Positions 1-64,000 of a DNA stretch of 64,000 nt are shown here, piece by piece. The DNA is from an uncultured Roseibium sp. GTDB lineage: Bacteria > Pseudomonadota > Alphaproteobacteria > Rhizobiales > Stappiaceae. The notes under the pieces are model-generated. The model was not told the DNA's origin. It was given only the letters and a program-made list of their open reading frames with translations, and searched no databases. Positions within the stretch are counted from its first letter, which is position 1; every line of letters starts with the position of its first letter. Both the position numbers and the translations under genes were made by a program. The DNA lies in the NCBI RefSeq assembly GCF_947494555.1, contig NZ_CANLVF010000005.1, forward strand, positions 248,001 to 312,000, in the 5' to 3' direction.

Positions 1-302
1 ACCGGCAGCTCCTTGACCCATAAGGCTGTTGCAGGATCCAGCGTTGCGTAAAGGTGTGGAAACAGAGCGTCGCCTCTGGAGGGTTCCCATTTCAAGTTTT
101 CTGAAAAACTCTCGGCTTCAAATGCCGCCAGTAGCAAATCGTGTTGGCCGTTGAAATGCTTCGAAGCCGTTTCGCGAACCTGTTCAGCGGTCGAAAAGTG
201 AATAAATCCGTCCGTAAGGTCGATCGGAGCACCCGCAAAAACGCCTGCCTCCACCGCCTGCTGCCACATGGACTTCGGAACGATCTTGAAAATCAACGTC
301 AT
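1..302 (-). CDS. DUF952-like protein (partial, runs off the window edge)
   Basis: Reverse-strand translation from ATG at 302: MTLIFKIVPKSMWQQAVEAGVFAGAPIDLTDGFIHFSTAEQVRETASKHFNGQHDLLLAAFEAE..., open to base 1; 'DGFIHFSTAEQV' is typical of DUF952. Confidence 0.8.
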   Translation of the reverse strand, partial: MTLIFKIVPKSMWQQAVEAGVFAGAPIDLTDGFIHFSTAEQVRETASKHFNGQHDLLLAAFEAESFSENLKWEPSRGDALFPHLYATLDPATALWVKELP

Positions 303-529
303 CTCTTCCTGCACCTGTCACTTTGCGCCATCGATCGGGTCAATAGATGCCAGCCTCAAGTTGCGCGGACACTACTGACAGGTCTGCCGTCAAACAAGCC
401 GGACAAGCGGACTTTCCCGATGAATGGCAATTCGATCGTGAAAAATGCAAAATAATACCGCGTTAATTTCTCGGTATTTTAGTGTTCGGACTTTATGATC
501 ACGCTGTTGCAGCAACCAAGTGACTCGCG

Positions 530-1444
530 ATGAAGCTTCGGCCTTTCCTTGTGCCTGTACTTTTGCTGACCGTTGCCGGCGGTCTGGTCACCTGGCTATT
601 GCTTGCAGACCCGCCGGAAATCCCGGAAAGACAAATCGCCGATGCACTCCGGCCGAGTATCAGCGAATCGCGGCCTCCCGCTTCCCTTCCGAAAGCGAGC
701 ACCACGCAGAAGAAACCTCCGGAAACGCCGGAAGCAGCAGTTGAACAGAGCGCCCCTCTTCCGGTCGACATTCGCAATGTGTCGCCTGATGGTGTTTCAG
801 CCCCGCAGGTCAGCGGCGATCTGAAACGTGTCGAGCCGTCCGAGCGGTTTCAGGAGTTGATGAATCCACCCGTTGAACCCGTCCCGGACGGACCACTGGA
901 GCTCAGGCGGGTTCAGGTGCTGGACGGCGGGCGGATCAAATCCAAGAAATTGGTCGTCACGCTGGCGCATATCGAACCACTCAAGATCGACGAGACCTGT
1001 GTTGCCGAGCAAGGCGGTGTCTGGCCGTGCGGGACGCGGGCAAGAACCTTTCTTCGGGGGCTCATTCGGCAGTACAAGATCACATGCGAGAAACTTGCCG
1101 AAACCGGGCCGAACCAGATCGTGGCCTCCTGCAAGCGCGGAAAGATCGATTTGAGCACCCGGCTGGTGCGTTATGGCTGGGCGAGCCCGACCGCCGACGC
1201 CCCGGAGGGCTATCAGGATTTTGCCCTGCTGGCACAACAGCGCAAGCTGGGCCAATGGCAGGATGAGTGGCAATTCGCAGCGCCCAAGACAAGCTGGGAA
1301 GCAGATCCCGACGCCCCGCTGCCGGGCCTTGAGGACCTGGAACCGGAGATCGTCGAATGGAGCCAAAGCGCGGATGCTGACCAGCCGAACCAGGAATTCT
1401 TCGGATTTGAGCCGGACGACGCGGGCGAGACGCCGCAGCAATGA
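530..1444 (+). CDS. Thermonuclease/SNase-like domain protein with N-terminal signal/TM segment
   Basis: 304 aa ORF; N-terminal hydrophobic segment, Pro-rich linker, then an SNase-like region (VLDGGRIKSKKLVVTLAHIEPL...ARTFLRGLI...VRYGWASP). Confidence 0.7.
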   Translation: MKLRPFLVPVLLLTVAGGLVTWLLLADPPEIPERQIADALRPSISESRPPASLPKASTTQKKPPETPEAAVEQSAPLPVDIRNVSPDGVSAPQVSGDLKRVEPSERFQELMNPPVEPVPDGPLELRRVQVLDGGRIKSKKLVVTLAHIEPLKIDETCVAEQGGVWPCGTRARTFLRGLIRQYKITCEKLAETGPNQIVASCKRGKIDLSTRLVRYGWASPTADAPEGYQDFALLAQQRKLGQWQDEWQFAAPKTSWEADPDAPLPGLEDLEPEIVEWSQSADADQPNQEFFGFEPDDAGETPQQ

Positions 1445-1542
1445 GACCTGCTTCGGCACTTAACTTTCGCACCACAAAAAATGTAATACGCATTCGTGTC
1501 GCAACACTTCCAAGAGGTGTCGATCCAGTACCTGGTTGGCAG

Positions 1543-1581
1543 CCAATTTGATCTAAACTGCACCACGAACGATCAAATTGG
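1543..1581 (+). promoter_or_regulatory. Perfect 11-bp inverted repeat upstream of the proC-like gene, overlapping its Shine-Dalgarno
   Basis: CCAATTTGATC (1543-1553) / GATCAAATTGG (1571-1581), 17-nt loop; GGAGG at 1580-1584; ATG at 1591. Confidence 0.6.
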
Positions 1582-1590
1582 AGGTCCGGC

Positions 1591-2397
1591 ATGCCACTTG
1601 AACTAACTCTCGGCATTATTGGCGGAAGCGGCCAACTCGGCAGCGCCGTCGCGGCAGGCTGGCTTACAGGCGATTGCATCCGTCAGGAAAATCTCTGGGT
1701 TTCAAACCGGTCCGGCAGGTCATCCGGGCTCGACGATTGGACAGAGGTTCAGTTCACTGCCTCAAATCAGGTTCTCGCCGATGCATGCGATGTCGTTGTC
1801 CTGTCCGTTCCGCCGGCTCTGATCGACACAATTGACATTCAGGTACCACCGGAAAAGCTCGTCCTGTCACTGATGGCCGGCGTTTCTCGCCAGCAAATCA
1901 GGGATCTGACGGGAACGCGAAAGGCCGTGCGAGCCATGTCGAGCCCCGCCGCCCGGCAGCGGCTGGCTTATTCTCCCTGGTTTGCACCGGACGGATTGGA
2001 CAAAGCCGAGAAAAAGACCGTTCAAACACTTTTATCGGCGATTGGTGAGACGGACGAAGTGCTTGATGAAAGACATATCGAGGTGTTCACGGTTCTCACC
2101 GGTCCAGTCCCGGGTTTTGCCGCGTTCTTTGCAGATTGTCTGGTGCAATATGCGCTTGCAAATGGTGTCGCTCCAGAGGCGGCCGTGAAGTCCGTCAAGC
2201 AACTGTTCCTGTCGAGCGGCGGGCTGATGTCCGAGGCCGCTCTTCCGCCCGCCAGCTTTGTGGCGGAGATGATCGACTACGGAGGGACAACGGCGTCCGG
2301 TTTGAAAAAACTTCAGGAATTGGAGATCGCCCGAACGATTGCAGAAGGCCTCAATGCCAGCCTCGAGCGGGTTCAAACCATCGCACCGACGGACTGA
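1591..2397 (+). CDS. Pyrroline-5-carboxylate reductase-like (ProC family) NAD(P)-binding protein
   Basis: N-terminal Rossmann motif GIIGGSGQLGSAVAAG; ProC-like layout (SLMAGVS, VRAMSSPAA, TGPVPGFAAFF). Confidence 0.75.
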   Translation: MPLELTLGIIGGSGQLGSAVAAGWLTGDCIRQENLWVSNRSGRSSGLDDWTEVQFTASNQVLADACDVVVLSVPPALIDTIDIQVPPEKLVLSLMAGVSRQQIRDLTGTRKAVRAMSSPAARQRLAYSPWFAPDGLDKAEKKTVQTLLSAIGETDEVLDERHIEVFTVLTGPVPGFAAFFADCLVQYALANGVAPEAAVKSVKQLFLSSGGLMSEAALPPASFVAEMIDYGGTTASGLKKLQELEIARTIAEGLNASLERVQTIAPTD

Positions 2398-2433
2398 TCA
2401 ACGGGAACCTGCGGCCCTTCCGGATATCAAAAG

Positions 2434-2462
2434 AAAAGGAGGAGACCACGTCTCCGCCTTTT
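2434..2462. terminator. Bidirectional hairpin between convergent genes
   Basis: AAAAGGaGGAGAC-cac-GTCTCCgCCTTTT between the stops at 2397 (+) and 2484 (-). Confidence 0.65.
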
Positions 2463-2483
2463 CCCCATCCCACCGGCCGGCCT

Positions 2484-4142
2484 TTAAGCCGACAATTCGC
2501 CTGAGAGCGCCTTGCGGATCATCTCGCGGGTCTCAGCAATGCCATAGAGCGCGACAAAGGAGCCGAAGCGTGGTCCTTTCTCCTGCCCCAGAAGCAGTTG
2601 ATAGAGCGCCGAGAACCAGGCGACAGATACGCCCGGTCCGCCATCGGGACCCTTCTTGTTCTGATCCTGATACCGCTCGATCGCCCGCGCCACGTCAAGG
2701 ACGGCGTCCTGAATGGCAGCTCCGTCGGCATCATCCGGCAGTTCCGCCAGTTTGGCGTCCAGCTGCTCAAGAGCGGTCCGCTCAACCTCGTCAGGCACCT
2801 TGAAAGACTTTGTCGGCCTGACAAAATCCTCAAAGTAGCGGATGGCATACCCAACCAGCGCATCCAGTTCCGGGTGCGTTGCCGCGGTTACGCCCGGCGC
2901 ATAGCGTGAAATGAAGGCCCACAGCACCTCCTTGTTGTCCGCGTTGGACGCCGAGACAAGGTTCAGAAGCATCGCGAACGGAACCGGCATATCGATCGCC
3001 GGAATGTTTCCGGAATGAATATGCCAGGCCGGGTTCTGCAGTTTCTGCTCCACCGGCATCTGCCCGTATTTCTGGACAAAGGTGTAGTACTCGTCGACCG
3101 CCTTCGGAATGACATCGAAATAGAGCTTCTTGGCCGTCTTGGGCTTCTGGAAATTGTAAAGCGCAAGGCTTTCCGGCGACGCATAGGTCAGCCACTCGTC
3201 GATGGTCAAACCGTTGCCCTTCGACTTGGAGATCTTCTCACCCTTTTCATCCAGAAACAGCTCATAGACGAAATGTTCCGGCGCCTTGCCGCCCAGAATG
3301 TTGCATATCTTGTCGTAGATCGGCGCGTTCGTCTGGTGGTCCTTGCCGAACATCTCGAAGTCGACGTCAAGGGCAGCCCAGCGCATGCCGAAGTCCGGCT
3401 TCCATTGCAGCTTCACATTGCCGCCGGTGACGGACACGGTAATCTCTTCTCCGGTTTCGTCGTCAAACGTGATCGTACCGTCCGCCGGATTGACCTCTTT
3501 CATGGGCACATACAGCACACGGCCCGACGACGGTGAAATCGGCAGGAAGGGCGAATAGGTCGCCTGACGCTCTTCACCGAGGGTCGGCAGCATAACGTCC
3601 ATGATCTTCTGATATTTTTCCGTTGCCCGGATCAGGACATCATCAAACTTGCCGCTCTTGTAATACTCGGTTGCGCTGGCGAACTCATAGTCGAAACCGA
3701 ACGTATCCAGGAAACGCCGGAGCATGGCGTTGTTGTGGGCCGCAAAGCTCTCGTAGTCGCCACCAAACGGGTTGGGTACGGCTGTGAGCGGCATTTGCAG
3801 ATAAGGTTCCAGCGCGGCACGGTCCGGGACGTTTTCCGGGATCTTGCGCATCCCGTCCATGTCGTCGGAAAAACACAGCAATCGCGTTGGAATCTTGTCT
3901 TCAGTCAGCAGCCGGAAGGCTGTGCGCACCATGGTGGTGCGCAGGACTTCGCCAAACGTTCCGATATGCGGCAAACCGGAGGGACCGTAGCCGGTCTCAA
4001 ACAGAACCGGTTTTTCCGGATCCCTCTTGCCGATGCGTTTGACCAGTTTGCGTGCTTCTTCGAACGGCCAGGCTTTGGATTTCGCGGCCGCCTCGACAAA
4101 GTCTTGCGATAGGTCAAGCAAAGGCAGGGATTGGTCGGTCAT
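2484..4142 (-). CDS. lysK: Lysyl-tRNA synthetase, class I
   Basis: 552 aa; class I LysRS features [16 protein letters not shown] (HIGH-like) and KISKSKGNG (KMSKS-like). Confidence 0.93.
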
Positions 4143-4350
4143 GTTCGGGTTTCATTCTGTTGATTTGGATGGAAACAGCGCAAATTCCGGCGGCAGAACT
4201 GCCAATGGGCCGTTTGTTGCGGCGCGACACTAGAAAAGCGCAGGCCAACAGTCAATCAAATGTCGCATTTCATTGACTTGAAGCTTTCCCGCCAACCCTA
4301 TACATCGTGTCTTCGATTTGCCCTCAAACCGGCGCAGTGGAGAATGAATA

Positions 4351-4770
4351 GTGTCTAGCAACGAACCGATCAGCGTTCAGGAAGCCCTCATCTACGTGAT
4401 GGTGATTGTGTCTGCCTCAGACAACGCGATGACAGACAAGGAGCTGGCCACGATCGGTGACATGATCAAGATGTTGCCGGTGTTCAACGAATATGACAGC
4501 AACCGGATCATACCGGCGGCGCAACGTTGCGGCGACATTCTTCAGGAAGAAAACGGCTTGTCGCTGGTGCTGGAACTCGTTGGGGACGTTCTACCTCCGA
4601 AACTCTACGACACGGCCTATGCCCTGGCCGTCGAGGTCGCTGCAGCCGACCTTCACGTTGAACAGGAAGAGCTGCGCATTCTTCAGATGCTGCGTGACCG
4701 GTTCCGTCTCGACAAGCTCACTGTAGCTGCCATCGAACGCGGTGCCATCGCGCGGCACCGTACCGTCTGA
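4351..4770 (+). CDS. TerB-family (tellurite resistance-like) protein
   Basis: 139 aa all-helical ORF, GTG start; TerB-like acidic pattern (ALAVEVAAADLHVEQEELRILQMLRDRFRLD). Confidence 0.75.
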   Translation: MSSNEPISVQEALIYVMVIVSASDNAMTDKELATIGDMIKMLPVFNEYDSNRIIPAAQRCGDILQEENGLSLVLELVGDVLPPKLYDTAYALAVEVAAADLHVEQEELRILQMLRDRFRLDKLTVAAIERGAIARHRTV

Positions 4771-4776
4771 GTAGGA

Positions 4777-5019
4777 TCAGTCGCGAGATCCGGCAATGCC
4801 GGATCTCAGTGCCTTTATCGCGGCGGCAGCGCGCGAGGTGACACCAAGTTTGCGATAGCAGTTCTCCAGGTGACGGTCGACTGTTTTTGGAGAAATCGCA
4901 AGCAGGCGCGCGATTTCCTTGTTCGTTTTTCCGTGGATCAACTGCCCCAGAACTTCGCGTTCGCGCAATGTGAGCTGGAACTCTTCGCCCCAGACGGTGT
5001 TGCTCGCTGTCCGGCGCAT
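4777..5019 (-). CDS. Stand-alone LuxR/GerE-type HTH protein
   Basis: 80 aa; LTLREREVLGQLIHGKTNKEIARLLAISPKTVDRHLENCYRKLGVTSRAAAA is a complete GerE HTH. Confidence 0.85.
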   Translation of the reverse strand: MRRTASNTVWGEEFQLTLREREVLGQLIHGKTNKEIARLLAISPKTVDRHLENCYRKLGVTSRAAAAIKALRSGIAGSRD

Positions 5020-5046
5020 GCCCTTTATATTGAGCGCGGCGGGAAA

Positions 5047-5448
5047 CTAGTTCAGGCTGCGGATGGCGTCAGGCAGGTCAAGCGAAAACGCAGGGATGGC
5101 AACATCAAACCGCGATCCGTCGGGCCGCTCCATCGCGTAGGAGCCCGCCATGATGCCGCTGTCGGTCGATAGCGGGCAATGCGATGAATATTCATATGTT
5201 TCGCCAGGCTCGATCACCGGCTGCTCGCCGACCACGCCATCGCCACTGACCTCTTCCTGCCGGCCAAGCGCATCAGTGATCTGCCAGTACCGGGTCTTCA
5301 GCTGTACCGGGTCCGGACCGCCGTTGTGGATTTCCACCATATACGCCCATATGAACTCGCTTTCTTCCGGTTTCGATTCATCGTCCAGATAAAACGGTTC
5401 GACCGAGACTTCGATCCCTTGCGTTGTGGCGCTGTAACTGCCTGACAC
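5047..5448 (-). CDS. apaG: ApaG protein
   Basis: 133 aa; FIWAYMVEIHNGGPDPVQLKTRYWQITDALGRQEEVSGDGVVGEQPVIEPGETYEYSS...GIMAGSY is characteristic of ApaG. Confidence 0.93.
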   Translation of the reverse strand: MSGSYSATTQGIEVSVEPFYLDDESKPEESEFIWAYMVEIHNGGPDPVQLKTRYWQITDALGRQEEVSGDGVVGEQPVIEPGETYEYSSHCPLSTDSGIMAGSYAMERPDGSRFDVAIPAFSLDLPDAIRSLN

Positions 5449-5596
5449 GGTAGTTCCTTCAATCCAGGGGCGGTGATCCGCAACTTCAGGAAGCGCTTAT
5501 AGGGCGAATGACATAAGCGTGAAAGAGTCTTACTTGTGAAATCCGGAAGGATTTTGCATGTAGGCCGCTGATTTTCCCCAAACCAGGTCCAATACC

Positions 5597-6208
5597 GTGT
5601 TCGACGCCCGCATACGACCTCTGATCGACCCATTGCTCAACCGGTTGGGGCACCTTCTTGCCAGAACCGGCGTCAGCCCGAATGCCGTCACGCTTTTCGG
5701 CTTTGTGATCGGCCTGGGGGCCGCTGTTGCGATCGCGTCTGGATTATTTCTTCTCGGATTCGTTCTGATCGCCCTGAACCGCCTTGCCGATGGGCTCGAC
5801 GGCGCTCTCGCCAGGGCGACGCAAAAAACCGATCTTGGCGGGTATCTGGACATCACTCTGGACTTTTTCTTCTACGGGGCCATTCCTCTGGCTTTTGCAA
5901 TCCAGGATCCCACCACCAATGCCCTGCCTGCTGCCGCTCTGCTTTGCAGCTTCTACGCAAACGGCTCCGCATTCCTTGCCTTTGCGATCATGGCGGAACG
6001 GCGCGGACTTTCGACAGACAAGCAAGGAGCAAAGTCACTCTACTATCTGGGCGGACTGGCGGAAGGCACTGAAACAATCGTTTTGTTCTTGCTCATGGCC
6101 CTTCTGCCGTCATGGTTTGCCACTCTCGCATGGGCTTTTGCCGCCGTCTGCTTCGTCTCGGCGGGTGCACGCGTGATGATTGGTGTCAAATCACTGGACA
6201 GGGGCTAG
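5597..6208 (+). CDS. CDP-alcohol phosphatidyltransferase family protein
   Basis: 203 aa, multi-TM; motif LADGLDGALARATQKTDLGGYLDITLD matches DGxxAR-x8-GxxxDxxxD. Confidence 0.88.
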   Translation: MFDARIRPLIDPLLNRLGHLLARTGVSPNAVTLFGFVIGLGAAVAIASGLFLLGFVLIALNRLADGLDGALARATQKTDLGGYLDITLDFFFYGAIPLAFAIQDPTTNALPAAALLCSFYANGSAFLAFAIMAERRGLSTDKQGAKSLYYLGGLAEGTETIVLFLLMALLPSWFATLAWAFAAVCFVSAGARVMIGVKSLDRG

Positions 6209-6233
6209 ACGCAACCAAGTTTACCGCACGAAA

Positions 6234-6980
6234 TCAGCTCAGGTAGAAGCCTTCGAAGTGGACATTCTCGATCTCGTCTCCGGAGAGATAAATATAGCTG
6301 CTTGAGGTGGCCGTTGACACAGGCTGCGACGTTGCCAGCGTTGATAATGGCCGATCCCGGCCAAGCCTCAGGTAGAACTTGATAGGCTCGCGAATGACGA
6401 TGTGATCAATCGTACTCGCCCCCTTCAGACTGACTTCTTCGGGATATCCAGCATACATGATCCGTTTGTTGCCATCTGCGATTTTCGTCAGGACGAAACA
6501 GGTGAAAATGCCCGTACCATTGTGTTCCTGAGACAGGAGCGGTGCCAGTGGGCCGTACATCAATCGCCCGATTGCCGGTATCCTCATGGCAAGTTGTTTG
6601 ACGACTTCGGTCAGAACAAGGGCCCAGATGCAAATAGCGAGAAAGGTAAAAGCCGCCTTTTCCGGGAACTCGAAAATAAAATTGATCACGCTGTATCTGA
6701 CACTGTTATAAATCAGGAAGAATTTGCCCGTGTCATCGATGAAATCAATTGGAAAACGATAATGGTATATAAGGTTCGTGACCAGTATCAGGACTTTCAG
6801 CAAGACAACAAACGAGACCAGTATTCCAGCGGAATAGATCAATATCGAGACCGTGGAAAAGACGACGTTCACGGCTCCGAAGGGGCGTTTTACAATCGAC
6901 CCTTGAAAAAGAGAATACCTGAACATCAATCCAGGTATTAGAAACAGGAAAACCAATAAAGTTGAGCTACTTAGCGACAC
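6234..6980 (-). CDS. Uncharacterised membrane protein (possibly DUF6338-like)
   Basis: 248 aa; several N-terminal TM segments and a hydrophilic C-terminus; family guess from overall layout only. Confidence 0.55.
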   Translation of the reverse strand: MSLSSSTLLVFLFLIPGLMFRYSLFQGSIVKRPFGAVNVVFSTVSILIYSAGILVSFVVLLKVLILVTNLIYHYRFPIDFIDDTGKFFLIYNSVRYSVINFIFEFPEKAAFTFLAICIWALVLTEVVKQLAMRIPAIGRLMYGPLAPLLSQEHNGTGIFTCFVLTKIADGNKRIMYAGYPEEVSLKGASTIDHIVIREPIKFYLRLGRDRPLSTLATSQPVSTATSSSYIYLSGDEIENVHFEGFYLS

Positions 6981-6986
6981 TCACAA

Positions 6987-7178
6987 TTACCTTGCGAACG
7001 CGGGCCTCTCGCTTTTCAACAAGCTCTTTATCCTGTTCCGGACGTCGTCTTCCTTGATCGAGGACGACTTTTCTTCCGAGGACACCTCAGACAAGGCACG
7101 GTAAACGGTTGCAAAAGAACCGTTGGATTCTTTGCTTAGTTCTCTCAGAAGGCGTTCACGGCGAGACAGACCTGTCAT
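6987..7178 (-). CDS. Small hypothetical protein paired with the membrane protein
   Basis: 63 aa charged ORF, 6 bp upstream of the next gene on the same strand. Confidence 0.55.
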   Translation of the reverse strand: MTGLSRRERLLRELSKESNGSFATVYRALSEVSSEEKSSSIKEDDVRNRIKSLLKSERPAFAR

Positions 7179-7435
7179 TGGAACCTCCTAGAATCAAACT
7201 CGGCATCATTCTATCGCAAAACCGCTTGAGTTTGCACTAAGCAGATGCGAACCGCCCTGCGGCATTTCCGGGCAAAGCCCCGGAAAAAAACCGAACTCAC
7301 GATAAATATAGTGCTTTTTGCCGTCTTTTTTAAGTCTGGATCACCACGAGGACGTTCAATCCGGCAGGCGCAACCCGCAAACGCGCATTTCAGGGCGGGA
7401 TTGAGGACACTCCGGTGCTTGGCCAGAGCGGCATG

Positions 7436-8206
7436 TCAGGGCCCGGATGACGAGCCTGTTTCCTCGGCTTTGAAACGCTCTATCCATTCCCGGTTGGTCT
7501 TGTCCGACAGCCGCGCGACGGGAAGCTCAATGCCCGCTGCAGCTTTCGGATCCAGCCCAAGTTCACGCAGGATCGTCTCGACCGCTGCGACAGGCTGTAG
7601 GGCAAGTTCGTCATAGCGAATGCGCAGCGGCGTTAGATCTTCGTCTTTGAACCAGTCAGTCCATGCCTGATCATACGCTGTCATCTCTTCAACGTGCTGC
7701 CTGATCCGTGCGCGGTCATAGGATGGTTCCTGTGGCGGCGCCAACCTTTCTATTTCCGTTCCGTCCGGCGCTTTGTGCCAGAGCCCTGTCTGGCTGGCTT
7801 TCACAAAGGAAACAGCCTGGGCAACCTTGTCGCCCCGGGTGAGATGAATGAACAAGGGTCTGCCAAATACGGCTTCGATCCGCGCTGAAAGGCTCTTCAG
7901 TTCTGGATGAATGGTTTTGAGCTGAGACGCAAAGAAGTCAAAACTCCCGCGCTGAAGTCTCAGACCAAAGATCCCGGTTCCCGCAGAGCCTCTTTGCCGG
8001 GCCGTTTCAAATAGGGTCGAAAGCCGTTCGCGTTCACCTGGAAAAACCGCGTCTTCAAGCCCGAAATGAGCCTGCCAGGCGTCAAGGCTGGCTTTGTGAA
8101 AATAGGACTGCGGGTCGCCCGCCTGCCCTGTCGCCGCGAGAAGCTTGCACAAGAGCGTGCTGCCGCTGCGGGGCGACGTGCAGATGACGTAGGCCTGGTA
8201 GCTCAT
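7436..8206 (-). CDS. Stf0-family sulfotransferase
   Basis: 256 aa; ICTSPRSGSTLLCKLLAATGQAGDPQSYFH (5'-PSB-like) and later LTRGDKVAQAVSFVKASQTGLWH. Confidence 0.9.
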   Translation of the reverse strand: MSYQAYVICTSPRSGSTLLCKLLAATGQAGDPQSYFHKASLDAWQAHFGLEDAVFPGERERLSTLFETARQRGSAGTGIFGLRLQRGSFDFFASQLKTIHPELKSLSARIEAVFGRPLFIHLTRGDKVAQAVSFVKASQTGLWHKAPDGTEIERLAPPQEPSYDRARIRQHVEEMTAYDQAWTDWFKDEDLTPLRIRYDELALQPVAAVETILRELGLDPKAAAGIELPVARLSDKTNREWIERFKAEETGSSSGP

Positions 8207-8564
8207 CTTTCTCTACGTTCCCATGTGCCGACTGCTCGAACAGCAGCTCCTCAACTTCACCGCTGGCGTAACCGCCGGGCATGACACTTCGAAGACGGCG
8301 CCACTCCTTCGTGCGGGTAACGCATGTGCCGGTGACGTTGAAGCATGTCCAAAACGAAAAACCAATTTCCAATAAAGACAATTCTGTCCCATCAGCGAAG
8401 CAACAATGCAATTTGGCCGGTCAGCTGCTTCTCGGCCGCCTGACAGGGCAACTTGCGGAGACAGTCTGCTCCGCCTTGTGCTACTCATTCCAGAAAGCTT
8501 CAAAAGGCATTGAGTCGGGTCTGAGAACGCAAACGGATCCGGTCGTTGCGGGAGACCTCTCAAA

Positions 8565-9593
8565 GTGCACACGAAAGACATGTCCTCTTGGACACATGAC
8601 CACGTTTTCGGTCAGGACAAGGCGCGTCCGGGCGAACGGCGGACACTCATTATTGTAATCGTGACTGCCGTCTTCATGGTGGTGGAGGTCTTCGCCGGAC
8701 TTTATTACGGCTCGATGGCGCTCCTCGCCGACGGATTGCACATGGCAAGCCATGCAGCTGCGCTCGGCATAAGTGTTGCCGCGTATGTCTATGCACGGCG
8801 GCAAGCTGCCAACCGGCGTTTTTCGTTCGGAACGGGCAAGGTCAACAGCCTCGCCGCATTTGCCAGCGCGATCCTTTTGGTGGGGTTTGCCGCACTTATG
8901 GCCGTTGAAAGCATCGAGCGGCTGTTCAACCCCGTTGCCATCAGTTTCGACCAGGCGATTCTGGTTGCCATGCTTGGGCTCCTCGTGAATGGCGCCAGCG
9001 CATGTCTGCTCGCATCTACCCCGCATCACCACCATCATGATCACGGGCACGGGCACGGGCACGGGCACGGGCACGGGCACGGGCACGGGCACGATCACGC
9101 GCATCATCATCACGGTCACGATCATGACGGCGCGCAGACCTCCGAAATCCACAAGGATCACAACCTGCGGGCAGCTTATCTCCATGTCCTGGCCGATGCA
9201 TTGACCTCGCTTCTGGCAATTCTCGCGCTCCTTGCAGGCAAGTTTGCGGGGGCGACGTGGCTGGATCCAGTCATGGGCATTGTCGGTGCCGCGCTTGTTG
9301 CGCATTGGTCGTTCGGCCTTCTGCGCATGTCGGCAAAAGTTCTCCTGGACTGGCAAGCGGATGACCGGTTGATCGATCAGGTGCGCGCGGCGCTTCGGGC
9401 CGACAAGAGCGACAGGATCGCCGACCTGCATGTCTGGGCAATCGGCCAGGGCCAGCATGCTGCCGAGGTCACGATCGTTAGCGATCACCCCCGCAGCCCG
9501 ATGCATTACAAGGCGCTCATCCCCGAGAGCCTTGGGATCGTGCATGTTTCAGTGGAAGTGCACCGCTGCGGCATGTCCAAGGAGGCCGCTTGA
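8565..9593 (+). CDS. dmeF: Cation diffusion facilitator, DmeF-like Co/Ni efflux transporter
   Basis: 342 aa; CDF signature MALLADGLHMASHAAALGISVAAYVYARR; His-rich loop HHHHHDHGHGHGHGHGHGHGHGHGHDHAHHHHGHDHD. Confidence 0.82.
   Translation: MHTKDMSSWTHDHVFGQDKARPGERRTLIIVIVTAVFMVVEVFAGLYYGSMALLADGLHMASHAAALGISVAAYVYARRQAANRRFSFGTGKVNSLAAFASAILLVGFAALMAVESIERLFNPVAISFDQAILVAMLGLLVNGASACLLASTPHHHHHDHGHGHGHGHGHGHGHGHDHAHHHHGHDHDGAQTSEIHKDHNLRAAYLHVLADALTSLLAILALLAGKFAGATWLDPVMGIVGAALVAHWSFGLLRMSAKVLLDWQADDRLIDQVRAALRADKSDRIADLHVWAIGQGQHAAEVTIVSDHPRSPMHYKALIPESLGIVHVSVEVHRCGMSKEAA
9045..9092 (+). repeat. Hexanucleotide tandem repeat (gggcac)x8 inside the CDF gene
   Basis: Eight exact consecutive gggcac units encode the His-Gly run. 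Confidence 0.95.
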
Positions 9594-9607
9594 TCTGAAT
9601 GAATCCT

Positions 9608-10000
9608 TCAGTTCTGTGTCATCAGAGCTTCAAGCATGGGGCAATCTCGCCGACCCTCCGCACAGTTGCCGACGAGCTCAAGCAAGGCACTTTCGAGCCG
9701 CCTCAATTCCTCTATTTTTGCCTGGACTTCAGACAGGTGTTTTTGCCCAACCTCGGCCGCCGACTGACAAGTGTCGCCCGCTTCCTGTGTCAGTGCTTTC
9801 AGGGCAATCGCATGTTGAATTGAGAAGCCTAAGTCACGGCATCGCTTAACAAAGCGTAGTTCGGCAATTGCCTTTTTGGAATACAATCGTCTCCCGGATG
9901 CCGTGCGGCCCGCTTTGGATATTATACCTTCACGCTCGTAATACCGGATCGTCTCGATAGATACGCCACTTTGGCGTGATGCTTCTCCGATCGCGATCAT
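9608..10000 (-). CDS. MerR-family heavy-metal-responsive regulator
   Basis: 130 aa; IGEASRQSGVSIETIRYYEREGII; three C-terminal-half cysteines (DTCQSA, NCAEGRRDC) in Hg-MerR-like positions. Confidence 0.88.
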   Translation of the reverse strand: MIAIGEASRQSGVSIETIRYYEREGIISKAGRTASGRRLYSKKAIAELRFVKRCRDLGFSIQHAIALKALTQEAGDTCQSAAEVGQKHLSEVQAKIEELRRLESALLELVGNCAEGRRDCPMLEALMTQN

Positions 10001-10016
10001 GTGATTAGTTCCCGGC

Positions 10017-10047
10017 TTGATCCTGTAGTTACTACAGAATGCAAAAT
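10017..10047 (+). promoter_or_regulatory. MerR-type promoter/operator, 19-bp spacer
   Basis: TTGATC (10017-10022), dyad CTGTAG-TTA-CTACAG (10023-10037), CAAAAT (10042-10047); spacer exactly 19 bp; lies between divergent merR and MerT-like genes. Confidence 0.75.
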
Positions 10048-10054
10048 CAGTCGC

Positions 10055-10441
10055 ATGAAGTCGAAGAAAGAAATTATTGAGTTTGAAAAGACGGCACCTA
10101 ACAAACTCTTCATGGGCGGTGTGGGTCTATTGGCATTGCTGAGTGCGTCTTGCTGCGTGCTCCCAATCGGATTGTCGATTGTTGGTTTGAGCAGTTCCTG
10201 GCTCGCGCTTATCGGGCCGTTTGTAACTTACCGCCCGGAAATCCTAGCTGTTGTCGCACTCGTACTGGCATGGAGCTGGTACCGGCTCTTAAAAACTTGG
10301 AATTGCGCCGGACGGCGCTCCTTGACGCTTTCTGTCCTTGTCCGCGCAACACTCGCTTTGGGGCTCGCCGCAAGCTCTCCAATCTGGGAAACGACCGTAA
10401 CCCGTGGAATGTGGACTCTCTGGCTCGAGACGAGGTCATGA
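10055..10441 (+). CDS. MerT-like membrane transport protein (first copy)
   Basis: ATG at 10055 just after the predicted promoter; LLALLSASCCVLPIGLSIVGLSSSWLALIGPFVTYRPEILA with a CC pair in TM1, as in MerT. Confidence 0.75.
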   Translation: MKSKKEIIEFEKTAPNKLFMGGVGLLALLSASCCVLPIGLSIVGLSSSWLALIGPFVTYRPEILAVVALVLAWSWYRLLKTWNCAGRRSLTLSVLVRATLALGLAASSPIWETTVTRGMWTLWLETRS

Positions 10442-10761
10442 AAAAGACTGTGTTGGCAAGCTATGTCGGTTCGCTCTCTTCGCTTGGCGTTGCGACCTGT
10501 TGCATTTTGCCCATGGCATTGATGCTGGTGGGTCTCGGAGGAAGCTGGATTGCAATCTTCGGCAAGATTGCTGCTGCGAGCTTCCACGTCCTCGGAATTT
10601 CCTCAACGCTTCTGCTTCTGGCGTGGTTTTTCTCCTTCCGTGGGCGATCTTCAGATCGTCTGAAATGGTGGCTTGGCGGCAGCACTGTGCTGACACTGGC
10701 CGCTTGGGTCATTGTGTTCAACGAAACCCGGATCAACGACTATCTGATTACGCTGATGTGA
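10438..10761 (+). CDS. MerT-like membrane transport protein (second copy)
   Basis: ATG at 10438 overlaps the preceding stop (ATGA); YVGSLSSLGVATCCILPMALMLVGLGGSWIAIFGK. Confidence 0.75.
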   Translation: MKKTVLASYVGSLSSLGVATCCILPMALMLVGLGGSWIAIFGKIAAASFHVLGISSTLLLLAWFFSFRGRSSDRLKWWLGGSTVLTLAAWVIVFNETRINDYLITLM

Positions 10762-10766
10762 ACGAC

Positions 10767-10985
10767 ATGGACAAAACGAACATCAAACTACAAAGCACGA
10801 TTACGTGCCCCGAATGCGGTCACAAAGCAGAGGAAATTATGCCAACTGACGCCTGTCAGTGGTTTTACGAATGCAGATCCTGCGGTGCAATACTGAAGCC
10901 GCAACCCGGCGATTGCTGCGTATATTGCTCTTACGGAACGGTTGCTTGTCCTCCGATCCAGGAAGGGGACTCTTGCTGCGGTTGA
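10767..10985 (+). CDS. GDCCVxC-type cysteine-rich small protein
   Basis: 72 aa; CPECGHKAEEIMPTDACQWFYECRSCGAILKPQPGDCCVYCSYGTVACPPIQ; carries the GDCCVxC motif. Confidence 0.8.
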   Translation: MDKTNIKLQSTITCPECGHKAEEIMPTDACQWFYECRSCGAILKPQPGDCCVYCSYGTVACPPIQEGDSCCG

Positions 10986-11081
10986 GTGAAAAGTACGCAA
11001 AGAAAGTGTTTGGAGACCGCACTATCATGCGGATTTCGATAACTTGCTTTTACCCGTAGAAGTCATAGCGCAACGAATAAG

Positions 11082-12029
11082 TCACTGTTTCATGGCCGTT
11101 TTCGCCCGGCGGCGGAGTACCAGCAGTCCAGCGGCGACAATCATCGTCATGCCGGTAACAGATGCAAAACTCGGCGATATGCCGAAAAACACAATGTCCC
11201 AGATGGCGACGAACACGAGATAGCTGTATTCGAAGGTTGAGACGATGGCGGGTGGGGCAGCCTGATAGGCGCCTGCCAGCATCATTCCAATGACAATCGT
11301 CAGTCCCGCCAGCAGCGCGAGAACCAGCCAGTCCAACAAACCGATATCCGACCACATGCCGAAAATGTAGGGGTACTCACGGAGCATGTCGTCTTGCGGA
11401 GCAACCAGGTAAATCAGGCCGCTGACAGAAACACCCGCCGTCAGCATGACAACAGTCTGCGACAGCGAAAGGGCGGATAGCGGGGTGTCCTGACATTTGA
11501 CCCGCGTCGTTATGTGCGCGAGTGCATAGAAAGCGGCTCCGACAACGGGAAGCAGGACCCAGGGCGAGAACGCGTCGGTCCCCGGTTGCAGTAAAACGAC
11601 GACCCCGGCAAACCCGAGAACGATACCCAGCCGTCCGAACGGTCCGACAGCCTCCCCGATCGCATATGCGGACAGAAGTGCCACAAAGACCGGCGCGAGA
11701 TAGTTGGCCGCACCGACGGTCGACAGGCTCAGGAACGGGATTGCCGCGTAAAACGCCAGAAACGTGGTCGTGATGAAAACCGATCGTAAAAGTGGCCATT
11801 TTCCGAACGCGGTGCGAACGACACCACGATGAGCTCCCTTCGCCCACAGGACCACCCAAAGCATCGGTATTGCAAGCATGCCGCGCAGCGCAAAAATCTG
11901 CCACAAGGTCATGTCGCTGCTGAACAGCTTGAACACCACATCCTGGATCGAGATCGTAAGCGCCGCTGCAACGATCAGGAAAACGCCACCAACGATATTC
12001 TGCGGACGGGAGACCGTGCTGTCGCTCAT
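11082..12029 (-). CDS. DMT-superfamily (EamA) transporter
   Basis: Ten-TM layout with paired EamA-like halves (LWQIFALRGMLAIP...; VSTFEYSYLVFVAIWDIVFFG). Confidence 0.85.
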   Translation of the reverse strand: MSDSTVSRPQNIVGGVFLIVAAALTISIQDVVFKLFSSDMTLWQIFALRGMLAIPMLWVVLWAKGAHRGVVRTAFGKWPLLRSVFITTTFLAFYAAIPFLSLSTVGAANYLAPVFVALLSAYAIGEAVGPFGRLGIVLGFAGVVVLLQPGTDAFSPWVLLPVVGAAFYALAHITTRVKCQDTPLSALSLSQTVVMLTAGVSVSGLIYLVAPQDDMLREYPYIFGMWSDIGLLDWLVLALLAGLTIVIGMMLAGAYQAAPPAIVSTFEYSYLVFVAIWDIVFFGISPSFASVTGMTMIVAAGLLVLRRRAKTAMKQ

Positions 12030-12132
12030 GTGATCTTCCTTGCGCAATGTTCTTCGTTTCCAACACGTACCGCCGCGCTATTCATTTGAGAAGGCATTGC
12101 AAACTGAAGGCATTATTTGATATTTTTAAAGA

Positions 12133-13068
12133 ATGGAGCGCATACCCACGCATGGCATCGAGGTTTTTCTGACCATTGTTCGGGAAGGATCAATGCGATC
12201 AGCGGCAGAGGCACTTGGCGTCGGCGCTCCTGCCGTAAGCCTGCAGTTGAAGGCGCTCGAGGACCGGTTGGGAATCGAGCTGTTTTTCCGCACGACACGC
12301 AGCGTGGAGCTTACGGAAGCCGGGAGAATTCTTTTCGATGCGGCAGCCCCTGCGCATCGCGACCTGACCTACGCCTTCAGGAAAACGAAGGAGATGGCGC
12401 GCTCTACCACGGGGACGTTGCGGCTGACCCTGTCGCGCGGGGCCTATATCGCCGCTCTCGCACCCGTTCTGAAAGACTTCCTGGCGAGACACCCGGGCAT
12501 CAACCTGGACATTTCGTGGAATGAAGAACTGGTCGATATCGTGCGCCGTGGATTTCATGGCGGCATTCGCATGGGCGATATGCTGAGCCCGGATATGATC
12601 GCGGTGCGCATTACCCCGCCGATCAAGTCGGCTTACTTTGCGGCGCCCTCATATCTTCAGGACCATGGTGTGCCCAAACGCCCCCGAGACCTCCTGGATC
12701 ATCAGTGCATTCGCCAGCGGCTTCCCAGCTCAGGCGCGCTTCGGGAATGGTTGGTAACCGAGAATGACCAGGACACATGCATCGACCCGCCGGCCCGGCT
12801 GATCTTCGATTCCGCTGCGGGCGTCATTCAAGCCGCGCGTGAGGGCCACGGTGTCGGCTGGTCCATGCAGGCGACGATGGAGGATCATCTGAAAACCGGA
12901 GAACTTGAGAGGGTCCTCAAACCATACGCCAAGGACCTGCCGCCGTTTTACATCTACTATCCTGCGCAGAACAAAAGGGTCGAGTGCCTCAGGCTGCTCG
13001 TGGAGTACCTGAAGCACCGGTCAAAGAACCAGGCTGCACCTGAGATTGGTTCAGCCGGAGAGAGCTGA
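12133..13068 (+). CDS. LysR-family transcriptional regulator
   Basis: 311 aa; FLTIVREGSMRSAAEALGVGAPAVSLQLKALEDRLGIELFFRTTRSVELTEAG. Confidence 0.93.
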   Translation: MERIPTHGIEVFLTIVREGSMRSAAEALGVGAPAVSLQLKALEDRLGIELFFRTTRSVELTEAGRILFDAAAPAHRDLTYAFRKTKEMARSTTGTLRLTLSRGAYIAALAPVLKDFLARHPGINLDISWNEELVDIVRRGFHGGIRMGDMLSPDMIAVRITPPIKSAYFAAPSYLQDHGVPKRPRDLLDHQCIRQRLPSSGALREWLVTENDQDTCIDPPARLIFDSAAGVIQAAREGHGVGWSMQATMEDHLKTGELERVLKPYAKDLPPFYIYYPAQNKRVECLRLLVEYLKHRSKNQAAPEIGSAGES

Positions 13069-13113
13069 CCGACAAGGCGCACCGGGAGCAGCCTTGAATT
13101 GACGAAGCACCAG

Positions 13114-14094
13114 CTAGGCTGTGTCCTGTCGTTCCAGCCAAGCCAGAATCTCGCGGTTCGTCTCGCCCGGCTTTTCCTGCTGGATCCAGTGGCCGCAGTC
13201 CAGGCTGACCACATCCACATTCGGCACGAACTGCGACAGGTTTTCGGACTTTGAGATCGGATCCCTGTCGCCGTAAATCATAAGCGCAGGCTGCCTGATG
13301 ACCGGGTCAACATCCGCCAGGAGATGCCAGTTGCGGTCAAGGTTTCGATACCAGTTGATGCTGCCCGTGAAGCCCGATCGTTCGAAAGCGGAAACGAAGA
13401 CACTCAATTCGGCTTCACTCATGACGGGTTCACCGCGTGGCCGCTCAGCCCTTGCAAGATCAATCAGGACCATGCCCGCTTCCGGCGCTGCCGGGGGCTC
13501 GTTTTTCCGGTAAAGATTTCGGAGAAACCTGTCGGTGTTTTCCTGAAAAACCGCGTCCGCGACACCCGGTTTCCGGTTGAAGTGGACGAAGTAATTGTCC
13601 CCGCCGAGAAAAGCCTCCATGAGCTCGACCCAGGGTCTTTCTCCGCGTTCCTGATACGGCAGGCTCAGATTGATCACCTTGCGGACCCGGTTCGGATGCA
13701 GCAGGGCCAATCCCCAAACAACCATAGCCCCCCAGTCGTGACCGGCAAAGACAGCATCCTCGTAGCCAAAGTGATCAAGGAGCGCGACAAGATCCCCCGT
13801 CAAATATCCAATATCATAGTCGGTAACCTTGCCCGGTTGCGAAGATTTGCCGTAGCCACGCTGGTTGGGGACGATGACATGGTAGCCCGCCTCGGCAAGC
13901 GCGGGCATCTGATGTCGCCAGGAAAACGCATGCTCCGGCCAACCGTGACAGAGAACTATCGGATTTCCCGAATGTTCGCGTCCTGCTTCAAAAACCTCAA
14001 GTTCGACGCCGTTCACACAAATGAGGCTTGGACTTGGAAAATCGGTCGGATTGAACACTGCTCTGCTCCTTGTTGACTTTTGAAGCCGCTGCAT
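13114..14094 (-). CDS. Alpha/beta hydrolase, epoxide hydrolase-like
   Basis: LCHGWPEHAFSWRHQMPALAEAGYHVIVPNQRGYGKSSQP...FAGHDWGAMVVWGLALLHP; start trimmed to Met at 14094 to avoid overlap with the divergent regulator. Confidence 0.88.
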   Translation of the reverse strand: MQRLQKSTRSRAVFNPTDFPSPSLICVNGVELEVFEAGREHSGNPIVLCHGWPEHAFSWRHQMPALAEAGYHVIVPNQRGYGKSSQPGKVTDYDIGYLTGDLVALLDHFGYEDAVFAGHDWGAMVVWGLALLHPNRVRKVINLSLPYQERGERPWVELMEAFLGGDNYFVHFNRKPGVADAVFQENTDRFLRNLYRKNEPPAAPEAGMVLIDLARAERPRGEPVMSEAELSVFVSAFERSGFTGSINWYRNLDRNWHLLADVDPVIRQPALMIYGDRDPISKSENLSQFVPNVDVVSLDCGHWIQQEKPGETNREILAWLERQDTA

Positions 14095-14106
14095 GAAGCT
14101 TAATGA

Positions 14107-14121
14107 TGCCAAAAACTGGCA
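14107..14121. promoter_or_regulatory. Candidate operator between divergent hydrolase and WYL regulator genes
   Basis: Inverted repeat TGCCA-AAAAC-TGGCA between starts at 14094 (-) and 14145 (+). Confidence 0.4.
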
Positions 14122-14144
14122 CCATAAATTGATAGCCATACCAA

Positions 14145-14864
14145 ATGAAACCACGCCACCGACAAGACGCCCTCGTGCGCAACCTTCGCCGCCAGGGCAC
14201 ATCGACCATTTCCCGCCTGGCAGAAGAGGTTGGTGCCTCCCGCAGGACCGTGCTGCGCGACATTGCAGCACTGCGCGATGAAGGGTTTGTCATTCACTCA
14301 GAAACCGGCCCTGGAGGTGGCCTTTTCCTTGATCCGCGGTCTGTTCAGACCACTGCACGTTTATCGGTCGCTGAGGTCTTCGCTCTTCTGATCAGCGTTG
14401 CGAGCATGAGAGCTGCCGGAACCCTTCCCTTCTCGGGTCTTGCAGACGCAGCTCTTGCCAAGATCGAGAAAGCTCTGCCTTCGGACAAGGTGCAGGATTT
14501 GCGACGCTTTTTGGATTGCCTCTACGTCGGACCACTCGCTCCTGAGGTCGACATAACCAATTTGGGAAAAATGGACCCCGCGTTGCTGCCGGCATTTGAA
14601 CCGGCTTTTCTCAATCGGTTGCGCCTGCGCTTCCACTACCGGGACGCAAAAGGCGTTGAAACAACGCGGCACGTGGAGCCGCAGGCCATGCTGATCCTGC
14701 CACCGCTCTGGTATCTGGTCGCCTGGGATCCTTCGCGCCAGGACTTCCGGCATTTCCGCATGGACCGGATCAGCGCACCCGAGTGTGTCGAGGGTTCAGC
14801 CTTTCGACGACGCCAAGTGCCCTTCGACGACAGCGTCCGCCCCGTTCGGCAGACACTCGATTGA
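14145..14864 (+). CDS. WYL-domain HTH transcriptional regulator (YafY/DeoR-like)
   Basis: N-terminal HTH GTSTISRLAEEVGASRRTVLRDIAALRDEGF; C-terminal WYL-like region (HVEPQAMLILPPLWYLVAWDPSRQDFRHFRMDRI). Confidence 0.85.
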   Translation: MKPRHRQDALVRNLRRQGTSTISRLAEEVGASRRTVLRDIAALRDEGFVIHSETGPGGGLFLDPRSVQTTARLSVAEVFALLISVASMRAAGTLPFSGLADAALAKIEKALPSDKVQDLRRFLDCLYVGPLAPEVDITNLGKMDPALLPAFEPAFLNRLRLRFHYRDAKGVETTRHVEPQAMLILPPLWYLVAWDPSRQDFRHFRMDRISAPECVEGSAFRRRQVPFDDSVRPVRQTLD

Positions 14865-14982
14865 CATCTGATGCTTCTCTGCACGCCCAATTTCCTGGAA
14901 ACGAGCTCAGAGTTTCGCTCCAAAAGCATCTCAAGAAATTTTCGATGTTTCCCCAACTTCGGACTGTTCGCAGTCCAGAGAT

Positions 14983-15420
14983 TTATTTGCGAAACTCGGC
15001 GTGACACGACTTGCACGTTTGCCCAATCAGGTTTGTCGCAGTTTTCAGTCTCTCGAGATCGGAAATAGAGTTGGAGAACTCCAGGGCCACCCTTTCCATG
15101 TCAGCGGCCTTGCGGTTGAAATCTTCAAAATTAGTCCAGATCTCTGGTTTGGCCTCTGACTTGGGGTCGGTTTCTTGCGCTTCAAAAAGACTGGCTGTCT
15201 TTGATGCTTCGTTTGCAATGATAGCAGTTGCAGAATTGGCAGCCTTGGCATCAAACGGTGCCGCTCCCTTCGCCATATTTCCCAATAACTTCATGCTCTT
15301 GGCGATTTCAGACATGCTGTCCATTCGAGCTTGCACCGCAGCGTTTTTCACACCCTCGTGCGCGAGCGCCACCGTAACGCTCAACAAAAAAGGCACAATT
15401 AGCAATCGTCGCAAGTTCAT
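14983..15420 (-). CDS. Cytochrome c' family protein
   Basis: 145 aa, signal peptide, C-terminal haem motif CKSCHAEFRK as in class II cytochromes c'. Confidence 0.85.
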   Translation of the reverse strand: MNLRRLLIVPFLLSVTVALAHEGVKNAAVQARMDSMSEIAKSMKLLGNMAKGAAPFDAKAANSATAIIANEASKTASLFEAQETDPKSEAKPEIWTNFEDFNRKAADMERVALEFSNSISDLERLKTATNLIGQTCKSCHAEFRK

Positions 15421-15442
15421 TTTTTCGGCCCCTTTGCACTAT

Positions 15443-15883
15443 TCAATTAATGCCGTTCGCCCGTTGCAGCTCACGAACATAAGCCACGATCAACGCGACA
15501 TCCGCGCGGGATAACCCCGCGACCGGCGGCATATTTCCGAAGGTCCAGTGATGCGCGCGAACACCCAACGCAACGGCCTGCTGAAAGCTTTCATCAGCAT
15601 GATGAGAAGGCTCATAAATGCGATGTACCAAAGGTGGAGCGATACCTTCCTTGCCCACTGCATCCGTGCCGTGACAAACGGCGCATTCGGCTTCAAAGAG
15701 TTGCCAGCCTGACTTTGCGTCGGTTGACAAGGTGTTTGGAAGAGTAATTTTCACCAATGGGCCTGGCGCTGAGTTTGCCCCCGCGTCATCTGGATCGCGG
15801 TCATATGCGAAAACAAAATATCCGGCGCTCACCAAGATTGCGGCGACGGTCATGGTCAGGAAATGATTTAACTTAATACCCAT
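15443..15883 (-). CDS. Class I c-type cytochrome
   Basis: 146 aa; N-terminal TM/signal, CAVCHG haem motif, distal MPPVAGLSRADVALIVAYVREL. Confidence 0.88.
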   Translation of the reverse strand: MGIKLNHFLTMTVAAILVSAGYFVFAYDRDPDDAGANSAPGPLVKITLPNTLSTDAKSGWQLFEAECAVCHGTDAVGKEGIAPPLVHRIYEPSHHADESFQQAVALGVRAHHWTFGNMPPVAGLSRADVALIVAYVRELQRANGIN

Positions 15884-15963
15884 TTCAGGACAGGCCTACA
15901 GGTTCCAGCAGGTGGAAAGTCAAATCAGTTTTTCCAACTTGGAATCGTTACGGCCGTTGATGG

Positions 15964-16509
15964 CTAGTCGATGCCGACGCGTCTGCGTGCAAGTTCGCGG
16001 TAAAGGGCTTCGCGGCTCACGCCGATAATTTGCGCAATATCCTGCCACGAACCCCTGGGCGGCAAGTCTCCATTGGCACCGATCCATGCATCAAGCCGCT
16101 GCGCCACTGTTTTCAGCGCCCTGACCTCTGCCTGCAGACGGGATTTTTGAAGTTCACGTGCCAAATGTGCCGCCCATTCCCGCCTCAATTCTTCTGTTCG
16201 CTCGAGCCTTTCCAAAAACATATCTACGGATATTATCTGGAGTTTGGACCGGGACTTCGCCTTTGCATCGCAATGGTAGACGTCTGAATAAGCCGACGCC
16301 TCAGCAGCTATGCAGCCCTCAAATACCCGGTTCATGATCATGACGGATCCGTTTGCCGTATGTCGCAACAGATCAACTTGCCCTTCCAAAAGCAGGTACA
16401 TGAACTTCACCGGATCGCCTGCAAAGAACAGATATTCTTCACCTTCCAGCTGAATTGAACTTCCGTTTTCAAAGAGGCGAGCAAAAATATCCGACATGAT
16501 AGTTATCAT
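15964..16509 (-). CDS. Crp/Fnr-family regulator
   Basis: 181 aa; cNMP-like fold (LFFAGDPVKFMYLLLEGQVDLLR) and HTH (SWQDIAQIIGVSREALYRELARR). Confidence 0.85.
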   Translation of the reverse strand: MITIMSDIFARLFENGSSIQLEGEEYLFFAGDPVKFMYLLLEGQVDLLRHTANGSVMIMNRVFEGCIAAEASAYSDVYHCDAKAKSRSKLQIISVDMFLERLERTEELRREWAAHLARELQKSRLQAEVRALKTVAQRLDAWIGANGDLPPRGSWQDIAQIIGVSREALYRELARRRVGID

Positions 16510-16567
16510 ACGTCTGTTTTTATAACCGTGCTACGTAAACGCATCAATGTGTTGGGAGACATGCGCA

Positions 16568-17167
16568 ATGACATGGTCTTGGTACGCAGCCGTTCTGCTC
16601 ACAAGCGCCCTTTTATCTGTCGATGCAACAGCACAACCTCAAAGTGTTCAACCAGGGGCATCGCCTTACGCCGGGCTTGAAACGCGCGAAATCAAAAGCC
16701 TTTCAAAGGACGACATTTCTGAACTGCTTGCCGGTGGAGGATGGCGGCTGGCGCTACCGGCGGAACTGAATGGAAAGCCGGGTCCTTTGCATCTGCTTGA
16801 GTTGAGCGAGGAACTTGACCTTTCGACAGATCAGATAAAGAGCTTGGAGGCACTCTATGCGGACATGCGCGAGGACGCCATTGTCACTGGCAAGAGATTT
16901 ATCCAGGCAGAAGCAGCGCTCAGCCAAGCGTTCAAGCGCAACGAACTTGACGAGAAGACGCTTCGCAAGCTCGTCACGAATGCCAAAAACCTGCGGGCTG
17001 AACTAAGGTTTATCCATCTTTCCCGGCACCTTCGCACGCCTGATCTGCTAACAGAAGCACAGGTGAAACAATACAACTATCTCCGTGGATATTCGGCTGA
17101 TCCTTGCGAGAATGTTCCGTCAGGCCATGATCCAACTATGTGGCGGCGACACAACGGCTGTGAATAG
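16568..17167 (+). CDS. Spy/CpxP-like periplasmic protein
   Basis: Signal peptide plus helical body with LELSEELDLSTDQIKSLEALYADMREDAI...LTEAQVKQYNYLRGY. Confidence 0.6.
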   Translation: MTWSWYAAVLLTSALLSVDATAQPQSVQPGASPYAGLETREIKSLSKDDISELLAGGGWRLALPAELNGKPGPLHLLELSEELDLSTDQIKSLEALYADMREDAIVTGKRFIQAEAALSQAFKRNELDEKTLRKLVTNAKNLRAELRFIHLSRHLRTPDLLTEAQVKQYNYLRGYSADPCENVPSGHDPTMWRRHNGCE

Positions 17168-17223
17168 CCGGTCGTGCTGACCTGTTTGATTGAAGGCACA
17201 AAACCGCGTTTTACTGCCGCCGC

Positions 17224-18453
17224 TCAGGCCGAGAACACGCGTCCTTCGGCTCGAGCGTTACTTCTAACCGCGCTCAGCGCCTTTTCGACGTCTTCCAGCA
17301 GATCCTGCGGGTCTTCCAGCCCCACCGACAGCCGCAAAATACCGTCGGTGATGCCGAGTTCAGCGCGGGCTTCCTCGCCGATCGACTGATGGGTCGTTGT
17401 CGCCGGATGGGTGATCAGGCTCTTTGCATCACCCAGATTGTTGGAGATCCGGATAATGTCCAGCGCGTTGGTAAATCGGAAGGCCGCCTCTTTACCGCCT
17501 TCGATTTCCAGGGCCACCATGGTCGAACCGGCGCGCATCTGCCGCTTGGCCAGTTCTGCCTGCGGGTGATCGTCCCGTCCAGGATAGATCAACCGCTTGA
17601 CCTTGGATTGGCCGGCGAGAAAATCGGCAATCTGTCCCGCGCTCTCGGTCTGGCGCGCAACACGGATCGGAAGCGTTTCAAGGCCCTTCATCAGGACCCA
17701 GGCGTTAAACGGGCTCATATGCGGGCCCGTATGCTTCACAAACGGCATGACTTCGTCGACGATCCATTCTTCATCGGAAAGAACCACACCGCCAAGGCAT
17801 CGGCCCTGGCCGTCAATATGCTTTGTTGCCGAATAGACAACAACATCGGCCCCAAGTTGAAGCGGTGACTGATAAAGCGGGGTGGCGAATACATTGTCGA
17901 CGATAAGGCGCGCACCAGCGGTCTTTGCAATCTCCGCGACTGCTGAAATATCAATGACCTCGAGCGTCGGGTTGGTCGGACTCTCCAAAAAAAGCGCGCG
18001 TGTATTCGGACGCACTGCTGCCTTCCACTGCTCGATGTCGGTCCCATCTACCAGCGTGCTTTCGACGCCAAAGCGCGGCAGCAATGTTTCGCAGATATAG
18101 CGGCAGGAACCGAACAGAGCTTTTGCGGCGATCACATGATCTCCCGCCTTGACCGACGCCATCAGAGCCAGGTTCACGGCAGCCATGCCGCTCGCCGTGC
18201 CGCGCGCAGCTTCAGCACCTTCCAGCGTCTTAATGCGACCCTCGAACATGGAAACGGTCGGGTTGGCATAACGAGAATAGACAAAGCCCGGGTCTTCGCC
18301 ATTGAAGCGCGCTTCCGCTGCTTCGGCATTGTCGTAGACAAACCCCTGGGTCAGATACATGGCTTCCGAGGTTTCACCAAACGGCGAGCGCATGGTGCCG
18401 CCGTGAACCAGAGAGGTTGCAGGACGCCAGTTCTTGGTGGTTGACTCAGTCAT
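17224..18453 (-). CDS. metZ: O-succinylhomoserine sulfhydrylase (Cys/Met metabolism PLP enzyme)
   Basis: MTESTTKNWRPATSLVHGGTMRSPFGETSEAMYLTQGFVYD...; PLP-Lys region VYSATKHIDGQGRCLGGV; ATG at 18453; preceded by a SAM-II riboswitch. Confidence 0.9.
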   Translation of the reverse strand: MTESTTKNWRPATSLVHGGTMRSPFGETSEAMYLTQGFVYDNAEAAEARFNGEDPGFVYSRYANPTVSMFEGRIKTLEGAEAARGTASGMAAVNLALMASVKAGDHVIAAKALFGSCRYICETLLPRFGVESTLVDGTDIEQWKAAVRPNTRALFLESPTNPTLEVIDISAVAEIAKTAGARLIVDNVFATPLYQSPLQLGADVVVYSATKHIDGQGRCLGGVVLSDEEWIVDEVMPFVKHTGPHMSPFNAWVLMKGLETLPIRVARQTESAGQIADFLAGQSKVKRLIYPGRDDHPQAELAKRQMRAGSTMVALEIEGGKEAAFRFTNALDIIRISNNLGDAKSLITHPATTTHQSIGEEARAELGITDGILRLSVGLEDPQDLLEDVEKALSAVRSNARAEGRVFSA

Positions 18454-18474
18454 TGTCTTGTTCGCTCCAAACGC

Positions 18475-18502
18475 AAAAAACCCCAGCCTCAAGACCGGGG
18501 TT
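18475..18502 (-). terminator. Intrinsic terminator between the SAM-II aptamer and the metZ start
   Basis: Minus strand: AACCCCGGTC-TTGA-GGCTGGGGTT followed by TTTT. Confidence 0.7.
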
Positions 18503-18513
18503 CGCACCTCCGG

Positions 18514-18568
18514 CCTTTTTAGCGACTTATTTAACGTGGCTGCAAGCCGGCCGGCCCAAATCACCACG
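18514..18568 (-). ncRNA. SAM-II riboswitch aptamer
   Basis: Minus strand CGTGGTGATTTGGGCCGGCCGGCTTGCAGCCACGTTAAATAAGTCGCTAAAAAGG matches the SAM-II consensus core (GGUGAUUUG...GCUUGCAGCCACGUUAAA...GUCGCUAAA). Confidence 0.93.
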
Positions 18569-18706
18569 GAATGCGACCGTGGTAAGGGAAAACCATGCCG
18601 CGGTCAATCATCTTCGGCGAAAGTTCTCGTGAACCGACAAAGCCTGTTGGCGCGAGCCAGCCGATCCTTTAAGGATTTCTCTAAGGACAAAAGACGGGAA
18701 TTCTTC

Positions 18707-19843
18707 ATGAACGTGCCAACGGGCGAGGCCTTGAACGGAAGTGCAACTCTTGCAGCAAGCGGGATTTTGCCGGAACGGATCATTCGTGAGATGTTCGCCG
18801 CCGGTGAGATTTCGGCCGCAGAGACCCCAGTTCCCGGGCAGATCCAACCCGCCAGTCTGGACCTTCGCCTCGGCGCGGTGGCCTTTCGCGTTCGTGCCAG
18901 CTTTCTGCCTGGTCCTGAAATCCGCGTTGCCGACCGCCTGGAAGAGCTGAAACTTCACACGGTCGACCTCAGGGACGGCGCCGTTCTTGAAACCGGTTGC
19001 GTCTATATCGTGCCGCTTCAGGAAAGCCTTTCCTTGGCATCAGACATTTCAGCGACCGCAAATCCGAAAAGCTCTACCGGACGTCTTGACGTTTTCACAC
19101 GCGTGATCACCGACAATGGCCTGGCCTTCGACGCGGTTCCGGCCGGCTACACGGGTCCGCTTTACGCGGAGATCTCTCCCCTCACCTTTCCGATCCTCGT
19201 CCGCAGCGGGTCACGCCTCAGCCAGATCCGCTTCCGGCGCGGCCAGGCGCTCATCGCCGATGCCATTCTTGAGGACGTGCACCGAACTCATACGCTGATG
19301 AGCGGCGGCAACGAGCGCATTGGTGGCGGCGTGCAGTTGTCGATCGACCTTGAAGGAAACGGCCCGGGCAGCCTGATCGGCTATCGCGCAAAACACCATT
19401 CAGGCCTGATAGACGTCGACGTTGTCGGGGCGCAGGATCCGCTTGATTTCTGGGAACCGATTTACCGGCGTCAGAAAGGTGAACTGATCCTCGATCCGGA
19501 CGCGTTCTATATCCTTGTCAGCCAGGAGGCGGTCCATGTGCCGCCGGATTTTGCCGCCGAGATGGTACCGTTCGATCCGCTTGTAGGCGAATTCCGTGTG
19601 CATTATGCCGGCTTTTTCGATCCCGGATTTGGGCATGCGGGAGCAGGTGGCGTCGGATCGAGAGCCGTTCTCGAGGTCCGCTCCCACGACGTTCCCTTTA
19701 TCGTAGAACACGGCCAGACCATCGGCCGGCTCGTTTATGAACATATGGCGGAGCGGCCGGTCACGCTCTACGGCGAAGGCATCGGCTCGAACTACCAGGG
19801 CCAGGCGCTGAAACTCTCGAAACACTTCAGGGCGACGTCCTGA
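18707..19843 (+). CDS. dcd: 2'-deoxycytidine 5'-triphosphate deaminase, long alphaproteobacterial form
   Basis: Dcd-like IQPASLDLRLGAVAFRVRASF and a second homologous half; start set at ATG 18707, MNVPTGEALNGS... Confidence 0.8.
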   Translation: MNVPTGEALNGSATLAASGILPERIIREMFAAGEISAAETPVPGQIQPASLDLRLGAVAFRVRASFLPGPEIRVADRLEELKLHTVDLRDGAVLETGCVYIVPLQESLSLASDISATANPKSSTGRLDVFTRVITDNGLAFDAVPAGYTGPLYAEISPLTFPILVRSGSRLSQIRFRRGQALIADAILEDVHRTHTLMSGGNERIGGGVQLSIDLEGNGPGSLIGYRAKHHSGLIDVDVVGAQDPLDFWEPIYRRQKGELILDPDAFYILVSQEAVHVPPDFAAEMVPFDPLVGEFRVHYAGFFDPGFGHAGAGGVGSRAVLEVRSHDVPFIVEHGQTIGRLVYEHMAERPVTLYGEGIGSNYQGQALKLSKHFRATS

Positions 19844-19849
19844 AGCGCC

Positions 19850-20398
19850 ATGTCCCTGAAAACCGTCTTGCGCGAATTCGAGGGATTTCTGGAAGACCGG
19901 AAGTCCAGGTTCCTGGCGCACCTGGTGCCTATCGATCAGTTCAACCAGCGTCTTGACGAGCTGCGTAAGGAGCACAGGAAAGCCAACCATATCGTGACCG
20001 CGCATCGCCAACTGCTTGACGACGGCCGGATCGAGGAAAGCGGCAAGGATGATGGCGAACCGGCCGGGACCTCCGGAATGCCGACCTTGCGTGTGCTTCA
20101 GGGTGCTGAGCTGATTAACTGCGCCGTCCTGATCGTGCGCTATTTCGGCGGCACGAAACTTGGCGGTGGCGGGCTTGCACGCGCCTATTCCGGTGCAGCG
20201 CAGGACGCGATCAGCAACGCCGAGCTGGTTCCGTTCCAGAAGATAGGTCGGAAAATACTGAACGCGACGTTTGCGGCAAGTTCCGATCTTGAGCGAATGA
20301 TCGAAGGCCTCGGTCTCACGGTTGTCACGCGGGACTATACGGAGGCCGGTGTCGAACTGAGCGTTGAAGGCCCGGAAGAGGTTCTGGCGAACCTGTAG
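19850..20398 (+). CDS. YigZ/IMPACT family (UPF0029) protein
   Basis: 182 aa; KANHIVTAHRQ...DGEPAGTSGMPTLRVLQGAELINCAVLIVRYFGGTKLGGGGLARAYSGAA. Confidence 0.92.
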   Translation: MSLKTVLREFEGFLEDRKSRFLAHLVPIDQFNQRLDELRKEHRKANHIVTAHRQLLDDGRIEESGKDDGEPAGTSGMPTLRVLQGAELINCAVLIVRYFGGTKLGGGGLARAYSGAAQDAISNAELVPFQKIGRKILNATFAASSDLERMIEGLGLTVVTRDYTEAGVELSVEGPEEVLANL

Positions 20399-20597
20399 CA
20401 GTGTTCACTGATTGCCGCGTTTGCTTTGCCCATGCGACTTCAAGGGAAAAGTCAGAGACTTGGCTCGCCCTCAGCACCGATAATATCGGTCCCCTTTCCG
20501 CTTTGAAATCCCTCCTGATCGTCATCAACTCATTGAATATTGACGCCAGACCATGGGTCAATGCCTCTTTGAATGGCTTAAGACGTCGCAAATCTGT

Positions 20598-20729
20598 GGC
20601 CCATCCTTCGAGACGGACCTTCCGGTCCTCCTCAGGATGAGGCTATTGGTAACAAACCAATTCGAAGGTCGCAAAATTGGATGACCTCATCCGGAGGAAG
20701 CGCGGATGCGCTGTCTCGAAGGATGGGCC
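20598..20729. repeat. Inverted pair of ~46-bp intergenic repeats
   Basis: Left arm GGCCCATCCTTCGAGACGGACCTTCCGGTCCTCCTCAGGATGAGGC (20598-20643); right arm (20683-20729) reverse complement GGCCCATCCTTCGAGACAGCGCATCCGCGCTTCCTCCGGATGAGGTC. Confidence 0.8.
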
Positions 20730-20829
20730 GCCAAAGCCGGGTGCGACATTTTTAAGTCAGTGCGATTAGGAACCGGAGAGGCGCAAACGATGTTGGTTGG
20801 ACGATGGTGATTCAATTTGGGGCTTTCCG

Positions 20830-20859
20830 ATCCCGGCGCACGCTGCGCTTGGCCGGGAT
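20830..20859. repeat. Short palindromic intergenic element
   Basis: ATCCCGGC gcacgctgcgcttg GCCGGGAT, 8-bp perfect arms. Confidence 0.5.
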
Positions 20860-20954
20860 GACGACGGAGGGTCTTGTGCGCCACTGATTAGAAAATTGGA
20901 ACAAGCTGCCGGACCGAACGCGAAACCCAAGTCACCCAAGCGCCGCGCCTGAGT

Positions 20955-22421
20955 TCACTCGACAATCACGGCGCAACCTTCCCGGCGCTCATCGCCGATA
21001 CTTGTAAAACGGCCGCTGCCATCCGCGCTGACTGCATGTACGCCGCCGAAGAACATGTTCTTTTCCGCCCAGATACGATGGTCGGGAAACAGGTTTTCGA
21101 GCTGCCCGAGTTCGATGCCGGCTTCGGTTGCCTCGACGTCCAGATGTCCGTTCTCAATGTGGATGCGCGGTGCACGGACCGCCTCTGCAAGGCCGGACTG
21201 CCCAAGACACAGGCGCACAACGACCTGGAAGATCGCCGAACGGATCCTGCTGGACCCGCCGGACCCGAGCGCGATCAATCGTTCGTCTTTCGTTTCGATC
21301 AGGGTGGGACACATCATCGAGGCCAGCCTCGTGTTCGCCGGCCATTCGGCCGATCCATGTGGGTTCACATCCTCTTCTCCAAGAATATTGTTCAGCATGA
21401 ACCCATACCCGGTGACGATCTCGCCGTTGCCGGTGCCGTTCGAGACCGTTACCGAGCAGGCATTGCCTTGCGCATCAATCGTTGAGATGTGGGTCGTTCC
21501 CGTTTGGCGCATGGGCCGGTCCAGGAGCTTTGCAAGGTCTCCACGGGCCAACCGGCGGGCTTCGTCAGCCTGCTGCAGAGCCGTTGCCATGGCTGGCATG
21601 TCGCACCGCTCAAGATGGGTCAGCGCATAACGGATCAATGCGCCGCAAGCGGCCGGCGGCGGATTGAGGAAAACCGAAGCGCTGTCTAGCGCGATACGCA
21701 GCGGCTCACGCGCGACGACTTCATAGCCTTCCAAGTCCGCACGACCCAGATGCCCGCCACGCTTCTGCTCTTGAAGGATTTGATCCGCGATCCCAGAGTG
21801 CAGCCAGTCTCCGCGCGCCCATTCTTCGAACATTTCGGCGAGGCCGGGATTTCGAAAGATCGATCCGACACCGGGCAAATCACCCGAAGGCGCAAACAGA
21901 TCGGTTGCGGCCTTAGTTGCGGTCAGGATCGGATGAACCACAGTTGACAGATAATGCTGGTAGGCAGTGATGCGGTGCCCTGACTTTGCCGCGCGTATCG
22001 CGGGAGCAAAAAGGTCGGCAAAGGGCAACGTAGCGCCCGTCTCGTGGAGAGCAGTCAGGCCTGCAAAAAAGCCCGGCGAGGCGACAGTGGCAGGTCCGAT
22101 GTGAAAAACCTGCGTGGCCGATCCGAAATCGGCGGTAATGCCTTGAAAGCCGTCGGCAACGTCGCCGCGTTGTTGCTGAGGCGTTTGAGGAAAAAAATCG
22201 AGCAGCGTGGTTGCTCCGCTCTGACCGCTGCGGATCATCGCGAATCCGCCGCCGCCCGGCGACGCCAGAACCGGCTCGCACACGCACGCCATCGCGAGCG
22301 CGGCGATTGCCGCATCAAAGGCGTTGCCGCCATTGCGCAGCATTTCAGACCCAGCCTCCGCAGTCAGCTGGTGGCCCGCTGCTATCGTACCTTTTGGTTC
22401 CACCGCCATATGTTCCGACAA
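20955..22421 (-). CDS. Gamma-glutamyltransferase family protein
   Basis: 488 aa; GGNAFDAAIAALAMACVCEPVLASPGGGGFAMI; catalytic Thr region TTHISTIDAQGNACSVTVSNG; GSGGSSRI. Confidence 0.9.
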   Translation of the reverse strand: MSEHMAVEPKGTIAAGHQLTAEAGSEMLRNGGNAFDAAIAALAMACVCEPVLASPGGGGFAMIRSGQSGATTLLDFFPQTPQQQRGDVADGFQGITADFGSATQVFHIGPATVASPGFFAGLTALHETGATLPFADLFAPAIRAAKSGHRITAYQHYLSTVVHPILTATKAATDLFAPSGDLPGVGSIFRNPGLAEMFEEWARGDWLHSGIADQILQEQKRGGHLGRADLEGYEVVAREPLRIALDSASVFLNPPPAACGALIRYALTHLERCDMPAMATALQQADEARRLARGDLAKLLDRPMRQTGTTHISTIDAQGNACSVTVSNGTGNGEIVTGYGFMLNNILGEEDVNPHGSAEWPANTRLASMMCPTLIETKDERLIALGSGGSSRIRSAIFQVVVRLCLGQSGLAEAVRAPRIHIENGHLDVEATEAGIELGQLENLFPDHRIWAEKNMFFGGVHAVSADGSGRFTSIGDERREGCAVIVE

Positions 22422-22480
22422 ATCACGCGTTTACCGGAAAGGCAAGGTCGGCTGGCGGCACATGCTCCGTATGCGTGTCC

Positions 22481-23281
22481 TCACGTCGATTTTTCGGCAA
22501 CCTTAACCCGCAACTCCCGCAATTCTGCACGCAGCGCCTTGACCTCTTCCAGGATCAGGCCCGTATCGTCATGGATCGCCTGGCGGTTGGCATCGGCCTC
22601 GGCTTCATGCTCCTCCTGCATGGCGGAAACGATGATACCGATAAAAAGGTTCAGCACCGTGAATGCGGTGCACAGAATAAACGGCACGAAGAACATCCAT
22701 GAAAGCGGGTAGACTTCCATGACCGGACGTACGATGCCCATCGACCAGCTTTCCAGCGTCATGATCTGGAAGAGCGTATAGAGCGAGGCACCAAGATCAC
22801 CGAACCATTCGGGGAAGGTGTGGCCGAAAAGCTTGGTGGCCATAACGGCAAAAACGTAAAAGACCAGCGCCATCAAGACAACGATCGAGCCCATGCCCGG
22901 CAAAGCGGCAATCAACCCGCCGATTACGCGCCTGAGGGAAGGAACAACCGAAATCAGACGCAGAACACGCAGGATACGCAGGGACCGGAGCACCGACATT
23001 GGTCCCGTCGAGGGAATCAGCGCGATCCCGACAATGGCGAAATCGAAGAGGCTCCAGGGATCCTTGAAGAACTTCAGACCGTGCGCGTAAAGACGCAGGA
23101 TCAGCTCAAAAACAAAGATTGCGAGAATAACCCGGTCGATCAGGACGAGCCACGTGCCAACACTGTCCATCATAAACGGGCTTGTCTCCAGGCCGAGCGT
23201 GACCGCATTCAGCATGATGATCCCGATGATACAGAATTCCCAATTGCGCGAGGTAACCAGCGCCCTGACCTGATTTCGCAT
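22481..23281 (-). CDS. Voltage-gated sodium channel, BacNav/NavAb-like
   Basis: 266 aa six-TM; S4 RSLRILRVLRLISVVPSLRRV; selectivity filter FQIMTLESWSMGIVRPVM; C-terminal coiled coil. Confidence 0.9.
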   Translation of the reverse strand: MRNQVRALVTSRNWEFCIIGIIMLNAVTLGLETSPFMMDSVGTWLVLIDRVILAIFVFELILRLYAHGLKFFKDPWSLFDFAIVGIALIPSTGPMSVLRSLRILRVLRLISVVPSLRRVIGGLIAALPGMGSIVVLMALVFYVFAVMATKLFGHTFPEWFGDLGASLYTLFQIMTLESWSMGIVRPVMEVYPLSWMFFVPFILCTAFTVLNLFIGIIVSAMQEEHEAEADANRQAIHDDTGLILEEVKALRAELRELRVKVAEKST

Positions 23282-23437
23282 ATACCTGACCTGGAGTTTG
23301 TCCGTTCACTACACCGCGCTTTCGCGCCGGCGCGAACATGGCGATTTCTGCGCTGCAGCGCAAGATCAAGCAGAACGGAAAAGCACCTTGTCCGCTTGAC
23401 AGGTTCACCAAGTCGGCTCAGTACTTGGGTTGGCCGG

Positions 23438-23511
23438 GCGGGTGTAGCTCAATGGTAGAGCAGAAGCTTCCCAAGCTTAAGACGGGGGTTCGATTCCCCT
23501 CACCCGCTCCA
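23438..23511 (+). tRNA. tRNA-Gly (anticodon CCC)
   Basis: GCGGGTGTAGCTCAATGGTAGAGCAGAAGCTTCCCAAGCTTAAGACGGGGGTTCGATTCCCCTCACCCGCTCCA: paired acceptor stem, TTCCCAA anticodon loop, GGTTCGATTCC T-arm, encoded CCA. Confidence 0.97.
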
Positions 23512-23683
23512 TGACTGCCGGAAAATCTGCAGCCAATTGAACAAGTACGACGGCGTCTGCGGAAAGCTGGATACAAACGACTTCGGTGCTTCACATGACG
23601 AGCTGTCGCCGAAAAAGCGATCGTCAGCTAGCAACCTCGGTAAATCAGCGCCTGGAGAGACCATTCAAAGTTCAGTCTCGCAA

Positions 23684-25471
23684 CTAGTTTTCCTTACAAT
23701 CGAATACGCTCAGCGGCCGACGATCTATATCGTTCACCAAAATCACTACATCAATGGAGCGGCTTCGTGCGATGGGGCATAGCTCATCGGGCGTATAGGG
23801 CGGGGTAAGGTTCTGCCAGATGCTCTGATACCCGGCGATAGGGTTTGGACACCGTTCCGTTGTCGGGCGGTTTCCAACCAGAAGCGCCATGCCGGTATTC
23901 GCCTGCAGATAAAAATTCGGAAAAATACAAGAATAGCCCAGAGCCCAGAATTCGTCGTTCTCATGCGGAATGAACAGACCAACATTTAAACTATCGTCAA
24001 ATTGATCCGCTGCCTGTTGAACTGCGTTCAACGTTTGGGTGAGCAGCGGGTCGCTGGCTTGCAAGCTGGAAGCGATGCGTTGGAGCGATCTATCCATGCG
24101 CGCTCTCATGTCGTTGTTGTCAGCCAACTCAAATATCGTCAGGGCGTTGATCGCGACAACCACTGCCAGTGCAATCTTTAAAGTCACCCTGGATTGCAGG
24201 AATTTTCTGTTTGAAGCAATACCGACAATGACCGGCACGGAAATCCAAAGTGCCTGATTGTGAAAGAAAGTCTCCTGGTTGCCGCTGGCATAGAGTGTAG
24301 GCGTTACCAAAGCTGCAAGCAGCATCACGGTGAGCGGAAGCGACAACCACTTCACCGACGAATCTCGATCGGTGACCATCAACAACAACAGTAAAAGCGC
24401 AACACCGGCATGCAGTGCAAGCAGCTTCCACTTGACTATGATTTCCAGCCCACCAACGAATTCCAGTGAAAAATAAATTGCATAGAACCCCGCCAAAGCT
24501 AACAACACCGAACAAACTGCGAGCAAGGCCAGGCGATGAACCAATCTCATCGGCAAGATCAATATTGCAATACATGCCCCCGCCGAAGTGACATAGCCGA
24601 CCTGGATCTTTGAGGCCGTTGCCAATGTTGCAACGAGCACCATCAGCGCACAAAATTTTGCTGCCGTTCGGAACGGCATATCCGTCTCTTTGTAAGCCTT
24701 TGACGCAAGCGCCAGTCGCACCAACACGAATACCTGCAGCAGTAGAAACATAAGCGCGAACGCGTATGGCGCATTTATGAACGGCTTCATTCCCCAATAT
24801 GGAACTTCTACGGTCAGAGAGAACAAACTGATCGTTGCGATCGCGACCGGGGCCCATGCCGCCGATAACACTGGCGCTCCGAGGACGATCGGAATTGCGA
24901 CGAGCAACATTATCCAAATGGCCGGAACGAACCCGGAGAAGTAAGGGTAAAAGACGTCGATCGGATTTGTTCCTAAGAGAGCCGACAAACCGCCGAGAGA
25001 GACTTCAAACAAAGACGGACTGATTGTATTGACGTATCCATTCACGCCTGCGGTGATCAGCGCATTTTCCGAGAACATACTCGAAATACTGAGTCTGAAT
25101 ACCATGTCATGGTGAAGCAATCCTGCATGCATCAGCATTGGCGCAAAAGGTGTTCCAACCCCATATATGAGCCGGACGCTTCCAACAAATGCAAAGAAAA
25201 CCAACACGATGGCAATGACTGTCGCTCCGTATGCCTTGGTTCCAGGCGAATGCTGAGGCAGCTGTTCAACGCGATAAAAAAGCAGGCAGCAGAGAGCACT
25301 CGAAAGAAGTAAAAATAAAGCGCCCCCTAAAATGTTGTTGAGTAAATTTATGCCATCATGAAAATATATCGAGCTCACCAATACTGAAAAAACCAGTGAA
25401 AATATAATATAGAATATCGGAAACCAGATCACATATACAATAAAGGACCAGTTAAACGCTGAACGCTTCAT
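23684..25471 (-). CDS. Polytopic membrane protein (possible lipid-linked glycosyltransferase)
   Basis: 595 aa, >10 hydrophobic segments then a soluble C-terminal domain; function from context only. Confidence 0.6.
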   Translation of the reverse strand: MKRSAFNWSFIVYVIWFPIFYIIFSLVFSVLVSSIYFHDGINLLNNILGGALFLLLSSALCCLLFYRVEQLPQHSPGTKAYGATVIAIVLVFFAFVGSVRLIYGVGTPFAPMLMHAGLLHHDMVFRLSISSMFSENALITAGVNGYVNTISPSLFEVSLGGLSALLGTNPIDVFYPYFSGFVPAIWIMLLVAIPIVLGAPVLSAAWAPVAIATISLFSLTVEVPYWGMKPFINAPYAFALMFLLLQVFVLVRLALASKAYKETDMPFRTAAKFCALMVLVATLATASKIQVGYVTSAGACIAILILPMRLVHRLALLAVCSVLLALAGFYAIYFSLEFVGGLEIIVKWKLLALHAGVALLLLLLMVTDRDSSVKWLSLPLTVMLLAALVTPTLYASGNQETFFHNQALWISVPVIVGIASNRKFLQSRVTLKIALAVVVAINALTIFELADNNDMRARMDRSLQRIASSLQASDPLLTQTLNAVQQAADQFDDSLNVGLFIPHENDEFWALGYSCIFPNFYLQANTGMALLVGNRPTTERCPNPIAGYQSIWQNLTPPYTPDELCPIARSRSIDVVILVNDIDRRPLSVFDCKEN

Positions 25472-25908
25472 TTTAAGAAAAAAATCTCCACCGATAATGA
25501 GGCGCTGAAAGGACGTGCGATACGCGCACGGAAAACCCTGGAACCTCGCGCCAGCGTGAGTGTTAGTACAAGTCGCAAATACGGTCCATCATGATTTCTG
25601 CGCGCAATCCTTGTATCGACTTAAAACTGCGTCCCAACATTTGGAAGGAGCAGCCGAGTTCGGAGTAGAGACGGACCGGCCGGCCCTTCGCTTTCAGCAA
25701 CATTTTTGTGTGTGTTCTGCAGGTTTAACGTCCTCAATCGTCTCTGTCCTTCCCAAAACAGGGTTACCTTCAAGCAAAGCGGGACAGGGCAATATTTCAG
25801 ATATGCAATTGACAACGCTGAGATAACGCAAGACATACACTGCTGGCCACATCGGGCTTGGTGAAACGCTCGAAGACACTACGCTTTGATTGCGGGGCAA
25901 GAATAAGA

Positions 25909-26832
25909 ATGACAAATGAACCTGGGAAAGATCCTATCGGTCTTTTGCTTGCTGGTGGTACCGGTAGCCGACTTTTTCCGACGACAAAGTCCGTAAATAA
26001 ACATCTTCTCCATGTCTATGACAAACCCCTGATTTACTACTCTCTTTCTTTGTTGATGCTCATCAAGGTTCGCGAGGTCATCTTTATTTGCCGGCCGGAG
26101 GACGAAGCGGCTTTCAGAGGTCTGTTTGGCGACGGAAGTCAATGGGGCATGACGCTGAATTATGTTCATCAAGATGAGCCCCATGGCATCGCCGAGGTTT
26201 TTCTCCTGTGCGCCCAGCAGATCGGCAACCGGGACTCAGTCTTGGTTCTGGGCGACAATCTGATCCACGGATCGAACCTGGCCTCAGTGCTACAACGCGT
26301 TCTGGAAGAAAACGTTGGCGCCAGCATTCTTGGCTACCCCGTAAAGAACCCTGAAGCCTTTGGCGTTGTTGAACTCAGTGGAGACCACGAAGTCCTGAGT
26401 TTGGAAGAAAAACCGGATCAACCGCGATCCAATTTAGCTGTTCCGGGTTTTTATTGTTACGACGGCCGTGCCGTGGAGTTCGCGAAATCCCTCAAGCCAT
26501 CCCAGCGGGGTGAACTGGAAATCACCGACCTCAACAGGCTTTACCTGGCCGACGGCAGCCTCAAAGCAGTTGACCTCGGTCGCGGCGTCGCCTGGCTTGA
26601 CGGGGGAACACCCGAAGGCTTGTTCGAGGCGAGCCAATACGTTCGAACCATGCAGCGCCGGAACGGCTTGATGATCGCCAGCCCTGAAGAAATGGCGTGG
26701 CGCAACGGATGGATTGACAGATCAGATCTGGTCGCTCTTTGCGAGAAAAACAAATCGAATGACTACTTCAATTTGTTGCATGAGATTTGTGTTCGCCCCC
26801 AATCAAAGTCAGTGTTGAACCCGTCCGATTAG
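25909..26832 (+). CDS. Glucose-1-phosphate thymidylyltransferase-like sugar nucleotidyltransferase
   Basis: LLLAGGTGSRLFPTTKSVNKHLLHVYDKPLIYYSLSLLML..., VLGDNLIHG, PGFYCYD..., GELEITDLN, GVAWLDGGTPEGL: RmlA-type motifs. Confidence 0.9.
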   Translation: MTNEPGKDPIGLLLAGGTGSRLFPTTKSVNKHLLHVYDKPLIYYSLSLLMLIKVREVIFICRPEDEAAFRGLFGDGSQWGMTLNYVHQDEPHGIAEVFLLCAQQIGNRDSVLVLGDNLIHGSNLASVLQRVLEENVGASILGYPVKNPEAFGVVELSGDHEVLSLEEKPDQPRSNLAVPGFYCYDGRAVEFAKSLKPSQRGELEITDLNRLYLADGSLKAVDLGRGVAWLDGGTPEGLFEASQYVRTMQRRNGLMIASPEEMAWRNGWIDRSDLVALCEKNKSNDYFNLLHEICVRPQSKSVLNPSD

Positions 26833-26980
26833 TGCGGCTCATTGGGCCGTATCGTCCATTTTTTGAAACAAAAACCTGCGGCGCCGATGCGCGCTGCAAA
26901 TACCTGCCAAGTAAAAGGCGCCGGCGATCGTCGTCGTGCCAGGAAACTCAACGCTCGGCCTACGCCCTCGGACCAGGAAA

Positions 26981-28123
26981 TCAATCGATTGCGTTTTTCA
27001 GCGTCCGGGCAACTTCGTCCTGTTGTTCAACGGTTATTGTCGTCCAGAACGGTAGTCTGACAAGCCTTTCGGAGTATTCATTCGTAATTTCGAGGTTGCC
27101 ATGCGCTCGACCGTAGCGCATGCCCGCCGGGGCCGAATGCAGGGGAACGTAATGAAAAACGGAATCTATGCCGTTTTTCTTGAATGTCTCGAGCACACTT
27201 TGTCTGTCAATGTCCGGTGCAAAAAGGACATAGTACATGTGAGCGTTGTGCCGGCACTCCGCGGGGATGATCGGGCGGCGCAGGATACCGCTCGCTTCGA
27301 GGGGCTCCATCAAATCGTGGTAGTAGTGCCAGTTCGCCAGCCTTTGCTCAGTGATCTTTTGTGCTTCCTCAAGCTGCGCCCACAGAAAGGCTGCAATCAA
27401 TTCGCCGGGCAAAAAGGACGATCCGACTTCCTGCCAAGAGTATTTGTCGATCTCGCCCCTGAAAAAACGGCTTCTGTCGGTTCCTTTTTCACGAATAATC
27501 TCAGCTCTCACCGACAAAGTTTCGTCGTTGACCAGCAGAGCTCCGCCTTCTCCCGAGATTACGTTTTTCGTCTCATGGAAACTATAGGTTCCAAGATCGC
27601 CGATGCTTCCAAGCATACGGTCCTTGTAGCTGGCCATCACGCCCTGCGCGGCATCTTCCACGACGTGCAAGCCGTGCTTGCGCGCGATGCTCAATATGGC
27701 GTCCATTTCACACCCGACACCCGCATAGTGCACCGGTACAATCGCTCTGGTTCGTGGTGTGATGGCAGCTTCAAGCAGTCTTTCATCCAGATTGAGCGTG
27801 TCCTCGCGTATATCAACGAAGACCGGCACACCGCCTCGAAGCACGAACGCATTCGCCGTCGACACAAATGTATAAGACGGCATAATCACTTCATCGCCAG
27901 GCTCGATGTCCAACAGCAGCGCGGCCATTTCCAGAGCGGCAGTGCATGAATGCGTCAAAAGTGCTTTGCTGCATCCGCTGTTTTGTTCGATCCACGCGTG
28001 GCAGAGTTTTGTAAACGGACCGTCACCGGCAAGCCTGCCCTTAAAGTGCGCGTCGGCGATATAGTACAGCTCCTTCCCGGTCATATGCGGCCAGTTGAAG
28101 GGAATGTGACTGTTTGATTTCAT
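26981..28123 (-). CDS. dTDP-4-amino-4,6-dideoxygalactose transaminase-like (WecE/RffA) DegT family
   Basis: 380 aa; GRLAGDGPFTKLC...EVIMPSYTFVSTANAFVLRGGVPVFVDIREDTLNLDE...FHETKNVISGEGGALLVND. Confidence 0.88.
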   Translation of the reverse strand: MKSNSHIPFNWPHMTGKELYYIADAHFKGRLAGDGPFTKLCHAWIEQNSGCSKALLTHSCTAALEMAALLLDIEPGDEVIMPSYTFVSTANAFVLRGGVPVFVDIREDTLNLDERLLEAAITPRTRAIVPVHYAGVGCEMDAILSIARKHGLHVVEDAAQGVMASYKDRMLGSIGDLGTYSFHETKNVISGEGGALLVNDETLSVRAEIIREKGTDRSRFFRGEIDKYSWQEVGSSFLPGELIAAFLWAQLEEAQKITEQRLANWHYYHDLMEPLEASGILRRPIIPAECRHNAHMYYVLFAPDIDRQSVLETFKKNGIDSVFHYVPLHSAPAGMRYGRAHGNLEITNEYSERLVRLPFWTTITVEQQDEVARTLKNAID

Positions 28124-28388
28124 TAGGTCACCGTCTTTGTTTCTTGATCAGATCCGGAACCATTTACTGAAGCGGGCTCGATTGAGCCGATTGCCGACCT
28201 GCGCAGACTGCCACTCAAGATAGTGACAATGGCCTTTTCAATATATTGGGATCTCACTGCTTTGAAAGAGCAGCAATATGTTTTCCCACGCTGATGAAGC
28301 GCCGGTCCAAGGGGCTCGGTCATTATTGGTTCTGAGTTCTAAGCGACAGCGGCCGGCCCCACGAAACGAGCCGGGTAGGATCAATTTC

Positions 28389-28793
28389 TTAGTGCTTTGG
28401 CACTTCCCGAAAAACGTAAAACCGAAATAGAAGAAACAGTAGGCCAGCCACGACGAAAATAGACGCGGCCTGAACCAGCTGGTGCGGGTAGCCCAGCAGG
28501 TCAAAAAATACATACAGCATTCCCAAACTCGTGGCGTAGCCGACGGCGTGAGAAACGCAGTAACGAAACAATCCGCGGGTCTGATACCCATTGTATTCAA
28601 ATGTATATTTCGCGTGACCGAAATAAGCGGTCAATGCCGCAATCGGATACATTATCGCAACAGCGACCTTCGGCTCGAGCCAAAGCCAGGTCACGAGAAG
28701 ATAAATCAGGTAACCCAACAGATTGGTAAGCGCGCCTACTACGCCGTACCGCACCATTTGCCTTGTCGTTGTGATGATCGTATCCAGCGTCAC
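28389..28793 (-). CDS. GtrA-family membrane protein
   Basis: GTG start at 28793; VRYGVVGALTNLLGYLIYLLVTWL...YPIAALTAYFGHAKYTFE, four TM segments. Confidence 0.85.
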   Translation of the reverse strand: MTLDTIITTTRQMVRYGVVGALTNLLGYLIYLLVTWLWLEPKVAVAIMYPIAALTAYFGHAKYTFEYNGYQTRGLFRYCVSHAVGYATSLGMLYVFFDLLGYPHQLVQAASIFVVAGLLFLLFRFYVFREVPKH

Positions 28794-28794
28794 T

Positions 28795-30351
28795 TTACTG
28801 CTCCGAGAGTGCGTGCAGGGATTGCCGATCGACCTTGCCGTTGGCGTTTTTCGGGAGTTCCGGCAATATGTGCAGACGGTGCGGCACCATGTAATCGGGC
28901 ACCAGCTGACCAAGCTCTTTCAGAAGCTGGCCATCTTCTACATTATTTTTACATGCGACATACGCGATCAGTTTGCCAAATGCTGCCTGCTTGCGCAGAT
29001 ACACGACCGCAGCCTGATCAACCTGAGCCAACCTCACGAGCGCGTTTTCTATCTCTTCAAGTTCGATCCGGTAACCCATGTGCTTGATTTGATTGTCCTT
29101 GCGGCCAACGAAATGCAGCTGTCCATCAACCGCCCTCACCAGGTCGCCTGTGCGGTACATCCGTTTCATGAAGCGCGTCGGATCAGTGAGCGTATGGAAG
29201 GCGGCGCTGGTGCGCTCAAGATCATTGAAGTACCCGGCTGCCACATTCGGCCCGATCAGACAGAGTTCGCCTTCTGCAACTTCATCACCGGCATCGTCCA
29301 TAATGACAAAATCGAAATTCTTGTTCAGGCGACCAAGCGTCGGAAGCCCTTCCATGTCCTCAAAATCGACCGCACTCAGCGTGTGAGCGCTACAGATGCA
29401 GGTACACTCTGTCGGCCCATAGACATTCACGAGACGCGCCTGATTTTCGAAACGGTCATAGAGCTTCTTGAGTTCCACCTTGGGGTATCCCTCTCCCCCG
29501 AAAACGATGGCACGCAGGTTTTCAAGTGCGCCAGGACCAATCGCCTTCACCGCCATGAGATACATCAGGGCCGAAGGGACCGAGAACCAGATCGTGCAGC
29601 TGCGCGCGCTGACATAGGAGACCAAGTCATACGGATTGGTGAGCAGGCTCCGATGGACCGGACTGAGCGATGCGCCGTTGAAGAGGCCCACATAGAAATC
29701 GAAAACCGAATTGTCGAAATACATCGGACTGAGATTTGAAAAATTGTCTTCTTCCGTAACGCCGAAACACTCCCTGCCCCAGTCGATAAAGTGCAAGAGG
29801 TTCTCATGCGTAACCGCGACGCCCTTTGGTATTCCCGTTGAACCCGAAGTAAACATTATGTAGGCGATGGTCGAACCATCCACCAACCGGCAGCATTCCT
29901 GCTGGCACTTAAGGTCTTCGTCGCTGGTCTCTGGCAGGCTTATCGTCTCAAGCAAGATCAACTCGCAGCCCTGCGCTTCTGCCAGCTCGGTCATCTCTTC
30001 CCGATATGCCGCATCGTCATAGAACAGCAAGGAAGGCGCGCTTACCTCGAGGATTCGCTTCGTTCGTGCAATTGGCGAACAGACGTCGAAATTGACATAA
30101 GCGATGCCAAGACGAAGTGAAGCAAGCATAAGGGCATATGAAAGTGGGCGTTTGTCGTGCCCAATGGCAATCACGTTCCCCCGGCGGAGACCCTTGCTCA
30201 GAAGCAGTGTTGCAAGCGAGGCGGCCCAGGTTCCCAGATCACCAAAAGAGTGATCACTCTCAGCGTAGCGCAGTGCCGGTCGTGCGGAGTGCCGGCTCAG
30301 TGTTACGGCGAGGAGATTGCCTAGATTGTAGTGGTGCGGAATGGCGGTCAT
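28795..30351 (-). CDS. Free-standing AMP-forming adenylation enzyme (NRPS A-domain/DltA-like)
   Basis: 518 aa; YIMFTSGSTGIPKGVAVTHENL, NVYGPTECTCICS, YRTGDLVR, NANGKVDRQSL. Confidence 0.93.
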   Translation of the reverse strand: MTAIPHHYNLGNLLAVTLSRHSARPALRYAESDHSFGDLGTWAASLATLLLSKGLRRGNVIAIGHDKRPLSYALMLASLRLGIAYVNFDVCSPIARTKRILEVSAPSLLFYDDAAYREEMTELAEAQGCELILLETISLPETSDEDLKCQQECCRLVDGSTIAYIMFTSGSTGIPKGVAVTHENLLHFIDWGRECFGVTEEDNFSNLSPMYFDNSVFDFYVGLFNGASLSPVHRSLLTNPYDLVSYVSARSCTIWFSVPSALMYLMAVKAIGPGALENLRAIVFGGEGYPKVELKKLYDRFENQARLVNVYGPTECTCICSAHTLSAVDFEDMEGLPTLGRLNKNFDFVIMDDAGDEVAEGELCLIGPNVAAGYFNDLERTSAAFHTLTDPTRFMKRMYRTGDLVRAVDGQLHFVGRKDNQIKHMGYRIELEEIENALVRLAQVDQAAVVYLRKQAAFGKLIAYVACKNNVEDGQLLKELGQLVPDYMVPHRLHILPELPKNANGKVDRQSLHALSEQ

Positions 30352-30555
30352 ATCGATTTGTCGGAAGTCTCTGTTCCCCGAAAGGCAAACGGGCAGTAAA
30401 TCGGAAGAAATTCGCTGTTTGGTGTCGCCCTTTCAGGAGGGTGGTTCGAGCAATTACCGGACGCGCGTCACGTATGCGTTAGATCGCACGTCTCGTCAAA
30501 AACTTTGAATGAACCTCATCAAGTGATCTTGTTCGTCACGTTTAGTCGAAGCCAA

Positions 30556-31431
30556 CTAGGGTTGCAACAAGCTGGAACCAACGGCGATGATCTCTCCCCC
30601 TTCCGACTGGACCTCCAAGAACCTTATGATTTCACCGTCCTTGCGAAAGACAATGCCGTTTTCGTAACTCAATCCAACCACGCATTCGGGGAAGCCCTCC
30701 AGCGCCTTGTTGATAAAGGGATTTTGCATGCGCTGTGCTGAAAAGACGCGAAACTGAGTTCCCTTGACATTGAAAGCGCAACCTTGAGAACGGTTGTTGA
30801 ATGCCTTGACCTTTTGAAGGATCAAATCATTGCCCTCTTGAAAGGTAATTCTCTGATCCTCCGCGCTCCGGGTGTAGTAAATTGCATCGGGATCATCGGG
30901 CTGTGCTCGCTGGGGTTCAAAGTTTCGAACAAGCGCTTGTGAAAAGGCGTCCTGCTCAGCAATGAAACTCAGCTGATAGAGTGTCGTAACGTCCAGATCA
31001 GACGAAAACGGAATGCGAACGCTGGATATGATGTCTCCGGTATCAATGCCGGCATCCATGACGTGACACGTGGCACCGCCATCACGTTTGTGCAGTATGG
31101 AGCCGATCACCGGATCAACGCCCCGCAAGTCAGGGAGGCACGACGGATGGATATTTACATAGTGCGCGGCCGGCAATTTGCTCACAGGAAGGATATAGGG
31201 GCAGCCATTGGAAACGAGAACGTCGTAGCTGCTCTGCTCCAGGCGCTGGAGGAGCTCCCGTTTGCTACTGATAGTGAAGTAGTCCGACACACCTGAAATC
31301 ATACCGTGCTGCAAGTCACGTTCCAGATGGGTCCCCGCGACCGCGAACACCTGGGCAACATTCAGCTCTTCGGCAATCATGCGCTCAAGCACGAAACGTC
31401 TGTTGCCGACAAAAACAAAACTGGTGGCCAT
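30556..31431 (-). CDS. Formyltransferase-domain protein (Fmt-like)
   Basis: 291 aa; VNIHPSCLPDLRGVDPVIGSILHKRDGGATCHVMDAGIDTGDIISS, with NIHPS...H...D formyltransferase features. Confidence 0.88.
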   Translation of the reverse strand: MATSFVFVGNRRFVLERMIAEELNVAQVFAVAGTHLERDLQHGMISGVSDYFTISSKRELLQRLEQSSYDVLVSNGCPYILPVSKLPAAHYVNIHPSCLPDLRGVDPVIGSILHKRDGGATCHVMDAGIDTGDIISSVRIPFSSDLDVTTLYQLSFIAEQDAFSQALVRNFEPQRAQPDDPDAIYYTRSAEDQRITFQEGNDLILQKVKAFNNRSQGCAFNVKGTQFRVFSAQRMQNPFINKALEGFPECVVGLSYENGIVFRKDGEIIRFLEVQSEGGEIIAVGSSLLQP

Positions 31432-32171
31432 CAGATCCTGAGCCCGCCATTAACGTCGAGCACGACACCGTTCAGAAAATCATTTTCTATTAGCGAGCGA
31501 ACTGCGGCGGCAACTTCGCTGGCGTCACCGAGCCTGCGCAGCGGCGTATTGTCCCGGATATGTTTTATTGCTGTTTCAGTGACCGCAGAATGTGTGGAAT
31601 CGGTCCCTATGAAACCCGGCGCAACAGCGTTTGAGCGGATACCCCAGCGCCCAAGCTCTTTCGACCAAGTCACCGTCATTGCGTTTACGCCGGCCTTGGC
31701 CGCGGAATAGGCGGTCTGGCCTTCGTTGCCGCAGGCGCTGATTGAGCTGATATTCACAATCGCTCCCCTGATACGAAGTTTGACCATGTGTTCTACCACA
31801 GCTGAAGTGACGATAAAGACAGAGTCTAGATTAACGGTCAAAGAGTCCCGGAAGCGACCATAGTCATGCATGATGCCGTCAGGATTCGTAAGATTGACAA
31901 GAGGTTCGCTTGTAATAACGCCAGCGTTGTTGACCAGTATATCGATACGCTTGTGCTTATCGATGATCTTGGCAACCTGCGACTTCACCTGAGAGGGATC
32001 CGTGACGTCCATCACGCAACCTTCAAGTAATGGAGAAAGTGCCGTAAGCGCTTCGGCATTTCTGTCTGCAACAACGACCGTTGCGCCCTCTCCTGACAAG
32101 TGCCGTGCGATTTCCAGCCCGAGGCCGCGCGCACCGCCGGTGACGAGCGCAACCGCTCCTTCAGTCTTCAA
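31431..32171 (-). CDS. SDR-family oxidoreductase (FabG-like)
   Basis: VALVTGGARGLGLEIA, DILVNNAGV, YSAAKAGV; TTG start at 32171 preceded by AAGGAG; stop shares one base with the next gene's start. Confidence 0.9.
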   Translation of the reverse strand: MKTEGAVALVTGGARGLGLEIARHLSGEGATVVVADRNAEALTALSPLLEGCVMDVTDPSQVKSQVAKIIDKHKRIDILVNNAGVITSEPLVNLTNPDGIMHDYGRFRDSLTVNLDSVFIVTSAVVEHMVKLRIRGAIVNISSISACGNEGQTAYSAAKAGVNAMTVTWSKELGRWGIRSNAVAPGFIGTDSTHSAVTETAIKHIRDNTPLRRLGDASEVAAAVRSLIENDFLNGVVLDVNGGLRI

Positions 32172-32400
32172 AAGACACTCCTTTGTCTTCAAGAACGGCA
32201 ACGATCTCCGCAACCGAGGTCATGCGCAGAATGTCAGGGAGGTCCAGCACGATATCGTAGGCCCGCTCCAGGGACATAACGAGATCCATCTGCTTCAGAG
32301 AGTCCCAAGAGCCGACATCGGTTTTTTGAAGCTCTGCATGGATTTCAGTCGGACGCAGTCCGAAAACCTCGGCCAGTAGTTCTGTAAGTTTGGCGTTCAT
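32161..32400 (-). CDS. Acyl/peptidyl carrier protein
   Basis: 79 aa from ATG 32400; KTDVGSWDSLKQMDLVMSLERAYDIVLDLPDILRMTSVAEIVAVLE with DSL phosphopantetheine site. Confidence 0.9.
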   Translation of the reverse strand: MNAKLTELLAEVFGLRPTEIHAELQKTDVGSWDSLKQMDLVMSLERAYDIVLDLPDILRMTSVAEIVAVLEDKGVSFED

Positions 32401-32401
32401 T

Positions 32402-33076
32402 TTAAATTCCGAAATGCTTGACATAATCTTCCGACGAAAAACGGAAGGGTTCGGCTGATCGAGACAGGTGGACCGAATGAGGTTTTGTGTCACGTGACAC
32501 AAGAGCCCCGGCACCTATGATGTTGAATTCACCCACAGTAACCTCATTCACGATGATTGAACCGACGCCAAGGAAAGAGTTGCGCTCAATAACGGCTTTT
32601 CCAGATACCACTGTGCCTGCGGCAACCCAGCAATTTGCACCAACAGTGCTGTGGTGGGCGAGTGTCACGTTACTCCAGACCATTGTGTTTGAACCGACTT
32701 TGGAACGTGGCTCGATGACAGCGCCGGGAAGGACCACAGAGCCTTTACCAACGGTTGCGTCTGAAGCGACAAAAGCGGTTGGATGAACATAGGTTTCGAA
32801 CTCATAACCCAATTCGATCAGCTTATTGAACAACCTTTCACGTGCCTGGTTGAGATCGTTGTAGCCCATCGCCATGATGAGGGAATATTCATCGCGTGGG
32901 TATTCTTCGGCCAAATGTGACAAGCCAAGTGTTCTGACGTCTGAAATCGTTCCGGTGTCGACATACTGGTCGTCCACAACAAGACCAGAGACCTGATAAC
33001 GCCCATCAATCTGAAGGTAGGAACAGAGAACTTCTGCAGTAACGGCGTTTCCGACTAGAACTACTTTTTTTTCCAT
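32402..33076 (-). CDS. NeuD-like sugar O/N-acyltransferase (left-handed beta-helix)
   Basis: 224 aa; N-terminal VVLVGNAVTAEVL Rossmann-like part and hexapeptide repeats (VGKGSVVLPGAVIEPRSKVGSNTMVWSNVTLAHHSTVGANCWVAAG). Confidence 0.9.
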   Translation of the reverse strand: MEKKVVLVGNAVTAEVLCSYLQIDGRYQVSGLVVDDQYVDTGTISDVRTLGLSHLAEEYPRDEYSLIMAMGYNDLNQARERLFNKLIELGYEFETYVHPTAFVASDATVGKGSVVLPGAVIEPRSKVGSNTMVWSNVTLAHHSTVGANCWVAAGTVVSGKAVIERNSFLGVGSIIVNEVTVGEFNIIGAGALVSRDTKPHSVHLSRSAEPFRFSSEDYVKHFGI

Positions 33077-33432
33077 GGTTATGGCCTATAGGTCTGAAGA
33101 ATCCAACGATGCTGGGCGCTTGTGCTGGTTTTTCGATGAAAGACACTTTTGGCGTGCTAAAGTCAATGAGCACCTCGTTCTGCACTTTTCACGCACCCGA
33201 AACAGTTTTTTGGAGCTGAGGAAACGCTTCATTCTTAACTTGGGCCAGTGGCTACCCTGCCGGTCGACCTACACGAATTTGAGGCACAATCAAACAGAAT
33301 TCGAATGGACGGCCAGGCGAAATCATCGACGCCGAAATTCGCGCGTTAGGCCCGCATTTGGTCTTTTTTTCTCTTTGTTCCTTTTGTAGAAACTTAAAAA
33401 ATTTTCAGCTGAAGCAAGCGAGTCCAGATATA

Positions 33433-34371
33433 ATGAAAGTTCAACAATCATTGCAAAAAATATCGGTCGAGCTTGACTCCGACGACTTGATGAAATTCGA
33501 AAAATGTCCGGCGTGCGGGTCCGAACTTCCCAAGAAAAACGTCGGAGAAGTTCAGTCAAACCCTACAATATCTCTTTTGAAATGTTCAGTTTGCAAGGCT
33601 GTTTCGACATCACATCACGCCAAGCCGGAATATCTACGCAAGTATTATGATGAAGTATTTTCGAAGTTTTACGCGGATTTCAACGAAGAGGAGCTAAACG
33701 TCACGTTTTCAAACCCTCAGAGATTTGCGAAACACATTTTCAATATTCTTCCTGGCGTTGGATCAAACTCCAAGACTTTCAGACTGCTGGATTTTGGCGG
33801 CGGGGACGGTGCGTTGGCGCTTGCATTTTCGTCCCTTTTGGATGGACCGGAGAAGTTAGAGATAGATGTGATCGATTACGGGGATGATTTGGTTTCTGCT
33901 GGGTCAGACCGCTTCGTGATCACGAAACATGAGAGTACGGATACCGTTGACGGCAAATATGATCTCATCATTGCGTCGGCGTCGTTGGAACATGTCATCG
34001 ACTTGCGTACTGCCATGAACGACCTGATTGGCTTGCTGAAGCCGGAAGGGCATTTTTATGTCAGAACGCCTTACATAGTTCCCTTAAAAAGAGTTGTACC
34101 GGCAATAGACTTTTCGTTTCCGGCACATATGCATGATCTGGGCGTCGATTTTTGGAACCGCGTTCCTGACGTTTTTTGCGGAAAGCTGGATATTGTCCAC
34201 TCTTCGCCATCAATTGTGGAGATCGACTGGCGGACCAACTGGTACCGTTATTTGATTGCAGCCAGCATGAAACTCCCTGCAAACATCGAGTTCTTTTTCC
34301 ACAAACGTAAGAAGTTTGCAATTTGGCCGTATGTCGGCGGATGGGAAACCATGTATGTACTTTCGAAGTGA
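33433..34371 (+). CDS. Class I SAM-dependent methyltransferase with N-terminal Cys4-type zinc motif
   Basis: CPACGSELP...LLKCSVCKAVS; FRLLDFGGGDGALALAFSS; start set to ATG 33433. Confidence 0.82.
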   Translation: MKVQQSLQKISVELDSDDLMKFEKCPACGSELPKKNVGEVQSNPTISLLKCSVCKAVSTSHHAKPEYLRKYYDEVFSKFYADFNEEELNVTFSNPQRFAKHIFNILPGVGSNSKTFRLLDFGGGDGALALAFSSLLDGPEKLEIDVIDYGDDLVSAGSDRFVITKHESTDTVDGKYDLIIASASLEHVIDLRTAMNDLIGLLKPEGHFYVRTPYIVPLKRVVPAIDFSFPAHMHDLGVDFWNRVPDVFCGKLDIVHSSPSIVEIDWRTNWYRYLIAASMKLPANIEFFFHKRKKFAIWPYVGGWETMYVLSK

Positions 34372-34861
34372 GAAATTACACGTCGCCCAGATGTCAATGC
34401 CTTAATGCCGCCGAACTTAGTGACAAAACCGCATCAAGTATCGGTAGGGAAACGAACCAGTCGGTTCACGTCAGCAGAAACCCTGATCTGACTGTGTTAT
34501 CGGATACCGTCAAACGCAATCCTGGATCCTGCACCGTAGCTCAAATGATCAATACAACTCTATACTTGCCCGACCGACATAGCTGCCGGTCACAAGCAAT
34601 CCGTTTGAACAACATTGGTCATCTGACGCATTGCGGAACCACTTGCGGCCACTTCGCAAGAATAGAGGCGGCACTGGTTGAAAATCTGCCTGACACCGTC
34701 CGTCAGACGGGTGACAATCTAAGGCCACAAGTTGAAGCCGCAAAAATGATATTCACTCACCTGCCTCGTTTTACCGGGTTTGGCGCTGGCCATGCATCGT
34801 CAGTCAGAGCGCACTCGATCGTGACGATCGCCCCTCACTTTTTCACTCTGGAGTTGGTTTG

Positions 34862-35803
34862 ATGCCTGAGGTTGATCTGTCGATCGTTGCGACAATGTAC
34901 AAATCTGAGGATTTTATCCCTGATTTTGTGCGAAGAATCGAAGCTTCAATAGCGGATCTCGGCATATCCAATTACGAGATCATTTTGGTGGATGACGGCT
35001 GTCCGGGGCAAAGTCTTGAAGCCGCCAAACAAGTGCAGGCAAACGGGTCGAAAATCCGCATCGTGCAACTCTCCCGAAATTTCGGTCATCACAAGGCGAT
35101 TATCACCGGTTTGTCCTATGCACGCGGTGAGCGGGTATTCGTCATTGACGTCGACCTGGAAGAGCCTCCCGAAAGCCTGCTGGATTTTTGGCGTGAGATG
35201 GACACCAGCGAAGCAGATATCGTTTATGGAGTTCAGCCCGCGCGCAAGGGCTGGTTCATTGAACGCTTTAGCGGAACGTTGTTTTACAACATCCTGGATT
35301 TGATCGCCGGCGTAACGATCCCGCACAACGCGCTAATCGCCAAACTGATGACAAGGGAATTCACAGCCTCTCTGGTTGAGCACCGCGACAGAAGCCCTTT
35401 CCTGGGCGGCCTGGTTGTACTCACAGGCTACAAGCAAGTTGCAATAACCATCAAGAAAGGCAACAAGGGATCGACGACCTATACACTTAAGAGAAAAGTG
35501 GTACAAGCGTTAAACTCCGTTGTGAATTTCAGCACTGTGCCGCTGAACATAATTTCCGTTTTTGGTTTCTTTATTTTCATCTTCGGTTTGTCTTTCACCG
35601 TTTACCTGGTGATGCAGCGTCTACTTGGAATTAGCTCGCTGCCCGGGTGGACCAGTGTCATCGCGTCCTTGTACCTCGTTGGCGGCCTGATAATTCTCAT
35701 GCTTGGAATCTTGGGAATATATGTCGCGCAGTTGTTTGATGAGGTCCGTCACCGCCCGTACACAATTGTTCAGAAAGTGTTGGAACATGAAAAAGATGTC
35801 TGA
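34862..35803 (+). CDS. Glycosyltransferase family 2 (DPM1/ArnC-like) with C-terminal TM helices
   Basis: DLSIVATMYKSEDFIPDFVRRI...EIILVDDGCPGQSLE...RIVQLSRNFGHHKAIITGLSYARGERVFVIDVDLEEPPE; two C-terminal TMs. Confidence 0.92.
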   Translation: MPEVDLSIVATMYKSEDFIPDFVRRIEASIADLGISNYEIILVDDGCPGQSLEAAKQVQANGSKIRIVQLSRNFGHHKAIITGLSYARGERVFVIDVDLEEPPESLLDFWREMDTSEADIVYGVQPARKGWFIERFSGTLFYNILDLIAGVTIPHNALIAKLMTREFTASLVEHRDRSPFLGGLVVLTGYKQVAITIKKGNKGSTTYTLKRKVVQALNSVVNFSTVPLNIISVFGFFIFIFGLSFTVYLVMQRLLGISSLPGWTSVIASLYLVGGLIILMLGILGIYVAQLFDEVRHRPYTIVQKVLEHEKDV

Positions 35804-36746
35804 TCAGAAATGGCATAAGCTGGGACATATTTTCTGTGCCGACAACAACAGCGCGCAGATGATCAGCTATGCGCGTATGCCTTTCGCGGTCCAGTTGGAT
35901 GGCGACCTTCACCGAGTGTTTTTTGAGGCCAGATCGTCTGAGAATATTGCAAAGCCGTATTACCTGGACATCGACCTCAACAACCCGCAGAAGATTCTGA
36001 ACATAGAAACTTCGCCGTTGCTGAATTTCGGCAGAACAGGAACGTTTGACGACAACGGGATCACACCATTTTCCGTTGTGAATAACGGGAACGAATGGCT
36101 GCTCTACTATGCGGGATGGACGTTGGGCGTGAAGGTCCCATTCGAGAACGCGATTGGTGTTGCCCGCAGCACCGACGCAGGCAGGACATTTGAAAAAGTA
36201 TTTGAAGGGCCTGTGCTGGGCCGGGACAAATATGACCCCTTGTTCGCAACCGGACCGCTTGTGTACAGGTTCAACGACCAATACCACATGTTTTATACGT
36301 CCTTCGTTGACTGGAAACATGAAAAAGACGGTGACAAGCCGAAGCACTTCTATGACATCAAGATGCGGTCTTCTCGCGATGGCTTTGATTGGTCGTCGCC
36401 ACCGCGATCGGTCGTAAAATTTGAGAACGAACTCGAATATGCCTTTGTCCCTCGCGGCCTCCAAAAACTACCGGGCGGAGACTTCGGACTTTGGTATTGC
36501 TTTCGAGCCGGTCCCAGTCACGAGACCTACCGGGTCGGGTTTGCCACTTCCCCCGACTTGGTGGAATGGGAACGTCGTGACGATCTCACTGCCGGCCTTC
36601 TTCCAGGCGCCCCGGGAAACTTCGATCATGACATGGTCTGTTACCCCAATGTATTCGCGCACAATAACCGTTTCTACATGCTCTATAATGGCGACGGTTA
36701 TGGACGAACCGGATTTGGTCTGGCCGTCCTGAAAGGAGATATCTAG
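35787..36746 (+). CDS. Beta-propeller glycosidase-like protein (GH43/GH68/GH130-like fold)
   Basis: GITPFSVVNNGNEWLLYYAGW, GVARSTDAGRTF, YHMFYTSF, VGFATSPDLVEWERRDD, RFYMLYNGDGYGRTGFG; overlaps the GT2 gene end by 17 bp. Confidence 0.65.
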   Translation: MKKMSDQKWHKLGHIFCADNNSAQMISYARMPFAVQLDGDLHRVFFEARSSENIAKPYYLDIDLNNPQKILNIETSPLLNFGRTGTFDDNGITPFSVVNNGNEWLLYYAGWTLGVKVPFENAIGVARSTDAGRTFEKVFEGPVLGRDKYDPLFATGPLVYRFNDQYHMFYTSFVDWKHEKDGDKPKHFYDIKMRSSRDGFDWSSPPRSVVKFENELEYAFVPRGLQKLPGGDFGLWYCFRAGPSHETYRVGFATSPDLVEWERRDDLTAGLLPGAPGNFDHDMVCYPNVFAHNNRFYMLYNGDGYGRTGFGLAVLKGDI

Positions 36747-36862
36747 CTTCACTCGAAGAAAGCGCAACTGAACCCGAATGAAGCCGAGCTTGACAATTGC
36801 CGGTCACGGCGAAGTTTTACGAACTGAAATGACTTGTCGGGAAAAAGACCCTGACAGCGTCT

Positions 36863-37552
36863 TCAAACGTATCGCATGTACTTGGACGCATCTTTTCCGC
36901 AGTTGAACAGGAGATCGAGGATTGTGACATTATGCGCAAACTCTCCCCAGAGCTGCGGATATTCCGGATAGCCTGTGTAGTCGAACCAGGTGAGTTTGAT
37001 ATTCTTCTCCTGGAAGATTTTTTCGTCTATGTAGTCTTTCGCAGATGGGCCGGAAATGTACTCGGTTCCGCCCGCACCGACGCACAGTCCGGCAAGCCGC
37101 TCCGTCTTGCCGTCAATCAGTGTGTAATCCCACGAGTTTGAAATCACCGTGCGGATTTCCAGGAAGTCGCAGATCGTTTCAATGAACCGCCGGTTAAGCG
37201 GCGAAAGATGGGTTTCCGTGCACTCGGCGTATAGCGGTTCCAGCCACTCGGATATTTCCTTAAAGTGCGGCGCGCGACGATAGCATTGAGCCAAATTCCG
37301 CCAGTGAGCCTCTGGCCAATCTGTTCCATCGATCTTCGTTTCCAGAATCTTCTGATGGTACTTGCCCTTTACCTGCACCGGAATGGTCAACCACTGCAAA
37401 CCCTGCGGGGCTTTGATCTGGTTGCGGTTTCTCCAATCGCGCCGCGTGTATTGCATGTCGTCAAACAAAATGAACTCGTCGACCGCAGCAATCAGGTCGA
37501 AATACCCTTTCCAGGGAATATAATTTGACTGCAGGATGGCTATCTTTTTCAT
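36863..37552 (-). CDS. WbqC-family protein
   Basis: 229 aa; [56 protein letters not shown]. Confidence 0.93.
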
Positions 37553-37809
37553 TGCGGAACGACTTTTTCGGATGGATCGTCGACGGGGTGATCAGTCGAC
37601 GAGGGAGGGGTCTGCTTAGCCTTCAAGCACTCTAACGCATGCGGTGCAATATCATAGTCGCAGATAGCGTCCTGCATTTGTTGAACGCATCTTGACTGTT
37701 TCATTCGCGCAACCATTGGCTCGGACCACTTGGATTTTTTTGGGCACGCTTTCAGGCCATATCCGGTTCGCGAAATGGAGAGAGCGGAAAGCCGCCATTG
37801 AACGCCACC

Positions 37810-39519
37810 CTATTGTTGAGCTGTGCTGGGCGTGCACCTCAATTGCGCGAGAATGCGTGCGCGGCCGAAATCACGCTGGTCGAGAGTTTCTAAGGTCCCA
37901 TCGAAATGTTCGTCGCAATAGACTGTCAGAGCATCGAAGAAACTCGGTCTTGCAAATACCGGAACGCCATTTTCCGACGTCAGACGGCCCGCAAAACCCT
38001 CGCTTGCAAACTCGTCGACATATGTTCGCATATACGGCGCAAAGGTTTGAGAACCCAGACTGAACAGCTCGTAGGCCAACGCAGTATCTGATTGCTTCAA
38101 CACTGGATACATTGTTTCAAACGGAAAGGTGGATCCTTGTGTCACGACGGGACCGGTTGGAAAGTCTTCAAAGATCTGACGAACCTGCTCGTCGTTTTTT
38201 TCTGCCGTTCTCGAATCTGAAAAAGTCACATAAGCGTTGAGGAGCAACACAGCCAGTACGATGCCGTTCACGCACCTCAAAATCGTAATGTGCTGCAATG
38301 AGGTATTGACGTGCTGATGAGATGCAATGGTGCGCCAGAATTCAAATCGGTGCAAAAAATGCGCTCGCGGCGCCCATGAACTTGGACCGTATCTCAGGAA
38401 TGGCGCCAAAAAAAGAAATGAAACAAGGGGCAGATAAACCCGTATCACCCCAGGTCGCCCGATTATACCCATAGCGACCACGCCCGCGATGCAAAGCACC
38501 CAGACCGCAAGCAACCTCCGGTTCGGCAACACACATAACAGTCCGATGGCTCCAAGCAGCAAAGGGAAAATTGTCGGGTGGAAAAAAGCTTTCAGGGCCT
38601 TCTGTGCATTGTTCAATGAGTTGCTTTGAAGGGAAATGGGTCCGAGGTCAGTGAGCATTGAATTCAACGCTTCCGGGTTTGCGATATTCCGGTCGACAAA
38701 AAACCAATGACGCAGCAGGCCAATGTCATTTTCAGTGTACCCGTGCCGGGCCAGTATTTCGGGATTTTCCTGGAGTAACTTACCGGCACCAAAGTCAGTG
38801 ATTGCCGAACGCGGAGGCTGCAGATCGTTGAACGCTATCCAGTTGTCCAGCTGATAGGTACGAGAATCAAAGTGTTCCGAGACCCCTATCGCCAAGACAA
38901 GCGCAACCGCAAGGGCCTGTGCAATCCGATCGGAAAAGAGCTGCTTCCACGGCAGAAGCGGCAAACACATAAGCAATACGATTATGAATTCCCCACTGCG
39001 CACAAGAAATCCGCAATAAGCAAGAAGACACCCGAACGCGAAAGTCCATCTGTCTCCCAGACGCGCATAAAGATGCCAACAGACAATCGCGCCCACAGTC
39101 AGCAATCCAGAATTGATCGTAAATTGTGGGAACAGTACCGGGCGAACCAGGAGGACCATTGCGACCATGGTTGCGAGCAACCAGCCCCATCCGAGTTGGC
39201 GCAGCGCAGAAATTGTAACGGCACCAAAAAGGAGGAGGACACCCAAGGTCGCAAGCGAGTAACCCAGGACGCCATTGATCGTTGGTATTGTTCGGGCGAG
39301 GTGACCCCACAGAAAATTTGAAAACACCAGTTGCGGCGAACCATATGCCGCGACGCCGTAGCCATGTGCGATCATGGACATGCCTACATCATCGTTGGTT
39401 GCCCATCTCGGCTCAAAAAGGAAACAAAGCGCGCTGACGAGCGTCAAAGAGATTAGTGACGCCCAAACAGTGTCACTCGTTTGGAATCCGCGCAGATTTT
39501 CTTCCAGAATGATTGGCAC
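37810..39519 (-). CDS. Polytopic membrane protein (possible glycosyltransferase/polysaccharide protein)
   Basis: 569 aa, many TMs; similar layout to the 23684-25471 product. Confidence 0.6.
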   Translation of the reverse strand: MPIILEENLRGFQTSDTVWASLISLTLVSALCFLFEPRWATNDDVGMSMIAHGYGVAAYGSPQLVFSNFLWGHLARTIPTINGVLGYSLATLGVLLLFGAVTISALRQLGWGWLLATMVAMVLLVRPVLFPQFTINSGLLTVGAIVCWHLYARLGDRWTFAFGCLLAYCGFLVRSGEFIIVLLMCLPLLPWKQLFSDRIAQALAVALVLAIGVSEHFDSRTYQLDNWIAFNDLQPPRSAITDFGAGKLLQENPEILARHGYTENDIGLLRHWFFVDRNIANPEALNSMLTDLGPISLQSNSLNNAQKALKAFFHPTIFPLLLGAIGLLCVLPNRRLLAVWVLCIAGVVAMGIIGRPGVIRVYLPLVSFLFLAPFLRYGPSSWAPRAHFLHRFEFWRTIASHQHVNTSLQHITILRCVNGIVLAVLLLNAYVTFSDSRTAEKNDEQVRQIFEDFPTGPVVTQGSTFPFETMYPVLKQSDTALAYELFSLGSQTFAPYMRTYVDEFASEGFAGRLTSENGVPVFARPSFFDALTVYCDEHFDGTLETLDQRDFGRARILAQLRCTPSTAQQ

Positions 39520-39927
39520 AGACGGTCAGCCCCGAATTGCAGGTCGCAGTTACTGACCCGTGTATGAACCAGCAACTATCAACACCTCACTCGAATGACA
39601 ATAGACTTTCGAACGGCTCCGCAATCGACCGTCATTGCGACAAAGCAGACATATTGGCTGTCTTCATTTGCGGGAAACAACGGCCTGTCCATTGAGAGAA
39701 AGCTTACTACACCTAAGGCAAATACGCTCATTCACGACCTGCCTACTGGCTTAGGCGACCTTTGATGTCCAGCTCACGCGCCGCCCCCAGGCTCATTCGG
39801 ATTGCTGGAGAAAATTGCGATCTTGTTGCTTTGAGGATCGCGCAGGTAGTCGTCATAAAAGCGCGGCCTGAAACCGGACACAGGTCAGCATGGTGCAAAC
39901 GAGCTGGAGCGGCAATACGCAAACAAA

Positions 39928-39951
39928 ATCAGCGCTCAAGCGAGCGCTGAT
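39928..39951 (-). terminator. Intrinsic terminator
   Basis: Minus strand ATCAGCGCTC-GCTT-GAGCGCTGAT followed by TTTGTTT, just downstream of the CTERM protein gene. Confidence 0.65.
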
Positions 39952-39974
39952 CTTTCTACCGTAACTGCCTCAAT

Positions 39975-40589
39975 TTACTTACCGAAACGGCGAACAAGTC
40001 CCAATCCACCGAGAGCCGCCAGCAGCAGACCGAAGCCGGCCGGAAGCGGTATGACCGCCATCGGTTCCTGCGTCGTCGTGATGGTCAGTGTCCAGGGCTG
40101 CGCCGGAAAAACGAGCCCCGCGGAGAGCTGAAAGTCCCAGATGGCGCCGCCAGCATCTTGAATGAGCGGGCCCGTTTCAGGGCCGAAGCTGTCGAAAAAC
40201 GAAGCAGCAATGCTTGCGCCGCTGTTGATCATGTTGACGTTGTCGTCAAAGAGGTTGGCCTGATCGTTGAACAACGCCGCTGTCATGTTTTGACCAATCT
40301 GGAAGTCATCAAACACCCCGGAAAAGGACAGAACAATACTCTGCACCGTCATACCGGCGGCTTGCGTGAATTTGATGCGGTCGGTCTCTGCAGGTGGTGT
40401 TGCATTGATGGATCCGAGGATCGTGTTTACGCCCGCGACGAGATTGACATTCGTGCTGCCGATGGCATCAAGGTCGCCGCTGATGCCCTCGTCATAAATT
40501 GTTACAGCAGACGCTTCCGTAAGTGGAGTGACCAAGAATAAGGCCGCCAATACTCCTGAGAGTACGTATTTTATTCCCCTACCTCCCAA
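39975..40589 (-). CDS. VPLPA-CTERM-type sorting-signal secreted protein
   Basis: 204 aa with N-terminal signal; C-terminus VIPLPAGFGLLLAALGGLGLVRRFGK = PLPAG motif + TM + basic tail. Confidence 0.85.
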   Translation of the reverse strand: MGGRGIKYVLSGVLAALFLVTPLTEASAVTIYDEGISGDLDAIGSTNVNLVAGVNTILGSINATPPAETDRIKFTQAAGMTVQSIVLSFSGVFDDFQIGQNMTAALFNDQANLFDDNVNMINSGASIAASFFDSFGPETGPLIQDAGGAIWDFQLSAGLVFPAQPWTLTITTTQEPMAVIPLPAGFGLLLAALGGLGLVRRFGK

Positions 40590-40904
40590 AAGGTTTCAAT
40601 TTTTTTTAATTTACGCAGGGATAGTAGCAAATTTTAAAATTAAAATCGAACTTTTAATTTTCAGGAGGCTTTCATTTATTTTTTCCAAACTTAGGTATTA
40701 TTTTTCAAATGCTCTCAGATGCGCGATAATCTGAAGTTTATTTGTTTGGCAGTGGATCGAAATCTATCTACCGGATACTGCGATTGGAAGCAGGCACTCA
40801 GAGCCCGGACCGGATCCAAAGACAGCGATTGCTGACAGACCGTGCAATGCTTCAATTGACCGGTTTGGGATCGGACGAAAACAAGATTTCAGAACCCTTA
40901 TCAA

Positions 40905-40940
40905 TGGAACAAAAATAAGTGGCGGGGAAATCCCCGCCAC
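40905..40940 (-). terminator. Intrinsic terminator
   Basis: Minus strand GTGGCGGGGA-TT-TCCCCGCCAC then ACTTATTTTTGTTCC, downstream of the SGNH-like gene. Confidence 0.65.
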
Positions 40941-41043
40941 CGAATACAACTAAAAAGCAATTTAAATTCAAAGGTATGGTGCTTCAGGTTCAGATGAACC
41001 AGTCGGCAAAAAGGGATGACGCGGTTTCCCGCAAAACCCGGTG

Positions 41044-41970
41044 CTAGACGATGGGATATCCATCGATCACGTTACGATAAAAGCCTGCAATGTCCTTGGA
41101 TGCATCCAGATCCGGGTGGAACTCATCTGTCCAACGGCCCCTGACGACATTCCGGATATCCACCAAGGTTACGTTCGGATACTGATCGTCCACTTCCTGC
41201 AGAAACCCGTAAAAACGGTCGACCAGGTAATGCAGGATGCCCGTGATCAGTTCCTTGTCGGCCTCGAAGCGGAAATTGCGTTTCACGAACGGCCGGCCGA
41301 ACCAGGGGCCATCGCTCTGCGCGACCGGATAGTCGTATCCGTGCACGAGCAATTGCGTGCGCGGCGCGCGCTTGCGCAGGTACTCGGCCACTTCTACGTA
41401 TCCATCTTTGAGTTTCTCCAGGATTGCTTCCAACCTGTCCATCTGGAGGAAATCTTCCGGCTGATCGGACCCCAGGGCAGCGCTCCGGTCTTTCAGGATT
41501 TTCGTAAGAGCAACGCCGCCCAAAACCTCATTACCGCCGCCTGAAAACACCAGATAGTCATAGACACCCGTGTCGACGTGAACGCGGAACGGCTTCTCGC
41601 TGATCATGTCGTCGAAGGAATGACCCGGCCACGCGGAACTTGCGGTCTGGTAGTATCCCTCGAGTATATCGAAGAAGGTCTTGTTGTAGCCAAGGTATCT
41701 GGACACTTCGATTACGACGTTAATCCAGGAATCGCCGCCGGCACAAACGCGCATCGGTGAGCGGCGAACCCGGATCGCTTGCGCATCGTCACCCTTTCCG
41801 GACGCAGACCATTCAACGGCAACCTGCTCTTGCGAAAGAGGCGCCCGCGTGTCGTCGAGAACATGATAAGCAAGACACCTGTTCGGGTCCTTTTCATATC
41901 GGGTATTGTTCAGGACCGTCGCTTCCAGGATATCGGCGTACATGACTACCTCCAAAGCTTGCGTCGACAC
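41044..41970 (-). CDS. SGNH-hydrolase-like protein
   Basis: 308 aa; block I-like CAGGDSWINV, FSGGGNEVLGG (block III-like), DEFHPD (block V D-x2-H). Confidence 0.6.
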   Translation of the reverse strand: MSTQALEVVMYADILEATVLNNTRYEKDPNRCLAYHVLDDTRAPLSQEQVAVEWSASGKGDDAQAIRVRRSPMRVCAGGDSWINVVIEVSRYLGYNKTFFDILEGYYQTASSAWPGHSFDDMISEKPFRVHVDTGVYDYLVFSGGGNEVLGGVALTKILKDRSAALGSDQPEDFLQMDRLEAILEKLKDGYVEVAEYLRKRAPRTQLLVHGYDYPVAQSDGPWFGRPFVKRNFRFEADKELITGILHYLVDRFYGFLQEVDDQYPNVTLVDIRNVVRGRWTDEFHPDLDASKDIAGFYRNVIDGYPIV

Positions 41971-42235
41971 ACATCAGGAATTCGCAATCCACTGGACCGT
42001 ATTCCTGATTGGCGGCGGAAACGGAAACCGGTTGCCGGCTCTTTTCCGCCTTTGTCCGCGCGGCCGGGACCGGGCGAACTGTCTTTTCCTTCGTGACTGC
42101 CGGTGGCCGGCAGGTCCGGTGCGGTTTTGAAATCCCTGGCGGGCTTCCTTTGACTGCGCCGTGTTGATTTTGTTTTACAATAATCATTGGCTTCACGCGC
42201 GTGAGAAAAGCGTGAATTAAAATCTTCACAAAAAG

Positions 42236-42265
42236 AAAGGCCCGGAAAATACCGGACCTTTCAGT
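42236..42265 (-). terminator. Intrinsic terminator of the subtilase operon
   Basis: Minus strand AAAGGTCCGG-TATTTT-CCGGGCCTTT followed by CTTTTTG. Confidence 0.65.
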
Positions 42266-42286
42266 AATGATTTGAATTTTACTTTA

Positions 42287-44428
42287 TCAAATTACGAGAA
42301 ATTTACCCAGGCGAGCACGATTCTCGTCACTCTGGCCCACCAACTCTACCTTTTTCAGGATTGGCAGATAATTCTCGCTCTCAGCTTGCTTGACGTCTAC
42401 GCTGGAACAGGTAGCAAACGCCTCCGATAAGCGCCTGGCGACAAAGGGCGCAGCAACACTCGTGCCCTGCAAGGACGCATAGGACCCGCTGCGTGTACCT
42501 GCTGCGACAACGCCTGGAACAATATTCGATCGGTCTGAAATCGCGGTGCAGTCAACGCTGCCGACACTGGTGTCGGGACTGACCTTGCCTGCCGAACTGT
42601 AGTTGGACGCAATTGGCTTATCTGCATCCCAGCCGGTCTCGGCGGACGGTCTGCAACCGGAAACAACGAGGGCTACCGATCCGGTTGCCATGCCGTTCAT
42701 CGAGCCGAACCGACGGACGTGGCTACCGCCAATGTCTTCCTGTGCCGGCCCGCCACTGTCGTCGGCGATCCTGTATTTTTTGTCTCTCAGATAGCTCTGG
42801 CGATTGCCCTTTCGAAAGGCTTCCAGATCGACGTCACGCTGCACCCAGAGATTTATCACGCCGTGATCGGATGGTGCCGCCTTGCCACGTGTCAATGTCA
42901 CAGTCCATACGCCACCCGGTGCTGCCGGCAAGTTCTCATCGTCCGGTTCCGTCGGAGCCAAAGCAAGCAGAACGCGCCACCTGCCGGTCCCGCGGTGATT
43001 GTCGAGGCTGATCAATCCGATTGCCTTGCCACCTGTCGGGCCACCAAGCCTGACCGCCTGGAACCGTCGCGGATCGCCCGTGGTATGCGACCCGTCCGGC
43101 GTCAGATCCATTGAGGTTTCGGTCATTCCAAGTGGCGACTTAAGACCTATGGAACAGCTTTGCGGATCGAAACCTGCCGGGAACCACATTTCCAGATAGT
43201 TGGAGGTCCGATCGTTCGGTTGTGTCACCCATTTGAATGAAAAGCTGCCATCCTCAAGATCCTTGGCGGAAATCTCGCCGTGAAGGCGATCCTGGAAGGT
43301 ATTCCCGGATGGAAGTACGATTGCAGTCGGGCGCCCCAAATTGCGACGTTCGCCCACAACTTCATTGATTGCAGCTTCCAATTCGCTTTCGCCATCATGG
43401 CGGCCGCCTGAAAACCCATAACTGCAATTGATGGTGACACGAATGTCCTCAACCCCATACCCGGCTGCGATGCGTTCGGCGCGCTCCAGGATATAATGCA
43501 CAGCAGCGAGCAGATAACTGGACTTGCCAAAACTCGACGTATCCCAGGGATAGGTATTCGGCAGCTGAACTGCGACCAGACGCGTTTCCTCTGGTGGGGC
43601 TTCGGATTTATTGGGGTCATGGCCTGCCGCCACATCCATGATGTGCGCACCATGGGTGACGAGGCGATTGATCGCAGCACTGGAACCGAACTGCGGTTCG
43701 GCGGCGCCGGCGGCTGCATAAAGTGCATCCTCGTCATCACCGTAGTTGCGGATAAGGCCTTCGATTGCATCCCTGGTGAATTCCCGTCCGAACAAAACAC
43801 CGGACGGGCGACCACTCCGATTTTCAGCGGACTGCAACCAGCAAAATTCCAGCCGTGTGCGCTTTCCGTCTGCTGCCCGGAAGTTGCCGTGCGCAAATGG
43901 AATTCCGTCGTCGATCACACCAAGAACGTTGATCGCCTTCGGCTGTGAAGCACCGGTTGGAACTTCCGGATCGGGTGACCAGTCCGGCTCACCTGGCACT
44001 CTATTCTGCAACCGGTTCATAGCCTTTTCCTCGACTGGAAAGGCCATTCTGAAACGCGCTTTGCCAACTTCATCAGTTTGGGTCGGCGCTGTCAGGTTCA
44101 AGGACAGGCTGTCCAGCGATATGCCCTCGTCGGATGGATTTTCAACGACCAGCGGCCAGAACCGCAAGGCAACATCATCTTTGGTGCCCCAAAGTGTCGG
44201 AATCCATGTTCCACGGCCTGCATGCTCAGCAATGTTCTCCAGCAAGCCGGGTTTCACCGGCTTGGGATGTTCTGCAAGAGCGGTCAGATATTTGAGTTTG
44301 TCCGTATGATATGCCGGGAACGTATAGGGATTACCTATCCCGAAGTTCCAGTTTTCATATGGGCCGAGGTAATTCTCGAGTTCGACGGCCTCGGTCATCC
44401 CGCTGCCGCTTGTGTTCGCATCGGTCAT
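42287..44428 (-). CDS. S8-family (subtilisin-like) serine peptidase
   Basis: 713 aa; Asp region NVLGVIDDGIPFAHGNF, His region VTHGAHIMDVAAG, Asn region AIVLPSGN, Ser region LQGTSVAAPFVARR. Confidence 0.88.
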   Translation of the reverse strand: MTDANTSGSGMTEAVELENYLGPYENWNFGIGNPYTFPAYHTDKLKYLTALAEHPKPVKPGLLENIAEHAGRGTWIPTLWGTKDDVALRFWPLVVENPSDEGISLDSLSLNLTAPTQTDEVGKARFRMAFPVEEKAMNRLQNRVPGEPDWSPDPEVPTGASQPKAINVLGVIDDGIPFAHGNFRAADGKRTRLEFCWLQSAENRSGRPSGVLFGREFTRDAIEGLIRNYGDDEDALYAAAGAAEPQFGSSAAINRLVTHGAHIMDVAAGHDPNKSEAPPEETRLVAVQLPNTYPWDTSSFGKSSYLLAAVHYILERAERIAAGYGVEDIRVTINCSYGFSGGRHDGESELEAAINEVVGERRNLGRPTAIVLPSGNTFQDRLHGEISAKDLEDGSFSFKWVTQPNDRTSNYLEMWFPAGFDPQSCSIGLKSPLGMTETSMDLTPDGSHTTGDPRRFQAVRLGGPTGGKAIGLISLDNHRGTGRWRVLLALAPTEPDDENLPAAPGGVWTVTLTRGKAAPSDHGVINLWVQRDVDLEAFRKGNRQSYLRDKKYRIADDSGGPAQEDIGGSHVRRFGSMNGMATGSVALVVSGCRPSAETGWDADKPIASNYSSAGKVSPDTSVGSVDCTAISDRSNIVPGVVAAGTRSGSYASLQGTSVAAPFVARRLSEAFATCSSVDVKQAESENYLPILKKVELVGQSDENRARLGKFLVI

Positions 44429-44445
44429 TTTGGAGCCGCCCTTCG

Positions 44446-45573
44446 TTAGAGGTCAAACTCATTGACCGCATTCGTCCAAAGCCATGTGAATTGCTCACTC
44501 ACGTCGACGCTCAATTGCGGCAGTTCGCTCACGCCATGTTCGCCCCATTTAGACGACTGATAGTGCGACACCATGAAATCGGAATCAGCGCGGGCCTCAT
44601 ACTTCAAGCCCCTGAGCTCTGTATCGACACCACATTTCTTCAAGACGATCTCACCGACTGTCTTGCCGAGAAGAGCTCCTGCCCAGCTGTCAACCGGGTA
44701 ATGCACGCCAGCGACCGTGCGGCTGACAGCGATACGTTCGGCTTGCTTGCGGAGCAGTTTCTTGCGCTTTTCACCGTCGGGATAGTGAGTGCCGGATGCG
44801 TCGATCAAACCTTCCAGCATACGTGTGACGGCAAAAGCTTCGGTCGCGTGCGCACTCGGGAAGCTGCCATGGCCAGGTGTCGGGATCATCGGCAGGATTG
44901 TTGTTCCGATCCTGTCGGGCCGCCGAATGGCCAGATGGTGCTTCACGATCATTGCCACGTGGGCCGCCAGGACCTGCGTCAGTGTGATCAGTTCCAGTGT
45001 CTTGCCGTTACGGGCCGGCACTAGACCGAGGATCATTGCAAAATAGGGGGTCGGGAAGCCGAGCTGCGACGTGATTTCCGCCGTGCGCTCCGGACGCTGA
45101 TCCATATAGGCACGGACAAATTCGAGTTGTTTGTCGAAGAGATCACCGTCAGGCCGTGCAATGCGGAAAAACGGATGTGCGTCGCCGGTGCTGCGGGATC
45201 GATAAGAGATGGTAACCTCTTTCGTATCCTTTGGCGCTTCCCAGACAATCTCACTGAAAAAATCACTTAAATAAAGAGACGCTCTCACCCAGTCAGACCA
45301 TCTGTCGAGATTGTCCGTGGAAGAAAACTCCAGTTCCCGAGACGGATGCGTAGCAGCATCGCCAGCTACGTGAGCAATCGCCTGCGCACTGGTCTGCAAT
45401 CCCTGTACGGTTAAAGGATCAAGTGCACCACCAGCACCGGCCCCCAACAACCCGCCAAGACCCGAAGCGTTCAGCCCACCGAGCCCACCAAGACCGCCGA
45501 GGCCGCCAAGCCCGCCGAGACCACCAAGTCCGCCCAGACCACCTAGTCCGCCGAGCCCACCAAAATACGCCAT
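44446..45573 (-). CDS. PAP2/vanadium-haloperoxidase-superfamily protein with N-terminal Gly-Gly-Leu repeat tract
   Basis: 375 aa; KHHLAIRRP, FPSAHATEAF, SRTVAGVHYPVDSWAG match K-x6-RP / PS-x-H / SR-x5-H-x3-D. Confidence 0.88.
   Translation of the reverse strand: MAYFGGLGGLGGLGGLGGLGGLGGLGGLGGLGGLNASGLGGLLGAGAGGALDPLTVQGLQTSAQAIAHVAGDAATHPSRELEFSSTDNLDRWSDWVRASLYLSDFFSEIVWEAPKDTKEVTISYRSRSTGDAHPFFRIARPDGDLFDKQLEFVRAYMDQRPERTAEITSQLGFPTPYFAMILGLVPARNGKTLELITLTQVLAAHVAMIVKHHLAIRRPDRIGTTILPMIPTPGHGSFPSAHATEAFAVTRMLEGLIDASGTHYPDGEKRKKLLRKQAERIAVSRTVAGVHYPVDSWAGALLGKTVGEIVLKKCGVDTELRGLKYEARADSDFMVSHYQSSKWGEHGVSELPQLSVDVSEQFTWLWTNAVNEFDL
45472..45561 (-). repeat. Degenerate 9-nt repeat tract encoding (GGL)10
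   Basis: Codons 5-34 of the PAP2 gene read GGLGGLGGL... with variable synonymous codons. Confidence 0.9.
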
Positions 45574-45596
45574 ATACGCCTCCCCAATGAAATGCG

Positions 45597-47240
45597 TTAT
45601 TGAAATCCAGCAGCGCGCAGCGCGCGCGCAACATTTTTTCCACTCGAATACTCTGCGGCCGGGTGCGCCCGCATATAGCCCTCGACAGAAAAATCCGGCT
45701 GCCTGCGCCGAAGTTCGTCGGCGACGAGTTTCGCCTCATCTGTTCGCTCTAAGAAATGCAACGCTGTAATCTTTACGCGCAACGTCGACAGATGCCGCTG
45801 ATTCCGCTCGAGTGAGCTGTCAGCAAATTTGAGCGCTTTTTCATAATCTTCAGCGGCAAGGTACGCAGTCGCACTCAGACAATCGTAGAAATACTTGAAC
45901 GGATCGATCGGTGAGAGCTTTCGCGCTTTGTCCGCGGCATGCACGGCCTGTTCACCCGAATCCTGGAACGCATAGAGCGCACTGCGCAATAGCCACGAAA
46001 GTGCCTCATTCGGATTATGCTCCAGCGCATTTTCGTATCGATGCGAAGCCACATCCAGCCGCCGCAACAAGTTGTTGTGCGCGAACCCGTCAATGGTCAT
46101 GCAGAATGCGTTTTCAGGGTCGATATCGAGCGCCTTGCTCGTGCTGCCCACGGCGTTTTTCGTATCCTTCGCAGGGTCTGAACTCCAACCATTTACGACG
46201 CTGAGCACATGCCACTTTCCGCGCCAGGCGTGCACCTCGGCCGATCGCGGCGAACGGCTAAGCGCCTCGTCAAGCAGCTCGCGTGACTTTGCAAAATCAC
46301 GCAATGTCGAACGATGCATCAGGCTGACGCTCGCCATCAGAAGTTTGTGGTCGGCGATCTCGCTGATCGGCCGGCCCCGGACGTATTTCAGCGTGTCGGA
46401 TGCGATCGCGTTTCCGACCGACGTCACAATATTGGTGAGACCCTGGCCGGCGTCGCTGATGAAGTCGTTCAGCTTTCCGCTGAACTGGCGCGTCCACAAA
46501 ATCCGCCCGGTTTCCGCGTCGAGGAAATCGACGTCGGTAATGACTTCATCACCGATCTGGCGAATGCTGCCGGCGACACAGTAATCAACGGAGAGTTTCG
46601 ACCGAATCGCGTCGATATCGATCCGGCGACCAGCAAGGGCGCGGCTGGAAAAATGCGAAATAACGGCAAGCAGGTTAGTACGCGACAGGGAGCGGCAAAT
46701 CTCCTCCGCAAACCAATCGCCAAGAATTGTGAGTTCGGGATTGTTTTCCAAACTCAGCAACGGCATCACCGTCACAGTAGGGACCGGTGGCCGGGGCAAT
46801 GATGACGACGGAGAGCGGAACAGGGCGTGGATCTGTTCCGGGCTGGCACGAACCGAATCCCGCCATTCCTCGAACAGCGGTGCAGGCACATCAAGGCCTT
46901 CCAAAAACGTGCCCTGCCCAGGCTGACCGGCGAAAACCACGTTGCTCAGGTCCAGCGTGACTTCCGAATTGTTGGTGGTGATAAGCTGGTTGTAGTAGGG
47001 GCCCATTGCCGACTTGATGTCGGACAACGCGCGCCTCAGGCTCTGTCTGCCGGTATCGTAGCAGGAAGCGCCCCAAAGCGTTTCCTGAAGGAAGGTGCGG
47101 CTGCGGCAGCCGTGTGGCGCTGTCGCAAGCAACGCGAAGATCGCGCGGTGCTTTTTGCCTGTGATCTCAAACGCTCCGGGCTCAATAGAGCGAACGATAC
47201 AGGACCCGAACAAGCTGATTTCCAAAACCTTACCGCGCAT
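45597..47240 (-). CDS. Winged-helix (OmpR/SARP-like) regulator with TolB-like and TPR regions
   Basis: N-terminal LEISLFGSCIVRS...KKHRAIFALLATAPHGCRSRTFLQETLWGASCYDTGRQSLRRALSDIK; central VTVMPLLSLENNPELTILGDWFAEEICRSLSR; TPR-like C-terminus; ATG at 47240. Confidence 0.8.
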   Translation of the reverse strand: MRGKVLEISLFGSCIVRSIEPGAFEITGKKHRAIFALLATAPHGCRSRTFLQETLWGASCYDTGRQSLRRALSDIKSAMGPYYNQLITTNNSEVTLDLSNVVFAGQPGQGTFLEGLDVPAPLFEEWRDSVRASPEQIHALFRSPSSSLPRPPVPTVTVMPLLSLENNPELTILGDWFAEEICRSLSRTNLLAVISHFSSRALAGRRIDIDAIRSKLSVDYCVAGSIRQIGDEVITDVDFLDAETGRILWTRQFSGKLNDFISDAGQGLTNIVTSVGNAIASDTLKYVRGRPISEIADHKLLMASVSLMHRSTLRDFAKSRELLDEALSRSPRSAEVHAWRGKWHVLSVVNGWSSDPAKDTKNAVGSTSKALDIDPENAFCMTIDGFAHNNLLRRLDVASHRYENALEHNPNEALSWLLRSALYAFQDSGEQAVHAADKARKLSPIDPFKYFYDCLSATAYLAAEDYEKALKFADSSLERNQRHLSTLRVKITALHFLERTDEAKLVADELRRRQPDFSVEGYMRAHPAAEYSSGKNVARALRAAGFQ

Positions 47241-47383
47241 GCCCCATCGCCTCGAGAAAAGTACGTATTCTATAGAACAGCACTTATAGCCACTATCCAA
47301 CCACTTCACACTTTTTTCACGCTCGCCGAAAGCCAACTCCCTCTAAACTCACGGAGTGAGGAACAGAACCGCGAGCAAGAAAA

Positions 47384-47584
47384 TTGTCTGAAAAAAGCTC
47401 TATTATTGATGATGTTTCGGATGTTGTTGATTTTTTCCTAGCATGGAACAATCATCGCGAAACAGTGTTGAAGATTTCTGAAATGGATCATCTGGACGAT
47501 GATCAGAAGAAGACTTTGCACTGGCTCGTGAAGATGGCCGACAGGGTTAGTCTGACCGACCTGGAAAAGGACGATCTGCACTGA
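47384..47584 (+). CDS. Small acidic hypothetical protein
   Basis: 66 aa, TTG start, divergent from the regulator. Confidence 0.4.
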   Translation: MSEKSSIIDDVSDVVDFFLAWNNHRETVLKISEMDHLDDDQKKTLHWLVKMADRVSLTDLEKDDLH

Positions 47585-47898
47585 ACCGAATCGCAACTCC
47601 CTTCATTCCGAATCATAGATTTGGGCATTTGCCGACCGTGGGCAGGTCGCACTAGGCAGGGCATTCATCATCCAGCCAGATTTCGAATTTGTCGCCACAG
47701 ACAGGTTGTTGGCAGGCCAGCCTGCTGCCAATGCCTCTGAGGCCTGATTGTTCAACATGCGCGCCGTTTTCATTTTTCTGACGCGGTTGCCACGATTGGG
47801 CTATGGTGATGAGAACAATAAAACGACTCGGCCGCATGTTTTGGTGGCTGAGCCTTTTAAGTCGTGCCAAGCAACCAGGTCCTACGATTTACGATGCC

Positions 47899-48732
47899 AT
47901 GAAGCAGTTTGCGATCGCGACATTGCTTATTCTCGTTCTGGCCTCGGTGTTTCCGGGTGCCGGTAAGGCTGAGGAATTTCAGGTGCCTAATTTCTGGGAT
48001 CCAAAGGCCGTGCATGACCGGCCGGGCTCTATTCCAGACAAGATCCAGTTTCTCGCAACCGACAATTATCCACCCTTCGTGTTCCGTGACCCGCAAGGCC
48101 GCCTGACCGGGTTTAATGTCGATCTTGCCCGTGCCCTCTGCCAGGAGCTTGGAAGCTCCTGCGCGCTCAGGATCAAGGATTTCAACGTGCTCTTGTCCGC
48201 TCTGGACGAAGAGGAAGGCGACGCGATCATTTCCGGTCTTTCCCGCGGATTTCCTGCGACGCGACGGCTGAATTTCACCGACGACTACCTGAAACTTCCT
48301 GCAAGGTTCGTCGTGCCTTCGGACAAGGCGGGCGCATTCAATGAGCAAGCACTCGCCGGAAAGACAATTGCGGTGGTATCCGGTTCGAGGTACGAGGCCT
48401 TCGCGGAACGGTTTTGGCCCGGCGCCCAGATATCCGGATTTGAAACCGTTTCTGCAGCGCGCGACGCAGTAAAGTCCGGAAAAGCCGACACGCATTTCGG
48501 CGACGGGCTGAGCCTCGCCTTCTGGCTGCCGAGCGAGTCCGCCGACGCATGCTGCACCTTCGCAGGAGGCCCCTGGCTGGAACCGGGTTATTTCGACCAG
48601 GGAATGGCGATAGCGACGCGGCCCGAAGATGTGGAGCGCGCGGCAGCCCTCAATTATGCCCTCAGGCAGCTGCAGCAAAAAGGTGTGTTCCGGGAGCTTT
48701 ATCTCCGGTATTTCCCGATCAGTTTCTACTGA
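47899..48732 (+). CDS. Extracellular solute-binding protein family 3 (amino-acid-ABC-like SBP)
   Basis: Signal peptide MKQFAIATLLILVLASVFPGAGKA; DNYPPFVFRDPQGRLTGFNVDLARALCQEL; LAGKTIAVVSGSRYEAF. Confidence 0.9.
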   Translation: MKQFAIATLLILVLASVFPGAGKAEEFQVPNFWDPKAVHDRPGSIPDKIQFLATDNYPPFVFRDPQGRLTGFNVDLARALCQELGSSCALRIKDFNVLLSALDEEEGDAIISGLSRGFPATRRLNFTDDYLKLPARFVVPSDKAGAFNEQALAGKTIAVVSGSRYEAFAERFWPGAQISGFETVSAARDAVKSGKADTHFGDGLSLAFWLPSESADACCTFAGGPWLEPGYFDQGMAIATRPEDVERAAALNYALRQLQQKGVFRELYLRYFPISFY

Positions 48733-49577
48733 TTGCTCTTGCCGACTTCCAATGATTCGGCATCCGATGCCGGCTTTTGCCTGTCTTTCAAAAAGGGTAT
48801 GGCAAGGCTGAACGGCAGTTGATGGGCGTTCGGCGTCAGTGAGGGACCGAGGCCGATTTCCATTCCTTCGTGCCCTTTTTCAGGTTCTTCAATATAGGTG
48901 CCAAACAGCCTGTCCCAGATAGACAGATAGAATCCGTAGTTCGAGTCTGTTTCCCGCCGGATCACGGAATGATGGATCCGATGCATATCCGGCGTCACAA
49001 TGACGAACCGCAGAAGCCGGTCGAGGGCGCCGGGAAGCTTGAGGTTCGCATGCCCGAAGACGGCTGAGGCATTGAGAACAATCTCAAAAATCAGAACCGC
49101 TTCCACCGGACCACCAAGCGCCACAATCACCAGGCCCTTCCAGACGAATGAGAGCAGAATTTCTATAGGATGAAACCTGAGCGCTGTTGTTGCGTCCACT
49201 TCGCTGTCCGCATGGTGCACGCGGTGAATGCGCCAGAACAGTGGTATCTTGTGTGAGGCCACATGCTGGCCCCAAACGGCCAGATCCAATATCAGGAAAG
49301 TGATCACGCCGGCGGCGAGACCGTTCCACCCGATCAGTCCGAACAGACCCCAGCCTTTCTCCTGCGCCAGAAGCGCAAGGCCAACACCGCCAATCGGGAA
49401 AATCAGTCTGACGAGAATGGAGTCCAAGATAATAAGGCCCCAGTTGGTCGGCCAACGCTTCAAACGGCCGTTTTCAAGCCTGCGCCTTGGAAGTCCCGCC
49501 TCAAGCAACGCCATGGCCAGGAATACGCCGCCGAAACAGGCCATACGCACCTGGTTGATGTCGATTTGTTCAAACAT
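48726..49577 (-). CDS. Sterol desaturase/fatty acid hydroxylase family protein
   Basis: His boxes HVASH, HRVHH and HRIHHS in a membrane protein; Met start at 49577. Confidence 0.93.
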   Translation of the reverse strand: MFEQIDINQVRMACFGGVFLAMALLEAGLPRRRLENGRLKRWPTNWGLIILDSILVRLIFPIGGVGLALLAQEKGWGLFGLIGWNGLAAGVITFLILDLAVWGQHVASHKIPLFWRIHRVHHADSEVDATTALRFHPIEILLSFVWKGLVIVALGGPVEAVLIFEIVLNASAVFGHANLKLPGALDRLLRFVIVTPDMHRIHHSVIRRETDSNYGFYLSIWDRLFGTYIEEPEKGHEGMEIGLGPSLTPNAHQLPFSLAIPFLKDRQKPASDAESLEVGKSNQ

Positions 49578-49683
49578 GCACACAGTCTTCCGGTGTATTG
49601 TTATGTTGCTTGTCAGGTCCGATCCAACCCTGTAGCCATTCCTGACCAGTAGATGGGCCATCCTCCGGCAAAATATAGCCCGC

Positions 49684-50361
49684 ATGACAGAAATTGAAGC
49701 TGCGACAGATCACATCACCATGAACGACTTTCTCTGGACACGACCCGACACCCCACCTGTTGCCACGCTTCTGATGGCGCACGGCGCCGGCGCGCCGATG
49801 GATTCTGCTTTCATGGAAAAGCTTGCAACGGCACTCGGCGAACACCGAATTGCCGTTGCCCGGTTCGAATTCGCTTATATGGCCGGCAGGCGGACGGGTG
49901 GAAGTAAACGGCCGCCACCGCGCGCAGAAAAGCTGATCGCCGAATTCCAGACAGCTTTGCAGGCCTTGTTGCCGGTGGCCGAAGGCCCGATTCTTCTGGG
50001 CGGCAAGTCCATGGGAGGGCGCGTTGCGGCCATGCTGGGCGGCGGAGGTTCCCTGCCCTCTCGCGTTGGCGGCGTCTGCTGTTACGGCTATCCATTCCAC
50101 CCAACCGGCAAGCCGGATGCAGACTGGCGGATGGCGCCGTTGGAGGAGGCCAAACGACCAGTCCTTGTCCTGCAGGGCGACAGGGATCCGTTCGGCTCAA
50201 AACCCGAGCTGGACGAAATCTCTCTGCCGGACCACGTTTCACTCACCTATCTCGAAGACGGAAACCACGATTTCGGTCCGCGCGGCAAATCCCCGGCAAC
50301 GCTTGATGGCAACATCGGGATCGCGGCCCGGGAAACTGCTGCCTTCGCCGCATCGCTTTGA
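49684..50361 (+). CDS. Alpha/beta hydrolase (KANL3/Tex30-like)
   Basis: 225 aa; LLMAHGAGAPMDSAFMEKLA, ILLGGKSMGGRVAAML, VLQGDRDPFG, DGNHDF. Confidence 0.9.
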   Translation: MTEIEAATDHITMNDFLWTRPDTPPVATLLMAHGAGAPMDSAFMEKLATALGEHRIAVARFEFAYMAGRRTGGSKRPPPRAEKLIAEFQTALQALLPVAEGPILLGGKSMGGRVAAMLGGGGSLPSRVGGVCCYGYPFHPTGKPDADWRMAPLEEAKRPVLVLQGDRDPFGSKPELDEISLPDHVSLTYLEDGNHDFGPRGKSPATLDGNIGIAARETAAFAASL

Positions 50362-50364
50362 AGA

Positions 50365-53300
50365 CTATTCGGCCGGTGTGATGCTTCGGCCGGTTGCCGA
50401 TCCCGAGCTCACATGACGCTGCCTCTTGCTGAGGAAGATAATCCTGCCAATATCATCGCCGATCATCACCAGCGCCGGAACAAGAACGAGTACCAGCGCG
50501 GTTGCGGTTGCAAGTCCGAAAACGATCGTAATCGCCATCGGTAACAGAAACTGGGCCTGAAGGCTGGTTTCGAACATCAAGGGCAGAAGACCGCCAATCG
50601 TGGTCATGGACGTCAGCAGGACGGCGCGCAAACGATCGCAACTCGATCCGATGGCAGCCGCATCGATGTCTTCACCCGCTGCCAGGCGCTCTTCAAACCG
50701 CGCGACGAGAATGATCGAGTTGTTGACCAGGATCCCGGCAAGTCCCAGAAGCCCGATCATGCTCAAGATGGTGAGGTTGAAGCCCATCAGATAGTGACCG
50801 GCGATCGCGCCGACGATTCCGAACGGAATGATCGACATCACAACGATCGGCCTTGAATAGCTGGCAAAGATTGCTGCGAGAACGATGTAGATCCCGGCAA
50901 CGGCCATCAAAATGCCCGTCAAGAGGTCGGAAAATGCATTCGACTGCTCTTCCGCCCGCCCGGCAAATGAGTATTCCAGGCCGTATGTCTGTGCCAGCGC
51001 CGGCAGAAACTCCTTGTTCAGTTCGGCGATGATTTCCGTGTTCGAGGTGATCGTGCTGTCGACATCGGCAACAACCGTGACCACTGTTCGCCCGTCCCTG
51101 CGAAGGATGACCGAGAACCCTTGTGCGTCTGTGAGGTCGACCACTTCCGTCAACGGTACGAATTCGCCGGCAGACGTGCGCAAGGACAATTGCCGCAAGG
51201 CCGCAGATCCATCGGCATCGAATACCTGCTTGACCCTGACCGAAACTTCTTCATCACCTTCCGCAAAGCGCCGGGCAATATTGCCTTCAAACGCGTTGCG
51301 GATCTGCCTTGCTGCGCTTTCAACGGTAAAGCCGAGCGCCCGGCCTCGGGGCGTGAGCTCCACGAGAAGCTCCGGCTTTCCAAAAGGCAAATCGTCTTCA
51401 ACGGCACTGGTACCCGGGAAAGCCGACAGTTCTTCCTGCAGTTTCTCAGCCGCCGCCTTCAGGTCATTCAAAGGAGCGCCGGTCAGGCGGATGTCCAGGT
51501 CGCGTCCCGGAGGCCCGCCTCTGCGCTCGGCGACCGCAATGCGCGATGTCCCCGGTATTGCAGGCAGCGCAGCGCGCCAGGCCCTGACGATTTCAGGTGT
51601 TCGAACAGTACGTTCCTCCGAGCGGCTCAACTGAACGGTGATATTTGCGACGTTGTCGCCCCGATTGTTTCCCGCTTGTCCAAGCGTTGCATAAGAGGCC
51701 ACGACCAGTGTTTCCCCGTTGTCTTCGGTCAGGCCGGCTTCCGCTTGCTTCAAGGCCTGTTCAATCCTGGCGATGCCGGCAATTGCTTCAGCTTCCGGTA
51801 TGCCTGCATTGAAGAAGATCGACGCCGTCAGGTTCTCAGCCTCCGGCGAGGGAAAGAAGGTAAACCCGACTCGGCCACCGCGAACTAGGCCGACGGCAAG
51901 GATCATGGCTGCAATTGCGACCGCCAGCGTTGCGTAGCGCCAGTGCACGGCTACGGACACGAAAGCGCGGAAGGGGTAGTCACGGATCCAACCGAACCCT
52001 GTGTCAAAGCCGCGCCGGAACCAGCTTGGTCGATCCGGATTGTCCTGGCGCTGCTTCTTCCGGCGCAAGGCCATAAGCAGACTTTCCAACGCAAGTGCGG
52101 CTGAAAAACAAGCGCTGATGATGATCATCTCAAATGCGAACACCCCGACCGCGTCCCTCAGGGCTCGCAGTGGATCGTCAACGACATCCAGGTAGGGAGG
52201 CACGGAAATATCAGGCTGCGCCACCAGCGCACTCAGGAAAAATGCCGGTACGCCCGCGACCAGAACCACGCGCCACCAGCTCCAGCCCGGCTTCCTACCA
52301 AGCGCGTGAGACAAGTGGCCGGGGAGCACAAGAAAGCACTCGATCAAAGATGCGATGACAACCGCGACAACAACAACCGGCAAGGTGCCCATGATCTGGC
52401 CGAGCACATCGCCGATAAGCAGGATCGGCAAGAACGCTGCAATTGTCGTGAGGCTAGCGGCAAAGATCGGCGCCAACATCGTGGTGGCGCCGTTGATTGC
52501 AGCTTCGTTCGGATCGTCGCCCATGCTCCGGCGTGTCGCCGTGTGTTCACCCACGACAATCGCATCGTCGACGATGACGCCCAGCATCATGATGAGCGCG
52601 AACATGGAAATCATGTTGATGCTCTCACCCATCAGCCACATGATCCCGAGCGTCGCCATCATCGCCACGGGAATACCTGCCGCGACCCAGAGGGCGATCC
52701 TTGCATTCAGGAAAAGGAACAGGATCGCGACCACCAGAACCAGACCCGTAAGTCCGTTTTCAACAAGGAGCGTAATCCGGCCTTTCACGGCATCGGCGCG
52801 CACATCGTATTTCAGAATTTGAAGGGACTGAGGCAGCTGCAGAGACACTTCGGCAAGATAGTCGTCAACAATCTGCGCCGCTTTCAAGGTGTCCGTCATT
52901 TCCGTACGAAGGATCCGCAGCTCTATCGCCCGGCTCCCGTCGGAAAAGCCCTGGTTTTCGGTCGAATCGAAATCCCGGACGACAGTTCCGATGTCGTCGA
53001 CAATCGTTTTTTCACCCGACGCAAAGGACTTGACCTCGACACGGCCGACAGCTTCCGGCGAGCGTTGTTCTGACATGGCTCTGATCTGCCGCTCGACGGC
53101 GCCGTCGAGATTACCGGCGGGCAGATCTATCGTGTTGCCGGCAATCTGGCTGGCGACATCTGAAATGGTCAGATCCAGCCGACGGAGTTCCCGTTCCGGG
53201 ATTTCGACCAGATACTCCGGCGACCGGAACCCTGACAGCTCGACCTTGTCGATCCCCCGGGCCAAAAGATCGTCGCGCATCTGGCGGGCGAACACCTTTA

Positions 53301-53766
53301 GCGCGTGTTCAGAGAAAGGTCCGCGCAAGGCAATCGTCGCAACGCCATCGGTAAACGTGGAGGCCGAAACCACAGGGGTCTCAGAATCGAGCGGCAGAGT
53401 GGTGACACCGGAGACCGCCTGCTCGACATCGGAAAGCGCCTTTTGCATATCGGTGCCTTCGATGAATTCCATCTGCACCGACGCCGCGCCTTCCCGGCCG
53501 TAAGAGACGATCTCGTCAAGCCCGTCGATGAACCGTAGTTCCGGTTCGATCACTTCCAGAATGTTGGATGCAACGTCTTCCGCACTTGCACCAGGCCATG
53601 CGATGGACACCGAAATCCTGTCGGTCTTGACCGTTGGAAAGAACTGCGTGTTCAGCTTGGCAAGCCCATAGGCGCCAAACAGAACCATCACGACCATGAT
53701 CAGGTTGGCGGCGTTGGCATGGCGAACGATCAATTCCAGGAAACCGCGGGAGCGAATGTTTCTCAT
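50365..53766 (-). CDS. RND efflux transporter permease (AcrB/HAE family)
   Basis: 1133 aa; GVIVDDAIVVGEHT, ATRRSMGDDPNEAAINGA, GLAGILVNNSIILVARFEERL; 12-TM RND organisation. Confidence 0.95.
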   Translation of the reverse strand: MRNIRSRGFLELIVRHANAANLIMVVMVLFGAYGLAKLNTQFFPTVKTDRISVSIAWPGASAEDVASNILEVIEPELRFIDGLDEIVSYGREGAASVQMEFIEGTDMQKALSDVEQAVSGVTTLPLDSETPVVSASTFTDGVATIALRGPFSEHALKVFARQMRDDLLARGIDKVELSGFRSPEYLVEIPERELRRLDLTISDVASQIAGNTIDLPAGNLDGAVERQIRAMSEQRSPEAVGRVEVKSFASGEKTIVDDIGTVVRDFDSTENQGFSDGSRAIELRILRTEMTDTLKAAQIVDDYLAEVSLQLPQSLQILKYDVRADAVKGRITLLVENGLTGLVLVVAILFLFLNARIALWVAAGIPVAMMATLGIMWLMGESINMISMFALIMMLGVIVDDAIVVGEHTATRRSMGDDPNEAAINGATTMLAPIFAASLTTIAAFLPILLIGDVLGQIMGTLPVVVVAVVIASLIECFLVLPGHLSHALGRKPGWSWWRVVLVAGVPAFFLSALVAQPDISVPPYLDVVDDPLRALRDAVGVFAFEMIIISACFSAALALESLLMALRRKKQRQDNPDRPSWFRRGFDTGFGWIRDYPFRAFVSVAVHWRYATLAVAIAAMILAVGLVRGGRVGFTFFPSPEAENLTASIFFNAGIPEAEAIAGIARIEQALKQAEAGLTEDNGETLVVASYATLGQAGNNRGDNVANITVQLSRSEERTVRTPEIVRAWRAALPAIPGTSRIAVAERRGGPPGRDLDIRLTGAPLNDLKAAAEKLQEELSAFPGTSAVEDDLPFGKPELLVELTPRGRALGFTVESAARQIRNAFEGNIARRFAEGDEEVSVRVKQVFDADGSAALRQLSLRTSAGEFVPLTEVVDLTDAQGFSVILRRDGRTVVTVVADVDSTITSNTEIIAELNKEFLPALAQTYGLEYSFAGRAEEQSNAFSDLLTGILMAVAGIYIVLAAIFASYSRPIVVMSIIPFGIVGAIAGHYLMGFNLTILSMIGLLGLAGILVNNSIILVARFEERLAAGEDIDAAAIGSSCDRLRAVLLTSMTTIGGLLPLMFETSLQAQFLLPMAITIVFGLATATALVLVLVPALVMIGDDIGRIIFLSKRQRHVSSGSATGRSITPAE

Positions 53767-53778
53767 CGAACAGCCTCG

Positions 53779-55182
53779 CTATTCGGTTTCTGCACTGGCG
53801 TCGGCAGCCGCCTGCGTGCCAGCCGCTGCTCCGCCCGTCACATCGTTGACCAGCAATCCGGCCCCGGCTTCAGGTATCCTGGTGGTCAAAAGGGTCTCGC
53901 CCGATTGCAGATCACCGCTCACCAGTATGAACCCGTCATCGATCGCCAATGCGTCGACTTCGCGCGGCACAAGCCTGTCGTCCATAACGACGTAAACCGT
54001 GCCTTCACCGTAATATGCAGTCTCCGGAATGCGGAAACTATCGGGGTAGGTTCTGTCGGGCAGGACAATTTCGACAAAGGCTCCGGGCCGAAGAGGAACA
54101 GTTGCGTCCTCACTGTCGATCACTGCGATCACCTCGACACCGCCGCGCGTGCTGGCAACATCCGCGCCGATCCGGCTCACGGTCGCGGGATATAATACAG
54201 CCTTATTACCGAGATACCAGGTTACCTCTACCGGCCTGCCGACAACCGTACCGCTTTCAGCGAGCAAGCGGCCGTACTGGTTGTCGGAGAGCGTAAAGCG
54301 CACTTCAAATTCGTCGCTGCTGTAAAGCGAAACAACCGCGTCGTTGACACTGACCAAACGTCCCGGTTCAGCCGCTTCCGTTCGCACAATCGCATCGAAG
54401 GGCGCACGCAGCACTGTGTTGTCCAGCTGACGATTTGCGTTTTCAAGCCCCCACTGGAGACGTTTGAGTGTCGCGGTCTGCTGCACGACCTTGGCTTCTT
54501 CAAGCGCGAGTGAGTTCTGACGCTGCTCAACCGCTTGCTGGCGCTGTGAAACGAGCAAACGCCTGTCGTCAACGGTTCGTTCCGTCACAGCGCCACGTCC
54601 AACCAGTTCCTCCGCACGCTCCAGATCCCGCTGTGCGAACTCAAGCTGTTCCTGAGCCCTGACAACATTGGCCCTTTCAAGTTCGACGCGGCCTTCGCTT
54701 TCGACGAGCCCGGCCCTTGCTTCGGCAAGATTGGCTTCCGCCTCGGTCACGGCGCCCTCATAATCAAAGCGGTCGATGGCCAGCAGAACATCGCCTTGTG
54801 AGACATGCCCACCGGCCTTGAGGTTCGGGTGAGCCTCCGTCACTTCTCCGCCAACGAGCGCCCTGAGTTCGACTTCCCGGCCAGCGGTGGTCTCGCCAAA
54901 GACATTGATGTCCGGCGCGAAACTCCCCTGTTCGAGCGTTGTGGTCTCCACAGCGTAACTGCGTTCCAGAACAGGGCGTTTGGGAACATCGGGTTTTGTC
55001 GCAACCAGGGTCTTCATGCCCTGGAAGGCACCGAGCAAAATTGCAAAAGCGATCAGAGCCTGGAGCAGCGCTTTGAGAACAAGCATAGCTCGCCTCCAAC
55101 CGCCGCCAGACGGGGGGTCGACGGGTGGAAGGACTTCTGAGACCGGTTTGTTTCCGGAGTCCTGAGGCAAGGACTGCAACAT
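53779..55182 (-). CDS. RND efflux periplasmic adaptor (HlyD/MFP family)
   Basis: 467 aa; N-terminal TM, GGEVTEAHPNLKAGGHVSQGDVLLAIDRFDYEGAVTEAEANLAEARA, coiled-coil hairpin, APFDAIVRTEAAEPGRLVS; 12 bp from the permease. Confidence 0.93.
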   Translation of the reverse strand: MLQSLPQDSGNKPVSEVLPPVDPPSGGGWRRAMLVLKALLQALIAFAILLGAFQGMKTLVATKPDVPKRPVLERSYAVETTTLEQGSFAPDINVFGETTAGREVELRALVGGEVTEAHPNLKAGGHVSQGDVLLAIDRFDYEGAVTEAEANLAEARAGLVESEGRVELERANVVRAQEQLEFAQRDLERAEELVGRGAVTERTVDDRRLLVSQRQQAVEQRQNSLALEEAKVVQQTATLKRLQWGLENANRQLDNTVLRAPFDAIVRTEAAEPGRLVSVNDAVVSLYSSDEFEVRFTLSDNQYGRLLAESGTVVGRPVEVTWYLGNKAVLYPATVSRIGADVASTRGGVEVIAVIDSEDATVPLRPGAFVEIVLPDRTYPDSFRIPETAYYGEGTVYVVMDDRLVPREVDALAIDDGFILVSGDLQSGETLLTTRIPEAGAGLLVNDVTGGAAAGTQAAADASAETE

Positions 55183-55359
55183 GTATCAGCGTTCCGGGGC
55201 TACCAAGTATTGTTCGGGCTAAAGACTATCACGCATGCGAATAAGATTTACTTCGCACTGCAAAATTCAAGACCCGGATAAGACCCGAAACACCAAAACG
55301 CACCCCGAAAATTGTAACGGAATATGTCTGAACGGCCAAAATCGCGAGTTTTGACGCAT

Positions 55360-56334
55360 TCACGCCTCATATTCGTATTTGGCGTTACAGAACTCGCAGG
55401 TCACAACGATCTTGCCATCGACGGTCATGTCCTCGATTTCGTCTTCGCGGAAACCGGAGAGAACACCTTCGATCTTTTCCCTGGAACAGCGGCATTTGTC
55501 GGCCAGGGGTTGTGCGTCGAACAAGCGGACGCCACGCTCGTGGAACAGCCGGAACAGCAGCATCTCGACACTGACTTCCGGATCGGTCAGTTCGACATCC
55601 TTGACAGTGTCGACCAGAACCTTTGCCTCGACCCAGGCATCGTCCTCCTCGACCTCATGCGACAGCGTCCCTTCAGGTGCGTCTCCCGGATCGATGTCCG
55701 CCTGCCGCTGTCGTTCTGGCGCTTCCGGCAGGAACTGGATCAAAATGCCGCCCGCTGTCCAGGTTCTGGCGTGCCCCTCACCTTCGCGGCGGGTGTAGAG
55801 TTCACCGACACCGAGACGGATTTCGGTGGGGATCTGTTCAGAGCGTTCGAAATAGCGCCGCGCCACTTCCTCCAGCGAAATGCCGTCAAGCTCGACCAAT
55901 CCCTGATACCGCTGCATGTGCTGGCCCTGATCGATGGTCATGGCAAGGTGTCCGTGGCCCAGCAACGCCTCCGGCGTCGCCTTGCCGGCTTTCGACAGCG
56001 CTTCGACACGATCGGCGTCGAATGTCGCGCAGGCGCGGATCGCATCAGGAGACGCGAAATCGACGACCAGCATCGACACCGGTCCCTGGGTTTGGGTCTG
56101 CAACGTGAAACGTCCGTCGAACTTCAGGGACGTTCCGAGCAGTCCCGTCAGAACGATTGCCTCCGCCAGCAGGCGGGAAACCGGCTCCGGATAATCGTGC
56201 CGTCCAAGAATGCTCTCCAGCACAGGACCGAACGCGACCGCCCGGCCACGCACGTCCAGCTCTTCCACAGCAAAGGGCCGGACAGCGTCCAGCCCTGCGG
56301 GTGCAATACCCAGTTCTTCAAGATTTAGTGCCAC
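55360..56334 (-). CDS. hslO: Hsp33 family redox chaperone
   Basis: 324 aa; C-terminal CRCSREKIEGVL...CEFCNAKY zinc/redox Cys4. Confidence 0.93.
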   Translation of the reverse strand: MALNLEELGIAPAGLDAVRPFAVEELDVRGRAVAFGPVLESILGRHDYPEPVSRLLAEAIVLTGLLGTSLKFDGRFTLQTQTQGPVSMLVVDFASPDAIRACATFDADRVEALSKAGKATPEALLGHGHLAMTIDQGQHMQRYQGLVELDGISLEEVARRYFERSEQIPTEIRLGVGELYTRREGEGHARTWTAGGILIQFLPEAPERQRQADIDPGDAPEGTLSHEVEEDDAWVEAKVLVDTVKDVELTDPEVSVEMLLFRLFHERGVRLFDAQPLADKCRCSREKIEGVLSGFREDEIEDMTVDGKIVVTCEFCNAKYEYEA

Positions 56335-56346
56335 GTCGGCTATGCC

Positions 56347-57276
56347 TCAACCTTCGCCGAAACACCAGGCAAGAATGCCCTTCTGGGCATGGAGCCTGTT
56401 CTCGGCTTCGTCAAAAACCACGGAATTGGGACCATCCATGACTTCGGAGGTTACCTCCTCGCCGCGATGCGCCGGAAGGCAATGCATAAAGATGGCGTCG
56501 CTGTTCGCCTCCGCCATCAGACGATTGTTCACCTGGTAGGTACTGAGGAGGTTGTGACGAGATTGTGAATCATCGTCTCCCATGGACACCCAGCAATCCG
56601 TAATCACGCAATCGGTCCCTTTGACCGCCTCATATGGGTCCGTGGTGACCAAAATGGAACCACCCTTTGCACGAGCCGTGTCGATCAGCTCTTGAGGTGG
56701 CGCCAGTTCGCCTGGCGTTGCGATCCGCATTTCGAAGTCGAGCCGCGGTGCGGCATGCACCCAGGACGCCAGGACATTGTTGCTGTCGCCGGTCCAGGCA
56801 ATGCTCTTGCCGCTGATTGAGCCGCGATGCTCCTCGAATGTCATCAGATCGGCCATGATCTGGCAGGGATGCGAGACTTTGGTGAGCCCGTTGATCACCG
56901 GAACGGTCGCGTGTTCGGAAAGCTCATTCAATTCGCCATGATCGAGTATCCGGATCATGATGGCATCGACAAACCGCGAAAGAACCTTTGCCGTATCACC
57001 AATGCTTTCACCGCGCCCAAGCTGCATCTCCGCGCCAGTCAGCATCAGCGTTTCACCGCCAAGCTCGCGCATTCCGACGTCGAACGAGATGCGTGTGCGG
57101 GTCGAGGGCTGCTCGAAAATCATCGCCAGAACCTTGCCGGCAAGCGGGCCCTCGCCCCGGCGGACGCCGTTCCGGGTCGCCTTGATCCTGCGCGCCGTAT
57201 CAAGAATGGCGCGCAGTTCCTCGCCCTCGAAGTCGGTGAGATCGAGAAAGTTCCGGTAAGCAGGATTGGCTGTCAT
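56347..57276 (-). CDS. argF: Ornithine carbamoyltransferase
   Basis: 309 aa; [51 protein letters not shown]. Confidence 0.95.
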
Positions 57277-58472
57277 TCGGCCGCTCCTTCCACGAGCTTT
57301 GCCTCAACCGACAATGCCGCCTGCTCCAGACGCTCAAGGGCCTCTGAAATCTCGTCTTCCGTCATCGTCAGAGGTGGCATGATGCGCACGACATTGTCAC
57401 CGGCCGGAACGGCCAGCAGTCCGGCGTCCCGTGCTGCTGCCACATATTCTGCGGCAGGAACCACGCATCTCAGTCCCAACATCAGGCCCGTACCGCGGAC
57501 CTGGTCCAATATCTTGGGATGGCTGTCGACAAGCCCGGCCAGTTTCTGTTTGAAACTGAGACCCTTTTTCTGCACGTCCTCGAGAAATCCGTCCGCCAGC
57601 ACGACGTCCAGAACCGCATTGCCGACCGTCATGGCCAGCGGGTTGCCACCGAAGGTGGTGCCATGGGTTCCGGGAGCAAGCGCTGATGCCGTTCGCTCCG
57701 TTGCCAGGCAAGCTCCCATGGGAAAGCCGCCGCCGATGCCCTTGGCCACGGCCATGATGTCGGGGCTCACGCCAGCCCATTCATAAGCAAAGAGTTTCCC
57801 GGTGCGCCCGACGCCCGTCTGGATTTCGTCGAAGATCAGCAAAATACCGTTATCGTCGCAGAGCTGCCTCAACGCGCGCAGGAATTCCGGCTGTATTTCG
57901 CGAATACCGCCTTCGCCCTGGATCGGCTCGATTGCGAGTGCAGCCGTCTGCGGGCCAATCACCGCCTTGAGCGCATCGAGATCTCCTGACGGAACCTGGT
58001 CGAAACCCGGTGCCTTGGGACCAAATCCTTCCAGGTACTTTGCCTGGCCGCCGGCGGCAATCGTTCCAAGCGTCCTGCCATGGAACGCACCCTCGAAGGT
58101 CACTATCTGGTACCGGTCGGGCTCGTTGTTGTCATAATGAAAACGCCGGGCACACTTGATGGCGGCTTCCATCGCCTCCGCACCCGAATTCACGAACAGC
58201 ACCCTGTCGGCAAATGTCGCCTCAACGAGACGCTGTGCAAGGCGTTCACCGTCCGGGATCTGATGCAGGTTGGATACGTGCCAGAGTTTGGCCGCCTGCT
58301 CCTGCAGAGCCTTGACCAGGTGCGGATGGCTGTGCCCGCAGGAATTCACTGCGATGCCGGATCCGCAATCGAGGAATCGTCGGCCGTCCTTGGTAACGAG
58401 CCAGACACCTTCCCCATGATCAAATGTCAGATTTGATCTTGCATAGTTTCCAAACAGCGCAGTCGCGGACAT
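57273..58472 (-). CDS. argD: Acetylornithine aminotransferase
   Basis: 399 aa; class III aminotransferase [44 protein letters not shown]; 4-bp overlap with argF. Confidence 0.93.
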
Positions 58473-58668
58473 AACCTCTTTTTACTCCTCAGAGCATCCT
58501 GCCTCCCTTTGAAGGCGGGTGACATGCTCTCAACGTGGTGTCATCGATCAAGCTCGAACGCCCGGCCGCCTCAGGCCGATACATTCGGTTGCCTGTTGCA
58601 GCACTTGCCCGGGAAACGAGCGCGTTAAAGGCGGCGCGTTTCACGAGTGCGGACAAGCCAAAAACGCA

Positions 58669-58695
58669 ACGTGCCGCCCCGATGAGGCGGCACGT
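58669..58695 (-). promoter_or_regulatory. Strong leader hairpin at the predicted argD transcript 5' end
   Basis: Minus strand ACGTGCCGCC-TCATCGG-GGCGGCACGT, then TTGCGTTTTTGG. Confidence 0.55.
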
Positions 58696-58706
58696 CGCAA
58701 ATTGCT

Positions 58707-58735
58707 TATACACCGCGCGCACCGTTGGCTGTCAA
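58707..58735 (-). promoter_or_regulatory. Sigma70-like promoter of argD-argF-hslO
   Basis: Minus strand TTGACA (58735-58730), 17-bp spacer, TGTATA (58712-58707). Confidence 0.65.
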
Positions 58736-58884
58736 TGGAAATGCTGTTGCCGGCACTTAATGTGTTGTTTCGTGAAACACTGGAAGACCTTACCATAACT
58801 GGGGAAAAGTCTGCTCATCCCCAACTGGTTTGTTCGAAGCGGTTGCCTCACAAATTAACGTTATTGTAACCTCTGGAGCATCAA

Positions 58885-58900
58885 ACACGAGATCTCGTGT
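58885..58900. promoter_or_regulatory. Perfect 16-bp palindrome upstream of gcrA
   Basis: ACACGAGATCTCGTGT. Confidence 0.5.
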
Positions 58901-59001
58901 GGCACATCACCAAGAGGCACAAGATATGCCACAATTGGGCATGCTAGCGCATGACTGACACGGGGTTAATGGCCGAATGGCCGAACTAAAGGGTGCGGGC
59001 A

Positions 59002-59538
59002 ATGAGTTGGACGAACGAACGGGTTGAACTGCTCAAGAAACTTTGGAGCGAAGGCCTGAGTGCAAGTCAGATCGCAGGCGAACTTGGGGGTGTTACCCGC
59101 AACGCAGTGATCGGCAAGGTGCACCGGCTCGGACTTTCCGGACGCGCCAAGACTTCAAGCTCCAGTTCAAAGCCACGCCGGCCCCGTACCGCCAGCCCAT
59201 CTGCCGGAACAGCGCCGAAGAAACCCGCACAGCAGCCACAGACGATCGGTGCAACGGCGCTGAAGATGGACACGTCACCTGCTCCCGCAGCTGAAATCAA
59301 ACCCAATCTGGAACCTTTGCACGAGTTGGTTGTGCCGATTTCACAGCGCGCTACCATTCTCACGCTGACTGAACGCACGTGTAAGTGGCCCATCGGCGAT
59401 CCGGCGACAGACGACTTTTATTTCTGCGGCCGACAGTCGGACGCGGGTGTCCCCTATTGTGCCCACCATTGCCGAATAGCCTATCAGCCCGTCGCTGACC
59501 GGCGCCGCGAGCGCAAGACGGTTGCCCAGGCCTCCTGA
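59002..59538 (+). CDS. gcrA: GcrA family cell-cycle regulator
   Basis: MSWTNERVELLKKLWSEGLSASQIAGELGGVTRNAVIGKVHRLGLSGR; C-terminal CKWPIGDP...FCGRQSDAGVPYCAHHCRIAYQP. Confidence 0.95.
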   Translation: MSWTNERVELLKKLWSEGLSASQIAGELGGVTRNAVIGKVHRLGLSGRAKTSSSSSKPRRPRTASPSAGTAPKKPAQQPQTIGATALKMDTSPAPAAEIKPNLEPLHELVVPISQRATILTLTERTCKWPIGDPATDDFYFCGRQSDAGVPYCAHHCRIAYQPVADRRRERKTVAQAS

Positions 59539-59568
59539 AGACCAGCCGAGCCTACAACTGACAATTCG

Positions 59569-59600
59569 AACCCGCCGCATGGGCGGGTTTTCTTGTTTTA
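59569..59600 (+). terminator. Intrinsic terminator after gcrA
   Basis: AACCCGCC-gcatg-GGCGGGTT then TTCTTGTTTT. Confidence 0.75.
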
Positions 59601-59792
59601 TTTACCTTACTTGCCAATATACGCGCACATTCCGCAGCGGTATACGAAATTGTGATCAATATTACAGAAAGTAATTCGACTTCTTCTAACGTGAAACCAA
59701 TCGAGAGAAGGTTTTATCTGAGTTTCATTAACCATCTCTCTAATTGACTGGATTTCTATACTCTAGTCAGCCATGAAAATTAGAGGAATAGA

Positions 59793-61445
59793 ATGAAAAA
59801 TCTTAAGCTAATAATAGCGTCTACTGTGCTCGCATTCGGTATCAATCCAACCACTCCCGGGTTTGCCGAACCATCCTCAATGTTCATTCTTGATGCTTCC
59901 GGTTCTATGTGGGGCCGCCTCGAAGACGGAAGATCCAAGATAACCGTGGCCCGCGAAGTGCTTAGCGGCCTGACATCCAAGTTGCCTGCGTCCCTCAATG
60001 CCGGCCTGATCGCTTACGGTCACCGGAGAAAAGGCGACTGCTCGGACATTGAACTGGTCCATCCCATCGCTCCTGCCGGGGGCGCTGCAATCGGGGCCAA
60101 AGTCGGTTCTCTGTCTCCACGCGGAAAAACACCCATTACGGAGGCCCTTCGCCTGGCGGCGGAGAAACTGACCGGAAAAGAAGACGACAGAACAATCGTG
60201 TTGGTGTCGGACGGTATTGAGACTTGCAGCGGCGATCCCTGCGCCCTTGCGGAAGCCCTGAAAAACTCCGACGCGGGTCTCAAGATCCACGTCGTTGGTT
60301 ACGGTGTCGACGCAGATGCGCAAAAGCAGCTGCAATGTGTTGCCGAAAAAGGCGGCGGCGCCTATTTCGAAGCCAACGACACCTCAGGGCTGTCCGGTGC
60401 GCTCACACAGGTCACCGAAAGCATCGCCAAACAAGAAGAAATCGTCGTCGAGGCACCCGCGGTCGAGGAAACCGCGAGCACTGTTCAGATACAGATTGCC
60501 GGACCCGGCACCATCAAGCTGAAGCTCGCGGATTGGGTGCAGATGCCCAAATACTGGAAAATCACAAATCCGGAAACGGCAGACGAAGTCGCAAAGGTCA
60601 CCGAGGACAGCGTGACCACGATGCCAGGCGCTTATCAGCTCGTTTGGCGGCATCTTGAACATGGCGCGCAGGAAGTGACCCTGCCGGAAGTTGTGTCCGT
60701 TGCGCCGGGTCAGACAACCGAGGTCGCGATCGACACGGGTCTGAAGCTTGTTCCTCCTACAGGCACAGGCAAACCCTACTACTGGCAACTGCTCAGCAAT
60801 GACACCGATCTCGAACATGGTTTCCGCAAACGCGAGCCTGCCGCATGGTACTGGGTCTGGGATGCCGTACCGGTCCCTGCCGGGGACTACACGCTGATCG
60901 TCCGCCAGAGCGAACACGACCACTCGGAGGTAAACCTGGGCAAGGTCTCGCTGGAAAAAGGAAAACTCACCGAAGTTCCGCTTGATCAGGGGCTGAACCT
61001 GGCCTGGAACGACGACTGGGACCAGATCTACTATCTCAAAATTACGGATGCAGCGGGCGTGGAAACGAAGTTCGACAGCCGTGGCCCCGTGTTCCTGGCA
61101 CCCGGAACATACAAGGTCGCACTCAGGCTTTCAGAGCACAATCACTCAGAGGCCGAGTTTGGAACGATCACTGTACCGGAGCAGGGTTTTGTAGACGCCA
61201 AGCTCACCTCCGGTATCAAGTTCGAGACCGAGATCCCGGGTGAAATCAAGGTCACAGCCAAAAACCTTGATAACGGACAGGAAGCGCAGATCAGCTGGAG
61301 CGCGTCCTCCAGCAACCCCTGGCCGCCGATGCCGCTAGGGCCGGGCCGTTATCAAGTCGACATGCAGATCAAAGGCTCCGCGCCGATGACGATCGTTCCA
61401 GAGGTCACGATCCAGGCGGGACAATTCATCACCGCGAAGATGTGA
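59793..61445 (+). CDS. Secreted VWA-domain protein with three C-terminal repeats
   Basis: 550 aa; signal peptide; MIDAS SMFILDASGSMWG; later VSDGIETCSGDPC; three ~75-aa repeats after residue ~245. Confidence 0.88.
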   Translation: MKNLKLIIASTVLAFGINPTTPGFAEPSSMFILDASGSMWGRLEDGRSKITVAREVLSGLTSKLPASLNAGLIAYGHRRKGDCSDIELVHPIAPAGGAAIGAKVGSLSPRGKTPITEALRLAAEKLTGKEDDRTIVLVSDGIETCSGDPCALAEALKNSDAGLKIHVVGYGVDADAQKQLQCVAEKGGGAYFEANDTSGLSGALTQVTESIAKQEEIVVEAPAVEETASTVQIQIAGPGTIKLKLADWVQMPKYWKITNPETADEVAKVTEDSVTTMPGAYQLVWRHLEHGAQEVTLPEVVSVAPGQTTEVAIDTGLKLVPPTGTGKPYYWQLLSNDTDLEHGFRKREPAAWYWVWDAVPVPAGDYTLIVRQSEHDHSEVNLGKVSLEKGKLTEVPLDQGLNLAWNDDWDQIYYLKITDAAGVETKFDSRGPVFLAPGTYKVALRLSEHNHSEAEFGTITVPEQGFVDAKLTSGIKFETEIPGEIKVTAKNLDNGQEAQISWSASSSNPWPPMPLGPGRYQVDMQIKGSAPMTIVPEVTIQAGQFITAKM

Positions 61446-61456
61446 GTTCCACAGCA

Positions 61457-61489
61457 AAAAAATACCCGCCCAACCGGGCGGGTATTTTT
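61457..61489. terminator. Bidirectional terminator between VWA gene and phoB
   Basis: AATACCCGCCC-aacc-GGGCGGGTATT flanked by A and T runs. Confidence 0.85.
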
Positions 61490-61523
61490 GTGGTCTTATG
61501 CCGCTGACTTCCAGCAGACAGCT

Positions 61524-62222
61524 TTAGCTGGCGATCGAAAACTGGTCGTTGAAGGCGTAGCCTGCGCCACGTACAGTCCGGATCGGATCCTTTGCCTTGC
61601 CCTTGTTGAGCGCCTTGCGCAGTCTGCCTACGTGGACATCGACAGTGCGTTCGTCGACATAAACGTCATGACCCCAGACACCATCCAGAAGCTGTTCGCG
61701 CGAAAACACGCGGCCGGGTGATGTCATCAGAAATTCAAGAAGACGGAACTCGGTCGGCCCCAGGTGAATTTCCTTGGTGTTGCGACGAACGCGGTGGGTT
61801 TCACGGTCGAGTTCAATGTCACCGGACCGGAGCATCGTGGAGACGACTTCCGGGCTGGCACGGCGCAGGATTGCGCGCACCCTGGCCATGAGCTCAGGGA
61901 CAGAAAACGGCTTTACGACATAATCGTCGGCACCGGTCGACAGACCGCGAATACGCTCCGCCTCCTCGCCCCGCGCCGTGAGCATTATGATCGGCAGGCG
62001 TTCGGTGTCTTCCCGGGCACGCAAACGCCGGCACAGCTCAATTCCGGAGAGCCCTGGGAGCATCCAGTCCAGCAAAAGCAGATCGGGCAGACTTTCCCGC
62101 AAACGAATTTCCGCTTCGTCTCCGCGGATACAGGATTCAACCTGGTATCCTTCCGCTTCCAAATTGTATCTTAACAGAAGGCTGAGCGGTTCTTCGTCTT
62201 CAACGATGAGCACCTTCGGCAT
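61524..62222 (-). CDS. phoB: Phosphate regulon response regulator PhoB
   Basis: 232 aa; receiver LLLDWMLPGLSGIELCRRLR and OmpR-type wHTH (GPTEFRLLEFLMTSPGRVFSREQLLDGVWGHDVYVDERTVDVHVGRLRKAL); next to phoU/pst. Confidence 0.93.
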   Translation of the reverse strand: MPKVLIVEDEEPLSLLLRYNLEAEGYQVESCIRGDEAEIRLRESLPDLLLLDWMLPGLSGIELCRRLRAREDTERLPIIMLTARGEEAERIRGLSTGADDYVVKPFSVPELMARVRAILRRASPEVVSTMLRSGDIELDRETHRVRRNTKEIHLGPTEFRLLEFLMTSPGRVFSREQLLDGVWGHDVYVDERTVDVHVGRLRKALNKGKAKDPIRTVRGAGYAFNDQFSIAS

Positions 62223-62292
62223 TCGTTCACGCTCCGATATTGTCGACCGGCATCAGGGTGCCGGCCGTAAATTTCCCGCAGTCAGTCAGTGC

Positions 62293-62991
62293 TTAGCCAG
62301 CACTTGTTGTTTCATCATACTTTTCACGATCCTCGGGAAGCCGTTCGCCCGTGACCATGTAATAGACGTTCTCCGCGATATTTGTCGCGTGGTCGCCGAT
62401 GCGTTCGATGTTCTTGGCGCAAAAAAGCAGATGCACGCATTGCGTGATAACCCGCGGATCTTCCATCATGTATGTCAACAGCTCCCGGAACAGGGAGGTG
62501 TAGATGGCGTCAACTTCCGCGTCGGCTTCCTGCACGCGGCGCGCGGCTTCTGCATCGCGGCGTGTGTAGGCATCGAGAACCCGCTTCAACTGGCCGAGAG
62601 CCAATTCGCTCATGTGTTCGACACCAATCGCCAGTTTCTTGGATTGCAGACTGCTGTCGATCGCGATCGCGCGCTTGGCCACGTTCTTTGCCAGATCGCC
62701 GACACGTTCAAGATCGTTGGCAATACGGCTTGCTGCCGTGATTTCGCGAAGATCCTGCCCCATGGGCTGACGGCGTGCGATGATCTCGATGAGTTTCATC
62801 TCGACATCCTGATGGAGCGCGTCGAGACGCTCATCGTTGGCGATCGTCGATTTGGCCAGGTCCAGATCCTGCGAGACGAGTGCTGAGACGGCGTCGGCAA
62901 ATGCGCGTTCTGCGAGGCCGCCCATCTCGGCGACTTTTCCGGCCATTGCGGTCAGTTCCTCATCGTAGGCCGAAACTGTATGTTCTGACAT
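62293..62991 (-). CDS. phoU: Phosphate transport regulator PhoU
   Basis: 232 aa; helical repeats ASRIANDLERVGDLAKNVAKRA and CAKNIERIGDHATNIAENVYYMVTG. Confidence 0.95.
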   Translation of the reverse strand: MSEHTVSAYDEELTAMAGKVAEMGGLAERAFADAVSALVSQDLDLAKSTIANDERLDALHQDVEMKLIEIIARRQPMGQDLREITAASRIANDLERVGDLAKNVAKRAIAIDSSLQSKKLAIGVEHMSELALGQLKRVLDAYTRRDAEAARRVQEADAEVDAIYTSLFRELLTYMMEDPRVITQCVHLLFCAKNIERIGDHATNIAENVYYMVTGERLPEDREKYDETTSAG

Positions 62992-63022
62992 CCTGTGTCC
63001 CCTTCAGATTGCGGAAATACAC

Positions 63023-63820
63023 TTAGCCGAAACGGCCAGTGATGTAATCTTGAGTGCGCTTGTCTTTCGGGTTCGTGAAAATATCCTCAGTCAGTCCCTC
63101 TTCTACCAGGATGCCAAGGTGGAAAAACGCCGTGCGCTGTGAGACGCGAGCCGCCTGCTGCATGGAGTGGGTCACGATGACGATCGTGTAGTTCTCACGA
63201 AGCTCATCGATCAGCTCCTCGACTTTCGCCGTCGCAATCGGGTCAAGTGCGGAACAAGGCTCATCCATCAGGATCACTTCAGGGCTCACGGCAATCGCGC
63301 GTGCGATGCAAAGACGCTGCTGCTGTCCGCCGGACATTCCCGTTCCAGGCTCGTCCAGCCGGTTTTTGACCTCCTCCCACAGACCCGCTTTCTGCAGGCT
63401 GGAGGACACAATGTCATCGAGCTCGGCCTTGTTGCGGGCAAGTCCATGAATGCGCGGCCCATAGGCAATATTGTCGTAGATCGACTTCGGGAACGGATTC
63501 GGCTTCTGAAACACCATCCCGACCTTTGCGCGAAGCTGCACCGGATCCACTTTGGGGTCATAGATGTCTTCGTTGTCGATCTTGATCGATCCTTCCACGC
63601 GGCAGATATCGATCGTGTCGTTCATACGGTTGATCGTGCGCAGGAAGGTGGATTTGCCGCAGCCGGACGGACCGATGAAGGACGTCACTGAACGCGGCTG
63701 GATTTCAATGTCCACATCCTTGATAGCTTGGTTATCGCCATAAAAGACCTGAACCTTGTTTGCGGATATTTTGCTCTCGGTCATTTCGTTCGCCTGTTCG
63801 ATACTCGGCATCTCGTTCAT
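63023..63820 (-). CDS. pstB: Phosphate ABC transporter ATP-binding protein
   Basis: 265 aa; [46 protein letters not shown]. Confidence 0.96.
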
Positions 63821-63831
63821 CGCATCAATCC

Positions 63832-64000
63832 TTACCAGCGGCGCTCAAACCTGCGGCGCAGGATGATCGCGATAATGTTCATCGTAAGGAGGAAGATCAG
63901 AAGTACGATAATTCCTCCCCAGGCTTTCTCGGTAAAGGCCAGATCGGACCGCGCCGCCCAGGTGTAGATCTGGGCCGGCATTGCCGAGTTTGGATCGGTG
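63832..64000 (-). CDS. pstA: Phosphate ABC transporter permease PstA (partial, C-terminus)
   Basis: Reverse translation to stop at 63832: [55 protein letters not shown]; directly upstream of pstB. Confidence 0.9.

Follow-up and report, generated by a model that had tools for sequence, protein, structure and literature searches.

A regulator-PAP2-S8 peptidase module in which a variable PAP2 tandem array co-varies with the TPR region of the regulator

Organization of the locus

The window, a 64,000-nucleotide stretch of DNA from an uncultured Roseibium sp., carries genes for a regulator (REG), a PAP2 enzyme, an S8 peptidase and an SGNH/GDSL-like hydrolase, together with a small divergent gene (Table 1). 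The preliminary description had proposed the order REG, PAP2, S8, terminator, with a separate SGNH gene possessing a terminator of its own, and had recognized no signal peptide on the enzymes. This layout is confirmed, with intergenic gaps of 23 bp (REG/PAP2) and 17 bp (PAP2/S8) and a hairpin at each of the two terminator positions, and none of the proteins, REG included, starts in a Sec-like manner as judged by eye. The catalytic motifs that it had listed as intact (K-x6-RP, PSxH and R-x5-H-x3-D of PAP2, and the S8 triad) are borne out by residue conservation among 85 and 69 homologues, respectively.

Table 1. Positions of genes, repeats, hairpins and co-varying sites, in window coordinates
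Feature	Position	Strand	Description
REG	45597..47240	-	547 aa; OmpR/SARP-type winged helix, TolB/FlgO-like domain, C-terminal TPRs
REG TPR segment co-varying with array unit	45600..45980	-	REG residues 421-547
REG site 506	45723-45725		above family-wise threshold
REG site 531	45648-45650		above family-wise threshold
REG site 533	45642-45644		above family-wise threshold
REG site 537	45630-45632		above family-wise threshold
PAP2	44446..45573	-	375 aa; soluble class A acid-phosphatase fold, catalytic residues intact
Tandem array (GGL)x10	45472..45561	-	PAP2 residues 5-34
S8 peptidase	42287..44428	-	713 aa; Csp-like subtilase fold, triad intact
SGNH/GDSL-like hydrolase	41044..41970	-	308 aa; accessory gene
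Small divergent gene	47384..47584	+	66 aa, TTG start
Operator 5′ of REG	47305..47322	-	GCGTGAAAAAAGTGTGAA; GTGA-N7-GTGA, 11-bp direct repeat
Second operator-like direct repeat, S8/SGNH interval	42199..42216	+	GCGTGAGAAAAGCGTGAA; orientation opposite to first
Intrinsic terminator-like hairpin 3′ of S8	42235..42262	-	
Terminator-like hairpin 3′ of SGNH	40918..40941	-	

The PAP2 protein scores above the Pfam cut-off (32.3 against 27.2 bits), and motifs and modelled fold place it in the PAP2/class A acid phosphatase superfamily, the target-normalized TM-scores to class A enzymes reaching 0.70. Residues K211, R218, H242, R285, H291 and D295 are invariant among the homologues, S240 is found in 84 of the 85, and the C-terminus carries a conserved WLW..A..E motif. 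Assignment as a vanadium haloperoxidase was considered and rejected, since acid phosphatases rank first by fold and haloperoxidases are matched at E > 1e-3 only. The S8 peptidase falls just below its Pfam cut-off (20.4 against 21.8 bits), yet it possesses the Asp-His-Ser triad and oxyanion Asn that define the family; H259, S657 and the oxyanion N376 are invariant, and position 173 is Asp in 67 homologues and Glu in two. A prodomain-like region is present at its N-terminus. The Pfam match of the SGNH protein is weak and below cut-off (14.9 bits, E 0.04), but blocks GDSW, GGGN and DEFH are visible in its sequence, corresponding to the GDS(L/W), G-N and DxxH blocks of SGNH/GDSL hydrolases. In REG a TPR match is present, the winged helix of the window's protein has no Pfam match, and N-terminal similarity is found within the family.

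REG, PAP2 and S8 occur together in every one of the ~160 complete loci gathered, which lie on chromosomes and plasmids of alpha- and betaproteobacteria. Their distribution is patchy and rich in plasmids, and the trio is best explained as a mobile, self-regulated three-gene module. The earlier proposal of a coordinately controlled hydrolase system, with which non-synteny in relatives would be incompatible, is strongly supported by the trio being syntenic, by the gene order kept in all complete loci, and by the operator 5′ of REG. The output domain of REG is swappable, being either the OmpR/SARP-type winged helix or, in 28 loci, a class III nucleotide cyclase. Of the 62 co-oriented loci of the SARP type, 56 have a homologue of the small divergent gene, which is found in none of the 28 cyclase-type loci; no co-variation between this gene and the array unit was found. 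Literature searches did not find a description of the module.

An 11-bp direct repeat is conserved 5′ of REG genes of the SARP/OmpR type and represents a putative binding site. In the window's genome the operator is the sole match at ≤1 mismatch. Of 63 winged-helix loci 52 possess it, where 0.7% would be expected to, and it was found in 0 of 28 cyclase loci. For the cyclase-type operons, control through CRP boxes was rejected, as these were not enriched over shuffled sequences. The second operator-like repeat is conserved in 5/5 SGNH-bearing loci. The SGNH gene adjoins the module only in the closest Roseibium relatives and, given this repeat between it and S8, plausibly belongs to the module's regulon in those relatives only.

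The PAP2 array and its co-variation with REG

A perfect tandem array with a unit of two to five residues is present in 167/167 PAP2 homologues (median copy number 8.7), and 77 kinds of unit occur among them; such arrays were found in 0/200 REG and S8 proteins, and no second one of this kind lies elsewhere in the 7-Mb genome. In L075 the array was found after a frame change, and in L245 it had been hidden by a late start. The preliminary description had called PAP2 Gly-rich, which holds for the N-terminus, but it missed that this stretch is a hypervariable, perfectly periodic array co-varying with REG. Switching of the unit throughout the array is rapid: units differ even at 97% core identity (SAGV in L090, SGGY in L093). 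Phaeobacter alleles within a species have one common unit. Thirteen genomes hold two or three copies of the module, and the units differ within each genome; such a difference is to be expected in any case, as the unit is the same in just 2.9% of random pairs. At the DNA level nine of the ten units in the window differ. Identical codons one unit apart number 674 where 943 are expected, with 83 of 100 arrays below expectation; the codons are thus less alike than codon usage predicts, which indicates that the repeat is kept at the level of protein and not of DNA.

Sharing the same array unit raises identity across REG 401-547 by 0.072, a value reached in 0/500 label permutations, which leave some phylogenetic structure in place. 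No such effect is seen in the REG winged helix, TolB or TPR1 regions, or in the N-terminal region of S8. Only REG sites 506, 531, 533 and 537 passed a family-wise permutation test, and an excess of 0.45 was reached by 0/365 PAP2 sites and by 0/658 S8 sites, the latter considered without a permutation threshold. As P values for co-change of single columns on the tree are confounded by branch length, a ranked scan of 6,429 residue traits was relied upon. I-units co-change best with REG 537=A (5/7 changes), F/Y-units with 533=T and V-units with 533=L. Pairing of all-small units with 537=W, though frequent, was discarded because the two have a single branch of the tree in common. The tests of a binary code were picked after the data had been seen, and held-out loci do not obey one look-up table; a universal residue code is thus not supported, the code being lineage-dependent.

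In co-oriented loci the PAP2 array and the 3′ end of REG lie ~25 bp apart and a divergence peak spans both, from which one might suppose that the two are exchanged jointly by recombination with no functional coupling. We regard this as very improbable. PAP2 sites equally near the array on its other side do not co-vary, and it is individual residues that follow the unit and not entire tracts. Moreover, loci with a divergent REG (n=56) replicate the co-variation (effect 0.081, 1/1000) in REG 331-430 only, and here at least ~1 kb, including REG segments that do not vary with the unit, separates the co-varying TPR segment from the array. Recombinational linkage was therefore rejected as the cause of the co-variation, on the strength of these loci and of the control on the PAP2 side. 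These patterns point to a previously undescribed, lock-and-key recognition of the PAP2 array by the REG TPRs.

Interpretation of the array

We surmise that the module is self-regulated and that the array probably serves as a docking tag for the REG TPRs, through which REG senses its own enzyme, unit switching making each copy private. REG would activate transcription of its operon through the GTGA-N7-GTGA repeat, and its TPR domain, judging from the co-variation, would bind the PAP2 array. A PAP2 tail occupying the TPRs would then inform REG, be it activator or cyclase, of how much enzyme is present or what state it is in, much as MalK and Aes signal to MalT. The effector enzymes would be S8 and PAP2, and S8 may cut or release the tagged PAP2. 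Switching of the unit would keep recognition private between copies that share a cell or have just arrived on a plasmid. Of the two locations suggested earlier for the hydrolases, the cytosol fits the missing signal peptides, whereas export by a non-Sec route is unsupported.

A defence role had also been suggested. One could envisage that the array tethers PAP2, and with it S8, to REG, and that a signal of stress or phage, when sensed by REG, frees or positions these hydrolases, both then toxic, as in abortive infection; the patchy, plasmid-rich spread, the intact catalytic residues of both hydrolases and one module copy sharing a plasmid with qatA are in keeping with this. We consider it unlikely, and the suggestion received no positive support. 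Comparison with PADLOC defence models returned no family (best E 0.04, to the regulator only), PHROG families gave no match, an immunity gene is absent and the neighbouring genes are mainly metabolic. Carriage by viruses was likewise rejected, as no viral contig was found to carry the module and the matches there were weak, partial ones to PAP2 only.

More doubtful still is the idea that the array stores oligopeptides, which S8 or another protease would release and the REG TPRs would read, in an RRNPP-like Gram-negative circuit with pherotypes. A winged helix plus TPR receptor does adjoin a subtilase and a protein from which repetitive peptides could come, the co-variation resembles that of signal and receptor with conserved flanks, and unit types diverge fast. 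Against this, PAP2 and S8 lack signal peptides, S8 shows no co-variation with the array unit, alleles within Phaeobacter species do not differ in unit, and the array is always joined to an intact enzyme, such that free peptide cannot be its sole product. If true, this would amount to an RRNPP-like family of signalling systems in Gram-negatives with dozens of pherotypes.

The array tail is predicted to be disordered and its units are 45% Gly, GGX-like units being common, features which would also suit a self-assembling low-complexity tail of the polyglycine-II or amyloid type whose co-variation with REG is incidental. The charged and polar units (AGR, NAE, GHE, GKM and NHQ) misfit any single polymer type and self-assembly does not predict the REG co-variation, leaving this account exceedingly improbable.

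As a docking tag, the array with its TPR partner would represent a natural, fast-evolving recognition code of which more than 75 variants are available with their partner sequences; peptide-TPR specificity becomes directly testable, and orthogonal peptide-receptor parts could be supplied. The module accounts for a trio that recurs in the annotation of many plasmids of alphaproteobacteria ("hypothetical or adenylate cyclase - PAP2 - S8 peptidase"). It also illustrates how a repeat can stay perfect in the protein even as the underlying DNA is kept non-repetitive and the unit is swapped wholesale.

Comparison with known systems

PAP2 shares its fold and catalytic motifs with the class A acid phosphatases (7f17, PhoN/PhoC). 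By comparison, these are small periplasmic enzymes, whereas PAP2 has no signal peptide, is extended at both termini and carries the array. The nearest structures to S8 are the clostridial Csp germination proteases, which show ~15% identity and belong to a different operon; S8 has no link to spores. Among regulators, MalT is an activator whose superhelical repeat domain is bound by proteins of its own system, namely MalK, Aes and MalY, but that system has neither a tandem peptide array nor specificity switching. In the pherotype loci ComQXPA and Agr divergence is likewise concentrated, there in the signal and the sensing part of the receptor, and the rest is conserved, although those loci employ membrane receptors of the two-component type and modified peptides that are secreted.

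The large SARP regulators, among them AfsR, bind direct repeats spaced by one helical turn, or 11 bp (PMC10936776). REG resembles them in its OmpR-type winged helix, its C-terminal TPRs and the 11-bp repeat of its putative operator. It differs in possessing a TolB-like domain in place of the NOD ATPase, in having one dedicated target, in operator repeats that precede a TTGG element and are not close to the -10 as in AfsR-like SARPs, and in the replacement of the winged helix by a cyclase in the 28 loci noted above.

Receptors of the RRNPP family are defined as proteins of 250-500 aa paired with a small propeptide of 10-100 aa bearing an export signal (PMC10075063). REG, at 547 aa, exceeds this range, and the repeat sits in a 375-aa PAP2 protein with no visible signal peptide; the TPR receptor is present, and its adjacent partner co-varies with it as a cognate peptide might. 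Unlike Rap, Rgg, NprR, PlcR and PrgX, the module is Gram-negative, its regulator of ~550 aa includes a TolB-like domain, and the putative ligand is the repetitive tail of an enzyme that is itself intact, not a small secreted propeptide. What the two have in common is an HTH-TPR regulator next to its peptide ligand (in the module a putative one), co-variation of ligand and TPRs, and carriage on plasmids.

Gene order and distribution of the module

The genes in the window and the distances between them are as the preliminary description had them, with gaps of 23 bp between REG (regulator) and PAP2 (soluble phosphatase) and 17 bp between PAP2 and S8 (subtilase-type protease). Terminator-like hairpins follow S8 and the SGNH-like gene, as had been claimed, and the catalytic residues of PAP2 and S8, whose motifs had been reported intact, are kept among homologues.

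Features of the module and its surroundings in the window
Feature	Position	Strand	Remarks
Exported-looking protein	39975-40589	-	C-terminal end IPLPAGFGLLLAALGGLGLVRRFGK, a VPLPA-CTERM-like sorting signal
SGNH-like gene		-	308 aa; Pfam match weak
Second operator-like direct repeat	42199-42216	+	Between S8 and SGNH; opposite orientation to the first
S8		-	713 aa; Pfam score just under cut-off
PAP2		-	375 aa; Pfam score above family cut-off
REG	start ATG 47240	-	547 aa
Operator-like repeat	47305-47322		Before REG; sole genome match at ≤1 mismatch
Small divergent gene	47384-47584	+	Control region shared with the module

Of 249 genomes in the window's order (Rhizobiales), 15 contain relatives of S8, as do 49 plasmid records, and every complete locus found through them carries REG-PAP2-S8. 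Genome contigs, searched independently with a PAP2 profile, yielded 80 loci; all those not cut by a contig end hold the complete trio in identical order, and adjacency of the SGNH gene to it is limited to the four closest Roseibium loci. The order containing Phaeobacter and Paracoccus, taken as Rhodobacterales from the matches, contributes a further 48 genomes with relatives out of 395. Most of these have a second arrangement, with REG divergent from PAP2 and S8 sometimes convergent. The total is given as about 160 loci because a few genomes came in twice through different collections (e.g., L180/L085, whose contigs are equally long). A Paracoccus plasmid copy (L181, 463-3210) adjoins tssH, the type VI secretion ATPase gene, and on a Roseibium plasmid the known anti-phage gene qatA (L019, 19531-19587) lies approximately 9 kb from the module. 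In locus L075 (8128-10957), REG is made up of two reading frames and the array frame differs from that of the PAP2 core; this copy is decayed or mis-assembled.

The PAP2 array and its co-variation with REG

Close to the N-terminus, all 167 PAP2 proteins carry a perfect tandem array, with a period of three residues in 139, four in 26, and two and five in one each; the median array has 8.7 copies and 27 residues, and 77 different units occur. No such array was found in 200 REG and S8 proteins. In the window the array is (GGL)x10, predicted to be disordered, followed by a confidently predicted acid-phosphatase-like core. Adjacent units share 674 codons where 943 are expected from same-locus codon usage, and therefore the amino acid repeat is maintained while repetitiveness of the DNA is avoided. 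A few arrays (L092, L106, and L074) are near-perfect DNA repeats, and that of L039 (6623-7690) consists of two blocks, three NAH units followed by four TAQ units, and was apparently captured in mid-turnover. Together these sequences suggest that a variant unit expands, after which its codons drift. On Phaeobacter plasmids (L020, L152-L158) the NSF unit is constant and copy number is 5, 6, or 7 among close strains; hypothetical genes shared by most of these loci lie downstream on the opposite strand.

Within an 85-sequence set, only one of six pairs with core identity ≥90% shares its unit, and along such pairs divergence is highest at the REG 3′-end and the array. After conditioning on the remaining parts of the locus, pairs with the same unit show REG 401-547 identity higher by 0.072 (0/500 label permutations); the same test reveals no effect in three other parts of REG (winged helix, TolB, and first TPR) or in the N-terminal region of S8. 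In a per-site scan REG sites 533, 531, 537, and 506 pass the family-wise threshold, and residue 533 is different in 80% of pairs with unlike units vs 5% of those with like units. No site in the PAP2 core or in S8 reaches 0.45, the value by which alone S8 was judged. When 6,429 residue traits were ranked without bias on a tree that left out REG and array, REG 537=A came first for isoleucine units, 533=T for aromatic units, and 533=L for valine units. This residue code is lineage-dependent, since held-out loci use other residues.

Among 56 divergent-REG loci the unit is tracked by REG 331-430 (effect 0.081; 1/1000 permutations), and no single REG site is prominent. The tracking segment and the array are separated by approximately 1 kb or more, including REG segments that do not track the unit, a pattern not explained by physical linkage. 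Fewer, closer pairs (core ≥0.5) gave 40/1000 permutations, so this replicate is supportive, not overwhelming.

Regulator types and the control region

All REG types have TolB/FlgO-like and TPR parts at the C-terminus; the N-terminus is swapped, being a SARP/OmpR-like winged helix in 128, a class III cyclase with intact motif in 29, and an OmpR winged helix together with a cyclase-like domain that lacks the class III motif in five, with one more mixed. In L020 (4926-7049) and L116 (7505-9730), where the winged helix precedes a cyclase-like domain without the catalytic motif, it looks as if one output were replacing the other. The output seems exchangeable, the sensing part being kept.

The direct repeat GTGA-N7-GTGA precedes REG in 52 of 63 winged-helix loci, against 0.7% expected, and in none of 28 cyclase loci. 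A spacing of exactly 7 bases is strongly preferred, and the consensus, CGTGAAAAAAGTGTGAA, lies upstream of a TTGG element. The second repeat is present in 5/5 SGNH-bearing loci (background 0.09 sites per kb); in these five Roseibium-type loci it is kept while most intergenic DNA around it is not. The small divergent gene (56 of 62 winged-helix loci, no cyclase loci) encodes a product with the consensus DlvDFy.rWpelR...L.Wli..aDRvgp.Dl, which matches no Pfam family above cut-off and is possibly a fourth component of the module.

Proposed mechanism and comparison with known systems

Conservation of the module, the array, its co-variation with REG, and the operator-like repeat are demonstrated. 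In the most economical model, we infer that the REG TPR domain binds the repeated tail of PAP2; activation, feedback, and a role for S8 would be further parts of it. Binding would let REG sense how much of the enzyme under its control is present, or in what state. Repetition may provide avidity or register-free binding, which would explain the need for all units to be identical, and switching of the whole array with a matching REG change would keep recognition private. In genomes with two or three module copies the units always differ, which alone is expected by chance.

No description of the module was found in the open-access literature searched. It would work like the signal-receptor specificity pairs RRNPP and ComQXPA, but departs from RRNPP in propeptide size and export and in receptor size, on which membership is judged (PMC10075063). 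Its operator resembles SARP/OmpR direct repeats (PMC10936776) in geometry, whereas the position relative to the promoter is not the same.
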